From the NCBI RefSeq assembly GCF_003054225.1, contig NZ_QBKQ01000001.1, positions 248,001 through 312,000 of the forward strand: a DNA stretch of 64,000 bases, given 5' to 3'. Positions 1-64,000 of the stretch are shown piece after piece. The notes beneath the pieces were generated by a model, which did not search any database, was not told the origin of the DNA, and saw only the letters and a list, made by a program, of their open reading frames with translations. The position numbers and the translations under genes were made by a program. Position 1 is the stretch's first letter, and every line of letters begins with the position of its first letter. The stretch comes from Christiangramia gaetbulicola (GTDB taxonomy: Bacteria > Bacteroidota > Bacteroidia > Flavobacteriales > Flavobacteriaceae).

Positions 1-142
1 CCTGAATCTCGCACGGGAGTATGGAATCCTTCAGGCAGTGGAGATCAGCTATGAAGTAATTACTGAAGACGGAATAAATATCGAATTCAAACCGGAGAAA
101 GGCAAGACTATTATTTCGGGAATCAGGTTAGAGAAACTATAA
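1..142 (+). CDS. C-terminal fragment, probable malectin-like carbohydrate-binding end of a glycoside hydrolase
   Basis: An open frame runs from base 2 to a TAA at 140-142 (46 residues visible). It reads through NLAREYGILQAVEISYEVI and ends in a strand-rich KPEKGKTIISGIRLEKL tail. This resembles the last beta-strands of malectin-like domains found at the C-terminus of GH2 beta-galactosidase-type enzymes, which often sit in polysaccharide loci, but that is inference from a short fragment. The gene converges on the minus-strand locus that follows. The start and catalytic part lie outside the window, so the enzyme class cannot be fixed. Confidence 0.5.
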   Translation, partial: LNLAREYGILQAVEISYEVITEDGINIEFKPEKGKTIISGIRLEKL

Positions 143-175
143 AAAAAGCCCCGATGAAAATTTCTCACCGGGGCT
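141..175 (-). terminator. Intrinsic terminator at the distal end of the polysaccharide locus
   Basis: AGCCCCG (147-153) pairs with CGGGGCT (169-175). The A-run at 141-147 becomes a T7 tail on the minus strand, so the structure terminates transcription coming from the minus-strand beta-glucosidase gene. On the plus strand there is no U-tract. Confidence 0.65.
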
Positions 176-219
176 CCACAAACTAAAACTAAAGGGATTT
201 AATTTTTCAGAGTTATTTG

Positions 220-256
220 ATAGACCTCACAGGTTTTGAAAACCTGTGAGGTCTAT
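220..256. repeat. Long perfect palindrome, dispersed repeat
   Basis: Arms ATAGACCTCACAGGTTTT (220-237) and its exact reverse complement (239-256) flank a single G. A near copy lies at 43288-43320 with one mismatch. Both are intergenic. Confidence 0.85.
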
Positions 257-277
257 GCGGAATATCCTAATCTAATG

Positions 278-398
278 AGATGCTGAAACAAGTTCAGCAT
301 GACGCCATTCCCTTTGAACCAATCGTCACCCTGAATTTATTTCAGGGTCTCAGATTGTTTTAAAATTTTATAAGGTTCTGAAATAAGTTCAGAATGAC
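278..398. repeat. Cluster of three REP-like hairpins
   Basis: Three short hairpins fill the gap between the partial gene and the GH3 gene: ATGCTGAA/TTCAGCAT (280-300), ACCCTGAA/TTCAGGGT (328-348) and TTCTGAA/TTCAGAA (376-394). The first and third are followed by GAC. They belong to the same dispersed family as copies near 47.8, 49.5, 52.6 and 61.5 kb. Nothing else is visible in 143-432. Confidence 0.8.
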
Positions 399-432
399 AT
401 TCTTTATCATTTTAAGAAGTATAAACATTAAA

Positions 433-2706
433 TTATTTCTTCAGATTGAATGAACCATTAAAGTCAGCATCTGAACTTCCCGCAATGAAAAATTCAAATT
501 CGCCAGGTTCAAAAACATATTCAAGTTGAGAATTATAGAATTTTAAATCTTCCGCAGTAACTTTAAAATTCACCTTTTTAGATTCTCCTTTTTTCAATGC
601 GATCTTTTGGAATCCTTTAAGTTCTTTTCCAGGAGGAGTTACGCTTCTCACCTTATCATGAATATAAAGTTGAACAACCTCTTCTCCATCATAATCACCG
701 GTATTAGTAACAGTTGCGCTCAGCTCGATAGAACCGTTAGCATTAAGACTTCCCGAACTTGCCTTAACATCGGTATATTCAAAAGTGGTGTAACTCAGAC
801 CATATCCAAATGGCAATAATGGCGAATTCGGAGAATCCAGATAATTAGACTTGAACTTCTGGAACTCTCCAGATTCTGGTCCTGGTCTACCCGTGGTTTT
901 CATTCTGTAATGAATTGGGATCTGCCCTACATTTCTTGGCCAGCTGTTGGTTAACTTCCCTGAAGGATTATAATCCCCGAAAAGAACATCGGCTACAGCA
1001 TTTCCTGCTTCCACTCCTGGATGCCATACCTGAAGTATATTAACCGGAAGAGACATTTCTTCTGATATATCCAGGGGTCTACCGCTCATTAATACCAGAA
1101 CAACGGGCTTTCCGGTTTTAGCTAGTTCATTGATCAATTTCTTCTGGCTATCTGGGATCGTGATGTCTGTACGGCTGGCTGCCTCACCACTCATTTCTGT
1201 AGCTTCACCAACTACGGCAACAATAACATCAGAATTCTTAGCCAGATCCAGAGCCTCCTTAAGTAGGGCTTCAGGAGACTCATCTGCGATCTGAACTCTT
1301 GGACCAAAAACATTCACTTTTTTAGCGAATGATGTATCATTAGAAATATTAGCTCCCTTAGCATATTGTATATTGGCCTTAGGTGCTACATTTTTAATTC
1401 CTTCTAAAATAGGAACCGATAATTCCGGATTCCCAGTTGGTGCCCAGGTACCCAACATATTATTTTTATTATTAGCTAAAGGTCCCACTAAAGCGATCTT
1501 TGCGCTTTTTGCTAAAGGCAGGGTATTATCATGTTTTTTAAGCAGAACGAAAGACCTGGTCGCTGCTTTTCTGGCTAGTTGACGGTTCTCTGCGGTCAAT
1601 ATATCCTTCTCTGGTCTGCTTTCATCTGAATACAAATACGGATCTTTAAGCAAGCCTAATTTATGCTTCGCCTCCAGGATTCTTCTGGTTGCCTTAGTGA
1701 TCTGCTCTTCTGAAACCTTTCCTTCTTCTACAGATTTTTTCAATGTGGTTAGAAAACCTTCCCCAACCATGTCCATATCCAATCCTGCATTGATAGCCAT
1801 TGCTGAAACAGCCTGAAGATCACCCATACCATGTGCGATCATTTCGTTCACAGAAGTATAGTCTGAAACTACAAATCCACCGAATCCCCATCTCTCACGC
1901 AGAAGGTCTGTAAGCAACCATTTATTACCTGAAGCTGGAATACCATCTATATCGTTAAAAGAGGTCATTACGCTCCCTACACCGGCATCTACGGCCGCTT
2001 TATATGGAGGTAAGTATTCGTTGAACATCTTGAGTCGGCTCATATCGACAGAATTATAATCTCTACCCGCTTCGGGAGCACCATATAAGGCCATATGTTT
2101 TACAGTTGCCATCATCGTTGCTGGCAGGGTAAGATCTTCACCCTGGTACCCTTCTACCATTGCCTTAGCAATCTGAGATCCTAAATACGGGTCTTCCCCT
2201 GCTCCTTCAGCAATTCGACCCCAACGAGGATCACGGGCAATATCCACCATGGGTGAAAAATTCCAGTTGATCCCATCTGCCGTGGCTTCTTTAGCTGCCA
2301 TTTGAGCGCCTTGTTTGATCAATTCCATATCCCAGCTGGAAGAAAGTCCCAGAGGAATTGGATAAGTTGTCTTATACCCATGTATAATATCTGAACCTAT
2401 TAATAATGGAATTCCTAATCTTGAGGATTTAACAGCGATCTCCTGCGCCTGTCTTACCTTTTCGGGGCTGGAAACACCAAATACTCCTCCAACATTTCCG
2501 GCTTTTATCTTCGCTTCAACGTCTTCACTCACCACAGATCCGGTAGCTACCCCACCACCTGGTGTTAGAAGATTAAGCTGACCTATCTTTTCCTCGAGGG
2601 TCATCTTTGAAAGCAGTTCTTCAACTTCGGGAATTCTCTCCTGAGCCTTCAGGACAGATACTCCCAAACATAATATGAGGGTGATTGAAACATAGATTTT
2701 TCTCAT
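433..2706 (-). CDS. bglX: GH3 family beta-glucosidase (BglX-like), exported
   Basis: This 757-residue enzyme should cleave beta-linked gluco-oligosaccharides to glucose in the periplasm. Residues 1-22 form a signal peptide ending LKAQ. The GH3 N-terminal barrel covers about 28-350: the KH pair is at 203-204 and the predicted nucleophile is Asp282 in VVSDYTS. The GH3 C-terminal domain covers about 385-605, with the likely acid/base Glu508 in SGEAASR. A fibronectin-III-like domain (about 660-735, VVQLYIHD) closes the protein, as in other BglX enzymes, so it is full length. It is the last gene of the locus, 36 bp after the GH43-like gene. If the locus targets beta-1,2-glucan, this enzyme would hydrolyse sophorose-type products; linkage preference cannot be read from sequence. 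Confidence 0.93.
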   Translation of the reverse strand: MRKIYVSITLILCLGVSVLKAQERIPEVEELLSKMTLEEKIGQLNLLTPGGGVATGSVVSEDVEAKIKAGNVGGVFGVSSPEKVRQAQEIAVKSSRLGIPLLIGSDIIHGYKTTYPIPLGLSSSWDMELIKQGAQMAAKEATADGINWNFSPMVDIARDPRWGRIAEGAGEDPYLGSQIAKAMVEGYQGEDLTLPATMMATVKHMALYGAPEAGRDYNSVDMSRLKMFNEYLPPYKAAVDAGVGSVMTSFNDIDGIPASGNKWLLTDLLRERWGFGGFVVSDYTSVNEMIAHGMGDLQAVSAMAINAGLDMDMVGEGFLTTLKKSVEEGKVSEEQITKATRRILEAKHKLGLLKDPYLYSDESRPEKDILTAENRQLARKAATRSFVLLKKHDNTLPLAKSAKIALVGPLANNKNNMLGTWAPTGNPELSVPILEGIKNVAPKANIQYAKGANISNDTSFAKKVNVFGPRVQIADESPEALLKEALDLAKNSDVIVAVVGEATEMSGEAASRTDITIPDSQKKLINELAKTGKPVVLVLMSGRPLDISEEMSLPVNILQVWHPGVEAGNAVADVLFGDYNPSGKLTNSWPRNVGQIPIHYRMKTTGRPGPESGEFQKFKSNYLDSPNSPLLPFGYGLSYTTFEYTDVKASSGSLNANGSIELSATVTNTGDYDGEEVVQLYIHDKVRSVTPPGKELKGFQKIALKKGESKKVNFKVTAEDLKFYNSQLEYVFEPGEFEFFIAGSSDADFNGSFNLKK

Positions 2707-2742
2707 TTTCCTATTCTTTTTGTTTGCTATTTGGTTTTTTAC

Positions 2743-4548
2743 TTACTCTACTTCTATTATCTCTGATCTCTCAGAAATACCATTTTCGCTGAATGCTTCT
2801 ATACTGAAATAGTATTTAGTATCCCGATCAAGGCTGCGCATAAAATGGTCGTTTTTATCATAGACCAGCCAGGACTGATATAATTTATCCGGAGCAATTC
2901 CCCAGCGGATATTATAACCCTGGGCTCCTTTTACCGGCTTCCAGTCCAGAGAAATATTTCTTCTGTCTTCTTCCCTTGAAATCATGAAGCCTTTCACTTT
3001 TTCAGGTTTTTTACCCAATCCTTTTCCAAAAACCCTTATTTCAGATAATGCAAGATTCTTACCTGGGACCTCAACATTGTTATATCGAACGTATTTTGCT
3101 TTTACTGGTTTATTCAGCGATATATAGGCATTTGGAGCATCTTCGTAACTATTACTTCTATCTACTGCGGTTTTCCAGTTCTTTCCATCTTCTGAAACTT
3201 TCAGGGTAAACCGGTGCCTTAATCCTTCAGTTCGGGTATATATTCCTGATTCCTCATCATGAAAATTCAATTGAAAAGCATAGATATTTCCGGGAGCAAG
3301 CATTTCAATCTCGATCCATTGTTTATCATCATTAGCTTCAGCAACCCAGAATGATTTCGGGCTCTCGTCTGTTAACACCTTCGAAATAACTTCTCCATCG
3401 TCATTTTTTTCCAAGGGCATTTCGGTAATATCATAGTCACCATCTGTGGCTGTACTTTTTTTGATCTGCTTTTCTGAAGAAGAAACCGTAGCCTTTCCTT
3501 TATAAGAAAGCAACATCCAGCCACTATGCTGACCTGCTTTTGTTGGATGACCTGGGCCGAATAAGGGATAATCTCCATAACTGGTATCTGTATACATTAA
3601 TCCCACCTCATCGAAATAGGTAGGAAACATGCACAAACGGCGTTCCCAGTGAGAATTTGAAGCCAGGGCCATCGTAGCAAAATGCCAGTACTGCCCGTTG
3701 GTTTGTTTTACCGTGATCCCATGACCGGCACCATTGGTAAAGCCACCCGGTTTAAAACTCATGGGGTTATTCTTCATATACTTAAAAGGGCCTAACGGTG
3801 TTTCTCCTACATAAGCGGCATCTGCATATACATTAAATTGCGTACCCGGCGCGGCATATTGCAAATAATATTTACCATCGTGCTTGGTCATAGAAGCGCC
3901 TTCCATATATCCTTCTTTTAGGGTCGGATGATAATTGTTCTCTCCAAAGCGCTCCCAACCGTGTTCTTCTTCCACCAGGTTGATCAATTCTTTCTGAACT
4001 CCGGTTTCCAGGAAACGATCATCTTTATCCAGCATTTTTACTTTAATAGGATGCACATTGGAAGATCCCCAGTAGAGATAGGTTTTGCCATCATCATCTA
4101 TGAATAATTCTGAATCCTGAATATTATTGGAAATCGAAGCTGTAGGCGTCCACTTGCCACTTTTTGGATCATCGGTGTATAAAATACTTCCGTAACCTGC
4201 AGGATCACCAGCAAAATAGACCAGGGAATCTTTATAATTGAAGGCGGTGGGAGCATTGGAGCCTTCAAAATACCATTGTTCAGGTTTTATGAATTCCCAG
4301 TTAATTAGATCTGTGGAATGCCAGTAGCCGAATGATCGCGTAACGAACATATAATATTCCCCACGGTATTCGATTACTGCAGGATCTGCACCCGAACGAT
4401 AGGAAATATTATTACTTGAATTATAGACCATATAAGTATAATCAATATCCAGCGGATTAATATATGTTTCCGGAACTACTTCCTGGGCATTGACCAGGAT
4501 TGAGACCATTAAGGAGACAGACGTAAATATTTTATTTAAACTCTTCAT
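2743..4548 (-). CDS. GH43-like five-bladed propeller glycosidase with discoidin-like and FnIII domains
   Basis: Residues 1-21 are a signal peptide (SILVNAQ). Residues about 45-345 look like a GH43/GH-F fold: Asp55 in SGADPAV, Asp145 in QDSELFIDDDGK and Glu216 in MEGAS occupy the three canonical acidic positions. A discoidin-like (F5/8 C) region follows at about 375-510 (WIEIEML, YVRYNNV, LSEIRVFG). An FnIII domain (about 515-601) ends the protein. Export and accessory domains suggest a secreted or outer-surface enzyme acting on a polymer. Substrate is unknown; GH43 members act mainly on arabinose or xylose linkages, which does not fit an unsubstituted glucan. It lies 30 bp downstream of the esterase gene. 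Confidence 0.75.
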   Translation of the reverse strand: MKSLNKIFTSVSLMVSILVNAQEVVPETYINPLDIDYTYMVYNSSNNISYRSGADPAVIEYRGEYYMFVTRSFGYWHSTDLINWEFIKPEQWYFEGSNAPTAFNYKDSLVYFAGDPAGYGSILYTDDPKSGKWTPTASISNNIQDSELFIDDDGKTYLYWGSSNVHPIKVKMLDKDDRFLETGVQKELINLVEEEHGWERFGENNYHPTLKEGYMEGASMTKHDGKYYLQYAAPGTQFNVYADAAYVGETPLGPFKYMKNNPMSFKPGGFTNGAGHGITVKQTNGQYWHFATMALASNSHWERRLCMFPTYFDEVGLMYTDTSYGDYPLFGPGHPTKAGQHSGWMLLSYKGKATVSSSEKQIKKSTATDGDYDITEMPLEKNDDGEVISKVLTDESPKSFWVAEANDDKQWIEIEMLAPGNIYAFQLNFHDEESGIYTRTEGLRHRFTLKVSEDGKNWKTAVDRSNSYEDAPNAYISLNKPVKAKYVRYNNVEVPGKNLALSEIRVFGKGLGKKPEKVKGFMISREEDRRNISLDWKPVKGAQGYNIRWGIAPDKLYQSWLVYDKNDHFMRSLDRDTKYYFSIEAFSENGISERSEIIEVE

Positions 4549-4577
4549 TAATTAGAACTGAAACGATCTTTTAATTT

Positions 4578-5384
4578 TTATTCTTTAGTTCGTTCTTTTG
4601 AAAACAACCACGGCAATAAATATGGTTCTGAAAATGCAGAGTCCCAGCTGTTGTGATTATCATTTGGATACAGGGATAGTTTAGCGTTCCCACCTTTATG
4701 ATTTATAACCCTGGCCATTTCCTTAGATAATCTTGGTGGTACCACGTCATCTTTTTCACCATGAAAGATCCAGATGTTGAAACCTTCAGAATAAGAATCA
4801 GCAATTTCAGGATTAGCGCCACCGCAAATTGCAAATGCCGCGGCAAACATTTCAGGCTTTTTGTATATGATCTCATAAGTACCCATTCCGCCCATGGAAA
4901 GACCACCTACATATACTTTTTGATCATTGACGAATTCCTGTTCCACTACCGAATCCATCAACCTCATTACCATATTCAGAGATTTAGTAGGTGCTTCAGT
5001 ATTCTTAAAATCGAATTGGAAAGGCATGGTATCTCTCTTAACTTCAACTTTCGCCCAATAATCTTCTTTAGGAGCCTGTGGAAATATCACGATCGCCGGA
5101 AAGTTCTTCCTGGTTTCGGCTTTAAGAAAAAGATCACTCCCATGCACTAATTGAGCTTCATTATCGTCCCCTCTTTCCCCTGCACCGTGTAATACCAGAA
5201 CTACCGGGTATTTCTCGTCTTCAGAAAAATTATCCGGAAAAAGCACCCTGTAATTAAGGGTATCATTTTCAGAAATGAATTTTTCTCTTTTAAAATCTTC
5301 TTTAGTCTGTGCGTTTATACCAAAAGGCATCAATAATAGAATCGCACTTAAAGCGATCAGCAAATATTTGAATTTATTTTTCAT
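4578..5384 (-). CDS. Secreted alpha/beta-hydrolase, carbohydrate-esterase-like
   Basis: A 268-residue protein with a signal peptide (to about INAQ26). The alpha/beta-hydrolase core carries an oxyanion-type LHGAGERGDD stretch at 65-74, the nucleophile Ser163 in GLSMGG, an acid at Asp212/213 (GEKDDVVP) and His244 in DNHNSW. This arrangement matches the Esterase_PHB/phospholipase-carboxylesterase group, often found in Bacteroidota polysaccharide loci as acetyl- or feruloyl-esterase-like enzymes. Its start overlaps the stop of the upstream GH144-like gene by 11 bp, so translation is probably coupled. It may remove acyl groups from the target polymer or its oligomers; the natural ester is not known. 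Confidence 0.78.
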   Translation of the reverse strand: MKNKFKYLLIALSAILLLMPFGINAQTKEDFKREKFISENDTLNYRVLFPDNFSEDEKYPVVLVLHGAGERGDDNEAQLVHGSDLFLKAETRKNFPAIVIFPQAPKEDYWAKVEVKRDTMPFQFDFKNTEAPTKSLNMVMRLMDSVVEQEFVNDQKVYVGGLSMGGMGTYEIIYKKPEMFAAAFAICGGANPEIADSYSEGFNIWIFHGEKDDVVPPRLSKEMARVINHKGGNAKLSLYPNDNHNSWDSAFSEPYLLPWLFSKERTKE

Positions 5385-6756
5385 AAGTAAAACCTAGTTT
5401 TTTTAATCCGTTTTGTACTTCTGGAGCTCCCATAAAAAGATCCCAGATAAGGCCTGAACGGTAATTCTCTATCATCACTACCATTGGTCCCTGATCTATG
5501 GCCAGGTATTTATCTGCTACCCATGGCTCACCCTCAAGACTGTACGCATCATAAAATCCTGCCGGTCCCCAAAGTAGATCATTAAGATCTGTAAAGAAAT
5601 ATCGCATCGCCGCAAGAGACTTTTCAGGGGTATATGGAATTGAGCTGATAGCAGCCGTAGGAGAAACCACTCCTTTATCGCTATCTGGGGAGTGAGCAGC
5701 ATATCCTAATCCACCATCTTTATTTTTGCTATAACTGGCAGTTAAACCCCATGAATTTGGTCCATAGGTCTTGAAATTGTTTGGGTTTTCCTGGGCATAC
5801 TCATAATTGATCAGGCTATGGTTCACATTAAGATCCCAGTAATTGGCATATTTGTCTGAAAGTCCTTTAGGATTAAGACCCAGGTATGAGTAATGTGCCC
5901 AGAATAAAGGTCCGCCTTTGTCTCCGCGGGTATTATGCTTTAATATTAAAGGTAAACCATAAGCTTCCTTATCTGTAGTTATATTTCCACTTCTGGCCCA
6001 GCCATCATGATAGGCTTTGGCGTCTATGGCGTAATCTGGAGAAGAAGCTGCCATCACATAAGTGATAAGGCATTCATTATAACCTTCGATCATAAAATCC
6101 ATTTCCCATTCATATACCGGAGACCAGTGCCAGTAAATTCCATCCTTGTTGTTGGTATACCAGTTCCATTCGATACCTCTCCAAAGCTCATCATATTTTT
6201 TAGCCACGGCTTTTTCCTTTTCTGAACCATTTTTAAGGTATTCCCTCACTACGATGAATCCCTGTGCTAAAAAAGAGGTTTCCACGATGTCCCCTCCATT
6301 GTCTTTTTCACCAAAAGCCTGAACCTTACCAGTCTCACCGTTAAGCCAGTGTGACCATGCTCCATGAAACCGTGGTGCTTGCGCAAGAAAATTTGCGATC
6401 TTATCAAGTCTTGCTATAGCAGAATCCTGCGGAATAAATCCTCGTTCCATTCCCGAGACTATTCCCATAAGTCCGAAACCTGAACCACCCGTAGTAACGA
6501 CGTGAGAGTCATTCCTTGGGTAATCTCCATCTGGATGAAATCGTTCCCTGGCCATACCACTATTTGGCTCAGCGTAATCCCAGAAATATTTAAGGGTTTG
6601 TTTTTGAACAGTATCAAGAAGTGCTTCTTCAGAAAGTTCCGGCTGCTGTTCAGTGTTTTCCGCTTTCGCCAGATTACCTTCCTGGTTATTCCCATTTTTA
6701 CAGGAAGTAAAAAGGAGTCCGCCAAAAATTGTTATCAGTAAATATCTTTTGAACAT
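5374..6756 (-). CDS. GH144-like (PF10091) glucan hydrolase lipoprotein, paralogue 1
   Basis: I choose the ATG at 6756 because it gives a clean lipoprotein signal (MFKRYLL..., LLFTSC) and leaves 16 bp after the upstream stop; the longer frame would overlap that gene. The catalytic domain spans most of the protein: TGGSGFGLMGIVSGMERG, DIVETSFLAQGF, YWHWSPVYEWEMDF, EGYNE, GPLFWAHYSYLGLNP, NSWGLTAS. The same blocks occur in the next two genes. PF10091 corresponds to CAZy GH144, whose characterised members (Chitinophaga pinensis SGL and a Parabacteroides distasonis enzyme) act on beta-1,2-glucan. The lipid anchor predicts an outer-membrane enzyme. Conserved acidic residues in VET and NE are the likely catalytic candidates, but I cannot assign them. 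Confidence 0.85.
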   Translation of the reverse strand: MFKRYLLITIFGGLLFTSCKNGNNQEGNLAKAENTEQQPELSEEALLDTVQKQTLKYFWDYAEPNSGMARERFHPDGDYPRNDSHVVTTGGSGFGLMGIVSGMERGFIPQDSAIARLDKIANFLAQAPRFHGAWSHWLNGETGKVQAFGEKDNGGDIVETSFLAQGFIVVREYLKNGSEKEKAVAKKYDELWRGIEWNWYTNNKDGIYWHWSPVYEWEMDFMIEGYNECLITYVMAASSPDYAIDAKAYHDGWARSGNITTDKEAYGLPLILKHNTRGDKGGPLFWAHYSYLGLNPKGLSDKYANYWDLNVNHSLINYEYAQENPNNFKTYGPNSWGLTASYSKNKDGGLGYAAHSPDSDKGVVSPTAAISSIPYTPEKSLAAMRYFFTDLNDLLWGPAGFYDAYSLEGEPWVADKYLAIDQGPMVVMIENYRSGLIWDLFMGAPEVQNGLKKLGFTYEK

Positions 6757-6772
6757 TTTAGTCGTAGGGTTT

Positions 6773-8944
6773 TTAATGATCCTTATTATTTTCCAAAGCC
6801 TGAATTTCATTCAAGGCTTGTTTTATTTCTTTATTTTTCATGAACAGATCCCATAATAATCCTGTTCGATAATTTTCTATCATAATGGTCATGGGTGCCT
6901 GATTAAGTCCCATATAGATATTGGCCACCCAATCTTCTGAAAGATTAAATGCATCCCTGAACCCATATTCTCCCCATAGAAATTGCCCCTTTTCCCTATA
7001 AAAATTTTTCAGGGCAGCCATAGATTTCACTGGGGTATAAGGAAACGAAGCGATAGCACCGGTAGGAGCGATGGTTCCATCGTCCTGAGAAGGTTTAGCT
7101 TCTCTGGCCTTATATCCTTCAGGGCCATCACTAGCGGTAAGTCCCCAGCTATTTTTTCCGTAGCCCTCATATCCTCCAGGATTTTCACAGCTGTATCTAT
7201 AATTGATAAGTACGATATCCTTATTATTTTCAAAATAATTCACATATCGATCTTCCATTTTATGAGGATCTAAACCTAAAAATGAATAATGAGTAAAAAA
7301 TAGAGGACCTCCAACTCCCACACCTACCTTTAAAGGAATTCCTAAATATGTCTCTTTGTTTTCATATTTTGAACCAGCCCTGGTTTCTCCCCAATTTGAA
7401 CGGTATTCCTGTGCTTTTTCTTCCTGACTTGCCCAACCGCTGTAATACATTGCTGGATCTACGCCATGGGTTGGTGAAGCAATAGCCATGAAATAAGTTA
7501 TCATGGTCTCATTCCAACCAATAAGTTGATGATCTATCACCCATTCCTGATCTGGAGACCAGTGCCAGGTTAAGTATTTACTGTCTTCCTCCTTTTTGAA
7601 CCAATCCCACTCTACCTCTTCCCAGATTGTAGTGATCCTTTTTCGCAAATCATTTTCCTTGATATTTTCTTCAGAAAGATATTGCCTCACTGTAAGTAAA
7701 CCCTGCATTAAAAAGGATGTTTCAACAAGGTCGGCTCCATTATCCCGATTTCCGAAGAAAGGAACAACATTGCCAGAAGGTCCGTCGTTGAAATGCGAGT
7801 AAGCACCATGAAATCTATCGGCTTTTTCAAGAAAATTGAGAATCTTCTCCATTCTCGAAACGAAATGATCCCTTTCAATGAAACCTCTTTCTGCTCCCAC
7901 AACTAAAGCCATTAGACCGAAACCGGAAGCACCGGAAGCCACCATATTTTTACGCCCTGGAATATTTTCTAGCGCCAGACCACTAAATTCTTCAGCTCCA
8001 TCCCAATAATACCTGAAAGACACTTCCTGAACCATTGTTAGTAATTCTTCATCGGTCATTTTCTTTGTGGAGACCTGGATGGGTTCAGACAATTTGGATT
8101 CAGAATAATCCTGGCCAACTGCACTTATTTTATAGCTATATTTCTGATTGGTCTTGCCTGTAAAATCTGTATATCTTGATAGGTACTGAGTATTTTGAAT
8201 ACCCACAGCCTGATAATTAGTACCATCCTGAGACCTGTAAATTTTCACATATTTTACCCTGGCAGGATCTACCTCTTTCCAGGTGAGATCCACATGCATT
8301 TCATATGCTTTTGCTGAATTTATTTCTATTCCCGATACAGGTAATTTGCTTATTTCAGAGTTTATTAATTCTAGCTGATCAATAAGAATTTCATGGTCAC
8401 CGGAAGAATCATTTGCCTGAGAAAACTGAATAGCAGATATAGCGGAAACATCTAAAGTATCCAGTCCAAATTCCTTTAATGGAATTCTTACCTGTATCCA
8501 GGTGTCTTTTTGAAAATTCTGAATGTAATCTGCAATACTTTCAAAATCTGAAAGGGAATTCTCTGTTTTTATGGCGAGTTCCGGAAGGTCTTTTAGTTCT
8601 GTTTTCGATTTTACGTAGATCCAAATACTTAATTGATCTGCAGCTCTAAAAATATCCTTTCCTCTCCATTCAGGAAATAAAAGGTCTACATTCCATTTAC
8701 CTTCAGATGAAGAGCGGTAATTTAAAGTAAGACTGTTAACTGGAGTAAATGATTCGTCCTGATTTACAGGTAATTTTTTCTCAATATTAAATACAAATGA
8801 GGGTGATTCATAATTCACTTCACTATAATACCAACTTTCTGTCATCAAACTATTTTCGAAAAACACCTTGTTATAGGGTGTTTCCTGAGAATAGAGAAAC
8901 ATTGGCAGAAGCAGGAAAAATATGTAAAGCTTAAGTACCTTCAT
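6773..8944 (-). CDS. GH144-like enzyme with N-terminal beta-sandwich and FnIII domains, paralogue 2
   Basis: A 723-residue protein with a signal peptide (MFLYSQ, cut near residue 20) and no lipobox. Residues about 25-200 look like a jelly-roll carbohydrate-binding domain (WNVDLLFPEW, TWIQVRIPLKEFG, ISAIQFSQ, EILIDQLEL). An FnIII domain follows (about 205-295, VDLTWKEVDP). The PF10091 catalytic domain occupies about 300-715, with the blocks ASGFGLMALVVGAERGF, DLVETSFLMQGL, TWHWSPDQEW and SWGLTAS. It is therefore the multidomain member of the trio, and its binding module may direct it to polymer. It starts 4 bp after paralogue 3 ends, a tight operon arrangement. Confidence 0.85.
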   Translation of the reverse strand: MKVLKLYIFFLLLPMFLYSQETPYNKVFFENSLMTESWYYSEVNYESPSFVFNIEKKLPVNQDESFTPVNSLTLNYRSSSEGKWNVDLLFPEWRGKDIFRAADQLSIWIYVKSKTELKDLPELAIKTENSLSDFESIADYIQNFQKDTWIQVRIPLKEFGLDTLDVSAISAIQFSQANDSSGDHEILIDQLELINSEISKLPVSGIEINSAKAYEMHVDLTWKEVDPARVKYVKIYRSQDGTNYQAVGIQNTQYLSRYTDFTGKTNQKYSYKISAVGQDYSESKLSEPIQVSTKKMTDEELLTMVQEVSFRYYWDGAEEFSGLALENIPGRKNMVASGASGFGLMALVVGAERGFIERDHFVSRMEKILNFLEKADRFHGAYSHFNDGPSGNVVPFFGNRDNGADLVETSFLMQGLLTVRQYLSEENIKENDLRKRITTIWEEVEWDWFKKEEDSKYLTWHWSPDQEWVIDHQLIGWNETMITYFMAIASPTHGVDPAMYYSGWASQEEKAQEYRSNWGETRAGSKYENKETYLGIPLKVGVGVGGPLFFTHYSFLGLDPHKMEDRYVNYFENNKDIVLINYRYSCENPGGYEGYGKNSWGLTASDGPEGYKAREAKPSQDDGTIAPTGAIASFPYTPVKSMAALKNFYREKGQFLWGEYGFRDAFNLSEDWVANIYMGLNQAPMTIMIENYRTGLLWDLFMKNKEIKQALNEIQALENNKDH

Positions 8945-8948
8945 CTGT

Positions 8949-10325
8949 TTAATAACTAAAACCTAGTTTATCTAATCCTGATTTTATCTCTTCATTTGCC
9001 ATAAAAAGATTCCAGGGCAATTGCGTCCTGTAGTTCTCAATCATGGCAACTATAGGCCCCTGATCTATCGCCAGGTATCCATCGGCGTACCAGTTATATT
9101 CTTCAGAAAATGCATCATAAAATCCCATTTCACCCCAAAGCTTATCTCCCTGTTCTTCATAGAAATACCTGAGAGCAGCCATAGATTCATCGGGTGTATA
9201 AGGAAAAGAGGATAATGCGGCGGTAGGAGTTATTACTCCCACGTCATTGGTAGGGCTATGTGCCGCATATCCTTCTCTACTATCTGATGCGGTTAAACCC
9301 CATGAATTTTCACCATAACCCTCGAAATTCTTCGGGTTAGTAACACAGTAATTATAATTTATCAAGCTGTGCGCTTCATTCTGTTTCCAGTAATTGGCAT
9401 ACTGATCCTGCAAATTTCTTGGATCCAGGCCTATAAAGGAATAATGACTAAAGAACAATGGTCCGCCAAAACTTGGCCCCATTGGTAAATTAATATTGTA
9501 ATGGTTCCTATTGGTTATTATTGCCCCATTAGAGGCCCATCCTTCGTTATAAACCTCTTCAGAAATTGAATAGGTAGGCGAAGAAGCTGCCAGAACATAA
9601 ACAATCAATGACTCGTTCCAGCCTTTAATCTTAAGATCTATGGCGAACTGGTTGTAAGGTGACCAGTGCCAGTAAAGTACATTTTCTCCCTGAGTATACC
9701 AGGTCCATTCTACATTTTCCCAGATGCTGGTGATCCTTGAGTTGATCTCATTCTCTTTTTCTGAACCATTATTAAAATATTCCCGGCAGATCAATAATCC
9801 CTGGATCAGGAAGGCCGTTTCCACAAGATCACCGCCATCATCCAGGTCACTAAAAGGCCTGGTTTGACCTGTACTTCCCAAATACCAATGAGAAAATGCC
9901 CCATGATATTTAGGCGCTTCTTCCAGAAAATTTAAAATTTTCACCAACCTGTCTGTAGCTTCCTCACGACTAACCCAGCCACGTTCTACAGCTGTTGGGA
10001 AAGAAGCAAGGCCAAAACCTGTCCCTCCAGTGGTGACGATATCATCTCCCTGACCGCCGTAAGCCTCATCCTGAGATCTTTCTCTGGCCATGCCGCTATT
10101 TGATTCTGCGAAATCCCAGAAATATTTAAAGGTTTGTTCCTGCACGAGATCCAGCAGTTCGGTATCGGTTAGGCTTTCTTCTACCGGGCCGTCATCTGTA
10201 AGACCATCGTCTGAGGTATCTGGAATATAGGGTGGCTGATAACCAGGACCAGAATCATCTGAACAGGATATCAAAAATAAAAATCCCGCAAAAAACAATA
10301 GTTTAGAAAGGTCGATTTTGAACAT
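8949..10325 (-). CDS. GH144-like (PF10091) glucan hydrolase lipoprotein, paralogue 3
   Basis: The ATG at 10325 is preferred over an upstream GTG (10343) because it begins a proper lipoprotein signal (MFKIDLSKLL..., FLISC). After an acidic, Pro/Asp-rich linker (about 25-55) the catalytic domain begins at TELLDLVQEQTFKYFWDFAE. It shows TGGTGFGL, DLVETAFLIQGL, YWHWSPYNQF, KGWNE, GPLFFSHYSFIGLDP and SWGLTASD. By eye it resembles paralogue 1 more than paralogue 2. It is the first enzyme gene after a hairpin terminator that separates it from the susCD part, so enzyme levels may be set partly by read-through. Confidence 0.86.
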   Translation of the reverse strand: MFKIDLSKLLFFAGFLFLISCSDDSGPGYQPPYIPDTSDDGLTDDGPVEESLTDTELLDLVQEQTFKYFWDFAESNSGMARERSQDEAYGGQGDDIVTTGGTGFGLASFPTAVERGWVSREEATDRLVKILNFLEEAPKYHGAFSHWYLGSTGQTRPFSDLDDGGDLVETAFLIQGLLICREYFNNGSEKENEINSRITSIWENVEWTWYTQGENVLYWHWSPYNQFAIDLKIKGWNESLIVYVLAASSPTYSISEEVYNEGWASNGAIITNRNHYNINLPMGPSFGGPLFFSHYSFIGLDPRNLQDQYANYWKQNEAHSLINYNYCVTNPKNFEGYGENSWGLTASDSREGYAAHSPTNDVGVITPTAALSSFPYTPDESMAALRYFYEEQGDKLWGEMGFYDAFSEEYNWYADGYLAIDQGPIVAMIENYRTQLPWNLFMANEEIKSGLDKLGFSY

Positions 10326-10403
10326 AGTTAGCTGTTTCTCCACGCCATTATTTTAAAAAATAAGGGGGCAGAAATTAATATACTTTCGGAAAATCCAAGA
10401 TTA

Positions 10404-10434
10404 AATAAAAGCTCCGGGCCACAAGCCCGGAGCT
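10404..10434 (-). terminator. Hairpin between the surface-protein genes and the enzyme genes
   Basis: GCTCCGGGC (10411-10419) pairs perfectly with GCCCGGAGC (10425-10433). On the minus strand the hairpin is followed by TTTTATTTAA. It probably attenuates transcription between the LamG lipoprotein gene and the glycosidase genes, or stabilises the susCD transcript 3' end. Confidence 0.75.
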
Positions 10435-10447
10435 CTATTATTAGGTC

Positions 10448-12172
10448 TTATTGAGCCATAGCCATGTTGGCTTCAATTTCTTCTTTAGTAAGAACTTTAT
10501 TATAAAAAGTAAGTTCATCCATATAGCTGGAATCTGAAAGGTGTCCCCATTGCGTAAAGCGTGGAGCTCCAGACATGATCGAAACCAGGTCTGTACCCGT
10601 CCAGTCTATTCCTGAAAATGCAGATTCTTTCACAACCTCTCCATTGATGTACACCGTGGCGGCTGAGGAAGATATGGTGAATGCGATATGCACCCATCCG
10701 GCGTCGTTAGCTACATCTGCCGCAGTTCCACCATCAACCCAGGTATCTGCAGTACCGTCGCCTACATTCAATTTAAATCGCTGAAATCCTTCAGCACCAT
10801 TTTCTCTGAAAAATCTAAATCCGGAAGTTCTATTATTCTGTTCGTTAGGATTATCGGTGTCTTCTGGCCCTATCACAATAATACCAGCACGGTCTGGACT
10901 GGCATTTACTTTATACCAGAAGGTCGCGCTAAAAGTTGGACTTAATAATCCTTCAGAAGGCATGGTTAAATAGGAACCTTCAGCACCCGCGTAGGCATTT
11001 GAACCTTCAACAGATTCACCTGCGAATCCAGGATTACCTACTACAGTAACCTCACGGTTAGACGCAGCATCCTGGTATGATCCATCAAATGAAAGTTTTA
11101 AAGTTTCAGATGAAGCATTGATCAATCCTTGAATTTCCTCCTGAGAAAGAGCAGCATCAAATATTCTCAATTCATCAATATCACTGCTATCATATTTGTG
11201 ATCCCAGTAGCTAAAAGTTTCACCACCTGAACCAATAGTTAAACTCTCAACTCCGGTCCAGTCTATAGAAGAACCGGCCATATTTCCTGTATTCACAGGG
11301 TTACCATCAAGATAGATCACCGTTTCTTCAGAAGTGACTGTAAACGCAACGTGTACCCATTCGTCTTTTTCTGGATCCAGGGTTCCACCATCGTTCCATA
11401 CTTCTCCGGTACCGGTTCCAACATTCAGCTTAAGTCTTTGCTCAGCTGCACTTCCTTCGCGGAATAATCTGAATCCCTGAGTACGGTTTTGATCTGCTCC
11501 TGCTACCAGTATCCCGGCACGGCTAGGATCTCCACTAACCTTATACCAGAAGGAAGCAGTAAATTCTGAACCTACAGATCCATCAAATGGAATGTTGATA
11601 TAAGAATCTGGAGAACCAGTGTAGGCATTAGAACCTAAGAAAGATTCCCCGGCAAAACTAAGATCACCTGTAACTTCTGCACTTCTCAAGGTCATTAGGT
11701 CTACATAATCCCCATCGAAAGGCATATATAAATATTCATTATCGAATTTTGGAGTATATGGAGGCTCCTTGCTGAAATTCACCGTTTTGGTGGTCACATT
11801 CCCTTCAAGGTCGGTTGCCTTTACGGTAACCGTATGGTCACCGTTAGCGATATTATCATAGACTAACTCCTCGATCACGATTCGGTAATCCTTGAAATCG
11901 CTCATAGTGGCGATCACATTACCATCTACCATCACCTCGATGTTAGCAACCTCGATATCATCTTCTACTTTGAATTTAATATCAATGCTAGAAACCTCTT
12001 CCAGTACTTTAATCGTATTTCCTTCTAAAGGCGCATTAATAGTAACTTCTGGAGCGCCCTGATCTGGACCCGGGTCTACCTCGGTTATAGGATCTATCCC
12101 ATCATACTCACAAGCAATGAAAAGCAGGGCAAATGAGAATAAACTTAAAAGCTTTATATTAAAATATTTCAT
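10448..12172 (-). CDS. Surface glycan-binding lipoprotein with two LamG-like domains
   Basis: The lipoprotein signal ends LLFIAC (Cys21). An Ig-like domain (about 43-135; GAPEVTINAP, DGDHTV-type strands) is followed by two copies of a concanavalin-A/LamG_3 domain, about 145-350 and 356-570. The two copies share FAGES..GSNAY.G, FWYKV, DRAGI, GFR.FRE, WVH.AFT and IDWTG blocks, so one arose by internal duplication. Position directly after susD is typical of surface glycan-binding proteins (the SusE/F place). The likely role is holding glucan at the cell surface for the SusC channel. There is no enzyme motif. It is 6 bp downstream of the SusD gene. Confidence 0.8.
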   Translation of the reverse strand: MKYFNIKLLSLFSFALLFIACEYDGIDPITEVDPGPDQGAPEVTINAPLEGNTIKVLEEVSSIDIKFKVEDDIEVANIEVMVDGNVIATMSDFKDYRIVIEELVYDNIANGDHTVTVKATDLEGNVTTKTVNFSKEPPYTPKFDNEYLYMPFDGDYVDLMTLRSAEVTGDLSFAGESFLGSNAYTGSPDSYINIPFDGSVGSEFTASFWYKVSGDPSRAGILVAGADQNRTQGFRLFREGSAAEQRLKLNVGTGTGEVWNDGGTLDPEKDEWVHVAFTVTSEETVIYLDGNPVNTGNMAGSSIDWTGVESLTIGSGGETFSYWDHKYDSSDIDELRIFDAALSQEEIQGLINASSETLKLSFDGSYQDAASNREVTVVGNPGFAGESVEGSNAYAGAEGSYLTMPSEGLLSPTFSATFWYKVNASPDRAGIIVIGPEDTDNPNEQNNRTSGFRFFRENGAEGFQRFKLNVGDGTADTWVDGGTAADVANDAGWVHIAFTISSSAATVYINGEVVKESAFSGIDWTGTDLVSIMSGAPRFTQWGHLSDSSYMDELTFYNKVLTKEEIEANMAMAQ

Positions 12173-12178
12173 ATCTAA

Positions 12179-13756
12179 TTAGTTTAATTGTCGCAATACA
12201 TTGTTCATTGCCGTATTTCGATCTACAGGTGTAGCATTTAAAGGCAAGGCATCAACCTGAGCCTGTGGATAAGGCAGGTATTGGTCTCCAGATGAAAATG
12301 ATCTTCCATCGTAGCTTAATTCTTCAGTTTTACCTAAACGAACCATATCATAATAGCGAATTCCCCATTCCATGGCTAATTCAGCAAATTTCTCATCCAG
12401 TACATCTTGCTGAGTAACACCAGAAATTGTAGAAAGATCTGCTCTTTCTCTTACCAGGTTTACGGCAGCATCGGCAGAAATTGCAGTAGCGCTAGCTCCC
12501 TGAGTTACTGCTTCAGCATACATTAAAAGAATTTCGGCATATCTTATCACGATCATGTTCTTACCTGCTCCATAATCATTTCTACCATCGGTTAATTGAA
12601 CAGATGGTAAATAATGCTTACCACTTGCAAATAATGCTCTTGCATAATCGTTGATGACATCTCCGGAAGGAGTAGTATTGCTTACAAATGAAGGCATGGT
12701 ATAACCATCGTCTTCGATCTCAGCAATACCTCGGTCTGTAAATAAAACTGAAGTTTCTAAACGCACAGTTTCATTACGGTCTATCATGAACTTAATAAAC
12801 TTCATACTAGGCTCGTAAAATCCCCATCCACTGCTGGCGTTCTCTCTTTCTGGTGTCCAGTTTTGAGGCCCGAATGGAGCGTATAAATGGTAAACGGCAT
12901 CACCTGTGGCAGATCCAAAATCTGAATACTGCATTTCTAGCAAGCTTTCATCACTAAGTTCTCCAGGTTTCTTGAACAACTGGTAGAAATCTGGATATAG
13001 TGAGAATTTACCTGAATTAATGATCGCACCGGCAGCATCTGCAACTCCCTGGTAATTTTCTAATTCCTGGTAAGCAAGGGCTTTTAAAGCATAAGCGGTA
13101 TACCTGGTAACTCCACCAGGGATATCTGTACGTTCATTAGGTCTTGCATCTGGCAAATTAGGGATTGCCATATCCATTTGATCTATAATGAACTGCATCA
13201 CTTCCTCTTTGCTAGCCACACCATTTTCAACTTCAGTGCTTGGCTGGTTTGATGTGATAATAAATACATCCTCCCAAACACGGGCCAGGTTCAGATGGAA
13301 CCACGCTCTCAGAACACTAATTTCAGCGATATATTGATCTGCTCTCGCGATATCATCCCCTTCAGCAAACTCTTTAAAGTTTTCTACCTGAAGAATGGCC
13401 GTATTCATATTCACGATATCATTATAATGTACATTCCATAAAGAATTATACATCCAGTAATCTTTATTGTATATGAATCTATCGGTATCTGCGAAAGGCT
13501 GCTGATCTCCTTCTCCACCGGCATTCACGTCATCACCTCTTACTCCCAGTAAAAGTGGTTCTTCCCAACCTCTGGTAGCAAATTCATGGTAAGCACCAAT
13601 AACAGGATCGATCATATCGTCTGTATTAGTGTAATCAAGATCACCTGTATTCAGCTGACCCTCCTGCGTATCCAGCTTGTCGCTACAAGAAATAGTGGTA
13701 GCCAAGGCAAGTATGGTGAATACGCTTAGAATAATTGATTTTTCAATTCTTTTCAT
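12179..13756 (-). CDS. susD: SusD/RagB-family nutrient-binding outer-membrane lipoprotein
   Basis: 525 residues with a lipobox ending TTISC (Cys24). The body has the TPR-like SusD fold signatures: an N-terminal acidic stretch, YWMYNSLWNVHYNDIVNMNTAI, AEISVLRAWFHLNLARVWED, and the C-terminal VIRYAEILLMYAEAV and LAMEWGIRYYDMVRLGK. SusD proteins cap the SusC porin and bind the oligosaccharide at the cell surface. It starts 11 bp after the susC stop, the usual order. Ligand specificity must come from the locus; the neighbouring GH144-like enzymes suggest beta-1,2-gluco-oligosaccharides. Confidence 0.95.
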   Translation of the reverse strand: MKRIEKSIILSVFTILALATTISCSDKLDTQEGQLNTGDLDYTNTDDMIDPVIGAYHEFATRGWEEPLLLGVRGDDVNAGGEGDQQPFADTDRFIYNKDYWMYNSLWNVHYNDIVNMNTAILQVENFKEFAEGDDIARADQYIAEISVLRAWFHLNLARVWEDVFIITSNQPSTEVENGVASKEEVMQFIIDQMDMAIPNLPDARPNERTDIPGGVTRYTAYALKALAYQELENYQGVADAAGAIINSGKFSLYPDFYQLFKKPGELSDESLLEMQYSDFGSATGDAVYHLYAPFGPQNWTPERENASSGWGFYEPSMKFIKFMIDRNETVRLETSVLFTDRGIAEIEDDGYTMPSFVSNTTPSGDVINDYARALFASGKHYLPSVQLTDGRNDYGAGKNMIVIRYAEILLMYAEAVTQGASATAISADAAVNLVRERADLSTISGVTQQDVLDEKFAELAMEWGIRYYDMVRLGKTEELSYDGRSFSSGDQYLPYPQAQVDALPLNATPVDRNTAMNNVLRQLN

Positions 13757-13767
13757 ATCGCGTTTTT

Positions 13768-16700
13768 TTAAATTTTAATATTTAGTCCTATAGTATACAC
13801 AGATGGGATAGGATAGGTTTGTCTATCTACACCATTTGGTACTTCAGGGTCAAAACCATTATAGTCAAAGAATGTAAATGGTCGTTCTGCGGTGAAATAT
13901 AACCTGGTTTGCGGAAGAGCTTCAGATTGAATAGTATATCCTACCTGAATATTCTGAATTCTGAAGAAATCTCCATCCTCAACCCAGAAATTACTTAAAC
14001 GCTGGTTCCAGGCCTTACGCAATCCGGCTGAAGAAGGGTAGGAATTACTTGTTCCTTCACCATGCCATCTGTTGATCGCAAGATCTGCATCTATATTAGT
14101 ATCCTGTGTAAAGATGATCTCTCCTCTTTTACGGTTCAGGATCTTATTCCCGGTTTGACCATAAAAACTCATGGTCATATCAAAGGCCTTGTAGTTCACG
14201 CCAATGTTTCCTCCAAATGTGAAATCTGGCAAGAATGATCCCAGGATCACCCTGTCTGAATCATCTATAACGCCATCTCCATTCTGATCCCTGTAAATAA
14301 GGTCTCCAGGAGCAAGGTTATTTTCTACCGCAATTGGATCTGCATCTACCTGAGCCTGATTCTGGTAAACTCCTACCCTTTCATACCCATAGAATGCAAA
14401 AAGCGGACCACCCTCCTGTGTTCTCTGACGGAATTCAGCACTACCCGAATCTATATAACCTCTTTCATCTTCGATAGATAAAGCCTCATTTTCCAAAGTG
14501 GTGAAGTTCGCGCCAATCGAATAGCTGAAATCATCTGAAACCTGCTGGTTCCAGTTTACATTCAGTTCTAATCCCTGGTTACGAATAACACCTGAATTCT
14601 GGTTTACACTTCTGTTGATAATAGGAATAAACACAGGTAGGATCGCATCTTCTGTATCTCTGATATAATAATCGGCATCAATAGACAGCTTATTTTCAAA
14701 CATTTCCATATTCATACCAAAGTTCACCTCTTCAATAACCTCCCAGGTATTATCTGAAAATATACTGGTAGAAGTAATACCATTTCTAGGTTGATCACCT
14801 AAAGCTGCAGTAATTACGTTGATCGTATTAGAACCATCACTGGCTGCTACGTTATCGTTACCTAATTTACCCCAGCTGGCTCTTAATTTAAGGAAATCGA
14901 AAACTCCGTTATCTTCCATAAAGTTTTCTTCACTAATTACCCATCCGGCACCTACTGAAGGGAAATAACCCCATGGATCTTTGGTAAACTTCGAAGATCC
15001 ATCTGCTCTGATTGTACCGTATAGGAGATACTTATCTTTGAAGTTATAAGCTACCCTACCAAAATAAGAAATACCATAATATCTTCTTCCTCTTTCAGAA
15101 ACTCTATTATTGAATGATTCCGGGTCTGCAAAGTCAAGGAACCAGCTAGATTCCAATTGAATACCAGCTATATCCTGTCCTGTCGCCGCAAATTCATTGG
15201 AAGCCTCATCTCTATAAGAATGTCCTGCTAGTACAGTAAGGTCGTGATCCCCGAATTGATCATTATAAGTTAAGGTATTATCCCAGTACTGGTTTGAAAA
15301 GGTATTGTTTTCTCTCCTTATACTTGATCTTCTTTCTACGTTATTTCCTAATAAATAGGGAAGGTCCACATATCTCTCTTCTAAAGCAGAAAAATTATGA
15401 CTATAGGTAGTCTTAAATTCAAGCTTTTCCGGAATTATTTCATATTGAAAATAAATAGTAGCCAGCATTTTTCTGATCTTCAGACGGTCCTCGTTATAAG
15501 TTATGTCTGTAAATGGATTCTGAGTACCACGATATCCAAGTATCTGGGCATTAGAATATTGAATCGGAGAAGCCTCTGTATTTAAAGGATCTATTACCGG
15601 CATGATTGGAACCGCAAAATAAGATTTGAACCAGGCCGCATTTTCAGGGGCATATTTAGTAGCATTACTAAAAATGGCATTCACTCCAGATTTAAAGCGA
15701 TCTGAAATATCTATATCTACCTTGGAACGCATGTTAAATCGCTCATATTCATTCTTCATATCCAGGATACCTTCCTGGGCAAAATAGTTAGTACCTATAG
15801 AATAGGTGACTTTTTCCGCACCTCCAGAAACTCCAATACTATGGTTCTGAATGATCCCATCTCTTAGTACCTCTTCATACCAGTCTGTATTAACATCTGG
15901 AATATTAGGATTTATACGACTTCTTCCGTATCGCTGAATGGCATTATTCACAAACTGCGCATCTGCAGATGAACCAGATTCAAGCGCCATCGTAACAAAC
16001 TGCTCGGCATTAGCCATTTTCACAACATTCTGTGCTCTTTGAATACCGGTATAACCATCGTATTCAATTTGAGGTTTCTGGTTCTTGCGCCCAGATTTAG
16101 TTTCGATGATCACAACCCCGTTGGCGGCACGTACACCATAAATAGCAGAAGACGAAGCATCTTTAAGTACGTTTACAGATTTGATATCCTTAGTGTTCAG
16201 GAAATCTATATTGTCATATAAGGTACCGTCTACTACATATAATACATTGGTTGCATCCTGGAAGGTTCCCAATCCCCTGATTCGTACCGTAGGTGAATCA
16301 CCTGGAGAACCTGCGCTTACGATCTGCACACCAGAAACTTTTCCCTGTAATGATTGCATTACGTTAGCGGTTGGTGTCTTTTCTAGCTCTTCTGAATCTA
16401 ATGAAGCTATGGCCCCGGTTAGATCTCTTTTCTTTTGAGTACCGTAACCAACTACAACTACTTCATCTAATTGTCCCGCATCTTCTTCCAGAACAACAGA
16501 ATAATCTGAACTAGTGGTAACTTCTATTTCCTTGTCTTTAAATCCAAGAAAGGTTACCGTAAATACATCTCCAACTTCAACGTCTTCTAAAGTGAAGTTT
16601 CCGTCGAAATCGGTCACGTCAAAGATATCCTTACCGTTAACTTTAACTTCTGCTCCCGGTAGGGGTACCTCATTGGCACTAATAACAGTACCACTAATAG

Positions 16701-16776
16701 TTTTGGTTTGCTGTGCATAAGATAATCCTGAGAAGACCAGGAAAAATACACTAGCCAAGAATAGTTTTACTTTCAT
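13768..16776 (-). CDS. susC: SusC/RagA-family TonB-dependent outer-membrane transporter
   Basis: 1002 residues. A signal peptide (to LSYAQ) is followed by a carboxypeptidase-D-regulatory-like domain (about 25-100, ISGTVISANEVPLPGAEVKV). Then come the SusC-family motif DEVVVVGYGTQKKRDLTGAI (about 103-122), a TonB plug (NVLKDASSSAIYGVRAANG) and a long 22-strand barrel ending in VYTIGLNIKI. Length and domain order are normal. It imports oligosaccharides with SusD using TonB energy. It heads the susCD transcription unit, and the upstream region at 16838-16925 holds a candidate promoter and nested inverted repeats. Confidence 0.96.
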   Translation of the reverse strand: MKVKLFLASVFFLVFSGLSYAQQTKTISGTVISANEVPLPGAEVKVNGKDIFDVTDFDGNFTLEDVEVGDVFTVTFLGFKDKEIEVTTSSDYSVVLEEDAGQLDEVVVVGYGTQKKRDLTGAIASLDSEELEKTPTANVMQSLQGKVSGVQIVSAGSPGDSPTVRIRGLGTFQDATNVLYVVDGTLYDNIDFLNTKDIKSVNVLKDASSSAIYGVRAANGVVIIETKSGRKNQKPQIEYDGYTGIQRAQNVVKMANAEQFVTMALESGSSADAQFVNNAIQRYGRSRINPNIPDVNTDWYEEVLRDGIIQNHSIGVSGGAEKVTYSIGTNYFAQEGILDMKNEYERFNMRSKVDIDISDRFKSGVNAIFSNATKYAPENAAWFKSYFAVPIMPVIDPLNTEASPIQYSNAQILGYRGTQNPFTDITYNEDRLKIRKMLATIYFQYEIIPEKLEFKTTYSHNFSALEERYVDLPYLLGNNVERRSSIRRENNTFSNQYWDNTLTYNDQFGDHDLTVLAGHSYRDEASNEFAATGQDIAGIQLESSWFLDFADPESFNNRVSERGRRYYGISYFGRVAYNFKDKYLLYGTIRADGSSKFTKDPWGYFPSVGAGWVISEENFMEDNGVFDFLKLRASWGKLGNDNVAASDGSNTINVITAALGDQPRNGITSTSIFSDNTWEVIEEVNFGMNMEMFENKLSIDADYYIRDTEDAILPVFIPIINRSVNQNSGVIRNQGLELNVNWNQQVSDDFSYSIGANFTTLENEALSIEDERGYIDSGSAEFRQRTQEGGPLFAFYGYERVGVYQNQAQVDADPIAVENNLAPGDLIYRDQNGDGVIDDSDRVILGSFLPDFTFGGNIGVNYKAFDMTMSFYGQTGNKILNRKRGEIIFTQDTNIDADLAINRWHGEGTSNSYPSSAGLRKAWNQRLSNFWVEDGDFFRIQNIQVGYTIQSEALPQTRLYFTAERPFTFFDYNGFDPEVPNGVDRQTYPIPSVYTIGLNIKI

Positions 16777-16837
16777 ACTAGTAAGGTGTTTTGCTTAATT
16801 TGTAAGTGAAAGATACGCTCATATAGCCTCATTTACG

Positions 16838-16925
16838 CAAACGTTGTAGTACACAACTGCTACTTCAACTCAAAATACATTATAAACACTTAAAAAACAA
16901 GTGTTTAGAAGATTATTGAAGTAGC
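16838..16925 (-). promoter_or_regulatory. susC promoter candidate with nested inverted repeats
   Basis: On the minus strand TTG (16868-16866), a 20-nt spacer and AACGTTTG (16845-16838; consensus TAnnTTTG, one mismatch) form a plausible Bacteroidota promoter. Just upstream sits TAAACACTT (16883-16891) with its exact inverse at 16899-16907, spacer 7. Around it GCTACTTCAA (16859-16868) and TTGAAGTAGC (16916-16925) form a second perfect inverted repeat, nearly concentric. The inner repeat lies where an activator would contact polymerase, so it is a good operator candidate for the LuxR-type sensor gene next door. Confidence 0.5.
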
Positions 16926-17004
16926 TTTTTAAGTAAATTTTTAGAGGGTGATGTAGTAATGTAGTAGTGTTTTTTTGATAATTTTTGACAGTATTATTAA
17001 GAAT

Positions 17005-19746
17005 TTAGAAATTCTTGATCAAAAATTTTGTCAAATTCACATCGCTATCCAGTTCCATCTTTTTTCTTAATCTATATCGATGTACCTCTACCCCTCTTAC
17101 TGAAATTCCCATTAAAGGAGCAATCTCCTTAGAGGATAAATTCATTTTAAGGTAGGAGCAAAGTTTAAGGTCCTTACTGGTAAGCTTCGGATATTTTTCC
17201 AATACATCCTTGAAAAAATCTTCGTGTACTTCATTGAAATTCGTTTCAAACACTTTCCACTCATCTTTATTCTTAACAGCATTGTTGATCTTGGTCATTA
17301 TATGTTTAACCCGAAACTGATTTGAGAATTTATTCTTGTCCTTGTTCAATTCTCCCTGAATTTCCATTAATACTTCATTCTTTTTTGCAGCCATCATGGT
17401 GGTATTGGCCAGCTCTTTTCGCTTCAGGTCTATTTCATGCATCAACCGATCCTTTTCTATCTTGTTCAACCTTTCGGCATGCTCCTTCTCAAATTTCGCT
17501 TCCAGCTGTAATTGATGCTTTTTCAGCTTTTGTTTGTTTAACCAGTAAATAAGGAATATAACTGAAAGAAAAATGAGAACATAAACAAGCTTCATAGGAA
17601 GGCTTAGATACCAGGGCGGGGCTATGGTGAAATTATAACTCGCTGTAGAAACTTCATCAATCCCATTACCCCAGGCACTTAGTTTTAAGCTATAGTCTCC
17701 ATGTACAAGATTTCTGAAAGTAAGTACCCCAGAATTAATACTACCGGTAATAGTTTCTTCTCCTTCTAAGGTATAGGTAAGCCTGGATGTGCTTGAAACC
17801 GGCAAACCAACCTTTACTTTTATATTTTTAGAACTGTTATAGGGAATCACCGGTGTACCCGTTAGTGAATAATTTTCTTTCTCATCTGCAAATTCCTTTA
17901 GAAAAGGCGTACTCATCCACCTATCTCCATTGATATCCCGAAGTTTATTCAAGTTTATCCTGGCAAAGCCATCATTTAAGGTCACATAAAAAATAGAATC
18001 ATTTTCCCTTATAAAGTTCTCGTTCGACTTAACCATTCTCTGGTCGAGATCTTCGGGGGCGATCCTGATCTTTTCATCATGCAGATCTGTAATAATAAGG
18101 TTCCCACTGTCTGTTTCTATAAATACATAATAATTTGAACCTTTATATATCAATTTTGAACCATCGTATTCTTTGAGGTCATCAAAGCTTTCAAAATCAT
18201 CCTGGAATGGATTATATTGATACCAGCTCCCATTGACATAGGCCACGACCTGATTATTCAACTTGTAGATCTTCGGATTATAATTTTCTTTCTGCCCTAG
18301 AGAACGAATCTTTTCAACTTTAAGATTGGTGAAATTTTCGTGAGAGATCTTATAGATACCTTCATATGGATGTGCCGCCCAGAAGGTATTGTCATTTTCG
18401 AATACAACCTGTTTAACAGGAAAATTGATTCCCTCCAATTCGCTGATCTCACCGGTTTTCTGGTCATATAAACTAATACCGGTATAATGCGAGATCAATA
18501 ATTTATCGCTTAGACCATCTATCTCATCTATAGAAAAACTTCCGGTGCGGGTATCTATTGGAACAAATTTACCATTAGATATTTCGTAGATCCCGGTATT
18601 ATGATTGGCATAAAGCCTGCCATTAATCTCCTCCAGATTCCAGGTATGATCTTTAGCATTCTCGATTAACCTAAGCTCTGAATTTGTAAAATTGTAAATC
18701 CCGGTATTACTCGCCAGGTAATAGTTACCATTATAATTATGGAGATCATATACTGCTCCAAGCTCACCCGAATTATCTGTGTAAAAGTTCACAGGAGCTT
18801 TAAGCTCAATCATATCCACTCCTTTATCTAAAGCGAGCCACAGCTTTTCATCAAAATAATCTATCCCCAGAATTGTATTGTTCTGTAGTCCGGCAGTACG
18901 ATTATAGGTCTGAAAGCTTTTATCCCTAAAATCATAATGTACGATACCGTCCTTTATAGTTCCTAAAATGATCTCATTGGAGCTTATGGGAATAATATGA
19001 TTTAGCTCAGATCTGCTAAGAAGTTCATTCAGCCTTACATCATTTATTTTCCGAACCTTTCCATCAAAATATACATACAACGATTCTTTCCCCGCAATAA
19101 ATAGAGAATCACCCTGTGCTTCAATATCAATGATATTAACCCCCTCCAATACATCAAGATCTCCATCCAATGGCTTGCTGTTTCCATTTTCATCCAGATA
19201 AGCCAGTCCCTGCATTCTTGGAGCATAGACCATTTTACCCTTAAAAGTTCCCAGGGCAGTACTCACCAGGTCCTCGACCTTAGTAATCTCAGCGCCATCA
19301 TATTTATAGACTGCACCAAAAGACCTGAAGTAAATGGTATCCTTATATGCGAGGATCTCCCAGAATTCATCGCTTTGCATATTAAAATCTTCCATTAAAG
19401 GTGAAAGAGAGGTATACTTCATCTTACCGATGGAATCTCTTTTCCAAAATCCAAACTCTTCATAAGATCCCGTGTAAATTCTGTCTTTATGGGGATATAC
19501 CGACCGGATGATAGATTGGCTCTCTAAAGGAAATAGCTCCCAGTTGATTCCGTCGAAAACTAGCAATCCCTGATTATTGGCGGTATAAACCACCCCGCGA
19601 TCATCTACTGCAATATCCCAGTTCTGGCTGGCCGCAGAATATTCTGATGGCGAAAAGTTTTGTATAGGTGGCACAAGCTCTTGAGAATAGGTTGTATAAA
19701 CCATCAAACCCATTAAAATCAAACATTTAAGAGCTTTATTAATCAT
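17005..19746 (-). CDS. Membrane-tethered beta-propeller sensor with LuxR-type DNA-binding domain
   Basis: 913 residues. Signal peptide (to about 21), then a periplasmic sensor of two-component-regulator propeller repeats (about 40-600). A Y_Y_Y-type Ig domain (about 640-710), one membrane helix (about 717-735), a cytoplasmic coiled coil (736-800) and a C-terminal LuxR/GerE helix-turn-helix (about 853-905: LTSKDLKLCSYLKMNLSSKE, ISVRGVEVHRYRLRKK) follow. No histidine kinase or receiver domain is present, so this is a one-piece relative of SusR/hybrid two-component sensors. Adjacency to susC and the inverted repeats in between indicate it controls the locus. It may sense glucan oligosaccharides in the periplasm and bind DNA from the membrane. 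Confidence 0.85.
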   Translation of the reverse strand: MINKALKCLILMGLMVYTTYSQELVPPIQNFSPSEYSAASQNWDIAVDDRGVVYTANNQGLLVFDGINWELFPLESQSIIRSVYPHKDRIYTGSYEEFGFWKRDSIGKMKYTSLSPLMEDFNMQSDEFWEILAYKDTIYFRSFGAVYKYDGAEITKVEDLVSTALGTFKGKMVYAPRMQGLAYLDENGNSKPLDGDLDVLEGVNIIDIEAQGDSLFIAGKESLYVYFDGKVRKINDVRLNELLSRSELNHIIPISSNEIILGTIKDGIVHYDFRDKSFQTYNRTAGLQNNTILGIDYFDEKLWLALDKGVDMIELKAPVNFYTDNSGELGAVYDLHNYNGNYYLASNTGIYNFTNSELRLIENAKDHTWNLEEINGRLYANHNTGIYEISNGKFVPIDTRTGSFSIDEIDGLSDKLLISHYTGISLYDQKTGEISELEGINFPVKQVVFENDNTFWAAHPYEGIYKISHENFTNLKVEKIRSLGQKENYNPKIYKLNNQVVAYVNGSWYQYNPFQDDFESFDDLKEYDGSKLIYKGSNYYVFIETDSGNLIITDLHDEKIRIAPEDLDQRMVKSNENFIRENDSIFYVTLNDGFARINLNKLRDINGDRWMSTPFLKEFADEKENYSLTGTPVIPYNSSKNIKVKVGLPVSSTSRLTYTLEGEETITGSINSGVLTFRNLVHGDYSLKLSAWGNGIDEVSTASYNFTIAPPWYLSLPMKLVYVLIFLSVIFLIYWLNKQKLKKHQLQLEAKFEKEHAERLNKIEKDRLMHEIDLKRKELANTTMMAAKKNEVLMEIQGELNKDKNKFSNQFRVKHIMTKINNAVKNKDEWKVFETNFNEVHEDFFKDVLEKYPKLTSKDLKLCSYLKMNLSSKEIAPLMGISVRGVEVHRYRLRKKMELDSDVNLTKFLIKNF

Positions 19747-19780
19747 AATGTATATCGGTTTGTGCAGTCATTGAGCAGGT

Positions 19781-19819
19781 GAAAATTAATAATTTTGAAC
19801 GAAAACTTTCGTAATTTTC
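19781..19819. promoter_or_regulatory. Nested inverted repeats in the divergent sensor/sulfatase gap
   Basis: The 91-bp gap between the divergent sensor and sulfatase genes holds GAAAATTA (19781-19788) and its inverse TAATTTTC (19812-19819). Inside is the tight palindrome ACGAAA-AC-TTTCGT (19799-19812). It could be an operator shared by both genes. AT-rich sequence makes chance occurrence possible. Confidence 0.35.
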
Positions 19820-19837
19820 ATTTTTAAAATTTAATCC

Positions 19838-21535
19838 ATGCATATATACTCCCTTCCCAAAACATTCCTTATTATCTTTTTATTACCCCTATTAGCGATC
19901 ATTGGTTGCGAAAATAACAAGGAGGCGAAAAATTCAGAAAACGCTGAAAAGTTACAGAAACCGAATATTGTTTTTATCATGACCGATGATCACGCGGCTC
20001 AGGCCATTAGTGCATACGGTCACCCGGTGAGCCAATTGGCGCCCACGCCTAATATTGACCGGATCGCAAATAACGGGGCTAAATTCCTAAATAATTTCTG
20101 CACGAATTCAATCTGCGGGCCAAGCCGTGCGGTTATTCTAACGGGAAAGTTCAGCCATATAAATGGGTTTAGAATGAATGGGGAAGTTTTTGACGGTTCC
20201 CAACCCACCCTGCCAAAATTTCTAAAGGAAGCGGGATACCAGACTGCCATCGTTGGAAAATGGCATCTGCATGGCAGGCCACAGGGTTTTGATTACTGGA
20301 ATATTTTAAATGATCAGGGGAATTATTACAATCCGGAATTCATTCATCAAAATGATACGACCATCGTCAATGGGTATGCGACAGACATCATTACCGATAT
20401 GGGTATAGACTGGATGGAAACCAAACGAAAAAAGGATGAGCCATTTTTTTTAATGGTGCATCATAAAGCACCTCATAGAAACTGGATGCCTCCAATTAGG
20501 CATATTAACACTTACGATTCCATTACTTTCCCTTTACCTGATTCTTATCTTTCCAAACATGAAGGTCAAGTAGCGGCACAGCAACAGCTGCAAACTATTT
20601 ACGAAGACATGTATGAAGGTCACGATCTAAAAATGACGGTCTCCAAGGGAAGTGATTCCTTGAGACATAATCCATGGACCTCAGATTTCGACAGAATGAC
20701 CAAGGAACAAAGACAGGCATGGAATAATGCTTACAGGCCTAAGAATGATGCATTTCATGATGCCAACCTTCAGGGCCGTGAGCTTGCAAAATGGAAAGGT
20801 CAGAGATACCTTCGAGATTACATGGGTACCGTTAAGGCCGTAGATGAGGGCGTTGGTAAAATTCTTGATTACCTGGAAAAAAATAATCTTACTGAAAATA
20901 CCTTAATAGTTTACACTACAGACCAGGGATTCTACCTGGGAGAGAAAGGATTCTTTGATAAGCGCTTTATGTATGAAGAATCACTGGCGATGCCTTTATT
21001 AATGCAATACCCCAAGGCTATAGAAAAAGGGATCACTATAGATGCCCTGACCCAGAATCTCGATTTCGCTCCAACATTTCTTGATTTCGCCGGAGCGGAA
21101 ATACCAGACTCCATGCAAGGAAAATCTCTTAGACCCTTACTTAATAATAAAACCAATGCAGGAGGATTCAGAGATGCGGTTTATTACCATTATTATGATT
21201 TTCCTGCCTTCCATATGGTAAAAAGACATTATGGGATTAGAACAGAAAGATATAAGCTTATACATTTCTATGATGATATAGACACCTGGGAACTTTATGA
21301 TCTTAAAAAAGATCCGAAAGAAGAAAATAACCTCTATGGTGATCCTGCTTATGCTGAAATTCAGCAAAAACTGCATTTGGAACTGAAGCAACTTCAGGAA
21401 AAGTATGAAGTTACCGAAAAAGAATTCCAAACCACTCCGAAGGAAAAAGTTGACCAGGCCTATAGAAACTTCGCTCGTTTAGCAGGTGAAGATCCGGAAA
21501 CCTACCCTGAGAAGAAATCGATCGAGGTGGATTAA
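19838..21535 (+). CDS. S1-type sulfatase lipoprotein
   Basis: 565 residues with a lipobox ending AIIGC (Cys24), so it should be anchored in the outer or inner membrane. The sulfatase fold begins at PNIVFIMTDDH with metal-binding Asp50/Asp51. The maturation motif CGPSR starts at Cys93, the residue converted to formylglycine by an anaerobic or aerobic maturase encoded elsewhere. TGK and GKWHLHG blocks follow, and YTTDQGFYLGEKGFFDKRF carries the second metal site. The product removes sulfate esters from glycans. It is divergent from the sensor gene and no other sulfated-glycan gene is near, so its link to the glucan locus is doubtful. Confidence 0.92.
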   Translation: MHIYSLPKTFLIIFLLPLLAIIGCENNKEAKNSENAEKLQKPNIVFIMTDDHAAQAISAYGHPVSQLAPTPNIDRIANNGAKFLNNFCTNSICGPSRAVILTGKFSHINGFRMNGEVFDGSQPTLPKFLKEAGYQTAIVGKWHLHGRPQGFDYWNILNDQGNYYNPEFIHQNDTTIVNGYATDIITDMGIDWMETKRKKDEPFFLMVHHKAPHRNWMPPIRHINTYDSITFPLPDSYLSKHEGQVAAQQQLQTIYEDMYEGHDLKMTVSKGSDSLRHNPWTSDFDRMTKEQRQAWNNAYRPKNDAFHDANLQGRELAKWKGQRYLRDYMGTVKAVDEGVGKILDYLEKNNLTENTLIVYTTDQGFYLGEKGFFDKRFMYEESLAMPLLMQYPKAIEKGITIDALTQNLDFAPTFLDFAGAEIPDSMQGKSLRPLLNNKTNAGGFRDAVYYHYYDFPAFHMVKRHYGIRTERYKLIHFYDDIDTWELYDLKKDPKEENNLYGDPAYAEIQQKLHLELKQLQEKYEVTEKEFQTTPKEKVDQAYRNFARLAGEDPETYPEKKSIEVD

Positions 21536-21589
21536 GTTCTTTTTCAGGCAAAAAGAGTTCATTCTATCCTCAAAATAATTATTCATTAA

Positions 21590-21622
21590 TTGGAATTTTT
21601 CCTAATTTTGGAAAAATTCCAA
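21590..21622. promoter_or_regulatory. Perfect 13-bp inverted repeat directly before the radical-SAM gene
   Basis: TTGGAATTTTTCC (21590-21602), a 7-nt spacer TAATTTT and GGAAAAATTCCAA (21610-21622) end 4 bp before the ATG at 21627. The spacer plus next G spells TAATTTTG, matching the -7 box TAnnTTTG, although no -33 TTG is at the usual distance. The element could be an operator covering the promoter or an RNA hairpin covering the translation start. Confidence 0.6.
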
Positions 21623-21626
21623 TTTT

Positions 21627-22886
21627 ATGGATTTCGACCGAATCAAAGAAAAGCTTAATATTCTTGCAGATGCAGCTAAGTATGATGTATCCTGCTCAAG
21701 TAGTGGTAGCAAGAGAAAGAACACCAATAAAGGTCTTGGAGATTCTTCAGGGATGGGAATATGCCACTCCTATACCCAGGATGGCCGCTGTGTTTCTCTG
21801 TTGAAGATCTTACTCACCAATCACTGTATCTTCGATTGCGCCTATTGCGTTACCCGGAAAAGCAATGATATTAAAAGGGCTGCTTTTAAGGTCCAGGAAG
21901 TCGTAGATCTTACCATTAGTTTTTATAGGCGAAATTATATTGAAGGGCTTTTTCTAAGTTCAGGAATTTTTAAAAGCCCAGATCATACCATGGAACGCTT
22001 GATAAGTGTCGCGAAAAAACTCAGGCTGGAGGAAAATTTCAATGGATATATTCATCTTAAAAGTATTCCTGGTGCCAGCGATGAACTCATGCGTGAAGCA
22101 GGACTCTATGCAGACCGCCTGAGCGTTAATATCGAGATCCCCACCAAATCTGGCTTAAAACTATTGGCTCCAGATAAAAAACATGAGGATTTCATGAAAC
22201 CAATGAAAAAGGTCAAAGATGAGATCATTCAATATAAGGAGGAATCCAGGTTAATTAAAAGTACTCCAAAATATGCCCCCGCGGGACAGAGCACACAAAT
22301 GATCGTGGGAGCAACCGGGGAAAGTGATCGCGACATTATGTATTCCTCGGCCTTCTTTTATAAGAAATACAATATGAAAAGGGTCTATTATTCAGGTTAT
22401 GTACCTATAAGTAATGACCCCAGGCTTCCGGCAATAGGATCTCAGGTTCCTATGCTCAGAGAGAATCGACTCTACCAGACAGATTGGCTCATGAGATTCT
22501 ATGGATTTGATATCAGGGAACTTCTAAATGATGATTTTCTTCACCTGGATATGGAGATCGACCCAAAACTTAGCTGGGCCCTTCGCAATAGACATTTGTT
22601 TCCTCTTGACATTAATAGGGTTGAGAAGCAGCTTCTACTCAGGGTTCCCGGGATAGGGCTTAAATCTGTAAATAAGATCATCCAATCAAGGAAGTACCGG
22701 AAACTCAACTGGGAGCATCTTCAAAAGATCGGCATCGCCACCAACAAGGCGAAATATTTTATCACCTGCGATTCAAGAGAAAAGGAACTAAAGGATCTTT
22801 CCAGCGAAAGCCTAAAACAGATCATTTTAAAGAATTCACATAGCAAATACATTAAAGATCTCAGTCCGCAATTAAGTCTATTCTAA
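21627..22886 (+). CDS. Radical SAM protein of the DNA modification/repair-associated family
   Basis: 419 residues. The 4Fe-4S motif Cys67-x3-Cys71-x2-Cys74 lies in NHCIFDCAYCVTR. Extra cysteines at 23, 46, 55 and 381 are also present. The C-terminal part has a helix-hairpin-helix (about 336-352, LLRVPGIGLKSVNKIIQSRK), a DNA-backbone-binding element. This architecture matches the family annotated as putative DNA modification/repair radical SAM protein, often beside uracil-DNA glycosylase. The stop overlaps the next start as TAATG, so the pair is translationally coupled. The reaction is unknown to me. No glycosylase gene lies in this cluster. Confidence 0.85.
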   Translation: MDFDRIKEKLNILADAAKYDVSCSSSGSKRKNTNKGLGDSSGMGICHSYTQDGRCVSLLKILLTNHCIFDCAYCVTRKSNDIKRAAFKVQEVVDLTISFYRRNYIEGLFLSSGIFKSPDHTMERLISVAKKLRLEENFNGYIHLKSIPGASDELMREAGLYADRLSVNIEIPTKSGLKLLAPDKKHEDFMKPMKKVKDEIIQYKEESRLIKSTPKYAPAGQSTQMIVGATGESDRDIMYSSAFFYKKYNMKRVYYSGYVPISNDPRLPAIGSQVPMLRENRLYQTDWLMRFYGFDIRELLNDDFLHLDMEIDPKLSWALRNRHLFPLDINRVEKQLLLRVPGIGLKSVNKIIQSRKYRKLNWEHLQKIGIATNKAKYFITCDSREKELKDLSSESLKQIILKNSHSKYIKDLSPQLSLF

Positions 22887-23662
22887 TGCCAGATACAGTT
22901 CTAAAATATGATGGTAGTTTTATGGGTTTCCTAACCTGTATCTTCATGGCCTATGAGCAGAAATTGAACATCGTTGAAATAGTGCCTGCCGGCGAGGATC
23001 AAAATCAGTTATTCGCCGAAACTTTGGAGGCTATAACAGATGAGCAAAAAGCATTGCGGGTTATTAAGGGCCTGAAAGCTAAAGTTTCCAGAAACGGAAT
23101 GCTCAGATTAAAATGGGCCTTTCTTAGTGAAGCGCCGGGGATAGAGATGAAGTTATATGATATGTGTAAATATATCTTTTCAAGTAAGCAAAAGGTAGAT
23201 ACAGACTATTCCCATCCTTCAGTTTTATATATCACAAATATTGCGAAACAGGTAGGCCGGGAAAAGCATAGAATGGAAGCTTTTGTAAGGTTCAGATTAA
23301 CCAAGGATGATATCTATTTTGCGATCATTGAGCCCGATTTTAATGTATTGCCCATTATCATTAAACATTTCAAAAGCAGGTACGCAGATCAAAAATGGCT
23401 AATCTATGACATAAAGAGAAAATATGGTGCTTATTACGACCTTAATAAAACTGAATTTGTATCGATGGAACTACCCGAGGATATAGGTATTTCTGGCGGA
23501 AATCTGGAATATTTTGATCCGGGTGAAATCTATTTTCAGAAATTATGGAAGGAATATTTTGATTCCACGAATATCAAAAGCCGAGTAAACATGAGGCTTC
23601 ACGTGCAACATGTCCCTAAACGTTACTGGAAATATTTAAGTGAAAAGAGTGTTTTTACATAA
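22886..23662 (+). CDS. DUF4130 / TIGR03915-type probable DNA metabolism protein
   Basis: 258 residues, soluble, start coupled to the radical-SAM gene by a one-base overlap. It shows the family blocks KYDGSFMGFLTCIF at the N-terminus, HRMEAFVRFRLTKDDIYFAI, EPDFNVLPIIIKHFKSRYADQKWLIYD in the middle and INMRLHVQHVPKRYWKYLSE-like sequence at the end (RVNMRLHVQHVPKRYW). Members nearly always accompany the radical-SAM partner and in many bacteria are fused to a family-4 uracil-DNA glycosylase domain; that domain is absent here, giving the short form. The function is unknown; a role in handling damaged or modified DNA is inferred from the partners. Confidence 0.82.
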   Translation: MPDTVLKYDGSFMGFLTCIFMAYEQKLNIVEIVPAGEDQNQLFAETLEAITDEQKALRVIKGLKAKVSRNGMLRLKWAFLSEAPGIEMKLYDMCKYIFSSKQKVDTDYSHPSVLYITNIAKQVGREKHRMEAFVRFRLTKDDIYFAIIEPDFNVLPIIIKHFKSRYADQKWLIYDIKRKYGAYYDLNKTEFVSMELPEDIGISGGNLEYFDPGEIYFQKLWKEYFDSTNIKSRVNMRLHVQHVPKRYWKYLSEKSVFT

Positions 23663-23665
23663 TTA

Positions 23666-23707
23666 AAAATTGTTTAACTTTGGCGCTTCAACTAATTAAA
23701 CAATTTT
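23666..23707 (+). promoter_or_regulatory. -7 box and 12-bp inverted repeat before the small lipoprotein gene
   Basis: AAAATTGTTTAA (23666-23677) is the exact inverse of TTAAACAATTTT (23696-23707), which ends 3 bp before the ATG. The -7-like TAACTTTG (23675-23682) overlaps the left arm; a matching -33 TTG is not obvious. Confidence 0.5.
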
Positions 23708-23710
23708 ACA

Positions 23711-23962
23711 ATGAAAAAATTATTCGTACTATTTGCTGTTGCAACAATGTCTCTTTCTATCTACTCTTGTAGAGAAACAACTGAGGAAAAAACCGAAGAT
23801 GCTGTAGAATCTATGGGTGAGGATATGGAAAACGCTGCTGAAGAAGCTGGTAATGAGATGGAAGAAGCTGGTGAGGAAGTAGAAGCTGCTGCTGAAAATG
23901 CAGAAAATGAAATGGAACAAGAAGTAGAAGAAGAAGTTAACGAAACTGACGATAACGCTTAA
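23711..23962 (+). CDS. Small acidic lipoprotein, copy 1
   Basis: 83 residues. The signal MKKLFVLFAVATMSLSIYSC ends in a lipobox (Cys20), followed by RETTEEKTEDAVESMGEDME and then an almost uninterrupted Glu/Ala/Asn repeat (EEAGNEMEEAGEEVEAAAEN). The mature chain is predicted to be a very acidic amphipathic helix. Copy 2 follows directly, so this is a tandem duplication. I recognise no characterised family; similar mini-lipoproteins occur in Flavobacteriaceae. It is preceded by its own promoter-like region and followed by a terminator, so it may be highly expressed alone. Confidence 0.75.
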   Translation: MKKLFVLFAVATMSLSIYSCRETTEEKTEDAVESMGEDMENAAEEAGNEMEEAGEEVEAAAENAENEMEQEVEEEVNETDDNA

Positions 23963-23984
23963 TCATCTTCTTTCTAATAAGATT

Positions 23985-24016
23985 AAAGGTCATTCCTCAA
24001 GGGATGGCCTTTTTTT
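23985..24016 (+). terminator. Intrinsic terminator after small lipoprotein copy 1
   Basis: AAAGGTCATTCC (23985-23996) pairs with GGGATGGCCTTT (24001-24012), using G-U pairs, around loop TCAA. T-run to 24016. Confidence 0.8.
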
Positions 24017-24039
24017 AATTAACCCTAAATTTTAGAATT

Positions 24040-24285
24040 ATGAAAAGATCAGCAATTTTGATTATGGCTGCAATTTTCAGCCTTTCAATTTATTCATGCA
24101 GAGAAACTACCCAGCAAAAAACTGAGGAAGCTGCAGAAGCTATTGGTGAAGACATCGAGGCTGGAGCTAAAAAAGCCGGAGAAAAAATTAAAGAAGGTGC
24201 CGAAAAGGTGGAGCAGGAAATCGATGAGGAGATCCATGAAACAGATGATGTAAATGGTGAAGAAGCAAACGATGATGCTGCTTAA
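24040..24285 (+). CDS. Small acidic lipoprotein, copy 2
   Basis: 81 residues with lipobox IYSC and the same RETT.(E/Q)KTE start after the cysteine as copy 1. It diverges later into a mixed-charge amphipathic helix (AGAKKAGEKIKEGAEKVEQE) and an acidic tail. The paralogues have thus kept the signal and first mature residues while the helix charge pattern changed. There is a terminator on each side. Function unknown; lipid-anchored helices of this type could act as envelope or stress-related surface polymers. Confidence 0.73.
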   Translation: MKRSAILIMAAIFSLSIYSCRETTQQKTEEAAEAIGEDIEAGAKKAGEKIKEGAEKVEQEIDEEIHETDDVNGEEANDDAA

Positions 24286-24307
24286 CTAATAATGTCACAG
24301 TACATGC

Positions 24308-24334
24308 AAAGCGAAGTAGAACTTCGCTTTTTTT
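24308..24334. terminator. Bidirectional terminator between convergent genes
   Basis: AAAGCGAAGT (24308-24317) and ACTTCGCTTT (24321-24330) form a hairpin with a plus-strand T-run. It lies between the plus-strand lipoprotein gene and the minus-strand prenyl synthase gene, whose stop is at 24333. Confidence 0.8.
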
Positions 24335-25310
24335 ATTTTTTACGCTCTATTACATAATTTACCATGAGTTCCAGGCTATCACGGTATTCAGACCTGGGAT
24401 AATCTTCAAGGATTAGCAGAGCCTCTTTCTGGAATTCTTTCATACGCTTCACGGCATAATCTAGTCCGCCGTTGTTTCGAACAAATTCAATCACCTCCTT
24501 CACCCTGGCCCGGTCCTTATTATGGTTCTTAACTGAATTGATTACCCAGTCCCTTTCTTTTTTAGAAACCTTGTTCAGCGTATAGATCAAAGGCAGGGTC
24601 ATCTTTTGCTCCTTGATATCTATACCGGTTGGCTTTCCTATCTTTTCGGTTCCATAATCAAAAAGATCATCCTTGATCTGAAAGGCCATCCCGATAAGCT
24701 CTCCGAATTTTCTCATTTTCGTGACCTCATCACTATCAGGTTTTACAGAGGCAGCTCCAAGGCTACAACAGGCTGCAATAAGTGTTGCTGTTTTCTGCCG
24801 GATGATATCGTAGTAAATATCTTCGGTAATATCTAACCTTCGAGCTTTTTCTATCTGAAGCAATTCCCCTTCGCTCATTTCTTTAACCGCAACCGATATG
24901 ATCTTTAAAAGATCAAAATCATTATTATCTATAGACAATAAAAGCCCCTTGGAAAGCAGATAATCACCTACCAGGACCGCGATCTTATTTTTCCATAAAG
25001 CGTTTATACTAAAGAAACCTCTTCTGCGATTAGAATCGTCCACAACATCATCATGCACAAGAGTTGCAGTATGAATAAGCTCAATAACTGAAGCTCCCCT
25101 ATAGGTCCTCTCGTTCACGTTACCATTAGAAACCATCTTGGCCACCAGGAATACGAACATGGGACGCATCTGCTTACCCTTTCGGTTAACTATATAGTGG
25201 GTGATTCTATTAAGAAGCGCAACTTTGGAAGACATGGATTCGAAGAACTTTTTCTCGAAAAGTTCCATCTCCTTCTGCACGGGAAGTTTTATTTGGGAAA
25301 TAACCTTCAT
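24333..25310 (-). CDS. ispB: Polyprenyl diphosphate synthase (long-chain, octaprenyl/heptaprenyl type)
   Basis: 325 residues. Both aspartate-rich motifs are present: HDDVVDDSNRRRG (first, about 86) and KDDLFDYG (second, about 215). They bind Mg-diphosphate for chain elongation of isoprenoids. GKQMRP near residue 50 is the third family signature. The product provides the side chain of menaquinone in flavobacteria. Length and motifs are normal. It lies 58 bp downstream of rlmN on the same strand. Product length cannot be told from sequence alone, so the symbol is by family resemblance. Confidence 0.88.
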   Translation of the reverse strand: MKVISQIKLPVQKEMELFEKKFFESMSSKVALLNRITHYIVNRKGKQMRPMFVFLVAKMVSNGNVNERTYRGASVIELIHTATLVHDDVVDDSNRRRGFFSINALWKNKIAVLVGDYLLSKGLLLSIDNNDFDLLKIISVAVKEMSEGELLQIEKARRLDITEDIYYDIIRQKTATLIAACCSLGAASVKPDSDEVTKMRKFGELIGMAFQIKDDLFDYGTEKIGKPTGIDIKEQKMTLPLIYTLNKVSKKERDWVINSVKNHNKDRARVKEVIEFVRNNGGLDYAVKRMKEFQKEALLILEDYPRSEYRDSLELMVNYVIERKK

Positions 25311-25368
25311 AAAGGCCGTAAATATACATATTTATACCGAAGGTTTCCCCGATAAATTAGTTATGAAA

Positions 25369-26412
25369 TCAGGCAGATTTATTGGCCAGCTGCCCACAAG
25401 CTGCATCTATATCTTTTCCTCTGGAACGCCTTACGGTAACGGTAATTCCATTACGCTCCAGCATATCCTGGTACATATTGGTAGCCTCTGAAGCTGCCTG
25501 CTGGAAATTCCCGTCATCGATAGGATTGTATTCAATTAAATTCACTTTACAGGGCACATATTTACAGAACCTAACCAAAGCCTGTGCATCCTCACGGGTA
25601 TCATTTATGTCTTTCCAAACGATATATTCATAGGTGATCCTACTTTTAGTTTTGGAATACCAATATTCTAAAGCCTCTTTTAGATCTTCCAGCGGAAAGG
25701 TCTCGTTAAAAGGCATGATCTTCGTTCTTACCTCATTTCTGGCGGAATGCAATGAAACCGCTAATTTGATCTTAGCCTCATCGTCTGCCAGCTTCTTGAT
25801 CATCTTAGGCACTCCTGAAGTTGATATGGTAATACGCTTTGGAGACATCCCGAGCCCTTCTGGTGAAGTGATCTTTTCTACCGCCTTCATCACGTTATTG
25901 TAATTCATCAATGGCTCGCCCATTCCCATAAAAACGATATTAGAAAGCGGACGGTCAAAATACAATCTGCTTTCGTTATCTATGGCCACAACCTGATCAT
26001 ATATCTCGTCAGGATTAAGGTTACGCATACGCTTAAGCTTAGCGGTGGCACAGAACTGGCAATCCAGACTGCATCCAACCTGTGAAGAAACACAGGCGGT
26101 TGTTCTGGTCTTGGTTGGGATCAATACAGACTCAACCGTTAAGGCATCGTGAAGTTTAACGGCATTTTTAATAGTGCCATCACTACTTCTCTGCATCCGG
26201 TCTACACGAATGTGATTGATCACGAAGTTGTCCTTCAGCATTTGCCTGGTCTCTTTCGAGATATTCGTCATATCATCAAAAGAGTGTGCAGCCTTATTCC
26301 ATAACCATTCATAAACCTGAGTTCCCCTAAAGGATTTATCCCCTTCAGAAACAAAAAATTTCTGAAGTTGCTCCTTGGTTAATGCCCGTATATCTTTCTT
26401 CTTATCCTTCAC
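25369..26412 (-). CDS. rlmN: Dual-specificity RNA (adenine-C2) methyltransferase RlmN
   Basis: 347 residues. Radical-SAM cluster cysteines are Cys114-x3-Cys118-x2-Cys121 in VGCSLDCQFCATAKL. The methyl-carrying catalytic cysteine is near the C-terminus (Cys339 in IDAACGQL). NIVFMGMGEPLMNYNNV and LAVSLHSA are family blocks. The enzyme methylates A2503 of 23S rRNA and A37 of some tRNAs. Complete and of usual length. Confidence 0.96.
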   Translation of the reverse strand: MKDKKKDIRALTKEQLQKFFVSEGDKSFRGTQVYEWLWNKAAHSFDDMTNISKETRQMLKDNFVINHIRVDRMQRSSDGTIKNAVKLHDALTVESVLIPTKTRTTACVSSQVGCSLDCQFCATAKLKRMRNLNPDEIYDQVVAIDNESRLYFDRPLSNIVFMGMGEPLMNYNNVMKAVEKITSPEGLGMSPKRITISTSGVPKMIKKLADDEAKIKLAVSLHSARNEVRTKIMPFNETFPLEDLKEALEYWYSKTKSRITYEYIVWKDINDTREDAQALVRFCKYVPCKVNLIEYNPIDDGNFQQAASEATNMYQDMLERNGITVTVRRSRGKDIDAACGQLANKSA

Positions 26413-26470
26413 GCTGCTAAATTACAAAGTTAAAACTGAATGCTTCAGTCTTTTAAATATCAATAGCTTA

Positions 26471-26509
26471 CAAAAAAGGCCATAAACCGAAGATCAGCTT
26501 ATGGCCTTT
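26471..26509 (-). terminator. Terminator after queA
   Basis: AAAGGCCATAA (26475-26485) and TTATGGCCTTT (26499-26509) are perfect inverses; on the minus strand the hairpin is followed by a T-run (26477-26472). It lies 19 bp past the queA stop. Confidence 0.8.
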
Positions 26510-26527
26510 AATTATTTTAGATGTTGA

Positions 26528-27577
26528 TTATAAGATCAACATTGCATCTCCATAAGTATAGAATCTATATTTCTCCTTTACAGCTTCCTCGTAAGCCTTC
26601 TTCATGAAATCATGACCTGCAAATGCAGAAACCATCATCAATAAAGTAGACTTTGGTGTATGGAAGTTAGTGATCATACAGTTAGCGATATTGAAATCGT
26701 AAGGAGGAAAGATGAACTTATTGGTCCAACCACCAAACTCATTCAGGGTTTGATCTGAAGATACTGCACTTTCCAGAACTCTCATTACCGTAGTTCCTAC
26801 AGCACAAACTCTTCTTCTCTCAGTTTTCGCTTTATTAATAACTTCTGTAGCATCCTTAGTAATATATGCCTCTTCACTATCCATCTTATGTTTAGAAAGA
26901 TCTTCTACCTCTACCGGGCTAAAAGTTCCTAAACCAACGTGAAGGGTTACCTCAGCAAAATCAACTCCCTTGATCTCCAACCTCTTAAGCAAATGCTTTG
27001 AAAAGTGTAATCCGGCAGTTGGCGCTGCTACTGCACCTTCGTTCTTAGCGTAGATAGTTTGATATCTCTCTTCATCTTCTGGCTCAACTTCTCTTTTAAT
27101 ATACTTTGGAAGCGGAGTTTGTCCCAGTTCTTTTAATTTCTTTCTGAAATCTGTATATGAACCATCATATAAGAATCTCAGGGTTCTTCCTCTGGAAGTA
27201 GTATTATCAATTACTTCAGCCACAAGACTTTCGTCTTCACCAAAGTAAAGTTTATTTCCAATCCTAATCTTTCTGGCAGGATCTACAAGAACATCCCATA
27301 ATTTAGTTTCTGGATTCAATTCTCTTAGCAAGAAAACTTCAATTCTGGCACCAGTTTTTTCCTTGTTACCATAAAGCCTGGCAGGAAAAACTTTAGTGTT
27401 ATTAAGAACCATCACATCTTCCGGCTCAAAATAATCTATTAAATCCTTGAATTTTTTATGTTCAATCGTCTGCTCTTTACGGTTAAGTACCATTAGCCTT
27501 GCCTCATCCCTGTTTTCAGATGGATACTCAGCCAAAAGTTCCTTAGGCAGTTCAAAATTGAAATTTGAAAGTTTCAT
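26528..27577 (-). CDS. queA: S-adenosylmethionine:tRNA ribosyltransferase-isomerase QueA
   Basis: I start at the ATG at 27577 ([11 protein letters not shown]), which matches the usual family start; the ATG two codons upstream is possible. QueA converts preQ1 at tRNA position 34 to epoxyqueuosine using the ribosyl group of SAM. Family blocks [35 protein letters not shown] and RFYSYGDAMLI-like [10 protein letters not shown] are all present. It is a single-gene unit with its own promoter (27604-27635) and terminator. No preQ1 riboswitch is evident in the short leader. Confidence 0.95.
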
Positions 27578-27603
27578 TCCCATAGTTCCTGTTTTAAAGG
27601 CTG

Positions 27604-27635
27604 CAAATATACAATCTCAACATAGGGGTTGTCAA
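27604..27635 (-). promoter_or_regulatory. Canonical Bacteroidota promoter for queA
   Basis: On the minus strand TTG (27635-27633), 21-nt spacer, TATATTTG (27611-27604) matches the -33/-7 consensus exactly. The start codon is about 27 nt beyond the -7 box. Confidence 0.7.
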
Positions 27636-27667
27636 GTAAATGAAGGTTTATTTGGAAATTAAATATT

Positions 27668-28885
27668 TTATTGTGTCTGGAAGTCTAATTTTTTGAGATC
27701 TTCCCAAAAATCGGGGTAAGATTTTGAAACAACATTGGCATCTTCTATGGAAAGCGGAATTTTTAAAGCGAGCGGAGCGAAAGACATCGCCATTCTATGA
27801 TCATTATAGGTCTCTACCAATACTTCCTCATTTAACGAATCACAAGGTGCGAGGTGTAAACAATCCTCAGTGATCTTTACCCTTGCTCCAAACTTTTGCA
27901 TTTCGTTCTTTAATGCCTGCAGCCTGTCGGTTTCTTTGATCTTTAGGGTATGTAAACCTTCCAGCTTACACTCCATTCCCAACGCCAGGCAGGTCACGGC
28001 AATGGTTTGGGCAATATCTGGAGAATTCCGCAGGTCTTCATTGATACGCAGAGAACGTTTCGTTTTTTCCTTTTTCAAAATGATCGAGTTTTCCTCGAAA
28101 ATGGTATGAACTCCAAAATGCTTATAGATCTCTGCCAGGCAGCTATCGCCCTGTTTGCTGCTCTTCCTATAATTTGAAAGTCTTATTTCTGCCGATGCTG
28201 AGATACCCGCGATACTATAAAAATATGAAGCTGAACTCCAGTCTGATTCTACCGGGATGGTTACCGGCTCCAGCTTTTGAGTAGGTTCAATAAAGATCCG
28301 GTCTTTTTCAAAATTACCTTTTATTCCAACCTGCTGCAATAACTCCAGGGTCATAAGAATATAAGGGGTTGAAGTGATCTGACCTTCCAGAATTATTTCC
28401 AGACCTGAAGGCAGTGAGGCACCAATGAGCATTAATGCTGATATATACTGACTGCTTACATTTGCCTTAAGCCTTACCGAATCTACATGAAGTTTTTTTC
28501 CTTTTATGATCAAAGGAGGATACCCTACCTGGTCCTTATATTGGATATCTGCGCCCATTCTTTGCAAAGCATCTACCAGCAACCTGATAGGCCTTTCCTT
28601 CATCCTTTTACTTCCTGTAATTTCCACTTCACATCCTTCCTTGGTAGCAAAATAAGCGGTTAAAAATCGCATGGCTGTACCAGCATGATGAATATCTATG
28701 AGGCCATTACCTTTTTCCAGGGCTTTCTTCAGAACGGTAGTATCATCACTATTAGAAAGGTTCTCTATTTGTATATTGGGATATAAGGCTTGCAGGATCA
28801 ATAATCTATTGGATTCACTTTTGGATCCGGTGATCTTAAGATCTGCCTTAATTTCGGATTGCTTATTTGATAGGGATAAGTTCAT
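27668..28885 (-). CDS. aroA: 3-phosphoshikimate 1-carboxyvinyltransferase (EPSP synthase)
   Basis: 405 residues. The SKSESNRLLIL block binds shikimate-3-phosphate/phosphate; HHAGTAMRFLTAYFA corresponds to the PEP-binding GNAGTAMR region with the first residues changed to HH. The C-terminal ETYNDHRMAMSFAPLAL is the catalytic NDHR motif. It performs the sixth step of the shikimate pathway. It is at the far end of a same-strand run that begins with pheA, so the aromatic attenuator may influence it, although many unrelated genes lie between. Confidence 0.95.
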   Translation of the reverse strand: MNLSLSNKQSEIKADLKITGSKSESNRLLILQALYPNIQIENLSNSDDTTVLKKALEKGNGLIDIHHAGTAMRFLTAYFATKEGCEVEITGSKRMKERPIRLLVDALQRMGADIQYKDQVGYPPLIIKGKKLHVDSVRLKANVSSQYISALMLIGASLPSGLEIILEGQITSTPYILMTLELLQQVGIKGNFEKDRIFIEPTQKLEPVTIPVESDWSSASYFYSIAGISASAEIRLSNYRKSSKQGDSCLAEIYKHFGVHTIFEENSIILKKEKTKRSLRINEDLRNSPDIAQTIAVTCLALGMECKLEGLHTLKIKETDRLQALKNEMQKFGARVKITEDCLHLAPCDSLNEEVLVETYNDHRMAMSFAPLALKIPLSIEDANVVSKSYPDFWEDLKKLDFQTQ

Positions 28886-28914
28886 TTGACGAGGTAAAAG
28901 GATAAAACACTAAA

Positions 28915-29169
28915 TTAATCTTTCTTTTGCTTACCCCGAAACTGACCGAAGGCTAAAATAAACCCATAAAGAAATGAGGCCAGCAATTGCCCGATTATAA
29001 ACCTGACCAATTTTCCATCGGCAGTTCTTTCTTTAAAAAAGGTTAGAAAAGCAAATTCACCGTATTCAAAGAAAATGGTGATGACATTGTATAAAACCAG
29101 GAAAGAAAGTCCCAGCCATAAAACCGATTTCCAAAAAGATCTTTGAGAAACTATAGCTTTGAAATTCAT
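28915..29169 (-). CDS. Small two-helix membrane protein, unknown
   Basis: 84 residues. Two hydrophobic helices are visible, about 15-33 (VLWLGLSFLVLYNVITIFF) and about 58-75 (FIIGQLLASFLYGFILAF), with a Lys-rich C-terminus (RGKQKKD). The start overlaps the mazG-like stop in a TAATG arrangement, so the gene is probably real and co-translated. I recognise no named family. Confidence 0.65.
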   Translation of the reverse strand: MNFKAIVSQRSFWKSVLWLGLSFLVLYNVITIFFEYGEFAFLTFFKERTADGKLVRFIIGQLLASFLYGFILAFGQFRGKQKKD

Positions 29170-29495
29170 TACTTCAGTTTTTCGTTGTTCTTATGCCTGT
29201 CTTTATCTCTTTTGGTCTTTATATCCAGTTTCCTGTCAAAAGCCTCCTGGAGATCCACTCCTGTTTGATTGGCAAGACATAGCACCACGAACATCACATC
29301 TGCAAGTTCCTCCCCCAGATCTTTATCCTTATCGCTTTCTTTTTCACTCTGTTCGCCGTAACGACGAGCAATGATTCTGGCTACTTCCCCTACTTCTTCA
29401 GTAAGTTGCGCCATATTTGTAAGTTCATTGAAGTAACGAACTCCATGTTCCTTGATCCAGTTATCTACCGCTTTCTGTGCGTTCGCTATTTGCAT
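29169..29495 (-). CDS. MazG-like nucleotide pyrophosphohydrolase
   Basis: 108 residues. The metal-binding pattern of the all-alpha NTP pyrophosphohydrolases is clear: EEVGEVARI (EExxE) and, further on, EELADVMFV (ExxxD). A Lys/Arg-rich tail ends the protein. It resembles single-domain MazG/house-cleaning dNTPases. It starts inside the end of the upstream DUF3857 gene (35-bp overlap) and overlaps the next gene by one base. Substrate unknown. Confidence 0.85.
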   Translation of the reverse strand: MQIANAQKAVDNWIKEHGVRYFNELTNMAQLTEEVGEVARIIARRYGEQSEKESDKDKDLGEELADVMFVVLCLANQTGVDLQEAFDRKLDIKTKRDKDRHKNNEKLK

Positions 29496-31512
29496 GTTCT
29501 ATAGTTTTCTCCAAAACTATAGCTTCGCTGTGTTTTTTAATAATATTAGCATAAAACTTTTTCAAGAAATCATATTCCGTAGGTAAAAAAGCTGTCTTTT
29601 TAAAAGTGATCATGGACGAAAGTCGAATAACATTTCCGTTTGCATTTACTATGAATTTGAATTGACCATCATCTTCTCCAAGTTTTACCAACGTGCTTTC
29701 AGGAAGGGAAACAACGTTATAACCATCTGGAATCATAATATTTATGGAATAAGACTTTACCTCTGGATAATCTAAGTAAACCGGATAATGTCTTTCCTCT
29801 TCTTTATATGGATTCTCCAGCATGCCATCAAATAACAATGGCTTCAAATAAACCTTACCGCCAATATTTTCTGAAGCAGAAGCTAATTTAAAATTAAATT
29901 TTTCCAGAATTTCTGCTCCCAGTTTATCCTTGTTCTCTATTTCGTAATCGCTAATCTGAATATTTGAAACCGTACTCAACCTATTTTCAATATCGTTGTT
30001 CTGCTCTGGAACTGAATGATCCTGTCTGAATTTCTTAGCTATAAGTCCCGAATAGGATTTCCAGTTCATTCCTTCTACCCCAGAACCATCAAACTTGTAA
30101 TTCATCTTAATAGAATTCTCAGAAATATAGTTTGGCATTAGGTCAATCCACGAAGATTTATCTTTTTCTTTAAGTAATCTTCCCCGCCAGTTCCTAGCTC
30201 TTTTAGGAAGTTCTCCTATGGCTGCTTTTGGGTCTGTAGCATCCATCAGCACAATTTCTCCATCTAATTCCAATCCTGCGATCACATAATTGAAACCGTC
30301 CCTGGTAGGATATAACGGTACGCCATTGGAAGGGGTGCTTAAAAGAACCGGATGGGCGTCCAATCTTGCGTACCTCAACATGGAGATCAATAAAAGGTTA
30401 ATATCTCCAGTATTACCGGAGCCTTCCTTAAAGGCCTTTTTTGTGCCATTCTCAGGGTAAAAACCCAGGTAATCATTCCATTTCACCCTCTGCTTTACGA
30501 AATCAAGTATTGCTTCTGCCTTCATTTTTGGATCAGAAAGTCCAGAGATTAATACATCTAATTCGTCATCATAATAGTTATCTTTATTTAGCTCATCTGC
30601 TATGCCCAGGTCATTGTATATAGATTTGGCAACGCTCTCCCAGGTCTCTGAGTAATTTTCAACCATAGAATTCGGAAACTTCGTGAACATCAATTCCCAG
30701 TCTATAAAAGCGGCATAAGTATGTAGGTTCTCTACGTGAGGCTCCTTCTTCAAGGCCGGAATATTTTCACGTTTAACACTGTAAACATTTAATAAATAAT
30801 TTACAGAATTATGTGAAGCTGTACTACTCACTACTTTATTCCCGCTACGTGAGGTACTGGTATAATTATAGCTGAAATTTTCTTTTGTTTGCTCAACATC
30901 AAAATTAATTAGAGATCTCAAATTCATGTATTTGCTGAAAGTGAAAAACTCCGGGATCAAAACCTCCAGTTCCAGTTTGTCCAAAGGAATTAGATATTGT
31001 AATGGGGTTCTGCCAATAGAACCTAAAAAAGGTGATTTTATTTTATAGGTGAGTTCAATGACACTACCTTCGGTCACTGCTGGCATGGTGAATTTAGTTG
31101 ATTCATTATACTTCGAAGTTACCTCTTCAAAGATCTCGTCATTTCTCAATTTCTCTTCTTCCAGTTTCCCATCAATGATATTATACGTATATCCTTTTAA
31201 CTGGACCAGGTCTTCTTTTTTTGAACTACCTGTATATTTTCTTATTTCCTTTGTTGCCCAGTCAAATCCTTCTTTATTGTAGATCTTGATCCTTTCATGA
31301 ATTTCGGTAATTAGGGTAAATCCTTCATGTCGATTAAAATCATAAAAAATCTTTTGTTTTCTGTATAACACGGCTGCATTCGCATCTTTTTGTAAAGGAT
31401 GTTCTTTTTGTAAAACCTCTTGCTTAGAGACTTTACCAAATTTGTAGTTCTGGCTGTTAAGCTGAAAACTGCATAAGGATAGAACGAATAAAATTAAGGG
31501 GATCTGGCGCAT
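29461..31512 (-). CDS. DUF3857 exported protein with degenerate transglutaminase core
   Basis: The ATG at 31512 gives a signal peptide (MRQIPLILFVL..., FQLNSQ) 4 bp after the upstream stop; the longer frame would overlap that gene. About 683 residues: DUF3857 beta-domain first, then a transglutaminase-like core. Compared with the neighbouring paralogue, the active Cys position reads GDI (about residue 371) instead of GDC, and the His position reads FNYVI instead of GNHVI, so the catalytic Cys and His are lost. It is probably a non-catalytic structural or binding protein in the periplasm, paired with the intact paralogue. Confidence 0.8.
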   Translation of the reverse strand: MRQIPLILFVLSLCSFQLNSQNYKFGKVSKQEVLQKEHPLQKDANAAVLYRKQKIFYDFNRHEGFTLITEIHERIKIYNKEGFDWATKEIRKYTGSSKKEDLVQLKGYTYNIIDGKLEEEKLRNDEIFEEVTSKYNESTKFTMPAVTEGSVIELTYKIKSPFLGSIGRTPLQYLIPLDKLELEVLIPEFFTFSKYMNLRSLINFDVEQTKENFSYNYTSTSRSGNKVVSSTASHNSVNYLLNVYSVKRENIPALKKEPHVENLHTYAAFIDWELMFTKFPNSMVENYSETWESVAKSIYNDLGIADELNKDNYYDDELDVLISGLSDPKMKAEAILDFVKQRVKWNDYLGFYPENGTKKAFKEGSGNTGDINLLLISMLRYARLDAHPVLLSTPSNGVPLYPTRDGFNYVIAGLELDGEIVLMDATDPKAAIGELPKRARNWRGRLLKEKDKSSWIDLMPNYISENSIKMNYKFDGSGVEGMNWKSYSGLIAKKFRQDHSVPEQNNDIENRLSTVSNIQISDYEIENKDKLGAEILEKFNFKLASASENIGGKVYLKPLLFDGMLENPYKEEERHYPVYLDYPEVKSYSINIMIPDGYNVVSLPESTLVKLGEDDGQFKFIVNANGNVIRLSSMITFKKTAFLPTEYDFLKKFYANIIKKHSEAIVLEKTIEHANSERTESGR

Positions 31513-31516
31513 AAGA

Positions 31517-33433
31517 TTAAGCTTTACTGGTTGGTACAATCACTGCTTTTTGATTGTTGAGTTTATGAATCTGATTAATAAATTTTCTGAAATCTTCGAA
31601 TTTCTCCGGCGACCACTCCCCTTCCTCTATCCTCAGGTATCTTTCTACGATTATATATTTCCTATCTTCACTTTCCTCTACCGAAATTTTTAAGGATAAC
31701 TTTCCGAAATCCGTTTCAAGGTCCTGGTTGTCAGGAATGGCTTCAACCATAAATCCTTCTGGTAATTCATACCTGAAATGATCCTGGAATGTCTTTCCTC
31801 TTTCAAGTTTTATTTTATTCTTCCTGTTTTTGTCCTTATCGATCTTCATATCGAAGGCGCTAACAAAATTAAGAGGTACTAGAAGCCTGTCTCCGGCTAT
31901 ACTGCAAAACCTGTCTGCCTTGAAATGCAGGTCTTCTATAAATTCGATCTTTCTTTTATCGTTTCTGAATTTTATAGAATCAAAACTCATATTATGAAAC
32001 TGCGACCAGTTCTCATTGTAGAAATTCTTTTGTACTTCTTGCTTTTGTAATTCAATGAGGTAAATATCTCCGTATGGAACTCCAAAGCTTGATCTTTCAA
32101 ATTGGGCATTAAAACCACCATTCTCGTTAATGCTGACATTGGCCTTCATCTTCTGTAAATTATCTCCGGCAGAATATTTCCTGGTTCTAACGATCTCGCC
32201 ACCAGCTGGTTTCAGTTTTAAAACCCATCTGTCATCGGTAAAATCACCTAAGTAATTAAAGGGAGCATCCTGGCTGGTGCATTCAAGCCATATATCCTCT
32301 TTGCCTTCTTGCGGAATACTTAAAATAACATGGTTTCCCTGTATGTTGGTGAAATCTGGATCGATATCTCTTTTTGGACCTCCGTATACAATGGTATAAT
32401 CTGCCTCGATCCCTTGAGATTTTAACAACGCCCGGGTATAATTGGTTAGCCCTTTACAATCTCCATAACCAAGCCGGTCAACTTCCTGAGCGCTGTAAGG
32501 TTTCCACCCGCCTATACCCAGCGTAACTGCGATATAACGGGTATTTTCCTGAACATATTTATAAATGATCCTGGCTTTTTCTTCCTCGGTCTGTGCATCT
32601 CTGGTAAGCGCGGTGATCTTACTAACGATTTCCTCTGTCAAAATTCCTTGCCCATCTACCAGGTTCTTATATTGCCAGGCTCCGAAATCCTGCCAATCAT
32701 TGGATTCTCCTTCTATTCCCTCCAGAAAATACTTTTGCAAAGCCACCTTTAATCTTGGTGCTGTTTCTTCAAAGGAGGGACTTAGCTTTTCATAGCTTTT
32801 AGCCATCAACCCCGAGACAGAATAATCCAGGTTGAAATCTGATCGATTCACCTTCACATCGAGGCTATCAAGGTTTCTTTCAGAATACCTGATAGGTATC
32901 TCGGTATTATTTACGATCTCATATTTTGATTTTTCCACACTTACTTTGTATCCCTCAATAGGCCTCCAGTCTGGCAGGAATACCGAATTCTTTGTGCTTA
33001 TTTTTGAAGTGTATTTTACAGTGTAAGGATAATCTCTGGGAGTATATTGCAGGTAACTAACCTGATTGTCTGAAAAAAGTACGAAATCCTGGAAATTACT
33101 TCGTGTTTTGAAATCACGCTTTTTAAATTTCCTTATCTCTTTCCCGGTCTTATCAAGAATTATAGCTTCCTGTTGCTCTATTGAAAGGCCTTCATCGAAA
33201 TTCTCGTATGCCTGTATATAGGCTTTTCCCGCTTCATTAAGGACGGTTACTATCCTGTTCGTAGAAATTTCAACATCATCGATATCTTTTATTTCTATAC
33301 GGGTGTTATGCTCACGAATTACCGCGTTAGCGTTGATAAGCATCTTGAGGTTAATATCACTAACCTTGTAGTTTTCCTGGCATTGTAGGGTAGAAAATAG
33401 GCCAAGGAAACCTACAATTAAAAAATTGCGCAT
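31517..33433 (-). CDS. DUF3857 exported protein with intact transglutaminase-like triad
   Basis: 638 residues with a signal peptide (FSTLQCQ). The DUF3857 region covers about 40-200. The transglutaminase core (about 270-400) keeps Cys326 in YGDCKGLTNYTRALL and His368 in GNHVIL; the acid may be in LECTSQDAP. Such proteins are periplasmic or outer-membrane-associated in Bacteroidota and could cleave or transfer peptide amides, but no substrate is established. It is upstream of, and almost adjacent to, its degenerate paralogue. Confidence 0.82.
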   Translation of the reverse strand: MRNFLIVGFLGLFSTLQCQENYKVSDINLKMLINANAVIREHNTRIEIKDIDDVEISTNRIVTVLNEAGKAYIQAYENFDEGLSIEQQEAIILDKTGKEIRKFKKRDFKTRSNFQDFVLFSDNQVSYLQYTPRDYPYTVKYTSKISTKNSVFLPDWRPIEGYKVSVEKSKYEIVNNTEIPIRYSERNLDSLDVKVNRSDFNLDYSVSGLMAKSYEKLSPSFEETAPRLKVALQKYFLEGIEGESNDWQDFGAWQYKNLVDGQGILTEEIVSKITALTRDAQTEEEKARIIYKYVQENTRYIAVTLGIGGWKPYSAQEVDRLGYGDCKGLTNYTRALLKSQGIEADYTIVYGGPKRDIDPDFTNIQGNHVILSIPQEGKEDIWLECTSQDAPFNYLGDFTDDRWVLKLKPAGGEIVRTRKYSAGDNLQKMKANVSINENGGFNAQFERSSFGVPYGDIYLIELQKQEVQKNFYNENWSQFHNMSFDSIKFRNDKRKIEFIEDLHFKADRFCSIAGDRLLVPLNFVSAFDMKIDKDKNRKNKIKLERGKTFQDHFRYELPEGFMVEAIPDNQDLETDFGKLSLKISVEESEDRKYIIVERYLRIEEGEWSPEKFEDFRKFINQIHKLNNQKAVIVPTSKA

Positions 33434-33485
33434 TCCGGGGGGCTGACTTATATATTTAGCGCAATATATAAAAAATTAACGTTTT

Positions 33486-33938
33486 TTAACGTTTATCTTT
33501 AGAATCCAGTAAAATTGTTACTGGTCCGTCATTTAAAAGAGAAACTTTCATGTCTGCCCCAAAACGACCTACGCCAACATTCTTACCAAATTCTTTCTCA
33601 AACTTTGCTACGAATTTCTCATACATAGGTTCGGCAATCTCAGGTTTTGCAGCTTTCATATAGCTTGGCCGGTTTCCCTTTTTGGTGCTGGCATGCAAGG
33701 TGAACTGGCTCACAATTATAGCATCTCCGTCTACACTTTTTAAAGATTCATTCATCACCTCATCTTCATCATTAAAGATCCGCATATTGATGATCTTGCG
33801 GCAAAGCCAGTCAATATCTTCATCATTATCTTCATCTTCGACTCCAAGAAGGATCAATAATCCCTGATGCATTACTGCGCAAACTTTATGATCTACGGTT
33901 ACTGAAGCTTCTGAAACTCTTTGTATAACTGCTCTCAT
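33486..33938 (-). CDS. dtd: D-aminoacyl-tRNA deacylase
   Basis: 150 residues, complete. MRAVIQRVSEASVTVD at the start, SQFTLHAST (the SQFTL motif) in the middle and the cis Gly-Pro motif near the end (LNDGPVTILLDS) are diagnostic. The enzyme removes D-amino acids or glycine from mischarged tRNA. It follows rsgA with no intervening base. Confidence 0.96.
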   Translation of the reverse strand: MRAVIQRVSEASVTVDHKVCAVMHQGLLILLGVEDEDNDEDIDWLCRKIINMRIFNDEDEVMNESLKSVDGDAIIVSQFTLHASTKKGNRPSYMKAAKPEIAEPMYEKFVAKFEKEFGKNVGVGRFGADMKVSLLNDGPVTILLDSKDKR

Positions 33939-34886
33939 CTATTTTTGATATTGATCTATTCGGTAATTATCGTCTTCACCTTCCATGATCTGCAAATAGC
34001 TTTTATAACGGGACCAAGCGATCTCTCCAGCTTCCAAAGCTTGTTTTACAGCGCATTTAGGCTCTTCCAGATGCAGGCAGTTATGAAATTTGCAATCCTG
34101 TTTTCTCTCGAAGAACTCTGGGAAATAATCCCCGATCTCTTCCCGATCCATATCTACCACGCCGAAACCTTTAATTCCCGGAGTATCTATGATCCTCGCA
34201 TCGAAGCTGAGATCGAACATTTCGGCAAAGGTAGTGGTATGCTGACCCTGGCTATGTTGTTTGGAAATTTCAGAAGTTTTAAGAGCCAGACTGGGCTCTA
34301 TCGCATTGATTAACGTAGATTTTCCGGTACCACTATGACCTGAGATCATACTGGTCTTCCGGATCATCTTTTCCTTAACTTTATCAACGTTCTTACCCTC
34401 TTTTGCTGAAATTCCTATGCATTCATATCCCGCAGAACGATATAATTCTGCCAGGTATTTAACTTCAGCAAGTTCCTCGATAGAATAGGTATCCACTTTA
34501 TTGAAAAGCAATACCGCAGTAATATCATAAGCTTCGGCAGTCACCAGGAAACGATCTATAAAAGTAGTAAGCGTAGGTGGGTTATTCAGGGTGATAAGAA
34601 GAAAGACCTGATCGATATTAGAAGCAATGATATGTGTTTGCTTCGATAGATTCACCGATTTCCTGATAATATAATTATCGCGCTCGGTGATCTTTTTGAT
34701 CACCCCGGTCTTCTCTTCTACCCCTTCTTCCAGGTCAAAAGACACCTTATCTCCCACCGCAACGGGATTGGTACTTTTTATCCCCTGGATCCTGAATTTT
34801 CCTTTTATCCTGCATTCATAAAATTCACCGTTCTCAGCTTTTACCTGATACCAGCTACCTGTAGACTTATAAACCGTTCCCTGCAT
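33939..34886 (-). CDS. rsgA: Ribosome small-subunit-dependent GTPase RsgA
   Basis: 315 residues. An N-terminal OB fold (GTVYKSTGSWYQVKAENGEFY) is followed by a circularly permuted GTPase: NKVD (G4) precedes GHSGTGKST (G1) and DTPG (G3). A zinc-knuckle, C-x4-C-H type (DCKFHNCLHLEEPKCAVK), ends the core. It assists late 30S maturation. A -7-like box TAAATTTG lies upstream on the minus strand (34939-34932), so it may have an internal promoter in addition to read-through from the aromatic operon. Confidence 0.96.
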   Translation of the reverse strand: MQGTVYKSTGSWYQVKAENGEFYECRIKGKFRIQGIKSTNPVAVGDKVSFDLEEGVEEKTGVIKKITERDNYIIRKSVNLSKQTHIIASNIDQVFLLITLNNPPTLTTFIDRFLVTAEAYDITAVLLFNKVDTYSIEELAEVKYLAELYRSAGYECIGISAKEGKNVDKVKEKMIRKTSMISGHSGTGKSTLINAIEPSLALKTSEISKQHSQGQHTTTFAEMFDLSFDARIIDTPGIKGFGVVDMDREEIGDYFPEFFERKQDCKFHNCLHLEEPKCAVKQALEAGEIAWSRYKSYLQIMEGEDDNYRIDQYQK

Positions 34887-34985
34887 TTATGATAAATTAT
34901 TCATATCCCGAATACTATATTTTATTGAATGCAAATTTATAGGAATAATTTCACAAGACCACCTTAGATGCATTTAGGTTTCAAA

Positions 34986-36074
34986 TTACCTGATCCCGTC
35001 CAAAATCTTTTGCTGATGGTTGATGGATTCCTGGTGAATGGCTTTGAACATTCTGAGTACAAATTCTTCGCTAAGTCCTTTCTCTTCTCCTTCAAGCACC
35101 ATTTTCCCAAGGATCTCATTCCATCTTTTGGTTTGAAGGATGGCAACGTTCTGCTCCTTCTTCACCTGACCGATCTCCTCGGCAATTTTCATTCTTTTGG
35201 AAAGGATCTCCAGGATCTGGCTGTCGGTGATGTCGATCTTGGATCTTAAGGTGGTTAGTTTATTCTGAAATTCTTCACTGGCCGAAATTTCCTTTCTTAC
35301 TTTTAAATCCTGCATGATTTTAATAAGTGTTTCAGGGGTTATTTGCTGAGCTGCATCACTCCAGGCTTTGTCTGGCGTATGGTGAGTTTCTACCATTAGT
35401 CCGTCGTAGTTAAGGTCCAAAGCGGTCTGACAAAGATCAAAAATGATATCTCTTCTTCCCGCGATATGCGAAGGATCAAGAATTAATGGAAGATCAGGGA
35501 ATTTATTCTGAAGCTCTATCGGGATCTGCCATTCCGGGTTATTTCTGTATTTAGTCTTTTCATAAGCTGAAAAACCTCTGTGAATTACTCCGAGTTTATT
35601 TATATCTGCAGTGTGTAATCTCTCCACTGCTCCTAACCATAAAGAAAGGTCTGGGTTCACCGGGTTTTTCACCAATACGATCTTATCTGTACCCTTTAAG
35701 GCATCTGCGATCTCCTGCACGATAAATGGAGAAACCGTGGTTCTGGCTCCGATCCATAGAATATCAACATCATGTTTTAAAGCCAGGTCAACGTGGTTAG
35801 GGTTCGCCACTTCGGTAGTAGTAAGCATTCCGGTTTCCTCTTTCGCCTTCTGAAGCCATTTCAAACCAAGAGCACCAACTCCTTCAAAATTTCCAGGTCT
35901 TGTTCTTGGTTTCCAGATTCCCGCTCTTAGTACGGTTGCATCGCTATCCTTTAACTGGTGTGCGATCGTTAAAACCTGTTCTTCTGTTTCGGCACTGCAA
36001 GGTCCTGCAATTACCAATGGATGTGACAATCCGAAATCATCCAACCATGTTCTGAGTTCTTTTTTATTTTCCAT
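34986..36074 (-). CDS. aroF: Bifunctional DAHP synthase / chorismate mutase (type II CM domain C-terminal)
   Basis: 362 residues. Residues about 1-265 are a type I-beta DAHP synthase (VIAGPCSAET, RAGIWKPRTRPGNFEG, GVIHRGFS, DPSHIAGRR). Residues about 270-362 are an AroQ-type chorismate mutase helix bundle (LRSKIDITDSQILEILSKRMKI split, VLRMFKAIHQESI). The fusion condenses erythrose-4-phosphate with PEP and later converts chorismate to prephenate, and the mutase can serve as allosteric sensor. It is the fourth gene of the pheA-led operon and overlaps tyrA by 11 bp. The symbol follows common usage for this fusion. Confidence 0.93.
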   Translation of the reverse strand: MENKKELRTWLDDFGLSHPLVIAGPCSAETEEQVLTIAHQLKDSDATVLRAGIWKPRTRPGNFEGVGALGLKWLQKAKEETGMLTTTEVANPNHVDLALKHDVDILWIGARTTVSPFIVQEIADALKGTDKIVLVKNPVNPDLSLWLGAVERLHTADINKLGVIHRGFSAYEKTKYRNNPEWQIPIELQNKFPDLPLILDPSHIAGRRDIIFDLCQTALDLNYDGLMVETHHTPDKAWSDAAQQITPETLIKIMQDLKVRKEISASEEFQNKLTTLRSKIDITDSQILEILSKRMKIAEEIGQVKKEQNVAILQTKRWNEILGKMVLEGEEKGLSEEFVLRMFKAIHQESINHQQKILDGIR

Positions 36075-36948
36075 TTTCCTGTAGTTTAATTTCTTCGTTT
36101 TGATTTATTCCGTTTAGTACTTCTCTTATATGGTTTGTTCGCTCCATTTCACTGAAAACCTCTTCAAAATTATCGTCTTCCATTAGTTTCCTGAAATGTT
36201 TCAGATTGGAGATATATTCATCCAAAGTCTCCATTACATTCTTTTTATTCTGATTGAAAATAGGGGTCCACATGGCCGGTGAACTTTTCGCCAGTCTCAC
36301 TGTAGAGGCGAATCCACTTCCCGCCAGGTCGAAAATATCCCTTTCGTTCTTCTCCTTTTCCAGGACAGTTTTCCCCAACATAAATGAACTTATATGCGAT
36401 AGATGAGAGACATATGCGATATGCCGATCATGAGAAACAGGATCCATATATCTTATCCTCATCCCGATGGCCTGGAAAACTTCCAGCGCTCTTTCCTGAA
36501 GTTTAAAAGCTGTCTTTTCAACCTCGCAAATGATGTTGGTCTTGTTCTTAAAAAGCCCATGTAACGCTGCCGTAGGTCCAGAAAATTCGGTTCCCGAAAT
36601 TGGATGGCCCGCCAAATAATTTCTTCTTTTTGGATGTTCTGACACTTTTTTGCAAAGATGTTCCTTGGTTGAACCGGCATCGGTCACCACGCAATTATCA
36701 TTCACGATATCAAGTATCTTTGGCAATACTTCCAGTGAGGCATCTACCGGGATGGCCAGGTATACCAGGTCGGCATCTTTAAGATCTTCTAAATTGGCTT
36801 TATGATCTATCAATCCAAGATCCAAAGCTTTTTCAAGGTGATCATCATTTTCATCTATCCCGTAGATCTCGACCTTCTTCATTACAGATTTAAGATCTAA
36901 AGCAAAAGATCCACCAATCAGGCCTATTCCTATTACAAAAACTTTCAT
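36064..36948 (-). CDS. tyrA: Prephenate dehydrogenase
   Basis: 294 residues. The Rossmann motif GIGLIGGSFALDL binds NAD; AGHPISGTEFSGP and the conserved His-containing SHDRHIAYVSHLSH region mark the prephenate site. It makes 4-hydroxyphenylpyruvate for tyrosine. No ACT domain is present, so feedback may come through the leader attenuator and other enzymes. It overlaps both neighbours by a few bases (4 bp with the aminotransferase gene). Confidence 0.93.
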   Translation of the reverse strand: MKVFVIGIGLIGGSFALDLKSVMKKVEIYGIDENDDHLEKALDLGLIDHKANLEDLKDADLVYLAIPVDASLEVLPKILDIVNDNCVVTDAGSTKEHLCKKVSEHPKRRNYLAGHPISGTEFSGPTAALHGLFKNKTNIICEVEKTAFKLQERALEVFQAIGMRIRYMDPVSHDRHIAYVSHLSHISSFMLGKTVLEKEKNERDIFDLAGSGFASTVRLAKSSPAMWTPIFNQNKKNVMETLDEYISNLKHFRKLMEDDNFEEVFSEMERTNHIREVLNGINQNEEIKLQENGK

Positions 36949-38090
36949 CCTTTTATTCTTTTTAAAGCTTCATCTATTACCTCTTCGTTGGCACATAGAG
37001 AAAAACGTATATAACCTTCACCCTGGGAACCAAAAATAAATCCTGGCGTGATGAAAATATCTTTATCATAAAGCAGGTCATCAACAATATCTTCGGAAGT
37101 CTTCCCTTCCGGAGTCTTAGCCCAAACAAAAAGGCCCACCTGGTCATCCCTAACCTCACAGTCCAGATTTGAGATCAATTCCAGCACCTTTTTCTTTCTT
37201 CTGGCATAGATCTTATTCTGATCCTCGAACCACGAACCCGACAACTTTAATGCTTCCACGGCTCCGGCCTGCACTGGATAGAACATTCCGCTGTCCATAT
37301 TCGATTTTACTTTTAGTACCGAATTGATATTCTTCTGGCTTCCCGCAAGCATTCCTACTCTCCATCCAGCCATATTGAAGCTTTTACTCAACGAATTCAA
37401 TTCCATGACGTAATCGCTTAAACCATCTTTTTGCAAGATGCTTCTGGGATCGTCATTCTGAATAAAGCTATATGGATTATCATTCACCACCAGGATCTTA
37501 TGAGTTTCAGCAAATTCGGTAAGCTGATTAAAGAAATCTTCCTGCGCAACTGAACCGGTGGGCATATGCGGATAATTCACCCACATCAATTTCACTTTGC
37601 TAAGATCCTGCTGAGCCAGTTCTTTAAGATCTGGCAGCCAGTCATTCTCTGCTTTCAGCTCATAATTTCTTTCTTTAGCCTGCAGCAATTTCGAAACAGA
37701 ACTATAGGTTGGATAACCGGGATTTGGCAATAGAACCTCATCACCTGGATCCAGAAAGGCCATGGAAATATGCATGATCCCTTCCTTGCTACCCATAAGT
37801 GGTAAGATTTCAGATTCCGGGTCCAGATCGCGATCATAGAACTTTTTATAGAAACCGGCGATCGCATTCCTTAATTCGGTAATGCCTTTGTAAGGTTGAT
37901 ATTGATGGGCTCCATTAGAAGAAAGAGCCTTATTCAAAGCTTCCACTACCTGAGGCGGTGGCGCAAGATCGGGGCTTCCAATTCCCAGGTTGATAATAGG
38001 TTTTCCCTCCGCTCGCAGTTCTGCCACTTCACGAAGTTTCTTCGAGAAATAGTATTCCTGAACTGTATCAAGTCTTTTTGCGGTTATCAT
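36945..38090 (-). CDS. PLP-dependent aminotransferase (class I/II), aromatic pathway
   Basis: 381 residues. Aminotransferase fold type I with NLGIGSPDLAPPP at the start and the PLP lysine in ELNSLSKSFNMAGWRVGML (SLSKSF). VNDNPYSFI replaces the more usual NDxxY block. Position between pheA and tyrA implies it transaminates phenylpyruvate/hydroxyphenylpyruvate or prephenate. Start overlaps the pheA stop by 4 bp. Confidence 0.88.
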   Translation of the reverse strand: MITAKRLDTVQEYYFSKKLREVAELRAEGKPIINLGIGSPDLAPPPQVVEALNKALSSNGAHQYQPYKGITELRNAIAGFYKKFYDRDLDPESEILPLMGSKEGIMHISMAFLDPGDEVLLPNPGYPTYSSVSKLLQAKERNYELKAENDWLPDLKELAQQDLSKVKLMWVNYPHMPTGSVAQEDFFNQLTEFAETHKILVVNDNPYSFIQNDDPRSILQKDGLSDYVMELNSLSKSFNMAGWRVGMLAGSQKNINSVLKVKSNMDSGMFYPVQAGAVEALKLSGSWFEDQNKIYARRKKKVLELISNLDCEVRDDQVGLFVWAKTPEGKTSEDIVDDLLYDKDIFITPGFIFGSQGEGYIRFSLCANEEVIDEALKRIKG

Positions 38091-38914
38091 ACTAGATTAT
38101 TTTTATAAATACCTAAAACTTTTAATTCTTCGGTCATTAATTTTAATACGTCTATCGCCTTTTCCAGGTCTTCAAATCTTTCGAAGATCACATCCACGAA
38201 AAAAGAATATTTCCAGGGCTCGTCAATTATTGGCAGCGATTGGATCTTGGTCATATCCAGGTAGCAATCCCTAATGATATTAAGTACAGACACCAGGCTC
38301 CCTCTTTCGCTTTTCAGGTCAAACTTTAGAGATGCTTTGTCAAGTTTTTCTCCATTAGGCTTTTGTCTTTCTGTTCCTAAAACCAGGAATCGGGTAGCAT
38401 TGCTTTTAATAGTGTGAATTTCTTTCGCCAGAATTTCCAGTCCGTACATATCTGCAGCAGCAGGGCTTGCTACGGCAGCGACCTTCAACTTGCCTTCTTC
38501 TGAAATTCTTCTGGCAGCTTCAGCAGTATCAGCGTCTTCGATCAGTTTAATATGCGGATGTTTTTTAAAGAACTCTTTACACTGCAGCAAAGCCATTGGA
38601 TGAGAAAATACCTTTTTAATATCTTCGATCTTCTGTCCTTCAACAGCCATCAAATTCATATTTACCGGGGTGTAATGCTCCCCAATCACGCTAAGATTAT
38701 ACTCATCCATTAGCGCATAATTTGGAAGGATCGAGCCAGCAATACTATTTTCGATAGCCATAACCGCTACATCGGTTTCTTTCGCGGCCAACTTCTGGGC
38801 AAGTTCATGAAAGGACATATGCTCCATCACCTCAACATCTTTGTGATAATAATCCATCGCCACCAAATGATGGAAAGAACCTTTAATTCCCTGAATTCCG
38901 ACTTTTTTATTCAT
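38087..38914 (-). CDS. pheA: Prephenate dehydratase
   Basis: 275 residues. Starts KVGIQGIKGSFHHLVA, which corresponds to the usual GxxGS(Y/F) block. AIENSIAGSI is the family substrate block, and SNATRFLVLG (TRF motif) is the catalytic Thr region. A C-terminal ACT domain (LVSVLNIIRDCYLDMTKIQS) provides phenylalanine feedback. There is no fused chorismate mutase; that activity is in the DAHP synthase fusion. It is the first gene of the operon and lies directly behind the Phe/Tyr leader attenuator. Confidence 0.95.
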   Translation of the reverse strand: MNKKVGIQGIKGSFHHLVAMDYYHKDVEVMEHMSFHELAQKLAAKETDVAVMAIENSIAGSILPNYALMDEYNLSVIGEHYTPVNMNLMAVEGQKIEDIKKVFSHPMALLQCKEFFKKHPHIKLIEDADTAEAARRISEEGKLKVAAVASPAAADMYGLEILAKEIHTIKSNATRFLVLGTERQKPNGEKLDKASLKFDLKSERGSLVSVLNIIRDCYLDMTKIQSLPIIDEPWKYSFFVDVIFERFEDLEKAIDVLKLMTEELKVLGIYKNNLV

Positions 38915-38925
38915 ATAGCTACCAA

Positions 38926-38960
38926 TAAAAAAAGTCCCGATCTTAGATCGAGACTTTTAT
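38926..38960 (-). terminator. Attenuator terminator of the aromatic operon
   Basis: In the minus-strand RNA the arm at 38955-38946 (AGUCUCGAUC) pairs with 38942-38933 (GAUCGGGACU), one G-U pair, loop UAA, then a U7 run. The structure ends about 12 nt before the pheA start. Its 5' arm can instead pair with the leader segment at 38993-39000 (GAUCGGGA), an antiterminator. Confidence 0.88.
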
Positions 38961-38981
38961 ATAATTTCATGTTTTAATTAA

Positions 38982-39059
38982 TCATATAGCATTCCCGATC
39001 CTATCTCTGGTATAGAAATAAAAATAATAGAATGCGTTCCAGTTAATTAAAGTTGTCAT
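38982..39059 (-). CDS. Phe/Tyr leader peptide of the pheA operon
   Basis: A 25-codon ORF, ATG at 39059 and TGA ending at 38982. It begins MTTLINWNA, continues with seven successive aromatic codons FYYFYFY (residues 10-16), and ends TRDRIGNAI. The product would be a control peptide: a ribosome stalled for charged Phe- or Tyr-tRNA would cover segment 1 (GCAUUC, 39035-39030) and free segment 2 (GAUCGGGAAUGC, 39000-38989) to pair with the terminator 5' arm. Segment 1 and segment 2 also pair with each other (GCAUUC/GAAUGC), completing a textbook four-segment attenuator. Too short for normal gene calls. Confidence 0.9.
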   Translation of the reverse strand: MTTLINWNAFYYFYFYTRDRIGNAI

Positions 39060-39078
39060 TTCGAATATTTACGAATGA

Positions 39079-39108
39079 CTAAAGTAGCGCAATAATTTTA
39101 TATTCAAA
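39079..39108 (-). promoter_or_regulatory. Candidate promoter for the aromatic leader
   Basis: Minus strand TTTG (39108-39105), an 18-nt spacer and TACTTTAG (39086-39079; one mismatch to TAnnTTTG). It lies 20 bp before the leader ATG. The rest of 39110-39244 is AT-rich and shows nothing else I can support. Confidence 0.4.
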
Positions 39109-39264
39109 ATCTTTTCTGATTAAAATTTTCAGTTTTTAAGTATTCGGAATATTGTTGATGTTTTGATATTAATAACAATTTATACATCCTGATTTTCGTT
39201 GAAACTTTGAAAAATTTTCAGCGGTATCCCTGATTAATTATTCCTAATTTTGAATTTGAAAGCT

Positions 39265-40182
39265 ATGTCTATAACTGTAAATAACATATCGAAACATTTT
39301 GGTAGCCAGAAAGCGCTGAATAAGGTGAATTTCGAAATTACTAAAGGAGAGATCGTTGGATTCCTTGGACCAAATGGTGCTGGAAAATCCACATTGATGA
39401 AAATTCTTACCGGTTACCTAACTCCAGATGATGGCAATGCTATTATCGATGGGCTTGAACTAAAAGATAATATAGCCGAAATTCAAAAACGCATTGGTTA
39501 TTTACCGGAGCACAATCCTTTATATACCGAGATGTTTGTTCGGGAATATTTGAGGTTCAATGCTTCCGTCTATAAAATAGACAAAGCTCGCGTGGAAGAA
39601 GTAATTAAGCTAACCGGTCTCACTCCTGAAGCGAACAAAAAGATCGACCAGCTATCCAAAGGATATAGACAACGTGTGGGACTGGCTGCAGCACTGCTCC
39701 ATGATCCTGAAGTGTTGATCCTGGATGAACCAACCACCGGGCTGGATCCAAATCAGCTTGTAGAAATAAGATCGCTGATCAAGAACATAGGTAAAAAAGC
39801 ATCGGAAGAAAATTCAGGAAAGACCGTTTTTCTGTCCACTCACATCATGCAGGAAGTAGAAGCCATTTGCGACCGGGTCATTATTATAAATAAAGGAGAG
39901 ATCGTAGCCGATAAAAAACTGAAAGACCTGCGCGATGAAAAAGAACAGATAATTGCCGTGGAATTCGATTATCGTATAGAAGAAGTGGCGCTACAAGAAC
40001 TTCCCAATCTCATTTCAGCAAAGAATGTTGGTGGCTTCCATTATGAATTAATATTCGATACCAATAAAGATATGAGACCGGCGGTTTTTGATTTTGCCCA
40101 TGATAACGGACTCAAAACCCTTCAGCTAAACCAGAAAACGAAAAACCTGGAAAGCCTGTTTGCTGAATTAACGGCTTCCTAA
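39265..40182 (+). CDS. gldA: Gliding-motility-type ABC transporter ATP-binding protein GldA
   Basis: I use the ATG at 39265 (MSITVNNISKHFG); the longer frame would need a TTG. About 305 residues with Walker A GPNGAGKST, signature LSKGYRQRVGLAAALL, Walker B VLILDEPTTGLDPNQ and switch His in LSTHIMQEVE. The C-terminal extension (about 215-305) is as in GldA, the ATPase of the Gld ABC complex in gliding flavobacteria. The permease partners GldF/GldG are not in this window, as is common since gldA is often separate. Identification as GldA rests on overall resemblance. Confidence 0.8.
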   Translation: MSITVNNISKHFGSQKALNKVNFEITKGEIVGFLGPNGAGKSTLMKILTGYLTPDDGNAIIDGLELKDNIAEIQKRIGYLPEHNPLYTEMFVREYLRFNASVYKIDKARVEEVIKLTGLTPEANKKIDQLSKGYRQRVGLAAALLHDPEVLILDEPTTGLDPNQLVEIRSLIKNIGKKASEENSGKTVFLSTHIMQEVEAICDRVIIINKGEIVADKKLKDLRDEKEQIIAVEFDYRIEEVALQELPNLISAKNVGGFHYELIFDTNKDMRPAVFDFAHDNGLKTLQLNQKTKNLESLFAELTAS

Positions 40183-40249
40183 AATTGTGAAGAAAACCTA
40201 ACTCATTATCTGAAAATCGAAATTCAAAAAGTCCCCATTTTGTAGGGAT

Positions 40250-41005
40250 TTAGGGAGCTTCGAAAATCAGCCTGCCTCTAAAATGCTCTTCAACATCTAC
40301 TACTGGAGGACGATTTACTGAAATTATATCTCCATAACTATAGATATCACCTTTTAAGCTCTGCTGTGGATTCACAATTAGTTTATTGGTCCCGCGATGA
40401 AAAAGTTCATAATGCTGCACCTTAAGATCCCGGGCTTCCAGCCTGCTATCACCCGCAGCGAAGAATCCGTCAAATCTTTCAACAGATCCAGTGAGAAAGA
40501 AATGCGAATAATTATCACTGGTGATACGCAGATCTCTCACCTTTAGGTCCAGGATGAAATTTCCGTTTGTAAGTATCTCCGGGTCTAATTCCTGGTTTGC
40601 AGAATACAGCCAAAGTTTTTCAAATTCCAAGGTACCGATACTTTCTAAAGGAATATTCCCGGCATGGCGTAAATAGGTTAAATCTGGCACTGTCACAAAG
40701 ACCTTCGTTATTCCATAATCCCTAACCAGGTTACACCTGTTCTCATTCCTTAAAGTAAGACGGCCTTCTTCAACTTCTGCAAATACTTCGTTCAGTAGGT
40801 TTTCCCCGCTTTCGATGATTATTTTTTGTTGCGGCCCCTGTTCAATAAAAAGCTTGATCTTGTCATAGACCATTATTTCGTTGAACTCGGCTACTTCAAT
40901 TTCTTTCTGTACAATGCTGCCGGCCTTTTGGAAGCAATCGTCGGTATCTTCAGAATCACAACCGGAAAAGGCAATTATTATAATAAGGAGGAATAACTTT
41001 TTCAT
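40250..41005 (-). CDS. GIN-domain (DUF2807) lipoprotein
   Basis: 251 residues with a short lipoprotein signal (IIAFSGC, Cys16). The rest is a repetitive beta-helix-like GIN domain: EVAEFNEIMVYDKIKLFIEQ, KIIIESGENLLNEV, VFVTVPDLTYLRHAG. Such proteins are abundant, surface-exposed or periplasmic in Bacteroidota and of unknown function (annotated as putative auto-transporter adhesin head). It overlaps the end of the PagL-like gene by 4 bp. Confidence 0.82.
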   Translation of the reverse strand: MKKLFLLIIIIAFSGCDSEDTDDCFQKAGSIVQKEIEVAEFNEIMVYDKIKLFIEQGPQQKIIIESGENLLNEVFAEVEEGRLTLRNENRCNLVRDYGITKVFVTVPDLTYLRHAGNIPLESIGTLEFEKLWLYSANQELDPEILTNGNFILDLKVRDLRITSDNYSHFFLTGSVERFDGFFAAGDSRLEARDLKVQHYELFHRGTNKLIVNPQQSLKGDIYSYGDIISVNRPPVVDVEEHFRGRLIFEAP

Positions 41006-42105
41006 AATCTGTATCCAATTGAAAATTCAACAGCTTCAGCATTTGCACCATGGGAACGAACGGTCACCGATGCCCACCAGTCTTCAGTAATTTCTCTTTG
41101 CAATCCTACCCTGTTATAGACCTGCTCCACGTAATCTGTATATGGGTAGTAGGCATAAACACCTAAATGAGTGATCAGGGACATTTTATTGAAGGTGAGT
41201 TTATGTCCCAGAAATACTCCAACTCTTTTCGCATCTTCATCCCCGGTAGTTCCTTTCTGAGGAAAAGCAACCGCCTGGTAATTAATAAATTCCTCAAGAG
41301 ATCTGGAAAAGAATAACTCGGCTCCTCCCTGCAAAGTACTTTTATGATTCAGTACTTTATCGGCATAGACAGAGAAGGTCAAAAAAGGCAGTGTAGGCGA
41401 GCCCACAACCCCGGAAGTGTTGACCCCGCTGCGCACCGCGAAATTGTAATGAAATGGCTCCGTATATTTTTCTTCCTCTCCTCGCGGGATATAATCGGGA
41501 TGATTTTCATGATCCAGCAGATAATTCAACCCCACGTTAAAAGTAAAAGTATTGGTACTATGATTTGGTGAGCCCGTATCGGCATTAGAGTAATGAATAA
41601 TAGTAACTCCGGCATTTAAACCTAGTCCGCCAACGATGTTCTCCTTATGAATATTTCCCACGAGATAAGTAGAGCTCAGAAACCTGGTTCCGTAGGCATT
41701 ATTGAGATAATTCGTATCAGGGTCATAAGGATTGGTGGTGTAAGCAACCCCCTGCCCTATCCGGAACATTAGCAATCTCTTTAAGGCATAGAAACTAAAA
41801 TGACCATATAAGGAGTAATTCTCACCAAGATTGGGATTCTTCATATCCTGATAAATAAAAGAATACCCAAAATCTGGATAATTATACCTGCGTTCCCACT
41901 TTTCCAGGCCATAGGTTTTCCTGTTGAAGCTCAGGAAAAATCCATTTGGATGATCGGTGATCAAATGAGCGATATCAGGATTATGCTCAATTATAGAACC
42001 GTAAAAATAACTGGCATCTAGAGAAAAATACTTTTCAGGCTTTTCTTCCTGGGCCAGGGATATAAAACTGCATAGAAAGAGCAGGAACGGGGCAATTCTT
42101 TTCAT
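41002..42105 (-). CDS. PagL-like acyloxyacyl hydrolase family outer-membrane protein
   Basis: 367 residues with signal peptide (FISLAQ). The sequence alternates as an outer-membrane beta-barrel, ends in an aromatic-containing SIGYRL strand, and carries the His-x-Ser-Asn type motif IIHYSNAD at about residue 180, characteristic of the lipid A 3-O-deacylase (PF09411) family. It may remove an acyl chain from lipid A. It is much longer than PagL (about 150-185 aa), with an extra N-terminal half, as in many Bacteroidota members, so activity should not be assumed. Confidence 0.7.
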   Translation of the reverse strand: MKRIAPFLLFLCSFISLAQEEKPEKYFSLDASYFYGSIIEHNPDIAHLITDHPNGFFLSFNRKTYGLEKWERRYNYPDFGYSFIYQDMKNPNLGENYSLYGHFSFYALKRLLMFRIGQGVAYTTNPYDPDTNYLNNAYGTRFLSSTYLVGNIHKENIVGGLGLNAGVTIIHYSNADTGSPNHSTNTFTFNVGLNYLLDHENHPDYIPRGEEEKYTEPFHYNFAVRSGVNTSGVVGSPTLPFLTFSVYADKVLNHKSTLQGGAELFFSRSLEEFINYQAVAFPQKGTTGDEDAKRVGVFLGHKLTFNKMSLITHLGVYAYYPYTDYVEQVYNRVGLQREITEDWWASVTVRSHGANAEAVEFSIGYRL

Positions 42106-42165
42106 ACGAAAGCAAATCTAACATATTTACGAAAAAAACTGCCTTTTAGTTGAGAGCATAAAATC

Positions 42166-43122
42166 CTAAAAAATCGCGGTGGCAATTTTCTGAATATTCG
42201 TGCTTTTTCCCATAGAATAATAATGTAACACCGGGACTCCGCCGGCAATAAGTTCCTTGCTTTGCTGTATGCACCATTCTATCCCTACTTGTCTAACCGC
42301 AGCATTATCCTTACACTTTTCAACTTCCCTGATCAAACAGTCTGGCATATCCACATGAAATCTATGCGGAATAACGCTTAACTGTTTTTTGGTGGCAATG
42401 GGTTTTAAACCGGGAATAATAGGAACATCAATTCCGCTCTCCCTGCATTTTTCAACGAAATCGAAATACCTGTCATTCTCAAAGAACATCTGGGTAACCA
42501 CGTATTCTGCACCGGCCTCGATCTTTTCTTTTAACCGCTGAATGTCCTTATCTATACTTGGTGCTTCCATATGTTTCTCGGGATAACCGGCAACACCCAC
42601 GCAGAAATCGGTATTATGACCTTTTTCAATGACCTCATCAAGGTATTTCCCAGCATTAAGATCGTAGATCTGGTCTACCAGGTCCTTGGCGAAGCAATTC
42701 CCATTCTTCTCGGGTTTAAAATAGGTTTCACTTTTTACCGCATCACCGCGCAATGCCATCACATTTTTTATTCCCAAGAAATCCAGATCGATCAGGAAGT
42801 TTTCAGTATCCTCCTTAGAGAATCCTCCACACAGGATATGCGGCACTGCATCAACTCCATATTTGCTCTGGATAGCCGCGCAGATGCCCACGGTTCCGGG
42901 ACGTTTTCTCACGATCTTCTTTTCCAGCAGTCCGTTCTCCTTTTCCGAATACACGTATTCTTCACGGTGATAGGTCACATCAATAAACGGCGGATTAAAT
43001 TCCATCAACGGGTCTATGCTCTCGTAGATAGAATTAATGTTTTGTCCCTTCAGTGGCGGGAGTATCTCAAATGAGAATAAGGTTTTATCCTTCGCTGCCT
43101 GTAAATGTTCTGTGATTTTCAT
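42166..43122 (-). CDS. metF: Methylenetetrahydrofolate reductase
   Basis: 318 residues. FSFEILPP near the start contains the catalytic Glu, DVTYHRE and NVMALRGDA and EYVVTQMFFEN are family blocks. The flavoenzyme supplies 5-methyl-THF to MetH. It lies downstream of the two metH parts on the same strand, separated by 234 bp of repeats, and likely belongs to the SAM-I-controlled unit. Complete. Confidence 0.96.
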   Translation of the reverse strand: MKITEHLQAAKDKTLFSFEILPPLKGQNINSIYESIDPLMEFNPPFIDVTYHREEYVYSEKENGLLEKKIVRKRPGTVGICAAIQSKYGVDAVPHILCGGFSKEDTENFLIDLDFLGIKNVMALRGDAVKSETYFKPEKNGNCFAKDLVDQIYDLNAGKYLDEVIEKGHNTDFCVGVAGYPEKHMEAPSIDKDIQRLKEKIEAGAEYVVTQMFFENDRYFDFVEKCRESGIDVPIIPGLKPIATKKQLSVIPHRFHVDMPDCLIREVEKCKDNAAVRQVGIEWCIQQSKELIAGGVPVLHYYSMGKSTNIQKIATAIF

Positions 43123-43142
43123 TGAAATTCTTTTCTTTTATT

Positions 43143-43228
43143 ATCTGGGCGTTGCCCTTAGGGCCGGGCTTTTCGCTGTATCCCCGATCAAGATCGGGGG
43201 ATGCCGCTGCAATCCCTAACGCGGTTTA
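43143..43228. repeat. Interspersed flavobacterial repeat, copy 1
   Basis: Starts ATCTGGGCGTTGC and ends AATCCCTAACGCGGTTT, with GGGCCGGGCTTTTCGC and an internal hairpin CCCCGATCAAGATCGGGG. The termini match the inverted copy at 61838-61942. Non-coding; it lies between metH and metF. Confidence 0.8.
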
Positions 43229-43287
43229 ATCGGTTTTCAGCTCTTAGCGATAAGTTTTAAGCCAAGCTATTTTTTCTTGTTTTCCAC

Positions 43288-43320
43288 AGACCTCAAAGGT
43301 TTTAAAAACCTGTGAGGTCT
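43288..43320. repeat. Long palindrome, second copy
   Basis: AGACCTCAAAGGTTTT and AAAACCTGTGAGGTCT arms (one mismatch). Same element as 220-256. It may also act as a transcription terminator after metH. Confidence 0.75.
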
Positions 43321-43356
43321 TTACTATTCTAATTTCTTAATACTAACTACTCATTA

Positions 43357-46035
43357 CTAATCCGCAATATTTGGGTTTAGCCATTTTTCCGCCTTCTTAT
43401 ATTCTATTCCTTTTCTATTGGCAAAATCCCTTACCTGGTCTTCCTTGATTTTGCCCAGTCCAAAATATCGGGCTTCAGGATGGGCGAAGTAGTAACCACT
43501 TACACTGGCTGCCGGCCACATGGCCAGGCTTTCGGTAAGTTCTACCCCAATCCTTTCCTTAACCTGCAAAACTTCCCAGATAGTTAGTTTCTCCAAATGA
43601 TCTGGACAGGCAGGATAACCCGGTGCGGGACGAATTCCTTTATAAGCTTCTTTGATCAGCTCTTCATTGCTCAGACTTTCGTCTGAAGCATAACCCCAAT
43701 GTTGCGTTCTCACCTCCTTATGCAAGTATTCCGCAAATGCTTCGGCCAGACGATCGGCCAGGGCTTTGATCATGATTGAATTATAATCGTCATGTTCCTT
43801 TTCAAATTGAGCAGCAAGTTCCTGGGTTCCAAAACCGGTAGTCACGCAAAAACAGCCCATATAATCCTGAACCCCGGTTCCTTTTGGCGCAATAAAATCT
43901 GCCAGGGCGAAATTCGGCTGATCCCCGTGTTTCTTTAATTGCTGCCTGAGCGTTCTGAAAATTGCAGTTTTCTCATCAGAATCCTGCTGAAATTTCACTT
44001 CGATATCGTCGTGATTGATCGTATTTGCTTCAAACAAACCAAAGATGGCTTTCGCCTTCAGTAACTTTTCATCAAGAATTCGTTGAAGCAAAACCTTGGC
44101 ATCATCGAATAAATTTTGCGCTTGCTCACCCACGATCTCATCCTTTAGAATATCCGGATATCTGCCATGCAGATCCCAGCTTCTAAAAAACGGACTCCAG
44201 TCTATATAATCAACCAGTTTATGCAGATCAAAATCCTCAATCACCTGGATTCCTAATTCAGCAGGCTTGGTTATTTGTGTGTTATCCCAATCGATCTGGA
44301 ATTTGTTTTCTCTGGCTTCTTCAATACTCAGAAAGGACTTGACCTTACTCCTTTTACTGAAATTCTTTCTGAATTCGTCATACTGAACTTTCAGGTCGTT
44401 CTTATATTTCTCACGTGTACTATCCTTTAGCAGATCTCCGACTACGGTCACCGCACGGGATGCATCATTTACATGAGCCACCGCGTGTTTATATTGCGGA
44501 TCTATTTTCACCGCAGTATGGGCTTTGGATGTGGTTGCCCCACCAATTAAAAGCGGAACAGAAAAATCCTGACGCTCCATTTCCTTTGCCAGGAAAACCA
44601 TCTCATCCAGAGACGGAGTAATGAGTCCGCTAAGACCTATCACATCTACATTCTCTTTTTTCGCTGTTTCAATGATCTTTTCCGGTGGCACCATGACGCC
44701 AAGATCAATGATCTCATAATTATTACAACTCAATACCACGCTCACGATATTTTTACCAATATCATGTACATCGCCTTTTACCGTCGCCATTAAAATTCGA
44801 CCAGCCGATTGTCGTTTGTTTGATTTATCTGCTTCAATATACGGCAGCAAATGCGCTACTGCTTTTTTCATCACCCTTGCCGATTTCACCACCTGTGGCA
44901 GGAACATTTTCCCGCTTCCGAAAAGATCCCCAACCACGTTCATTCCTATCATCAACGGACCTTCAATAACATCCAGAGGCTTTTTAGCTTCAATACGTGC
45001 CTGTTCAATATCTTCAAGAATATAAGCATCAACTCCTTTAACCAGGGCATGAGTGATCCTGTCCTGTAGTGGCTTTTCCCGCCAGGAAAGATCGATTTTA
45101 TTCTCTTTTTTCCGTCCTACCACATTTTCAGCGAAATCGAGAAGTCTCTCGGTCGCATCATCTCTTCGGTCTAGAATCACATCTTCTACATGCTCCAGAA
45201 GATCTTTAGGGATCTCGTCATAAACCTCGAGCATGGATGGGTTTACGATACCTATATTCATTCCGGCTTTGATAGCATGGTATAGTAATACCGAATGCAT
45301 CGCCTCCCGCACCGGATTATTTCCGCGGAAAGAAAATGACACATTACTAACTCCACCGCTAACACTGCAGTGTGGAAGGTTCCCTTTTACCCAACGTGTG
45401 CCTTCAATAAAATCTATAGCATTTCTCTTATGCTCGTCCATTCCTGTCCCAACCGGGAAAATATTAAGATCAAAAATGATGTCTTCCGGAGGGAATTTCA
45501 CCTTGTTCACCAGGATATCATAGGAACGTTTCGCGATCTCAATTCTTCTCTCATAATTATCGGCCTGGCCAACTTCATCAAATGCCATAACGATCACCGC
45601 GGCTCCATAACGCCTGATCTTCTTTGCATTTTCAATAAATTCTTCTTCGCCCTCCTTTAAACTAATAGAATTCACCACACATTTTCCCTGTACCACTTGC
45701 AGGCCGGCTTCGATAATTTCCCATTTAGAACTATCTATCATGATAGGAACCCTGGAAATATCAGGTTCTGCCACTACCAGGTTCAGGAATTTAACCATAG
45801 CTCCCTTGCCTTCAATAAGGCCGTCATCCATATTCACATCGATGATCTGTGCTCCATTTTCTACCTGTTCCCGGGCAACTTCAAGTGCTTCATCATATTT
45901 CTCCTCCTTGATAAGTCTCAAAAATTTACGCGAGCCAGCCACGTTGGTTCGTTCCCCAACATTTATAAAATTGCTCTCCGGAGTTATCACCAGAGGTTCC
46001 AGTCCGGATAATTTTAAGGGTCTAATTTCTGACAT
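43357..46035 (-). CDS. metH: Methionine synthase, pterin-, B12-binding and activation domains (split MetH, part 2)
   Basis: 892 residues. It starts with the pterin-binding domain ([18 protein letters not shown], about 20-290). The B12 helical cap and Rossmann domain follow, with the cobalt-ligand motif DVHDIGKN at about 415-422 and [11 protein letters not shown]. The C-terminal SAM-binding reactivation domain covers about 570-885 ([17 protein letters not shown]). The homocysteine-binding domain is a separate gene just upstream (2-bp gap), so the two chains must assemble. It transfers methyl from methyl-THF to homocysteine via cobalamin. Confidence 0.95.
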
Positions 46036-46037
46036 TC

Positions 46038-47054
46038 TTAAATACTTTGAGTTTGAAGAGTTCTTTTAAGTTTTCTTGGCTGGTAATTCTTGGCAATTTC
46101 CGCGATCGCTTGAATATGGGCAGGTGTGGTTCCGCAGCAACCGCCCAGAATATTTACCAGGCCTTTTTCCAGGTATTCTCTGATCTGATTTGCCATTTCC
46201 TGCGCATCCTGGTCGTACTCTCCAAAGGCATTCGGCAGTCCGGCATTGGGATAAGCTGAAACACCAAATTCGGTATTCCTGGCAACCGCTTCCAGGTGAG
46301 GTGTAAGTTGTTTGGCTCCTAAAGCGCAGTTAAAACCTATACTTAAAAGCGGAATATGAGAAATAGAGATCAGAAATGCTTCGGCAGTCTGGCCTGACAA
46401 TGTTCTTCCGGAAGCATCGGTGATCGTTCCGCTTACCATTACCGGAATATCCACATTCAGTTCTTCCTTTAATTCGTCTATTGCAAAAAGAGCTGCCTTG
46501 GCATTCAGGGTATCAAAAACTGTTTCAACCAAAAGCACATCTACTCCACCATCTATCAATGCTTTCGCCTGCTGTTTGTAAGCCACTTTCAGTTCTTTAA
46601 AAGAAATGGCACGGAAACCTGGATCGTTCACATCAGGACTCATACTGGCCGTTTTATTGGTGGGCCCCATTGCTCCAGCGACAAATCTTGGTTTTTCAGG
46701 ATTTTCAGCAGTGACTTCTTCAGCAACTTTTTTGGCAACCCTGGCCGACTCATAATTAAGCTCATAGACCAGCTCTTCCATTTGATAATCGGCCATGGCG
46801 ATGGTAGTTCCGGAGAAGGTATTGGTTTCAACAATATCGGCTCCGGCTTCGAAGTATTTACGATGAATAGTGGCAATGGCTTCAGGCTGCGTAATAGACA
46901 GCAGGTCGTTGTTTCCTTTCAGAGAAACAGGCCAGTCGGCAAAACGTTTTTCGCGGAAATCCTCTTCAGAAAATTTATATTCCTGAAGCATGGTCCCCAT
47001 GGCACCATCAAGTATTAATATTTTTTGTGAGAGTAACTCTTCTATTTTCGACAT
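46038..47054 (-). CDS. Homocysteine S-methyltransferase domain protein (split MetH, part 1)
   Basis: 338 residues. Barrel with the start [11 protein letters not shown], zinc ligands in GFNCALG and in [11 protein letters not shown] (about 310). This corresponds to the N-terminal module of E. coli MetH. The stop is 2 bp before the part-2 start, so both are made together. It directly follows a SAM-I riboswitch. Confidence 0.95.
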
Positions 47055-47107
47055 GTTCTATAATATGAACGTTATCAAAAAAAGAAGACAGAAAAGAATT
47101 CTTGTTT

Positions 47108-47207
47108 GTTATCTATCCGAGACTGAACTCAGTAGAATGTAGCACCTTCTCCAAAGGAGGGTTGCTAAGGTTTCACAGGGTCTATTCCCTCAACCTTTCT
47201 TGATAAC
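47108..47207 (-). ncRNA. SAM-I (S-box) riboswitch upstream of metH
   Basis: In the minus-strand RNA P1 pairs GUUAUC (47207-47202) with GAUAAC (47113-47108). Inside are AAGAAAGGUUGAGGGA, GUGAAACCUUAGCAACC and GGUGCUACAUUC, matching the conserved S-box core (AGAGGnGGAGGGA, UGAAACC..GCAACC, GGUGC). SAM binding should repress metH. A second GATAAC lies between the aptamer and the start codon (47076-47071). Confidence 0.92.
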
Positions 47208-47236
47208 GATTGTTAGTAAACAATGAACTTACAGGG

Positions 47237-47268
47237 CAAATATACATTTATAATAAACCCAAAAGCAA
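47237..47268 (-). promoter_or_regulatory. Promoter for the SAM-I/metH unit
   Basis: Minus strand TTG (47268-47266), 21-nt spacer, TATATTTG (47244-47237): a full consensus match. The aptamer begins about 30 nt past the -7 box. Confidence 0.7.
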
Positions 47269-47285
47269 GGAATTAAGAAAATTTT

Positions 47286-47708
47286 CTATAAGACCTTTTC
47301 ACCATTCAGGGTGATAGAGTAACTGATCTCAGCTGCTTTTTCCAGCATTTTCGAAACGGAACAATACTTATCCATCGATAATTTTACCGCTCTTTCCACC
47401 TTGGCCGGAGGAACATCACCTTTTAAGATAAAATCCAAATGGATTTTTTTGAAAACATTTGGAATAGCACCATCCTCACGATAACCATCAACTTCTACCC
47501 TAAGGTCTTCCAGTTCATGATTCTGCTTTCTCAGGATCATCACTACATCGATGCTGCTGCAACCGGCGATACCACGAAGGATAAGATCCATCGGACTTGA
47601 TCCTTTTGGCTCCTCGTCAGATTTATTGTCTAAAAGAACAATATTTCCGCGTTCGTTTACAGTTTCAAATAGGTAATTATCGTTGATTCGTTTTAAGCTG
47701 ATCTTCAT
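47286..47708 (-). CDS. OsmC/Ohr-family protein
   Basis: 140 residues. Two cysteines at the positions expected for the OsmC/Ohr peroxidatic pair are present, one in AGCSSIDVVMIL and one in KYCSVSKML. The family reduces organic hydroperoxides with thiols, or in some members has a role in thiol homeostasis. Adjacent sulfur-assimilation genes fit a redox role. It is 131 bp downstream of the ferredoxin reductase gene with one REP hairpin between. Confidence 0.87.
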   Translation of the reverse strand: MKISLKRINDNYLFETVNERGNIVLLDNKSDEEPKGSSPMDLILRGIAGCSSIDVVMILRKQNHELEDLRVEVDGYREDGAIPNVFKKIHLDFILKGDVPPAKVERAVKLSMDKYCSVSKMLEKAAEISYSITLNGEKVL

Positions 47709-47799
47709 GGTTTCGAATTTTCATCAAAGATAGGAATTCTGCTTTTTCCCGCGGGTAACATTGGTTACCATAATTTGGTTTTGCAAAATCAATAAGAAG

Positions 47800-47825
47800 A
47801 GCTTTCGACTGCGCTCAAGCTGACG
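47800..47825. repeat. REP-like hairpin, single copy
   Basis: AGCTT-TCGACTGCGCTC-AAGCT followed by GACG; a variant of the dispersed hairpin family. Confidence 0.75.
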
Positions 47826-47838
47826 CTACCAAAGTTGA

Positions 47839-48906
47839 TTAAACACTGATGCTCTGAACGACTTCTCTTTTAGCTTCTTTCTTTGAACCATCAAATCCTT
47901 CTACTCCGCCAACAGTGGTGTACTTTAAAACATATTTTTTATCCGGATAAATTCGTTGATAAGCACTCTGGCACATGATGGCGGCTTCATGAAAACCAGA
48001 AAGGATAAGCTTCAATTTCCCTTTATAGGTATTTACATCGCCAATCGCATAAACCCCGGGAATGTTCGTCTGATAATCATAGGAATTATCAACCTTAATG
48101 GCATTCTTTTCAATCTCCAATCCCCAGCTTCCAATAGGTCCTAATTTTGGCGATAATCCAAATAGCGGAATAAAATCATCTACCTCCCTGAACTCTTCTC
48201 CGCGGGCCTTGTCCTTATGACGAATTACCACCTGCTCCAGTTCATCTTCTCCTTTTAATCCAACAACTTCGGCATTCGTGATCATTTCAATTTTTCCAAG
48301 TTTTGCCAGTTCTGAAACCCTTTCTACGGAATCCAGTGCTCCCCGGAATTCTTCCCTTCGGTGAACCAAGGCAACTTCTGAAGCAACATCTGCTAAATAA
48401 ATAGCCCAATCTAAAGCGGAATCTCCACCACCGGAAATCACCACTTTTCTGTCACAATACACTTCTGGATCTTTGATAAAATATGAAACTCCTTTATCTT
48501 CAAAATCAGAAATATTAGCAATAGGTGGTTTTCTGGGCTCAAAAGAACCAAGCCCGCCGGCAATTGCGACTACAGGTGCATGATGCTGGGTTCCTTTATT
48601 GGTGGTCACGATAAAAGTTCCATCATCAAGTTTTTCCAGAGTTTCGGCACGCTCACCAAGAGTGAATCCGGGTTCGAAGGGCTTAATCTGTTCCATGAGA
48701 TTTTTCACCAGATCTCCCGCCAGGATCTCCGGAAAAGCCGGAATATCATAGATGGGTTTTTTTGGGTAAATTTCTGAACATTGCCCACCAGGTTGCGGAA
48801 GCGCATCTATCAAATGCGTTTTCAGCTTTAATAATCCCGCTTCAAAAACGGTAAACAATCCGGTTGGTCCGGCCCCGATTATCAGGATATCTGTTTTAAT
48901 CATCAC
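47839..48906 (-). CDS. Ferredoxin-NADP reductase (thioredoxin-reductase-like)
   Basis: 355 residues. FAD-binding GAGPTGLFTVFEAG near the start, LPQPGGQCSEIYP, a second NAD(P)-binding VVISGGGDSALDWAIYL (about 155) and YAIGDVNTY near the end. The redox-active CxxC of thioredoxin reductase is missing, which fits ferredoxin/flavodoxin-NADP reductases of the YumC type. Its place behind the sulfite-reductase and siroheme genes suggests it supplies reduced ferredoxin for sulfite reduction. Start overlaps the siroheme gene by 11 bp. Confidence 0.85.
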   Translation of the reverse strand: MMIKTDILIIGAGPTGLFTVFEAGLLKLKTHLIDALPQPGGQCSEIYPKKPIYDIPAFPEILAGDLVKNLMEQIKPFEPGFTLGERAETLEKLDDGTFIVTTNKGTQHHAPVVAIAGGLGSFEPRKPPIANISDFEDKGVSYFIKDPEVYCDRKVVISGGGDSALDWAIYLADVASEVALVHRREEFRGALDSVERVSELAKLGKIEMITNAEVVGLKGEDELEQVVIRHKDKARGEEFREVDDFIPLFGLSPKLGPIGSWGLEIEKNAIKVDNSYDYQTNIPGVYAIGDVNTYKGKLKLILSGFHEAAIMCQSAYQRIYPDKKYVLKYTTVGGVEGFDGSKKEAKREVVQSISV

Positions 48907-49489
48907 TCTCTTTTTTTACGATTAAGGATTCTGTTATTGTATTCATCTGTTCCACTTTGGCTTCAAAATCACCTTTAATGGACTTTCTATATTCATTTAA
49001 ATTTTCGACCATCTGGTTCACATTCTCAGGGATCACCTCCTCGAAAAACTGCCGTAACCGCTTTGCCGTGGTTGGCGACTTCCCGTTGGTTGAAATCGCG
49101 ATTTTCACATGGCCTTTATTCACAATTCCGCCCATATAGAAATCACAGAGTTCGGGGGTGTCGGCGATATTTGCCAGTAAAAATCTCTTTTTCGCGTGGC
49201 GGTGAACCCGTTTATTGAGTTTCGCATCGTTGGTCGCCGCGATCACGAAATGTTTTTTCTTCAGGTATTTCTTCTTATACCTGCCTTTGATCAATTTTGC
49301 ACCGTGTTTCTTTGCCAGTTCTTCCGTTTCTGGTAAAAACCATTTTGCTACGATCTCAACCTGTGCATTCGGGCTTGATTTGAACAGAAAATGAAGTTTT
49401 TCATGTCCTACATTTCCTCCTCCAACCACAAGGATATTCAGTTTATTGACCTTTAGAAAAACCGGGTATAGTTCGTTTCTTTCTTCCAT
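48896..49489 (-). CDS. Precorrin-2 dehydrogenase / siroheme synthase N-terminal-type
   Basis: 197 residues. Begins YPVFLKVNKLNILVVGGGNVG, the NAD-binding block of Met8/CysG-N/SirC, and has ISTNGKSPTTAKRLR characteristic of the family. It oxidises precorrin-2 to sirohydrochlorin and may insert iron. Together with the SUMT gene at 49619-50410 it makes siroheme for the sulfite reductase next door. Confidence 0.9.
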   Translation of the reverse strand: MEERNELYPVFLKVNKLNILVVGGGNVGHEKLHFLFKSSPNAQVEIVAKWFLPETEELAKKHGAKLIKGRYKKKYLKKKHFVIAATNDAKLNKRVHRHAKKRFLLANIADTPELCDFYMGGIVNKGHVKIAISTNGKSPTTAKRLRQFFEEVIPENVNQMVENLNEYRKSIKGDFEAKVEQMNTITESLIVKKESDD

Positions 49490-49501
49490 TTTTCATTTTT
49501 T

Positions 49502-49607
49502 AAGGTCTCGACTCCGCTCGACCTGACCATTGTATTTTGTCATCCTGTCCCGAAGCCTCGGGAGTTTCAGGATCTCAAATAGAGAAGCTGAAACAAGTTC
49601 AGCTTGA
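49502..49607. repeat. Cluster of three REP-like hairpins
   Basis: AAGGTCTCGACTCCGCTCGACC variant (49502-49527), ATCCTG...CAGGAT with an inner CCCGAAGCCTCGGG hairpin (49543-49577), and AAGCTGAA/TTCAGCTT (49585-49605). Fills the gap between the siroheme genes. Confidence 0.75.
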
Positions 49608-49618
49608 CATGGTTTTAT

Positions 49619-50410
49619 TTAAGCTGCTCCTGCATTTATAAAATTCGATTGCTTCGGAATGCTTTTCACATTCTGAAAAACTTTCTGTAAAGCATTCGCT
49701 TCATTTACCACTTCACCAATTACTATAATTGCTGGAGCTCCCAGTTGTTTTTCTGAAACGACCTTTTCAATAGATTCGATCGTTCCAAAACCTGATCTTT
49801 CATTCACTGTGGTTCCATTCTGAATAATTCCCACCGGAATATCCTGTTTTCCGAAGCCTTTAAAAACCTCAACAATTTCAGGGAGTTTTCCCATTCCCAT
49901 TAATATCACAACCGTTGCTGTAGATTGAGCCGCCAGACGAACGTCATTTGATAAATTTTTCTGAGACGTGGTTCCCGTAATCACCCAGAAACTCTCCGAA
50001 GTTCCTCTTTGGGTAAGCGGGATGCCGACATTTGCCGGTACCGCAATTGAAGAAGTGATCCCTGAAACGACTGCTGTTTCAAGTCCGTTCTTCCTTGCAA
50101 AATTGATCTCTTCAGATCCTCTTCCAAATATAAATGGGTCACCACCCTTGAGTCTTACTACGTGGCCGCGTTCCAGAGCATATTTTACAATAAGTTCATT
50201 GATCTCATCCTGCGAAAAACGATGTTTGTCCTTTCGTTTTCCCACAAAAATATGTTCCGCTTGTGGCGCATATTCCAGTAGATCCCGATTGATCAAGGCG
50301 TCGTAAAGAATTACACTTGCCGACTTCAATGTATTCAAAGCTTTTACGGTGATCAATTCCGGATCTCCAGGTCCCGCTCCAACGACGGTTAGTTTTGGTG
50401 AATTATACAT
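49619..50410 (-). CDS. cobA: Uroporphyrinogen-III C-methyltransferase (SUMT)
   Basis: I prefer the ATG at 50410 (MYNSPKLTVVGAGPGDPELI), which starts at the SAM-binding GxGxGD block; it still overlaps the sulfite reductase stop by 8 bp. 263 residues with VRLKGGDPFIFGRGSEE, GIPLTQRG and VILMGMGKL. It makes precorrin-2 for siroheme. Normal single-domain SUMT length. Confidence 0.93.
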   Translation of the reverse strand: MYNSPKLTVVGAGPGDPELITVKALNTLKSASVILYDALINRDLLEYAPQAEHIFVGKRKDKHRFSQDEINELIVKYALERGHVVRLKGGDPFIFGRGSEEINFARKNGLETAVVSGITSSIAVPANVGIPLTQRGTSESFWVITGTTSQKNLSNDVRLAAQSTATVVILMGMGKLPEIVEVFKGFGKQDIPVGIIQNGTTVNERSGFGTIESIEKVVSEKQLGAPAIIVIGEVVNEANALQKVFQNVKSIPKQSNFINAGAA

Positions 50411-52496
50411 TTTGTACCTCCTTTGTTCTAAATGCATCCACCCTCTTCAGGAACAAATGCGCGTCCTCTAAATATTTATTTGCAAAAGCCTCTGTTGGCT
50501 CGTTTTCGTTCAATTGATAGGTGAATTCCTTGAAAGTTGTAGATAATTCTATCTTTCCGGTTTCTACAAAAAGCTCATCAAATTGTGCAATAATGCCAGC
50601 CTGAGTATTGGTTTTCACATCTTCAGCCAGCAATAAGGCCTTAGCGGAATTCACAATCGAAGTATAGGAATGATAAATGCTATCTGACCAATCCTTTCTC
50701 TCCAGTGCAGATCTTGCATTATCGATCTTTTCTTCACTTTCGAATAATAGCGTCGCAATCAAATCGATCACCACTCCTGCACATTCGCCTACACCAACTG
50801 CTTTGATATATGGCGATTCATGGCCCCAGTCCACAAAATCATTCTCGCTGAGATTGGAAGTATCTGCCAGGTCTTTCAGCAGATCATAGAAATAAGTTTT
50901 TTCCTTGCGGTCGTAATATTCCGCGAATTTTTCATCTACTTCTGAATTCGCTTCAAAATCGTTCAGTAAAACCCTTAGGGCTTCAGGTCCTCTTTTACTT
51001 GGGACCTTTACCACTTTATCTGCGAATCTTCCCTGGCCGTTTCCAATTGTTCCGCCACCAAGCAATACCTGAAGTGCCGGAGCCACAGTTTTTCCAACTT
51101 TGATAGACATTCCCTGGAAGCCAATTTCAGCCATATTATGCTGGCCGCAGGCATTCATACATCCGCTTATCTTTATGGTAATATCCTTACCGTTGATGAA
51201 TTGAGGATATTCTTCTTTTAAAACATCTTCCAGCACATCTGCAATTCCAGTACTGCTCGCAATTCCAAGATTACAAGTATCGGTTCCCGGGCAGGCGGTG
51301 ATATCGACTGTTTTGTTATAACCGGTTTCAGCATAACCCAGTTTCTTCAATTCCGAATAAAAGAATGGCAGAAATTCTTCGCGCACATGACGGACCAAAA
51401 TATCCTGTCTTAAGGTCAACCTTAGCTCATTACCGGCATATTTTTTAACCAGATCTGCCAGTTTCCTGGCGCCACCGGTATAAAAATCACCTAACGGAAC
51501 CCGGATTCCAATAGCGTATAATCCTTCCTGCTTCTGTTCGAAAACATTGGTGCTTTTCCATGTTTCGAATTCTTTCTGGTTTTCAATATTTACCAAAGGA
51601 ACTTCTGCATCCTGCAAAGGTGGAGCAGCTTCAAATTTCTCAATTTCGAATTTTGGTTGTTTTTGAGATAAAGCCGTTTTCTGTGCTTCCACCAATTCCA
51701 TAAAGGCTTCTTTCCCAATATCCTTGATCAGGAATTTCATTCTTGCTTTTAATCGCTTTGCACGTTCGCCATGACGATCAAAAACGCGAAGCACACCTTC
51801 AATTAGCGGAATGATCTCCTCCGCCGGAAGAAAATCGTAAAGCTCATCAGCATGTCTTGGCTGAGAACCGAGTCCGCCACCAAGCATTACTTTAAAACCG
51901 CGTTTTCCATCTTTCAGTTTCGCAATAAACCCGAGATCATGGATATAACTTAAGGCTGTATCCTCATCTGAAGAGGAGAAAGACATTTTGAATTTCCTTC
52001 CCATTTCCTGGCAGATAGGGTTTCGAAGAAAGAATTGAAATGCAGCATGCGCATATGGCGAAACATCAAATGGTTCATTTGGATCTATCCCCGCGGTTGG
52101 AGAAGCTGTAATATTTCTTACCGTATTTCCACAGGCCTCTCTAAGGGTAACATCATCTTTTTCGAGTTGAGCCCAGAGTTCAGGAGTCCGGTCCAGACTG
52201 ACGTAATGGATCTGTATATCCTGTCGGGTAGTTATATGCAAACGCCCTTTGGAATATTCATCGGAAACATCGGCGATTCGATGTAACTGTTCTGAGGTGA
52301 CTCTCCCAAACGGCAGTTTTATACGAACCATTTGAACACCCGATTGTCTCTGCCCGTAAACTCCACGTGCAAGACGCAGGCTTCGGAATTTCTCTTCATC
52401 AGCCTTTCCTTCCCGGAAGAGCCTAATCTTCTTTTCTAAATCCAGAATGTCCTGTTCGACAATGGGATTTTCAATTTCGGTTCTAAAACTTTGCAT
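50403..52496 (-). CDS. sir: Ferredoxin-type sulfite reductase with extra C-terminal helical domain
   Basis: 697 residues. Two siroheme/4Fe-4S half-domains: ACGNTVRNITASPTAG in the first, and the cluster ligands Cys402-x5-Cys408 (ACPGTDTCNLG) plus Cys446-x3-Cys450 (SGCMNACGQHNMAEIG) in the second. Nitrite and sulfite reductases share these motifs; the cysHDN and siroheme context favours sulfite. Residues about 560-697 form an added all-helical region (SIYHSYTSIVNSAKALLLAE) that looks HEPN-like. It reduces sulfite to sulfide. Expression is probably set by the Met/Cys leader and hairpin upstream. Confidence 0.87.
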   Translation of the reverse strand: MQSFRTEIENPIVEQDILDLEKKIRLFREGKADEEKFRSLRLARGVYGQRQSGVQMVRIKLPFGRVTSEQLHRIADVSDEYSKGRLHITTRQDIQIHYVSLDRTPELWAQLEKDDVTLREACGNTVRNITASPTAGIDPNEPFDVSPYAHAAFQFFLRNPICQEMGRKFKMSFSSSDEDTALSYIHDLGFIAKLKDGKRGFKVMLGGGLGSQPRHADELYDFLPAEEIIPLIEGVLRVFDRHGERAKRLKARMKFLIKDIGKEAFMELVEAQKTALSQKQPKFEIEKFEAAPPLQDAEVPLVNIENQKEFETWKSTNVFEQKQEGLYAIGIRVPLGDFYTGGARKLADLVKKYAGNELRLTLRQDILVRHVREEFLPFFYSELKKLGYAETGYNKTVDITACPGTDTCNLGIASSTGIADVLEDVLKEEYPQFINGKDITIKISGCMNACGQHNMAEIGFQGMSIKVGKTVAPALQVLLGGGTIGNGQGRFADKVVKVPSKRGPEALRVLLNDFEANSEVDEKFAEYYDRKEKTYFYDLLKDLADTSNLSENDFVDWGHESPYIKAVGVGECAGVVIDLIATLLFESEEKIDNARSALERKDWSDSIYHSYTSIVNSAKALLLAEDVKTNTQAGIIAQFDELFVETGKIELSTTFKEFTYQLNENEPTEAFANKYLEDAHLFLKRVDAFRTKEVQNV

Positions 52497-52547
52497 AATT
52501 CTTACTATTTAAATTCTTCTCCTTTAATATCTAATCTGCTTCCGAGG

Positions 52548-52678
52548 AGATGCTGAAACAAGTTCAGCATGACGGCTTTTTTTTAATCGTCACCCTGTCC
52601 CGAAGCATCGGGAGTTTCAGGGTCTTTTCACTAATCGATTTCATCGAGCTGAGATGCTGAAACAAGTTCAGCATGACG
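52548..52678. repeat. Cluster of three REP-like hairpins in the sir leader
   Basis: Two identical ATGCTGAA-ACAAG-TTCAGCAT hairpins followed by GACG (52550-52570 and 52654-52674) flank CACCCTG...CAGGGTC with inner CCCGAAGCATCGGG (52589-52623). They lie in the untranslated region between the attenuator hairpin and the sulfite reductase start. Confidence 0.8.
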
Positions 52679-52707
52679 CTACTTTTTTTGAACACCTTTT
52701 TAAATGC

Positions 52708-52745
52708 AAAAAGTCCTTTTAGGTTTTTACTTAAAAGGACTTTTT
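52708..52745 (-). terminator. Terminator/attenuator between cysN and sir
   Basis: AAAAAGTCCTTTTA (52708-52721) and TAAAAGGACTTTTT (52732-52745) are exact inverses. On the minus strand the hairpin ends in TTTTTGC. It follows the Met/Cys leader ORF and precedes sir, so conditional termination is likely. Confidence 0.82.
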
Positions 52746-52770
52746 ATAATTCAGTTTATAAAATAGACTT

Positions 52771-52818
52771 CTAAGTGTGAGGCGAATAGCACATACACAT
52801 ATTAGACATAATGTTCAT
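52771..52818 (-). CDS. Met/Cys-rich leader peptide upstream of sir
   Basis: ATG at 52818, TAG ending at 52771: 15 residues, MNIMSNMCMCYSPHT. Four Met and two Cys codons, with MCMC at residues 7-10. It begins 28 bp after the cysN stop and is followed 25 nt later by the terminator hairpin. Its composition matches the two leaders before metY. No clear segment 1/2 pairing was found, so the antitermination mechanism is open. Translation is inferred, not shown. Confidence 0.72.
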   Translation of the reverse strand: MNIMSNMCMCYSPHT

Positions 52819-52846
52819 AATGAATAGTTTCACTGTTTCTTGATTT

Positions 52847-54091
52847 TTATTTTATAAAGCCAACTCCTGCGGTTGTATTAGTTAGAGTATCAACTAAAAT
52901 AAACCTTCCATTTGCCCTATTTTCATGATAGCTATCTGCAAAAATTGGTTTGCTTAATCTGATCTTTACGCTACCAATATCATTTAAAGCTAAAAATGAA
53001 ACTTTTTCTTCCGCTCCAAAATTGTTATCAACGTGACCTTCCACTTTATCGATCTTAGCCAGTATACCATTTGTATTGTGCTGTAGCACATATTTAGTTC
53101 CCGGAACCAGGGCCTTATTGTCCATCCAGCAGACCATCGCATCGAGGACTTTCGTTTCTGCTGGAACTTCATTAGATTTTACCAACATATCACCTCTTGC
53201 AACATTAATATCGTCTGCAAGGCTTATAGTAACTGAACTACCTGCGGGAGCTTCATTAAAAGATTCAGTAAAAAATTGAATATCCTTAATGGTAGAAGTA
53301 GTTAAAGATGGAAGTACTGTTATCTCATCACCAACTTTCAGGCTGTTACCACTAATTTTACCGGCATATCCACGATAGTCATGAAATTCATCGGTTTTTG
53401 GCCTGATCACCGTTTGAACTGAAAATCTGGCCTGACTCTGTTCTTCAAAATCTTCAGCTTTTAGTGCTTCCAAATGTTCCAGAATTGTTTGACCATTATA
53501 CCATGACATCGCAGTGGATTTCTCAGCAATATTTTCACCCCATAAAGCACTTACCGGTATAAAAGTTAGTTTTTGATCCTTAAAATCACTTTTTGCCCTT
53601 AGCTCCTCAAAATCCTGGATGATATCATTAAATACTTCTTCTGAATAATTAACAAGATCCATCTTATTAACTGCTACTATTACCTCTTTAACTCTCAATA
53701 AATTATTTATAAAGAAATGTCTGTAAGTCTGCTCGATCACACCTTTCCTGGCATCAATAAGAATGATCGATGTCTGAGAAGTTGATGCGCCTGTAACCAT
53801 ATTTCGGGTGTATTCAATATGGCCGGGAGTATCAGCAATAATGTAACTTTTCTTAGGTGTCGAAAAATAAATATGGGCTACGTCTATGGTTATTCCTTGC
53901 TCTCTTTCGGCTACAAGGCCATCTGTGGCAAGTGAAAAATCAAGATAATCAAGACCATTCTTCTTACTCACTCTGTCAATTGCCTCAATTTTATCTGAAG
54001 TAAGCGACTTTGTATCGTAAAGCAACCTTCCTATAAGGGTACTTTTACCATCGTCTACACTGCCTGCTGTTGCTATTTTTAAAACTTCCAT
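52847..54091 (-). CDS. cysN: Sulfate adenylyltransferase subunit 1
   Basis: 414 residues. EF-Tu-like GTPase with P-loop GSVDDGKSTLIGRLLYD, DTPGH, and NKMD. GTP hydrolysis drives APS synthesis by CysD. No APS-kinase (CysC) domain is fused at the C-terminus. 10 bp after cysD. Confidence 0.96.
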   Translation of the reverse strand: MEVLKIATAGSVDDGKSTLIGRLLYDTKSLTSDKIEAIDRVSKKNGLDYLDFSLATDGLVAEREQGITIDVAHIYFSTPKKSYIIADTPGHIEYTRNMVTGASTSQTSIILIDARKGVIEQTYRHFFINNLLRVKEVIVAVNKMDLVNYSEEVFNDIIQDFEELRAKSDFKDQKLTFIPVSALWGENIAEKSTAMSWYNGQTILEHLEALKAEDFEEQSQARFSVQTVIRPKTDEFHDYRGYAGKISGNSLKVGDEITVLPSLTTSTIKDIQFFTESFNEAPAGSSVTISLADDINVARGDMLVKSNEVPAETKVLDAMVCWMDNKALVPGTKYVLQHNTNGILAKIDKVEGHVDNNFGAEEKVSFLALNDIGSVKIRLSKPIFADSYHENRANGRFILVDTLTNTTAGVGFIK

Positions 54092-54101
54092 TTTATTCTT
54101 T

Positions 54102-55001
54102 TTAGAAATACCCCTGCTGTTTTCTTGTTTCCATCGCGGCTTCCGACCTTTTATCGTCGATCCTGGCTCCTCTTTCTGAAATTGCTGAATCTCTTACTTC
54201 CTGTATGATCTTTTGAACTGTATCAGCATCAGACTCTACGGCCGCTGTACAGGTTATATCACCAACAGTTCTGAATCTCACACGTTTTGTTTGTGTGGTT
54301 TCGTGATCTTCTTTGTATACGTATTCTGAAGCGGTCCAGATCAAACCATCTCTTTCAAATATTTCCCTGTCATGAGCAAAATATATAGATGGAATTTCAA
54401 TGTTTTCCGATTCTATATAACTCCATACATCCAATTCAGTCCAGTTTGAAATTGGAAACACTCTAACGTTCTGGCCAATATCAATTCTTCCATTAAGCAT
54501 GTCAAAAACTTCAGGACGCTGGTTCTTTTCATCCCACTCTCCAAAATCATTTCTAACTGAAAAAATCCTTTCTTTGGCTCTTGCCTTTTCCTCATCCCTG
54601 CGAGCTCCGCCAATACAAGCATCAAATTTGAATTCTTCGATCGCATTCAAGAGCGTATTGGTTTGAAGGGAATTCCGACTGGAATATTTTCCTTTTTCCT
54701 CAATAGAAATTCCTTTATCAATATCGTCCTGAACTCTTCTTACGATCAGATTCAATCCAAGTTCTTCAACAAGGCGATCTCTAAATTCTATAGTTTCCGG
54801 AAAATTATGTCCTGTATCTATATGCATTAACGGAAAGGGAATTTTTGCCGGGTAGAAGGCTTTTTGCGCAAGTCTAACCAGCGTTATAGAATCTTTTCCT
54901 CCTGAAAATAAGAGTACCGGATTTTCAAATTGCGCTACCACTTCCCTGAAAATGTAAATAGCCTCGCTTTCTAGTGTATTTTGATTTAAAATTGAACTCA
55001 T
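54102..55001 (-). CDS. cysD: Sulfate adenylyltransferase subunit 2
   Basis: 299 residues. PP-loop ATP pyrophosphatase motif LLFSGGKDSITLVRLA (about 30-45). GGARRDEEKARAKERIFS and the C-terminal SERGARIDDKRSEAAME are family blocks. Forms APS with CysN. 10 bp after cysH. Confidence 0.96.
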   Translation of the reverse strand: MSSILNQNTLESEAIYIFREVVAQFENPVLLFSGGKDSITLVRLAQKAFYPAKIPFPLMHIDTGHNFPETIEFRDRLVEELGLNLIVRRVQDDIDKGISIEEKGKYSSRNSLQTNTLLNAIEEFKFDACIGGARRDEEKARAKERIFSVRNDFGEWDEKNQRPEVFDMLNGRIDIGQNVRVFPISNWTELDVWSYIESENIEIPSIYFAHDREIFERDGLIWTASEYVYKEDHETTQTKRVRFRTVGDITCTAAVESDADTVQKIIQEVRDSAISERGARIDDKRSEAAMETRKQQGYF

Positions 55002-55011
55002 TTATATCTTT

Positions 55012-55641
55012 TTACGCGTGTAAACCACATTCTCTGTTATCTAATACTTTAGTTGGATCAAAATATTTGAATTCGTTCGGCAATTCATTTTCCTTTAAAT
55101 ATTCATCAAGTTGGTTATCTGAATAATGATAAAATGGACTCACCTTTAATACTCCATCTTTACTGTAACTCAAAATATCTATACTGTCCCTGAAAGCAGT
55201 CTGACCTTTTCTCAAATTCGTGAACCAAACATCCGGTTCATGTTCTGCCATTGCTCTTTGAAAAGGCTCCAGCTTCACCTGTTTTGTAAATTCAGCATGA
55301 AAAGGACTATCTACAGATGGAATACCTCCATTTATTGCATCTCTATAAGCCGCAGTTTCTACAGGCGTATAAAGGGAAATATTGAGTTTTAAAGAATCTA
55401 TTAATTCCTTTGCATGTTTATAGGTTTGGGGCGTGTTGTAACCGGTATCACACCAGATCACATTAATACCTGGTTTTACCGCATTGCAGGCATAAATTAT
55501 CGCAGCCTCATAAGGACGAAAATTAGTTGTCACCACCGGAGATTCTCCTTCCTTAATCGCCCACCTGATAATTTCTGGAGGATTTTCTTCTTTGAATTTC
55601 TTATTAAGCTCTTTTAGCTCTGTATCACTTAGCCTTTTCAT
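55012..55641 (-). CDS. cysH: Phosphoadenylyl-sulfate reductase type CysH
   Basis: The ATG at 55641 (MKRLSD) is chosen; it lies 2 bp past the upstream stop, while the longer frame would overlap. 209 residues with the C-terminal catalytic RECGLHA. The adjacent Cys-Cys pair that binds the 4Fe-4S cluster in APS reductases is absent, so by motif the enzyme should use PAPS, yet no APS kinase gene is in the window. The sulfonucleotide-binding VTTNFRPYEAAIIYA region replaces the usual SFG P-loop wording. Confidence 0.88.
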   Translation of the reverse strand: MKRLSDTELKELNKKFKEENPPEIIRWAIKEGESPVVTTNFRPYEAAIIYACNAVKPGINVIWCDTGYNTPQTYKHAKELIDSLKLNISLYTPVETAAYRDAINGGIPSVDSPFHAEFTKQVKLEPFQRAMAEHEPDVWFTNLRKGQTAFRDSIDILSYSKDGVLKVSPFYHYSDNQLDEYLKENELPNEFKYFDPTKVLDNRECGLHA

Positions 55642-55643
55642 AA

Positions 55644-55901
55644 CTATTCTTTTCCGTACGGTATTAAATTCCAAATTCTTTCATGCCCGAAATACAGGAT
55701 CATTTTTGTTACCAGTTCTACTGAACCAATAGCCAGGGCAGTCTCTATCTGCCCGGTAAGGATCCATGATATGATTATAGTATCTATAGTTCCAACTATC
55801 CTCCAACTAATCGTTTTCAAAATACTTCGAACAGGGCGTTCAGTTATTTTATCCTTCTTATATGTGCTTTTTGCGTTTGTATGATTCAGTAACATCAACA
55901 T
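55644..55901 (-). CDS. DUF2061 small membrane protein
   Basis: 85 residues. After a basic N-terminus, RSILKTISWRIVGTIDTIIISWILTG begins the DUF2061 domain, with two hydrophobic helices and a final GHERIWNLIPYG. Function unknown, but the family often heads sulfate-assimilation operons in Bacteroidota, as here where it is the first gene before cysHDN. Confidence 0.85.
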   Translation of the reverse strand: MLMLLNHTNAKSTYKKDKITERPVRSILKTISWRIVGTIDTIIISWILTGQIETALAIGSVELVTKMILYFGHERIWNLIPYGKE

Positions 55902-55922
55902 ATTCTCTTCATTAAAAACTAT

Positions 55923-55944
55923 AACCCTATCGGTTTACTAGGTT
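55923..55944. promoter_or_regulatory. Candidate Rrf2 operator at the cys operon start
   Basis: AACCCTA (55923-55929) and TAGGTT (55939-55944) form an imperfect inverted repeat exactly where transcription from the promoter at 55950-55980 should begin. A repressor here would block initiation. The Rrf2 gene lies immediately upstream on the same strand. Confidence 0.4.
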
Positions 55945-55949
55945 TTAAG

Positions 55950-55980
55950 CAAAACTAGACTTCACTCTTTTAAACACCAA
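55950..55980 (-). promoter_or_regulatory. Canonical promoter of the DUF2061-cysHDN operon
   Basis: Minus strand TTG (55980-55978), 20-nt spacer, TAGTTTTG (55957-55950): full match to the Bacteroidota -33/-7 consensus. Confidence 0.7.
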
Positions 55981-56018
55981 TTATTTTCTAAATAAAAATC
56001 TTATTTTAACACTTCTTC

Positions 56019-56435
56019 TTACTGCGAGATCGCAATATCTTCTAAAGTGTTTTCGCCAAGTACATTCAGTGAAGCGTCCCGAACCTGTATCATCAGCTTA
56101 TGAACTGAACAGGTATTTTCATCTGGGCAATCATCACATTTTTCGTAATAATTAAGACTAACACAAGGAACCATCGCGATGGGTCCTTCGAGTACCCTGA
56201 TCACTGCGGTCATCCTGATCTCGTTAGGTTCCTTGATGAGGTAATAGCCACCGCCTTTACCTTTTTTAGAACCTAGAAAACCCGATTTTCTCAATTCGAG
56301 CATGATACTCTCAAGAAACTTCTGTGAAATATTCTCACTTTCTGAAATTTCTGAAGCCTGGACTGGTTTCCTGTCCTTTTTCCTGGCGATATACGCCAGT
56401 GCCTTAATTCCGTACTTGGTCTTTTTGGAAAGCAT
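56019..56435 (-). CDS. Rrf2-family transcriptional regulator
   Basis: 138 residues. N-terminal winged helix (MLSKKTKYGIKALAYIARKK, SEISESENISQKFLESIMLELRKSGF, KKGKGGGYYL). The C-terminal part has four cysteines in PCVSLNYYEKCDDCPDENTC, more than the three of IscR, so it may bind an Fe-S cluster or respond to thiols. Position between metZ and the cys operon suggests it is a CymR-like regulator of sulfur assimilation; this is inferred from context. 35 bp after metZ. Confidence 0.88.
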   Translation of the reverse strand: MLSKKTKYGIKALAYIARKKDRKPVQASEISESENISQKFLESIMLELRKSGFLGSKKGKGGGYYLIKEPNEIRMTAVIRVLEGPIAMVPCVSLNYYEKCDDCPDENTCSVHKLMIQVRDASLNVLGENTLEDIAISQ

Positions 56436-56470
56436 GGGACGAATATAAAAATATTTTCCCTTTGCTTTCT

Positions 56471-57688
56471 CTAATTCTTCAATGCGTTTTTTAAATCATT
56501 AATTATATCATCTATATGTTCCAGTCCAACCGAGATCCTTACTAGTCCGTCGCTGATTCCTGCATCAAGACGTTCATTTTCGCTCAGTTTACTGTGGGTG
56601 GTCGAAGCAGGATGCGTCACTATGGTCCGGGTATCCCCCAGGTTTGCAGAGCGTGTACAAAGCTGAAGTTTATCAATAAACCTTCGGCCCGCCTCTATTC
56701 CTCCTTTGATCTCAAAAGCCACCACATTCCCGCCCAATCTCATTTGTTTTTTTGCCACTTCATACTGCGGATGCGATTTTAGAAAAGGATATTTCACGTT
56801 TTCAGTCTGGTCTCTTTCTTCCAGAAACTTGGCTACTTTTAAGGCATTTTCACAATGCTTCTCTAACCTTACTGATAAAGTTTCCAGACTTTTTGAAAGT
56901 ATCCAGGCATTAAATGGTGAAAGCGCCGGCCCGGTATTTCTACTGAATAAATAGATCTCTCTAATAAGATCTTCCCGTCCTACGGTAACTCCGCCTAGAA
57001 CTCTACCCTGACCGTCGATCAATTTTGTAGCCGAATGTATCACCAGGTCAGCTCCAAATTTAATCGGGTTCTGAATATAGGGTGTGGCAAAGCAGTTATC
57101 TATGATCAAAATGAGGTCATGCTTTTTCGCAATCTTACCCAGGTTTTCAAGATCCAGAATATCCACGCCGGGATTAGTTGGAGACTCTGCAAACAAGATT
57201 TTAGTTTCCGGTTTAATGAAACTTTCAATTGTTTCTGGCTTATTCACATCGAAATAGGAATGCGAAATATTCCATTTGGGGAAGTACTTGGTAAACAATC
57301 CATGAGTGGAGCCAAACACAGATCTTGCCGCGACTATATGATCTCCGCTATTCAGCAAGGCAGCCAGAGTGGAAAATACCGCGGACATTCCCGTGGCAAA
57401 AGCATAACCGGCTTCCGCAGATTCCATTTTCACTATTTTCTCTACAAACTCCGAGGTATTCGGGTTGGTAAACCTACTGTATATATTACGCTCCTTCTCT
57501 TCCGAAAAACTCGCGCGCATATCTTCTGAATCCTCAAAGACATAACTTGAAGTTAGATAGAGCGGCACAGAATGCTCCTGAAATTGCGTCCTTTCACTTT
57601 GAGTACGTACAGCAATGGTCTCAAAATGTTCCTCATGATGACCATTAAGTCTGTTCTTCCCAGTTTCTATAGCTTGTAGGTTTTCCAT
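56471..57688 (-). CDS. metZ: Trans-sulfuration family PLP enzyme, O-succinyl/O-acetylhomoserine sulfhydrylase-like (MetZ)
   Basis: 405 residues. Cys/Met-metabolism PLP fold: YSRFTNPNTSEFVEKI, FATGMSAVFSTLAALL, DNCFATPYIQNP and the PLP lysine in HSATKLIDGQGRVLGG. It resembles MetZ/MetB-type enzymes rather than the larger MetY at 59944. It may use sulfide or cysteine with an acyl-homoserine. It follows hom by 6 bp. Confidence 0.85.
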   Translation of the reverse strand: MENLQAIETGKNRLNGHHEEHFETIAVRTQSERTQFQEHSVPLYLTSSYVFEDSEDMRASFSEEKERNIYSRFTNPNTSEFVEKIVKMESAEAGYAFATGMSAVFSTLAALLNSGDHIVAARSVFGSTHGLFTKYFPKWNISHSYFDVNKPETIESFIKPETKILFAESPTNPGVDILDLENLGKIAKKHDLILIIDNCFATPYIQNPIKFGADLVIHSATKLIDGQGRVLGGVTVGREDLIREIYLFSRNTGPALSPFNAWILSKSLETLSVRLEKHCENALKVAKFLEERDQTENVKYPFLKSHPQYEVAKKQMRLGGNVVAFEIKGGIEAGRRFIDKLQLCTRSANLGDTRTIVTHPASTTHSKLSENERLDAGISDGLVRISVGLEHIDDIINDLKNALKN

Positions 57689-57694
57689 TTTGTT

Positions 57695-58768
57695 CTAATT
57701 TAATCGTTCAGATATTTTCAAAATATCTCCAAATACTCCTCTTGCGGTAACCTCAGCCCCCGCTCCCGCTCCACGAATCACTAAAGGCTGATCTTTATAA
57801 GATTCGGTATAGATCTCGAAAATATTGTCAGCGCCTTCTATCTGTCCTAAAACAGAAGTCTTAGGTTCACTGATCAATTTAGCTTCCAGGGTTCCGGAGG
57901 CGACATTTAATTCTCCGACATATCTTAAAACCTCATCTTTCAGTTGTTTTGATTTATACCCCTGAAAATGTTCATCCAGTTCAGTAATCCTGGAATTAAA
58001 TTCTTTTAGGCTGGTGTTTCCATTCAATTGAGTTGGAATAAGAGATTCAATTTTCACCTCTTCAAATTCCTTTTTCAGTTTAAGTTCCCTGGCCAGGATC
58101 AATAATTTTCTTCCCACATCTTTTCCGCTTAGGTCAATACGCGCATCTGGTTCAGTATAACCCAGTATTCCGGCTTCCTCAAGTACTTTCGAAAACTCCT
58201 TATCCTCCTTAGAATAGGTGTTGAAAATGTAACTCAGCGAACCTGAAAATACTCCTCTTATCCTGGTGATCTTTTCTCCTGATAAATGAAGCGTTCTCAA
58301 AGTTTCAACTATCGGAAGTCCGGCGCCCACATTGGTTTCATAGATAAAATTCTTGTTGTTCTTTTTCAATTCTCTCCTTAACTCATCATAAAATTCTGAA
58401 GACAATGTATTCGCTACTTTATTCGCCGCGATGATATGACTCCCTGCATTCACCAGGTTGAAATATTTATGCGGGAAATCATCACTGGCCGTGGTATCTA
58501 TGGATACCAAATTTGCAAATTCATGTTTTTTAAAATATTCCTCGATCTCACTGAAAGAATATTTCTTTGAGTATTTTTTGAAACCATTATCCCAGTCAGA
58601 CTTTATTCCATTTGGGTTTAAAAGCGCATGCGTGGAGTCGGCCACCAGGATCAACTTCACAGTGATGCCTGAAGAATTCTTCAAATGTTCTTCAGAATTA
58701 GAGAGCTGCTCCAGCAACTTCCTGCCTACCTTACCCGGCCCAAACAGTGCGAGATGTATCGTTTTCAT
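57695..58768 (-). CDS. hom: Homoserine dehydrogenase (monofunctional)
   Basis: 357 residues. NAD(P)-binding ALFGPGKVGRKLLEQL, DTTASDDFPHKYF, NKVANTLSS, YETNVGAGLPIVETLR and the catalytic region GVFSGSLSYIFNTY. No aspartokinase or ACT domain. It overlaps metX by 38 bp; the Rossmann motif lies within the overlap so the overlap is real. It channels aspartate-semialdehyde to homoserine for metX. Confidence 0.92.
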   Translation of the reverse strand: MKTIHLALFGPGKVGRKLLEQLSNSEEHLKNSSGITVKLILVADSTHALLNPNGIKSDWDNGFKKYSKKYSFSEIEEYFKKHEFANLVSIDTTASDDFPHKYFNLVNAGSHIIAANKVANTLSSEFYDELRRELKKNNKNFIYETNVGAGLPIVETLRTLHLSGEKITRIRGVFSGSLSYIFNTYSKEDKEFSKVLEEAGILGYTEPDARIDLSGKDVGRKLLILARELKLKKEFEEVKIESLIPTQLNGNTSLKEFNSRITELDEHFQGYKSKQLKDEVLRYVGELNVASGTLEAKLISEPKTSVLGQIEGADNIFEIYTESYKDQPLVIRGAGAGAEVTARGVFGDILKISERLN

Positions 58769-59744
58769 TTTTTGGTGTCTTTGTTTGAAATATTGGTTTT
58801 AAAAATCGGTTTAACTGATCGGTTTCGATCAGGAAAGCATCATGGCCATGGATAGATCTTATCTCGTGAATACTGATATTTCCTTTCAGCAGGGAAAGCT
58901 CCACATAAGAATTCCAGTTCTCTTCAGCCAGAAAAAACAGGTCTGAATTCACCGTTACTATATGAATATCACCCTTGATCCTGCTCGCCGCCTCGAGGTA
59001 ATTTCCGGAACCGTCACTTATATCTATGGTGGTAAGCAGATGGTTCATCAGTTTATATGAAGGAAGGGTAAACCTGTTCTTAAGCTTTTCACCATGATGA
59101 AGAAGCCAGTTCTCTACTTCATAAGCCTGGTTTTCCTTATTCCTTTTGCCTTCAAATTTTTGAGCCAGCGACTGTGGCGTGCGGTAAAAGGTCATTGCAT
59201 GCATCCTCGCATCATGTACTGGATCTGAAGAATTATTAAGGATATGATCCTGGATCCTGCAATTTGCCACCAGCCAATCTGTAGACTTATAATCACTTGC
59301 GATCGGGATTACATGCTCTGCCAGTTCGGGTTTAAGAACAGCCAGTTCCCAGGCTAGAGCTCCACCGATACTTCCACCGATAATGGCAAAAAGTTTAGTT
59401 ATATCTAGTTTTTCCAAAGCCTGAGCCTGTATCTCGGCAATATCTCTTAATCTGAATTCCTTATAATTTTCAAAGAACTGATCTTCATGGCCTTTAAAAC
59501 CGTTTCCCGGAATATTAAAAGCCAGCACACAAAACCTTTCAATATCGATACATCTATTCTTGCCAATAAGATCTTTCCACCAGCCTTTACTGCCAGTTAC
59601 CAGTGAGTTCCCGGTAAGCGCATGATTCACGAGAATAATGGGGGCTTCCGTTGGTTTTTTTCCGAAAAACTGATAACTCAGGTAGATATCCTGAACTGTT
59701 CCCGCGGAATTTTTAAAGTTTTCTATTTTAATCTCTTGAAGCAT
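58731..59744 (-). CDS. metX: Homoserine O-acetyltransferase
   Basis: 337 residues. Alpha/beta-hydrolase fold with NHALTGNS (oxyanion side), nucleophile Ser in IGGSIGGALAWELA, and catalytic His in IHGHDAFL. DYKSTDW and the ARMHAMTFYRTPQSL blocks are typical. It activates homoserine with acetyl-CoA (family members can also use succinyl-CoA) for MetY/MetZ. Confidence 0.92.
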   Translation of the reverse strand: MLQEIKIENFKNSAGTVQDIYLSYQFFGKKPTEAPIILVNHALTGNSLVTGSKGWWKDLIGKNRCIDIERFCVLAFNIPGNGFKGHEDQFFENYKEFRLRDIAEIQAQALEKLDITKLFAIIGGSIGGALAWELAVLKPELAEHVIPIASDYKSTDWLVANCRIQDHILNNSSDPVHDARMHAMTFYRTPQSLAQKFEGKRNKENQAYEVENWLLHHGEKLKNRFTLPSYKLMNHLLTTIDISDGSGNYLEAASRIKGDIHIVTVNSDLFFLAEENWNSYVELSLLKGNISIHEIRSIHGHDAFLIETDQLNRFLKPIFQTKTPKNENDTSRTVWAG

Positions 59745-59761
59745 CTAAGTAAATATGTTTT

Positions 59762-59939
59762 TGTCATTGTGAACAAAGGGAGGAATCTCTTGGAATAATA
59801 AAATTTTTAGAGATTCTTCGCTCCATTTCATTTCGCTCTGAATGACAATATTCTTTCCTGTCATTCCGAACGAAGTGAGGGATCTCCTGATAAAAAAATC
59901 TAGGATTCTTCGCTCCACTTCGTTTCGCTCTGAATGACT
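59762..59939. repeat. Tandem pair of MITE-like palindromic repeats
   Basis: Copy 1 59762-59847 and copy 2 59859-59939. Each starts TGTCATT.., ends in ..CGCTCTGAATGAC, and contains GATTCTTCGCTCCA. Termini of each copy are imperfect inverses. They separate metX from metY. The frame 59745-60023 across them is not a gene. Confidence 0.85.
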
Positions 59940-59943
59940 TTCA

Positions 59944-61236
59944 TTAAACCAATGATCTCTTTTTAATTTGAGCGAAGGCCTCTTTAAGATCAGACTTAAG
60001 GTCTTCCACATCTTCCAGACCAACAGATAACCTGATAAGATCTGGAGTTACACCCGTAGATGCCTGCTCCTCTTCGGTTAATTGCTGATGCGTGGTACTC
60101 GCCGGATGAATAATAAGCGATTTTGTATCTCCAATATTTGCAAGCAATGAGAATACCTTAGCTTCGTCTACCACAGTTTTTGCAGCTTCAAATCCACCTT
60201 TTACTCCGAAGGTTACAAGTCCACTTTGTCCTTCTGGCAGGTATTCCTTAGCCAGTTTATAATATTTGCTGTTTTCAAGTCCTGGATAATTAACCCATTC
60301 CACTCCTTCCTGCTCCTGAAGCCATTTCGCAAGTTCCAGGGCATTTTTACTATGTTCTTTAATTCTGATTTTTAATGTTTCAAGCCCCTGAATGATCTGG
60401 AAAGCGTTGAACGGACTCAAGGCCGCACCGTGATCCCTTAATCCTTCAATTCTAACCTTGGCGATGAATGCTGCTTCCTCAAGAGCTTCATGGTAAACCA
60501 GTCCGTGATATCCTGGAGAAGGCTCGGTGAATTCAGGGAATTTGCCATTTGCCCAGTCAAAATTCCCGGCATCGATGATCGCTCCACCCAGGGCAGTTCC
60601 GTTACCGTTGATATATTTAGTGAGTGAATGCAGCACGATATCTGCACCATGCTCTATTGGGTTCAACAGATAAGGAGTCGCCACCGTGTTATCTACGATG
60701 AAAGGAACTTTGAAGGCTTTTGCTTCTTTTGAAATTCCTTTTAGATCCAATACATCCAATTTTGGATTTCCCACAGATTCAGCAAAGAACACTCTGGTAT
60801 TTTCTTTTGCTGCTTTGGTAAAGTTTTCAGGGTCTGTAGGATCTACGAAGGTGGTGGTGATTCCGAGTCGGGGTAAGGTATTCTTGAAGAGATTGTAAGT
60901 TCCGCCGTAAAGACTATTCGAAGAAACTATGTGATCACCAGCTTTTAAGAGGGTTAGTAATGCCGTACTGGTTGCTGCTGTTCCCGAGGCGGTGACTACC
61001 GCGGCGATACCGCCTTCCAGTGCTGCCAGTCGCTGCTCCAGAATATCCAGGGTTGGGTTGTTGATCCTGGTGTAAATAAATCCTGGTTCGGCTAATGAAA
61101 AAAGGTTAGCAGCATGGTCTGAATTATTGAAGACGTAAGAAGTTGTTTGATAAATTGGAACTGCTCTGGTTCCTCCGTTTTGTGTAACATCGTGTCCTGC
61201 GTGTAAAGCCTTGGTTGAAAAATTTTTAGTACTCAT
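59944..61236 (-). CDS. metY: O-acetylhomoserine sulfhydrylase
   Basis: 430 residues, the longer MetY type. FIYTRINNPTLDILEQRL, VNTVATPYLLNP-like DNTVATPYLLNP, and the PLP lysine in HSLTKYINGNGTALGG. Forms homocysteine directly from O-acetylhomoserine and sulfide. First gene of the metY-metX-hom-metZ-rrf2 run and directly downstream of two leader/terminator modules in series. Confidence 0.94.
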   Translation of the reverse strand: MSTKNFSTKALHAGHDVTQNGGTRAVPIYQTTSYVFNNSDHAANLFSLAEPGFIYTRINNPTLDILEQRLAALEGGIAAVVTASGTAATSTALLTLLKAGDHIVSSNSLYGGTYNLFKNTLPRLGITTTFVDPTDPENFTKAAKENTRVFFAESVGNPKLDVLDLKGISKEAKAFKVPFIVDNTVATPYLLNPIEHGADIVLHSLTKYINGNGTALGGAIIDAGNFDWANGKFPEFTEPSPGYHGLVYHEALEEAAFIAKVRIEGLRDHGAALSPFNAFQIIQGLETLKIRIKEHSKNALELAKWLQEQEGVEWVNYPGLENSKYYKLAKEYLPEGQSGLVTFGVKGGFEAAKTVVDEAKVFSLLANIGDTKSLIIHPASTTHQQLTEEEQASTGVTPDLIRLSVGLEDVEDLKSDLKEAFAQIKKRSLV

Positions 61237-61270
61237 GATATATGTTTTTAATTGTTATTGTTTCTGAAAT

Positions 61271-61311
61271 AAAAAAGTCCCCCTGATTTGCTATTACCAG
61301 GGGGACTTTTT
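61271..61311 (-). terminator. metY-proximal attenuator terminator
   Basis: AAAAAGTCCCCCTG and its exact inverse CAGGGGGACTTTTT (61298-61311) form the stem; on the minus strand it is followed by T6. It lies 35 bp before metY. Its loop repeats ATTTGCTATTAC (61286-61297), also found just before the leader start (61402-61413). Confidence 0.88.
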
Positions 61312-61332
61312 GAATTGAACTTTATAACTAAT

Positions 61333-61401
61333 CTAAATTCTCAAGTTTTGGCAATAGCGTTCCATGTGACACATACACATCACGTCCATACACATCATCA
61401 T
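61333..61401 (-). CDS. Met/Cys-rich leader peptide 1 (metY-proximal)
   Basis: ATG at 61401, TAG ending at 61333: 22 residues, beginning MMMCMDVMCMCHM and ending ERYCQNLRI. Seven Met and four Cys codons. A ribosome stalled by lack of Met- or Cys-tRNA would sit here, 22 nt before the terminator. I found no clean alternative pairing with the terminator arm, so the switch may use a different intermediate. Three in-frame ATGs open the ORF. Confidence 0.78.
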   Translation of the reverse strand: MMMCMDVMCMCHMERYCQNLRI

Positions 61402-61440
61402 ATTTGCTATTACTCTATTTTTCATTTTTACACTTTTACT

Positions 61441-61533
61441 GCCCTTCGACTGCGCTCAGGGTGACGTTTAGTTTTTCGTCAAGCTGAACTCGTTTCAGCT
61501 TCTAATTAGATCCTGAAACAAGTTCAGGATGAC
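61441..61533. repeat. Cluster of three REP-like hairpins
   Basis: CCCT-TCGACTGCGCTC-AGGG (61442-61461), AAGCTGAA/TTTCAGCTT (61481-61502) and ATCCTGAA/TTCAGGAT (61510-61530). They lie between the two leader modules. Confidence 0.78.
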
Positions 61534-61564
61534 AATTTATTATTTCAATTTTAATTTCGGGTAC

Positions 61565-61598
61565 AAAAAAAGCCGCTGCGGTCGGCAGCGGCTTTTTG
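61565..61598 (-). terminator. Promoter-proximal attenuator terminator of the met operon
   Basis: AGCCGCTGC (61571-61579) and GCAGCGGCT (61585-61593) with flanking A/T runs; minus strand T7 tail. The RNA 5' arm contains CGCUGC, which can pair with GCAGCG in leader 2 (61638-61633). Confidence 0.88.
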
Positions 61599-61617
61599 CA
61601 ATTATATCTTTTCAGTT

Positions 61618-61665
61618 TTATGCAATAGAGTGCGCTGCGGAGGTTTCCGGCATCATACACATCAT
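61618..61665 (-). CDS. Met/Cys-rich leader peptide 2 (promoter-proximal)
   Basis: ATG at 61665, TAA ending at 61618: MMCMMPETSAAHSIA. Four Met and one Cys in the first five codons. Downstream leader sequence UCCGCAGCG can pair either with UGCCGGA overlapping the Met codons (one bulge) or with CGCUGC of the terminator, consistent with a segment 1/2/3/4 attenuator. Confidence 0.78.
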   Translation of the reverse strand: MMCMMPETSAAHSIA

Positions 61666-61705
61666 ATTACAAATTCTACTGATCATTTTTTCGTTTTCTG
61701 AATTA

Positions 61706-61737
61706 CAAAGATATGCACGGAAATTTTTAATATCCAA
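61706..61737 (-). promoter_or_regulatory. Canonical promoter for the tandem attenuators and metY operon
   Basis: Minus strand TTG (61737-61735), 21-nt spacer, TATCTTTG (61713-61706): full consensus. No comparable promoter is visible between the two leader modules. Confidence 0.7.
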
Positions 61738-61837
61738 GCCTTTAGTAAAAAATAAATTGAAAAAGTTTTAAAACCTCTTGTTTTACTGGTGTTTTGAAAG
61801 CATAATTTTTTTCGACCTGATTTTACTGAAATTGGAT

Positions 61838-61942
61838 ACCGCGTTAGGGATTGAGCGGTTGTTTGAGCTCTTCCGATTTTTCATCGGAAAGCGAGCCGCG
61901 AAAGCCCGGCGCAAGCCATTAGGCGCAGCGCAACGCCCAGAT
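61838..61942. repeat. Interspersed flavobacterial repeat, copy 2 (inverted)
   Basis: Reverse complement begins ATCTGGGCGTTGC and ends CAATCCCTAACGCGGT with GCCGGGCTTTCGC and an internal TTCCGATG/CATCGGAA hairpin; shares termini and core with 43143-43228. Confidence 0.8.
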
Positions 61943-62019
61943 CGAACCTATAAATAGAATCTGAACACTTAAACAAATCATATTTAAAATTCAAATTGGA
62001 TAAAATGACGTTAAATCCA

Positions 62020-62049
62020 TTTGCCATGATATGAATTTTTATACATTTG
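62020..62049 (+). promoter_or_regulatory. metK promoter candidate
   Basis: TTTG (62020-62023), 18-nt spacer, TACATTTG (62042-62049). Places the transcript start just before the SAM-II aptamer. Confidence 0.55.
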
Positions 62050-62063
62050 TACCCAACATATTG

Positions 62064-62132
62064 AAAGGGATAGATTTGACTGATTGCAACCCTATGATAC
62101 TTTGAAAAAAGTATTTGAAAATGCTAAAGCAG
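62064..62132 (+). ncRNA. SAM-II riboswitch upstream of metK
   Basis: The run GATTTGACTGATTGCAACCC (62073-62092), ATGATA (62094-62099) and AAAATGCTAAAGC (62118-62130) matches the conserved SAM-II (SAM-alpha) order GAUUUnA...UUGCAAnCnC...UGAUA...AAA.GCUAAA. GGG (62067-62069) can pair with CCC (62090-62092) for P1, and the GCUAAAG tract forms the pseudoknot. An extra hairpin ATACTTT-GAAA-AAAGTAT (62097-62114) is inserted in the connecting loop. Confidence 0.77.
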
Positions 62133-62203
62133 AATGTTTACTACACTCCACTTAGCCCTTCACGTCAAATTTTTCCATTCTTATAAATTAAAAAAGGAAT
62201 TGA

Positions 62204-63463
62204 ATGGCTTATTTATTTACTTCGGAAAGTGTTTCTGAAGGGCACCCGGATAAAATTGCAGATCAGATTAGTGATACTTTATTAGATAATTTCCTTGCCT
62301 TCGACGAGGAGTCTAAAGTTGCCTGCGAAACCCTGGTAACTACAGGGCAGGTTGTGCTTGCAGGTGAAGTAAGAAGTAATACATATTTAGATGTACAGAA
62401 TATCGCCAGGGATGTTATCAATGATATTGGTTATACCAAAGGCGCTTATAAATTCAGTGGTGATTCCTGTGGGGTGATCTCTTTGATCCATGAACAATCT
62501 CAGGACATCTACCAGGGAGTAGACCGCGGAAATAAAGAAGAACAAGGCGCCGGTGACCAGGGAATGATGTTTGGTTACGCAACCAATGAGACTGAAAATT
62601 ATATGCCGCTGGCCCTGGATATTTCGCACAAGATCCTGATCGAATTGGCGAAGCTTAGACGTGAAGGAAAAGAAATCGAATACCTGAGACCTGATTCTAA
62701 AAGCCAGGTGACCATAGAATACAGCGACGAAAACGTGCCGCAGCGAATTGTTGCTATTGTAGTTTCTACCCAGCATGATGATTTTGATGCCGATGATGAA
62801 AAAATGCTGGCCAAGATCAAGAAAGATATTATCGATATCCTGATCCCAAGGGTAAAGGAACAGCTGCCGGAATATGTTCAGAAATTGTTCAATGACGATA
62901 TCGTTTACCATATCAACCCAACCGGGAAATTCGTGATCGGTGGGCCACATGGTGATGCCGGGCTAACCGGAAGAAAGATCATCGTAGATACTTATGGTGG
63001 AAAAGGTGCTCATGGTGGTGGTGCATTTTCAGGGAAAGATCCTTCGAAAGTAGACCGTTCTGCAGCATATGCCTCAAGACACATCGCAAAAAATTTAGTA
63101 GCCGCAGGCGTGGCTCCTGAAATTCTTGTCCAGGTATCTTACGCGATTGGAGTGGTTGAACCAACTTCGATCTCGGTATATACTTACGGAAAGAAAAATG
63201 TAGAGCTTAGTGACGGGCAAATTGCTGAAAAGGTAAAAGCGATCTTCGACATGCGACCTTCAGCGATTGAAAACCGATTGAAACTTAGAAATCCTATTTA
63301 TAGAGAAACTGCTGCTTACGGGCATATGGGGAAAGAACCAAGAACGGTTACCAAAATTTTCAACAGTCCGTACAAAGGTAAGATCACCAAAGAGGTGGAA
63401 TTATTTACCTGGGAGAAACTGGATTTTGTAGATAAAGTGAAAGAGGAGTTTGGGTTGAATTAA
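62204..63463 (+). CDS. metK: S-adenosylmethionine synthetase
   Basis: 419 residues. Family motifs: [16 protein letters not shown] at about 8-24 (ATP/methionine site), [15 protein letters not shown], and the P-loop-like [19 protein letters not shown]. Makes SAM from methionine and ATP. Divergent from the metY operon across a 968-bp gap that holds both regulatory regions. Controlled by the SAM-II element. The region 61943-62019 shows nothing further. Confidence 0.97.
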
Positions 63464-63515
63464 TTCTCAAACAGACCTTTTTCGAGTAACAGAAAAAGTA
63501 CATCCTATATATTAT

Positions 63516-63546
63516 AAAAAAAGCCGCTTTTTAAGCGGCTTTTTTA
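63516..63546. terminator. Terminator after metK
   Basis: AAAAAAGCCGCTT and AAGCGGCTTTTTT form a perfect hairpin with T-run on both strands. Confidence 0.87.
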
Positions 63547-63646
63547 TTTTCCAGAGGCAAGCCCAGTTTTATCATTTCTTCGGAAAACCTTAACAGCAGC
63601 GAGCTCTAATAATTCCTACTTTTAAGATTCACCAAGAGATTTTCCT

Positions 63647-64000
63647 ATGTCTTTATTTAAAAAAGTAAGAAACACGATCAACCTGCTAAAGTCGGTTGAC
63701 ATGGATCAGTTAGCCAAGATCAATCAAAAGATCGATCTGGCAGATGCAATGAAAACTTTAGGAAAATTAGACGACCGTCAATTGGCCGGATTGATGAAAA
63801 TGTTAAAAACAAAACGCAAAAAAGGCCAGCATGACCTCCCTCCCATCGATGGTGATTTTTATAATCTGGATCTCAAATTAACCGAAAAGCAAAGGGAAAT
63901 TCAGTTAAAAGTGCGCAATTTCATGGAGAATGAAATTAAGCCTTTAGTAAATGAATACTGGAAAAAAGACCAGTTCCCATTTGAGGTTATTGAGAAATTC
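63647..64000 (+). CDS. Acyl-CoA dehydrogenase family protein, N-terminal part
   Basis: Open from the ATG at 63647 to the window end (118 codons). Residues about 1-65 are a Lys-rich helical extension (KKVRNTINLLKSVDMDQLAK, DRQLAGLMKMLKTKRKK). From about 70 the sequence reads DFYNLDLKLTEKQREIQLKV and RNFMENEIKPLVNEYW, the usual start of the acyl-CoA dehydrogenase helical domain. The FAD-binding part and catalytic Glu lie outside. By N-terminus it is similar to glutaryl-CoA dehydrogenase-like members, but the substrate cannot be given. Confidence 0.75.
   Translation, partial: MSLFKKVRNTINLLKSVDMDQLAKINQKIDLADAMKTLGKLDDRQLAGLMKMLKTKRKKGQHDLPPIDGDFYNLDLKLTEKQREIQLKVRNFMENEIKPLVNEYWKKDQFPFEVIEKF

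Follow-up and report, generated by a model that had tools for sequence, protein, structure and literature searches.

In trp-type attenuation, a short open reading frame (ORF) carrying codons for the regulated amino acid lies ahead of an intrinsic terminator, and a competing antiterminator is exposed when the ribosome stalls at these codons and masked when it halts at the stop codon. According to the sections available of a 2010 survey, leader peptide systems had, with the exception of ermC, been demonstrated in Proteobacteria and Actinobacteria alone until the survey itself presented a Firmicutes case (PMC2965389). In Actinobacteria, Cys-codon-rich leader ORFs precede cysteine genes, and the candidates covered in the accessible part of that study have no obvious terminators (PMC1262725). 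Bacteroides thetaiotaomicron, which belongs to the same phylum as the organism studied here, has long 5′ UTRs with short ORFs that have been described as reminiscent of attenuation leader peptides; the example precedes a hypothetical protein, and the portions available describe no Met/Cys leader (PMC7366714). For Flavobacterium psychrophilum, the accessible portions of PMC9723704 report strong clues that leader peptides mediate attenuation ahead of operons for amino-acid biosynthesis; the main text contains no occurrence of methionine or sulfhydrylase, and a metY leader may be listed in its supplement (Table S7, SI).

Leader ORFs in tandem have been described in the mgtCBR operon of Salmonella, where mgtM and mgtP lie in one transcript and are each coupled to transcription of the operon. 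They respond to different signals (ATP, proline), which add, and the stem-loops concerned do not resemble intrinsic terminators (PMC3641672, available sections). The same sections describe tandem riboswitches with two ligands at metE of B. clausii.

Here, we analyse a 64,000-nucleotide stretch of the genome of Christiangramia gaetbulicola (the window), in which two short Met/Cys-rich ORFs precede metY on the minus strand. Christiangramia is the genus formerly named Gramella, and the named metY loci nearest to that of the window likewise come from this genus. Our main reading, to which we give a probability of about 0.86, is that these ORFs belong to two trp-type, ribosome-mediated transcription attenuators placed one after the other on one transcript before metY. 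Both modules resemble trp-type systems in having a short ORF rich in Met and Cys codons, an intrinsic terminator before metY and a 2:3 antiterminator that is mutually exclusive with it; leader 2 also has a 1:2 helix. They differ in that each leader would regulate by two amino acids, that two complete attenuators stand in series, that a conserved 1:2 helix was not found in leader 1, whose antiterminator partner lies mostly in the terminator loop, and that they occur in Flavobacteriaceae. The tandem layout of leader ORFs recalls mgtCBR, but in contrast to what the available sections describe there, the codons in the two metY leaders are for the same amino acids, and each leader is followed by a strong intrinsic terminator. 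Such terminators likewise set them apart from the actinobacterial leaders as covered in the accessible part of PMC1262725, with which they share Cys codons. With B. clausii metE, as far as the sections available describe it, they share the arrangement of a methionine gene preceded by two serial switches that work through terminators, whereas the switches at metE are riboswitches without leader peptides. Our searches of open-access main texts found neither a Met/Cys serial attenuator nor a same-signal one described, and a term search of the accessible part of PMC10994844 returned no match. The class of mechanism is a classical one, and Salmonella is known to have tandem attenuators; what appears to be new is that serial gates read the same Met/Cys signal. 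If the reading is correct, the leaders, which are too short for ordinary gene calling and match no Rfam family in the window, would represent a control element that recurs in Flavobacteriaceae, acts on sulphur amino-acid synthesis and has so far gone without annotation. They would also offer a clean natural case of duplicated same-signal attenuation, and hence of why evolution stacks two gates.

On the minus strand, the locus runs from a candidate promoter through leader 2, terminator 2, a 138-nt gap with repeats, leader 1 and terminator 1 to metY. The two Met/Cys leaders, each with its own terminator, were the core of the original prediction, made from the sequence of the window, and all main elements were found in place. 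metY (61236–59944, minus strand) encodes an O-acetylhomoserine/O-acetylserine sulfhydrylase (TIGR01326, 640 bits against a cut-off of 495); the name of this family, O-acetylhomoserine aminocarboxypropyltransferase/cysteine synthase, covers synthesis of both homocysteine and cysteine. It is the first gene of a same-strand met/cys run, followed by metX-like, homoserine dehydrogenase-like and sulfhydrylase-like genes, an Rrf2 regulator, a cysH-like gene, cysD, cysN and a sulfite/nitrite-reductase-like gene, where "-like" denotes a score under the curated cut-off.

The candidate promoter (61737–61706, minus strand) is of the Bacteroidota type and is conserved. It consists of TTG (61737–61735) and TATCTTTG (61713–61706) and lies about 20 nt from leader 2, so placed that transcription is expected to start at about 61700. 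A TAnnTTTG −7 box has been described for flavobacteria (PMC9723704, accessible portions). Promoters were counted in 47 of 56 two-module loci, leaving aside identical loci and those with short upstream stretches. The pattern TTG-N18-23-TANNTTTG occurs in the 110 nt ahead of leader 2 at 32 of these 47 distinct tandem loci, against a Markov expectation of 0.25; the remaining 15, without a strict match, are mostly Flavobacterium with what by eye looks like a variant −7 box. The strict consensus was found in 0/47 loci between the modules and in 0/47 between terminator 1 and metY, and a lone −7 box lies between the modules in one. Moreover, the inter-module gap can be as short as 17 nt (L165) or 23 nt (L154). 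These comparisons bear out the earlier claim of one promoter with none visible between the modules.

The gap in the window contains palindromic dispersed repeats (61533–61478), which are not conserved. Of the three REP hairpins originally proposed there, two are perfect 8-nt hairpins and the third, judged by eye, is weak. We do not count the repeats as part of the switch, since similar ones are scattered over some 40 other sites in the genome and a relative manages with a gap of just 17 nt; they are best regarded as incidental.

Leader 2 has an ORF of 22 codons (MISRICNMMCMMPETSAAHSIA; 61686–61618, minus strand), within the predicted limit of 25. Its segment 2, GCAGCG (61638–61633), is the 5′ side of the antiterminator, lies inside the ORF and can pair with 61585–61590. 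Terminator 2, comprising segments 3 and 4 and a T run (61597–61564, minus strand), has perfect 13-nt arms (61597–61585 and 61579–61567) and a fold of −20.8 kcal/mol (z −4.8) equalled by no shuffle. Because duplex-energy z-scores against shuffled letters, which range from about 0 to −4.5 among the values listed, were often above −2, pairings were tested on alignments. For leader 2 the alignment held 44 sequences, after rows L161 and L174 had been left out and the remainder dereplicated. Here, terminator 2 has 99.5% of cells paired, with 5 of 10 pairs changed on both sides, and the GCAGCG:CGCTGC antiterminator is paired in 260/260 cells (100%), with one compensated pair (AU 20, CG 20, GC 2, GU 2). 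An inner TTGCA:TGCAA helix is paired in just 65% of cells. The 1:2 helix, in which the ICN codons (TGYAAT) face ATTGCA near the stop, is paired in 90.2% of cells and has 5 of 6 pairs changed on both sides. In shuffles that, for both modules, ignore the relatedness of the sequences, its covariation score was reached by 0/500 and its number of both-side-changed pairs by 4/500.

Leader 1 (MKNRVIANMMMCMDVMCMCHMERYCQNLRI; 61425–61333, minus strand) had been given fewer than 25 codons and an MMMCM start; this needs correction, as the ORF has 30 codons from the first in-frame ATG and MMMCM is internal. Segment 2, GCTATTGCCA (61358–61349), pairs with TGGTAATAGC (61290–61299), located in the loop of terminator 1 and the uppermost part of its 5′ arm. 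The terminator (61311–61271, minus strand) has perfect 14-nt arms (61311–61298 and 61285–61272) and a fold of −24.3 kcal/mol (z −6.3), again equalled by no shuffle. In an alignment of 63 sequences (dereplicated after omission of rows L011, L016, L061, L077, L098, L177 and L178), terminator 1 has 97.1% of cells paired and 7 of 11 pairs changed on both sides, and the antiterminator has 93% of cells paired versus 15–64% in slid controls. The antiterminator shows little covariation, as 5 cells changed on both sides and 222/500 shuffles have at least as many pairs of this kind; when extended to fit Flavobacterium, it is 81.5% paired. A conserved 1:2 helix was not found for leader 1, and without a ribosome the folding model pairs its segment 2 upstream with a probability of 0.14. 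Inspection of the window by eye had suggested one candidate, GCTATT pairing with AATAGC close to where the ORF starts; it was dropped, because its AATAGC motif is present in just 7 of 23 genus genomes.

Among the 530 ATG ORFs of 15–60 codons on both strands of the window, the leaders rank first and second by Met plus Cys in the best 14 codons (10 and 6), and none of 7,514 such ORFs in a first-order Markov control exceeds 5. In relatives, modules were selected for Met/Cys content, so this richness is not independent evidence in the alignments. Peptide composition and folding were examined in 51 distinct leader 2 and 50 distinct leader 1 modules from the 56 two-module loci. Leader 2 peptides average 4.0 Met and 2.0 Cys, with Cys absent from 1/51, and leader 1 peptides average 7.2 Met and 3.8 Cys. 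Conservation of the Met and Cys codons, on which the original prediction had staked itself, extends across genera.

Whether the ORFs are translated can be approached through their frame, for which 49 leader 2 and 47 leader 1 loci could be anchored. The length from ATG to segment 2 falls in one residue class modulo 3 in 40/49 (leader 2) and 41/47 (leader 1), and the length from segment 2 to the terminator is distributed 20/15/14 and 24/16/7 over the three classes. This shared frame upstream of segment 2, together with the spread downstream, argues for translation of the leader ORFs. Third-position enrichment was discarded as a proof of coding, being mild in leader 2 (294, 278 and 379 differences at the three codon positions) and missing in leader 1 (351, 485 and 458).

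Translated peptides rich in Met, Cys and sometimes His (MCMCHM) might also be functional small proteins, for example metal-binding ones, with the terminators ending a small-RNA-like transcript. We consider this very improbable: in leader 1 the order of residues drifts among genomes while the Met/Cys content stays, the antiterminator segment sits in the end of the ORF, at a median of 12 nt (leader 2) and 11 nt (leader 1) before the stop, and 22 of 23 family matches of the leader 2 model precede met genes.

The position of segment 2 close to the stop is what ribosome-mediated attenuation would call for, and the two modules were folded accordingly with a model ribosome whose mask extends from the first base of the A-site codon by 18 nt in the upstream and 12 nt in the downstream direction, the nascent RNA extending to the terminator loop. 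The mean probability of 2:3 pairing was 0.39 without a ribosome, 0.92 with a stalled one and 0.02 with one at the stop for leader 2 (51 modules), and 0.79, 0.93 and 0.03 for leader 1 (50 modules). The values for the window itself were 0.00, 0.74 and 0.00 (leader 2) and 0.98, 0.99 and 0.00 (leader 1). Pairing was higher in the stalled than in the stop state in 51/51 leader 2 and 49/50 leader 1 modules, as expected of trp-type control. Because the stalled average is restricted to Met/Cys codons at which the ribosome mask leaves segment 2 uncovered, what it tells us is that every module has codons so placed and that a ribosome at the stop masks the segment. A coarser measure, any upstream pairing, gave 0.98 (leader 2) and 0.94 (leader 1) over all Met/Cys codons, 0.65 and 0.85 over other codons, and 0.55 at the stop in both. 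The median distance from the last Met/Cys codon down to segment 2 is 15 nt in leader 2 and 7 nt in leader 1, so that in leader 1 earlier codons must do the work.

From this anatomy, established by comparison of sequences among relatives for the conservation, alternative pairings, frame signature and single promoter alike, we infer a course of events that includes translation, stalling, termination and a multiplicative response. RNA polymerase would start near 61700. With Met-tRNA or Cys-tRNA in short supply, a ribosome would stall in the MMCMM run of leader 2 and leave segment 2 free; by pairing with CGCTGC in the 5′ arm of terminator 2, segment 2 would let the polymerase pass. With both amino acids plentiful, the ribosome would reach the stop of leader 2 and cover segment 2, and terminator 2 would form. 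About 140 nt downstream, leader 1 would repeat the choice, GCTATTGCCA now competing for TGGTAATAGC, which lies in the loop of terminator 1 and the upper part of its arm, and metY would be reached solely by transcripts that pass both gates, so that leak and induction should multiply. AND-type control, one of the two outcomes first proposed, is not supported as a description of this arrangement: with Met and Cys codons present in leader 1 and leader 2 alike, the inputs should be identical at the two gates, and one signal would be multiplied rather than two combined.

The two gates may nevertheless differ in what happens when no ribosome arrives. In an untranslated leader 2, the conserved 1:2 helix could occupy segment 2, and the gate would tend to close; with no conserved 1:2 helix found in leader 1, an untranslated leader 1 should mostly read through, leaving its gate open. 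These opposite defaults are predicted from the averages for 2:3 pairing without a ribosome (0.39 and 0.79).

The distribution of the modules bears on whether both gates work. Within the genus, both are present in 23 of 24 genomes; the contig of the 24th ends 167 nt upstream and holds leader 1 only. A module scan was run upstream of 170 metY loci, of which 80 are the nearest named ones (the best 80 of 561) and the other 90 were taken from whole genomes, with a few genomes represented twice (for example L009/L093 and L028/L115). The whole-genome loci (L089–L178) come from 98 genomes with metY, of which 8 order-level genomes were left out. Two modules were found at 56 loci, one at 47 and none at 67. 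Covariance models of the leader 2 module (R1) and the leader 1 module (R2) were then applied, each at E up to 1e-4 upstream of metY, with cross-matches between models excluded and the matches counted by hand. Among the best 80 of 561 named loci, 36 have both types, 8 leader 2 type only, 26 leader 1 type only (one of them a cut contig) and 10 neither. The R1 count leaves out L045 (E 2.2e-4), and 3 of the 36 two-module loci are weak for leader 2 (L061, L074 and L077). The locus of an F. psychrophilum strain (L016) holds a pair matched by both models.

In an even sample of 299 family genomes under stricter filters, R1 matched 23, R2 16 and both 14; in all 14 pair-bearing genomes R1 comes before R2 on one strand. 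Training sequences account for 9/23, 8/16 and 8/14 of these, which leaves 6 new pairs. The 23 R1 matches precede metY (20), metX (2) or, near a contig end, a transposase-like ORF (1), and the 14 outside the training set precede metY (11), metX (2) or lie at that contig end (1). The downstream genes were recognised by eye, 17 being newly read and 6 taken from earlier locus sets. So, judged by these counts and downstream genes, the element is far from universal in Flavobacteriaceae, yet specific to methionine genes.

The single-module relatives lend some weight to another reading, in which attenuation falls to a single module, with its partner a relic, left by duplication or by earlier control sequences, that is now drifting. 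The 8 and 26 single-type loci among the best 80 of 561 would fit it, as would a leader 2 that looks degenerate in L045 and L074. On a metY tree of 92 rows, made by a quick method with many weak branches and without the duplicates L009–L013, the leader-1-only label is scattered (12 changes), and leader-2-only loci all fall on one side of one branch; loss of leader 2 looks repeated. Against a relic stand the retention of both modules in 23 of 24 genus genomes, the conservation of terminators, antiterminators and codon runs in both, and the differences between their peptides, segments and terminators, which show that they are not recent copies of each other. We regard it as unlikely that only one gate works, and retain two serial attenuators as our reading. 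A single module can lie directly before the gene, for example in L234, L238 and L243; relatives with one module alone make each module seem autonomous, which suggests that each gate can stand alone, and show that the series is not essential.

metY relatives without modules tend to carry another kind of leader. A SAM-I motif, which is what we take our search pattern to represent, occurs in 54 of the 67 loci without modules (45 with the fuller pattern and 9 with a short pattern) and in 0 of the 103 with modules. Rfam found RF00162 upstream of metY in 10/10 motif-bearing loci submitted and in 0/10 motif-less ones; in one motif-less locus (L147) it found SAM-II upstream of metY. On the quick tree of 92 rows, with its many weak branches, attenuator and SAM control are separated by 2 changes. 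In the window itself, Rfam places a SAM riboswitch before methionine synthase (47106–47209, minus strand) and SAM-II before metK (62060–62137, plus strand), so that three kinds of sulphur-amino-acid RNA control lie within about 15 kb.

With SAM riboswitches upstream of metY in so many relatives, and of methionine synthase in the window, one could suppose that the hairpins at the leaders form a metabolite-binding riboswitch, for instance for S-adenosylmethionine, and that the ORFs are by-products of repetitive RNA. This is hardly credible given that reading frame and Met/Cys codons are kept, that the SAM-I motif and the modules exclude each other in the counts above (54/67 against 0/103), and that no Rfam family reaches gathering score in the leader region. 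The SAM riboswitch families RF00162 and RF01726 have no match in 61271–61737, there is no T-box family match, and SAM and SAM-II alone reach gathering score in the window; sub-gathering matches to Thr_leader and rli38 in the leader region were taken as chance. Returning to attenuation by leader translation, a plausible ground for reading codons instead of SAM would be that metY and the cys genes contribute to cysteine and methionine alike, both of which codons can report.

How the pair would be used can be put forward more tentatively. Gates with the same input and opposite defaults could act as a series filter: leader 2 would close and leader 1 open when untranslated, so that metY would be fully expressed solely when ribosomes initiate and stall on Met/Cys codons, and not if translation merely fails, with a response steeper than that of either gate. 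The pair would have replaced, or given way to, a SAM riboswitch at metY in related genera. We hold this proposal possible, at less than even odds. As one-gate, two-gate and SAM-riboswitch versions exist in relatives at the same gene, the benefit of serial gates is directly testable.

The window holds a third Met/Cys leader (MNIMSNMCMCYSPHT; 52818–52771, minus strand) between cysN and the sulfite-reductase-like gene. It is a single leader with a terminator (52745–52706, minus strand; −15.8 kcal/mol, z −5.5) and is matched by R2 at E 8.7e-4. The leader was found in 22 of 23 genus loci and its terminator, by script, in 16 of 23; it was not seen in five readable loci of other genera, and two more had no recognisable start. 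Among weaker model matches in the organism's own genome, 9 of 10 loci read looked like leaderless terminators and were set aside, the other (L190) being this third module.

Several metY loci depart from the usual arrangement. L019 has an additional 62-codon ORF between terminator 1 and metY (2731–2919). At the leader-2-only locus L043, a small Cys-rich ORF, MKIAIYNPRRCCRMCS, occupies the place of leader 1, by eye with no evident terminator. In L231 (G030), the leader pair is followed by a transposase-like ORF near the contig end, and metY lies near the start of another contig, reflecting an insertion or an assembly break. L020 and L077, titled as Bifidobacterium breve and Lentimicrobium MAGs, respectively, have a flavobacterial-type metY with leaders and are probably mis-binned contigs. 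Finally, L024, L029 and other Flavobacterium carry a second leader pair, matched by both models, some 1.5–2 kb after metY (about 5,600–6,200). What follows the pair is, in L024, an ORF judged by eye to be similar to a C-terminal fragment of MetY and, in L029, a stop-containing frame with a metX-like ORF after it; these second pairs are perhaps remnants of a duplicated metY region in which the leaders were kept.
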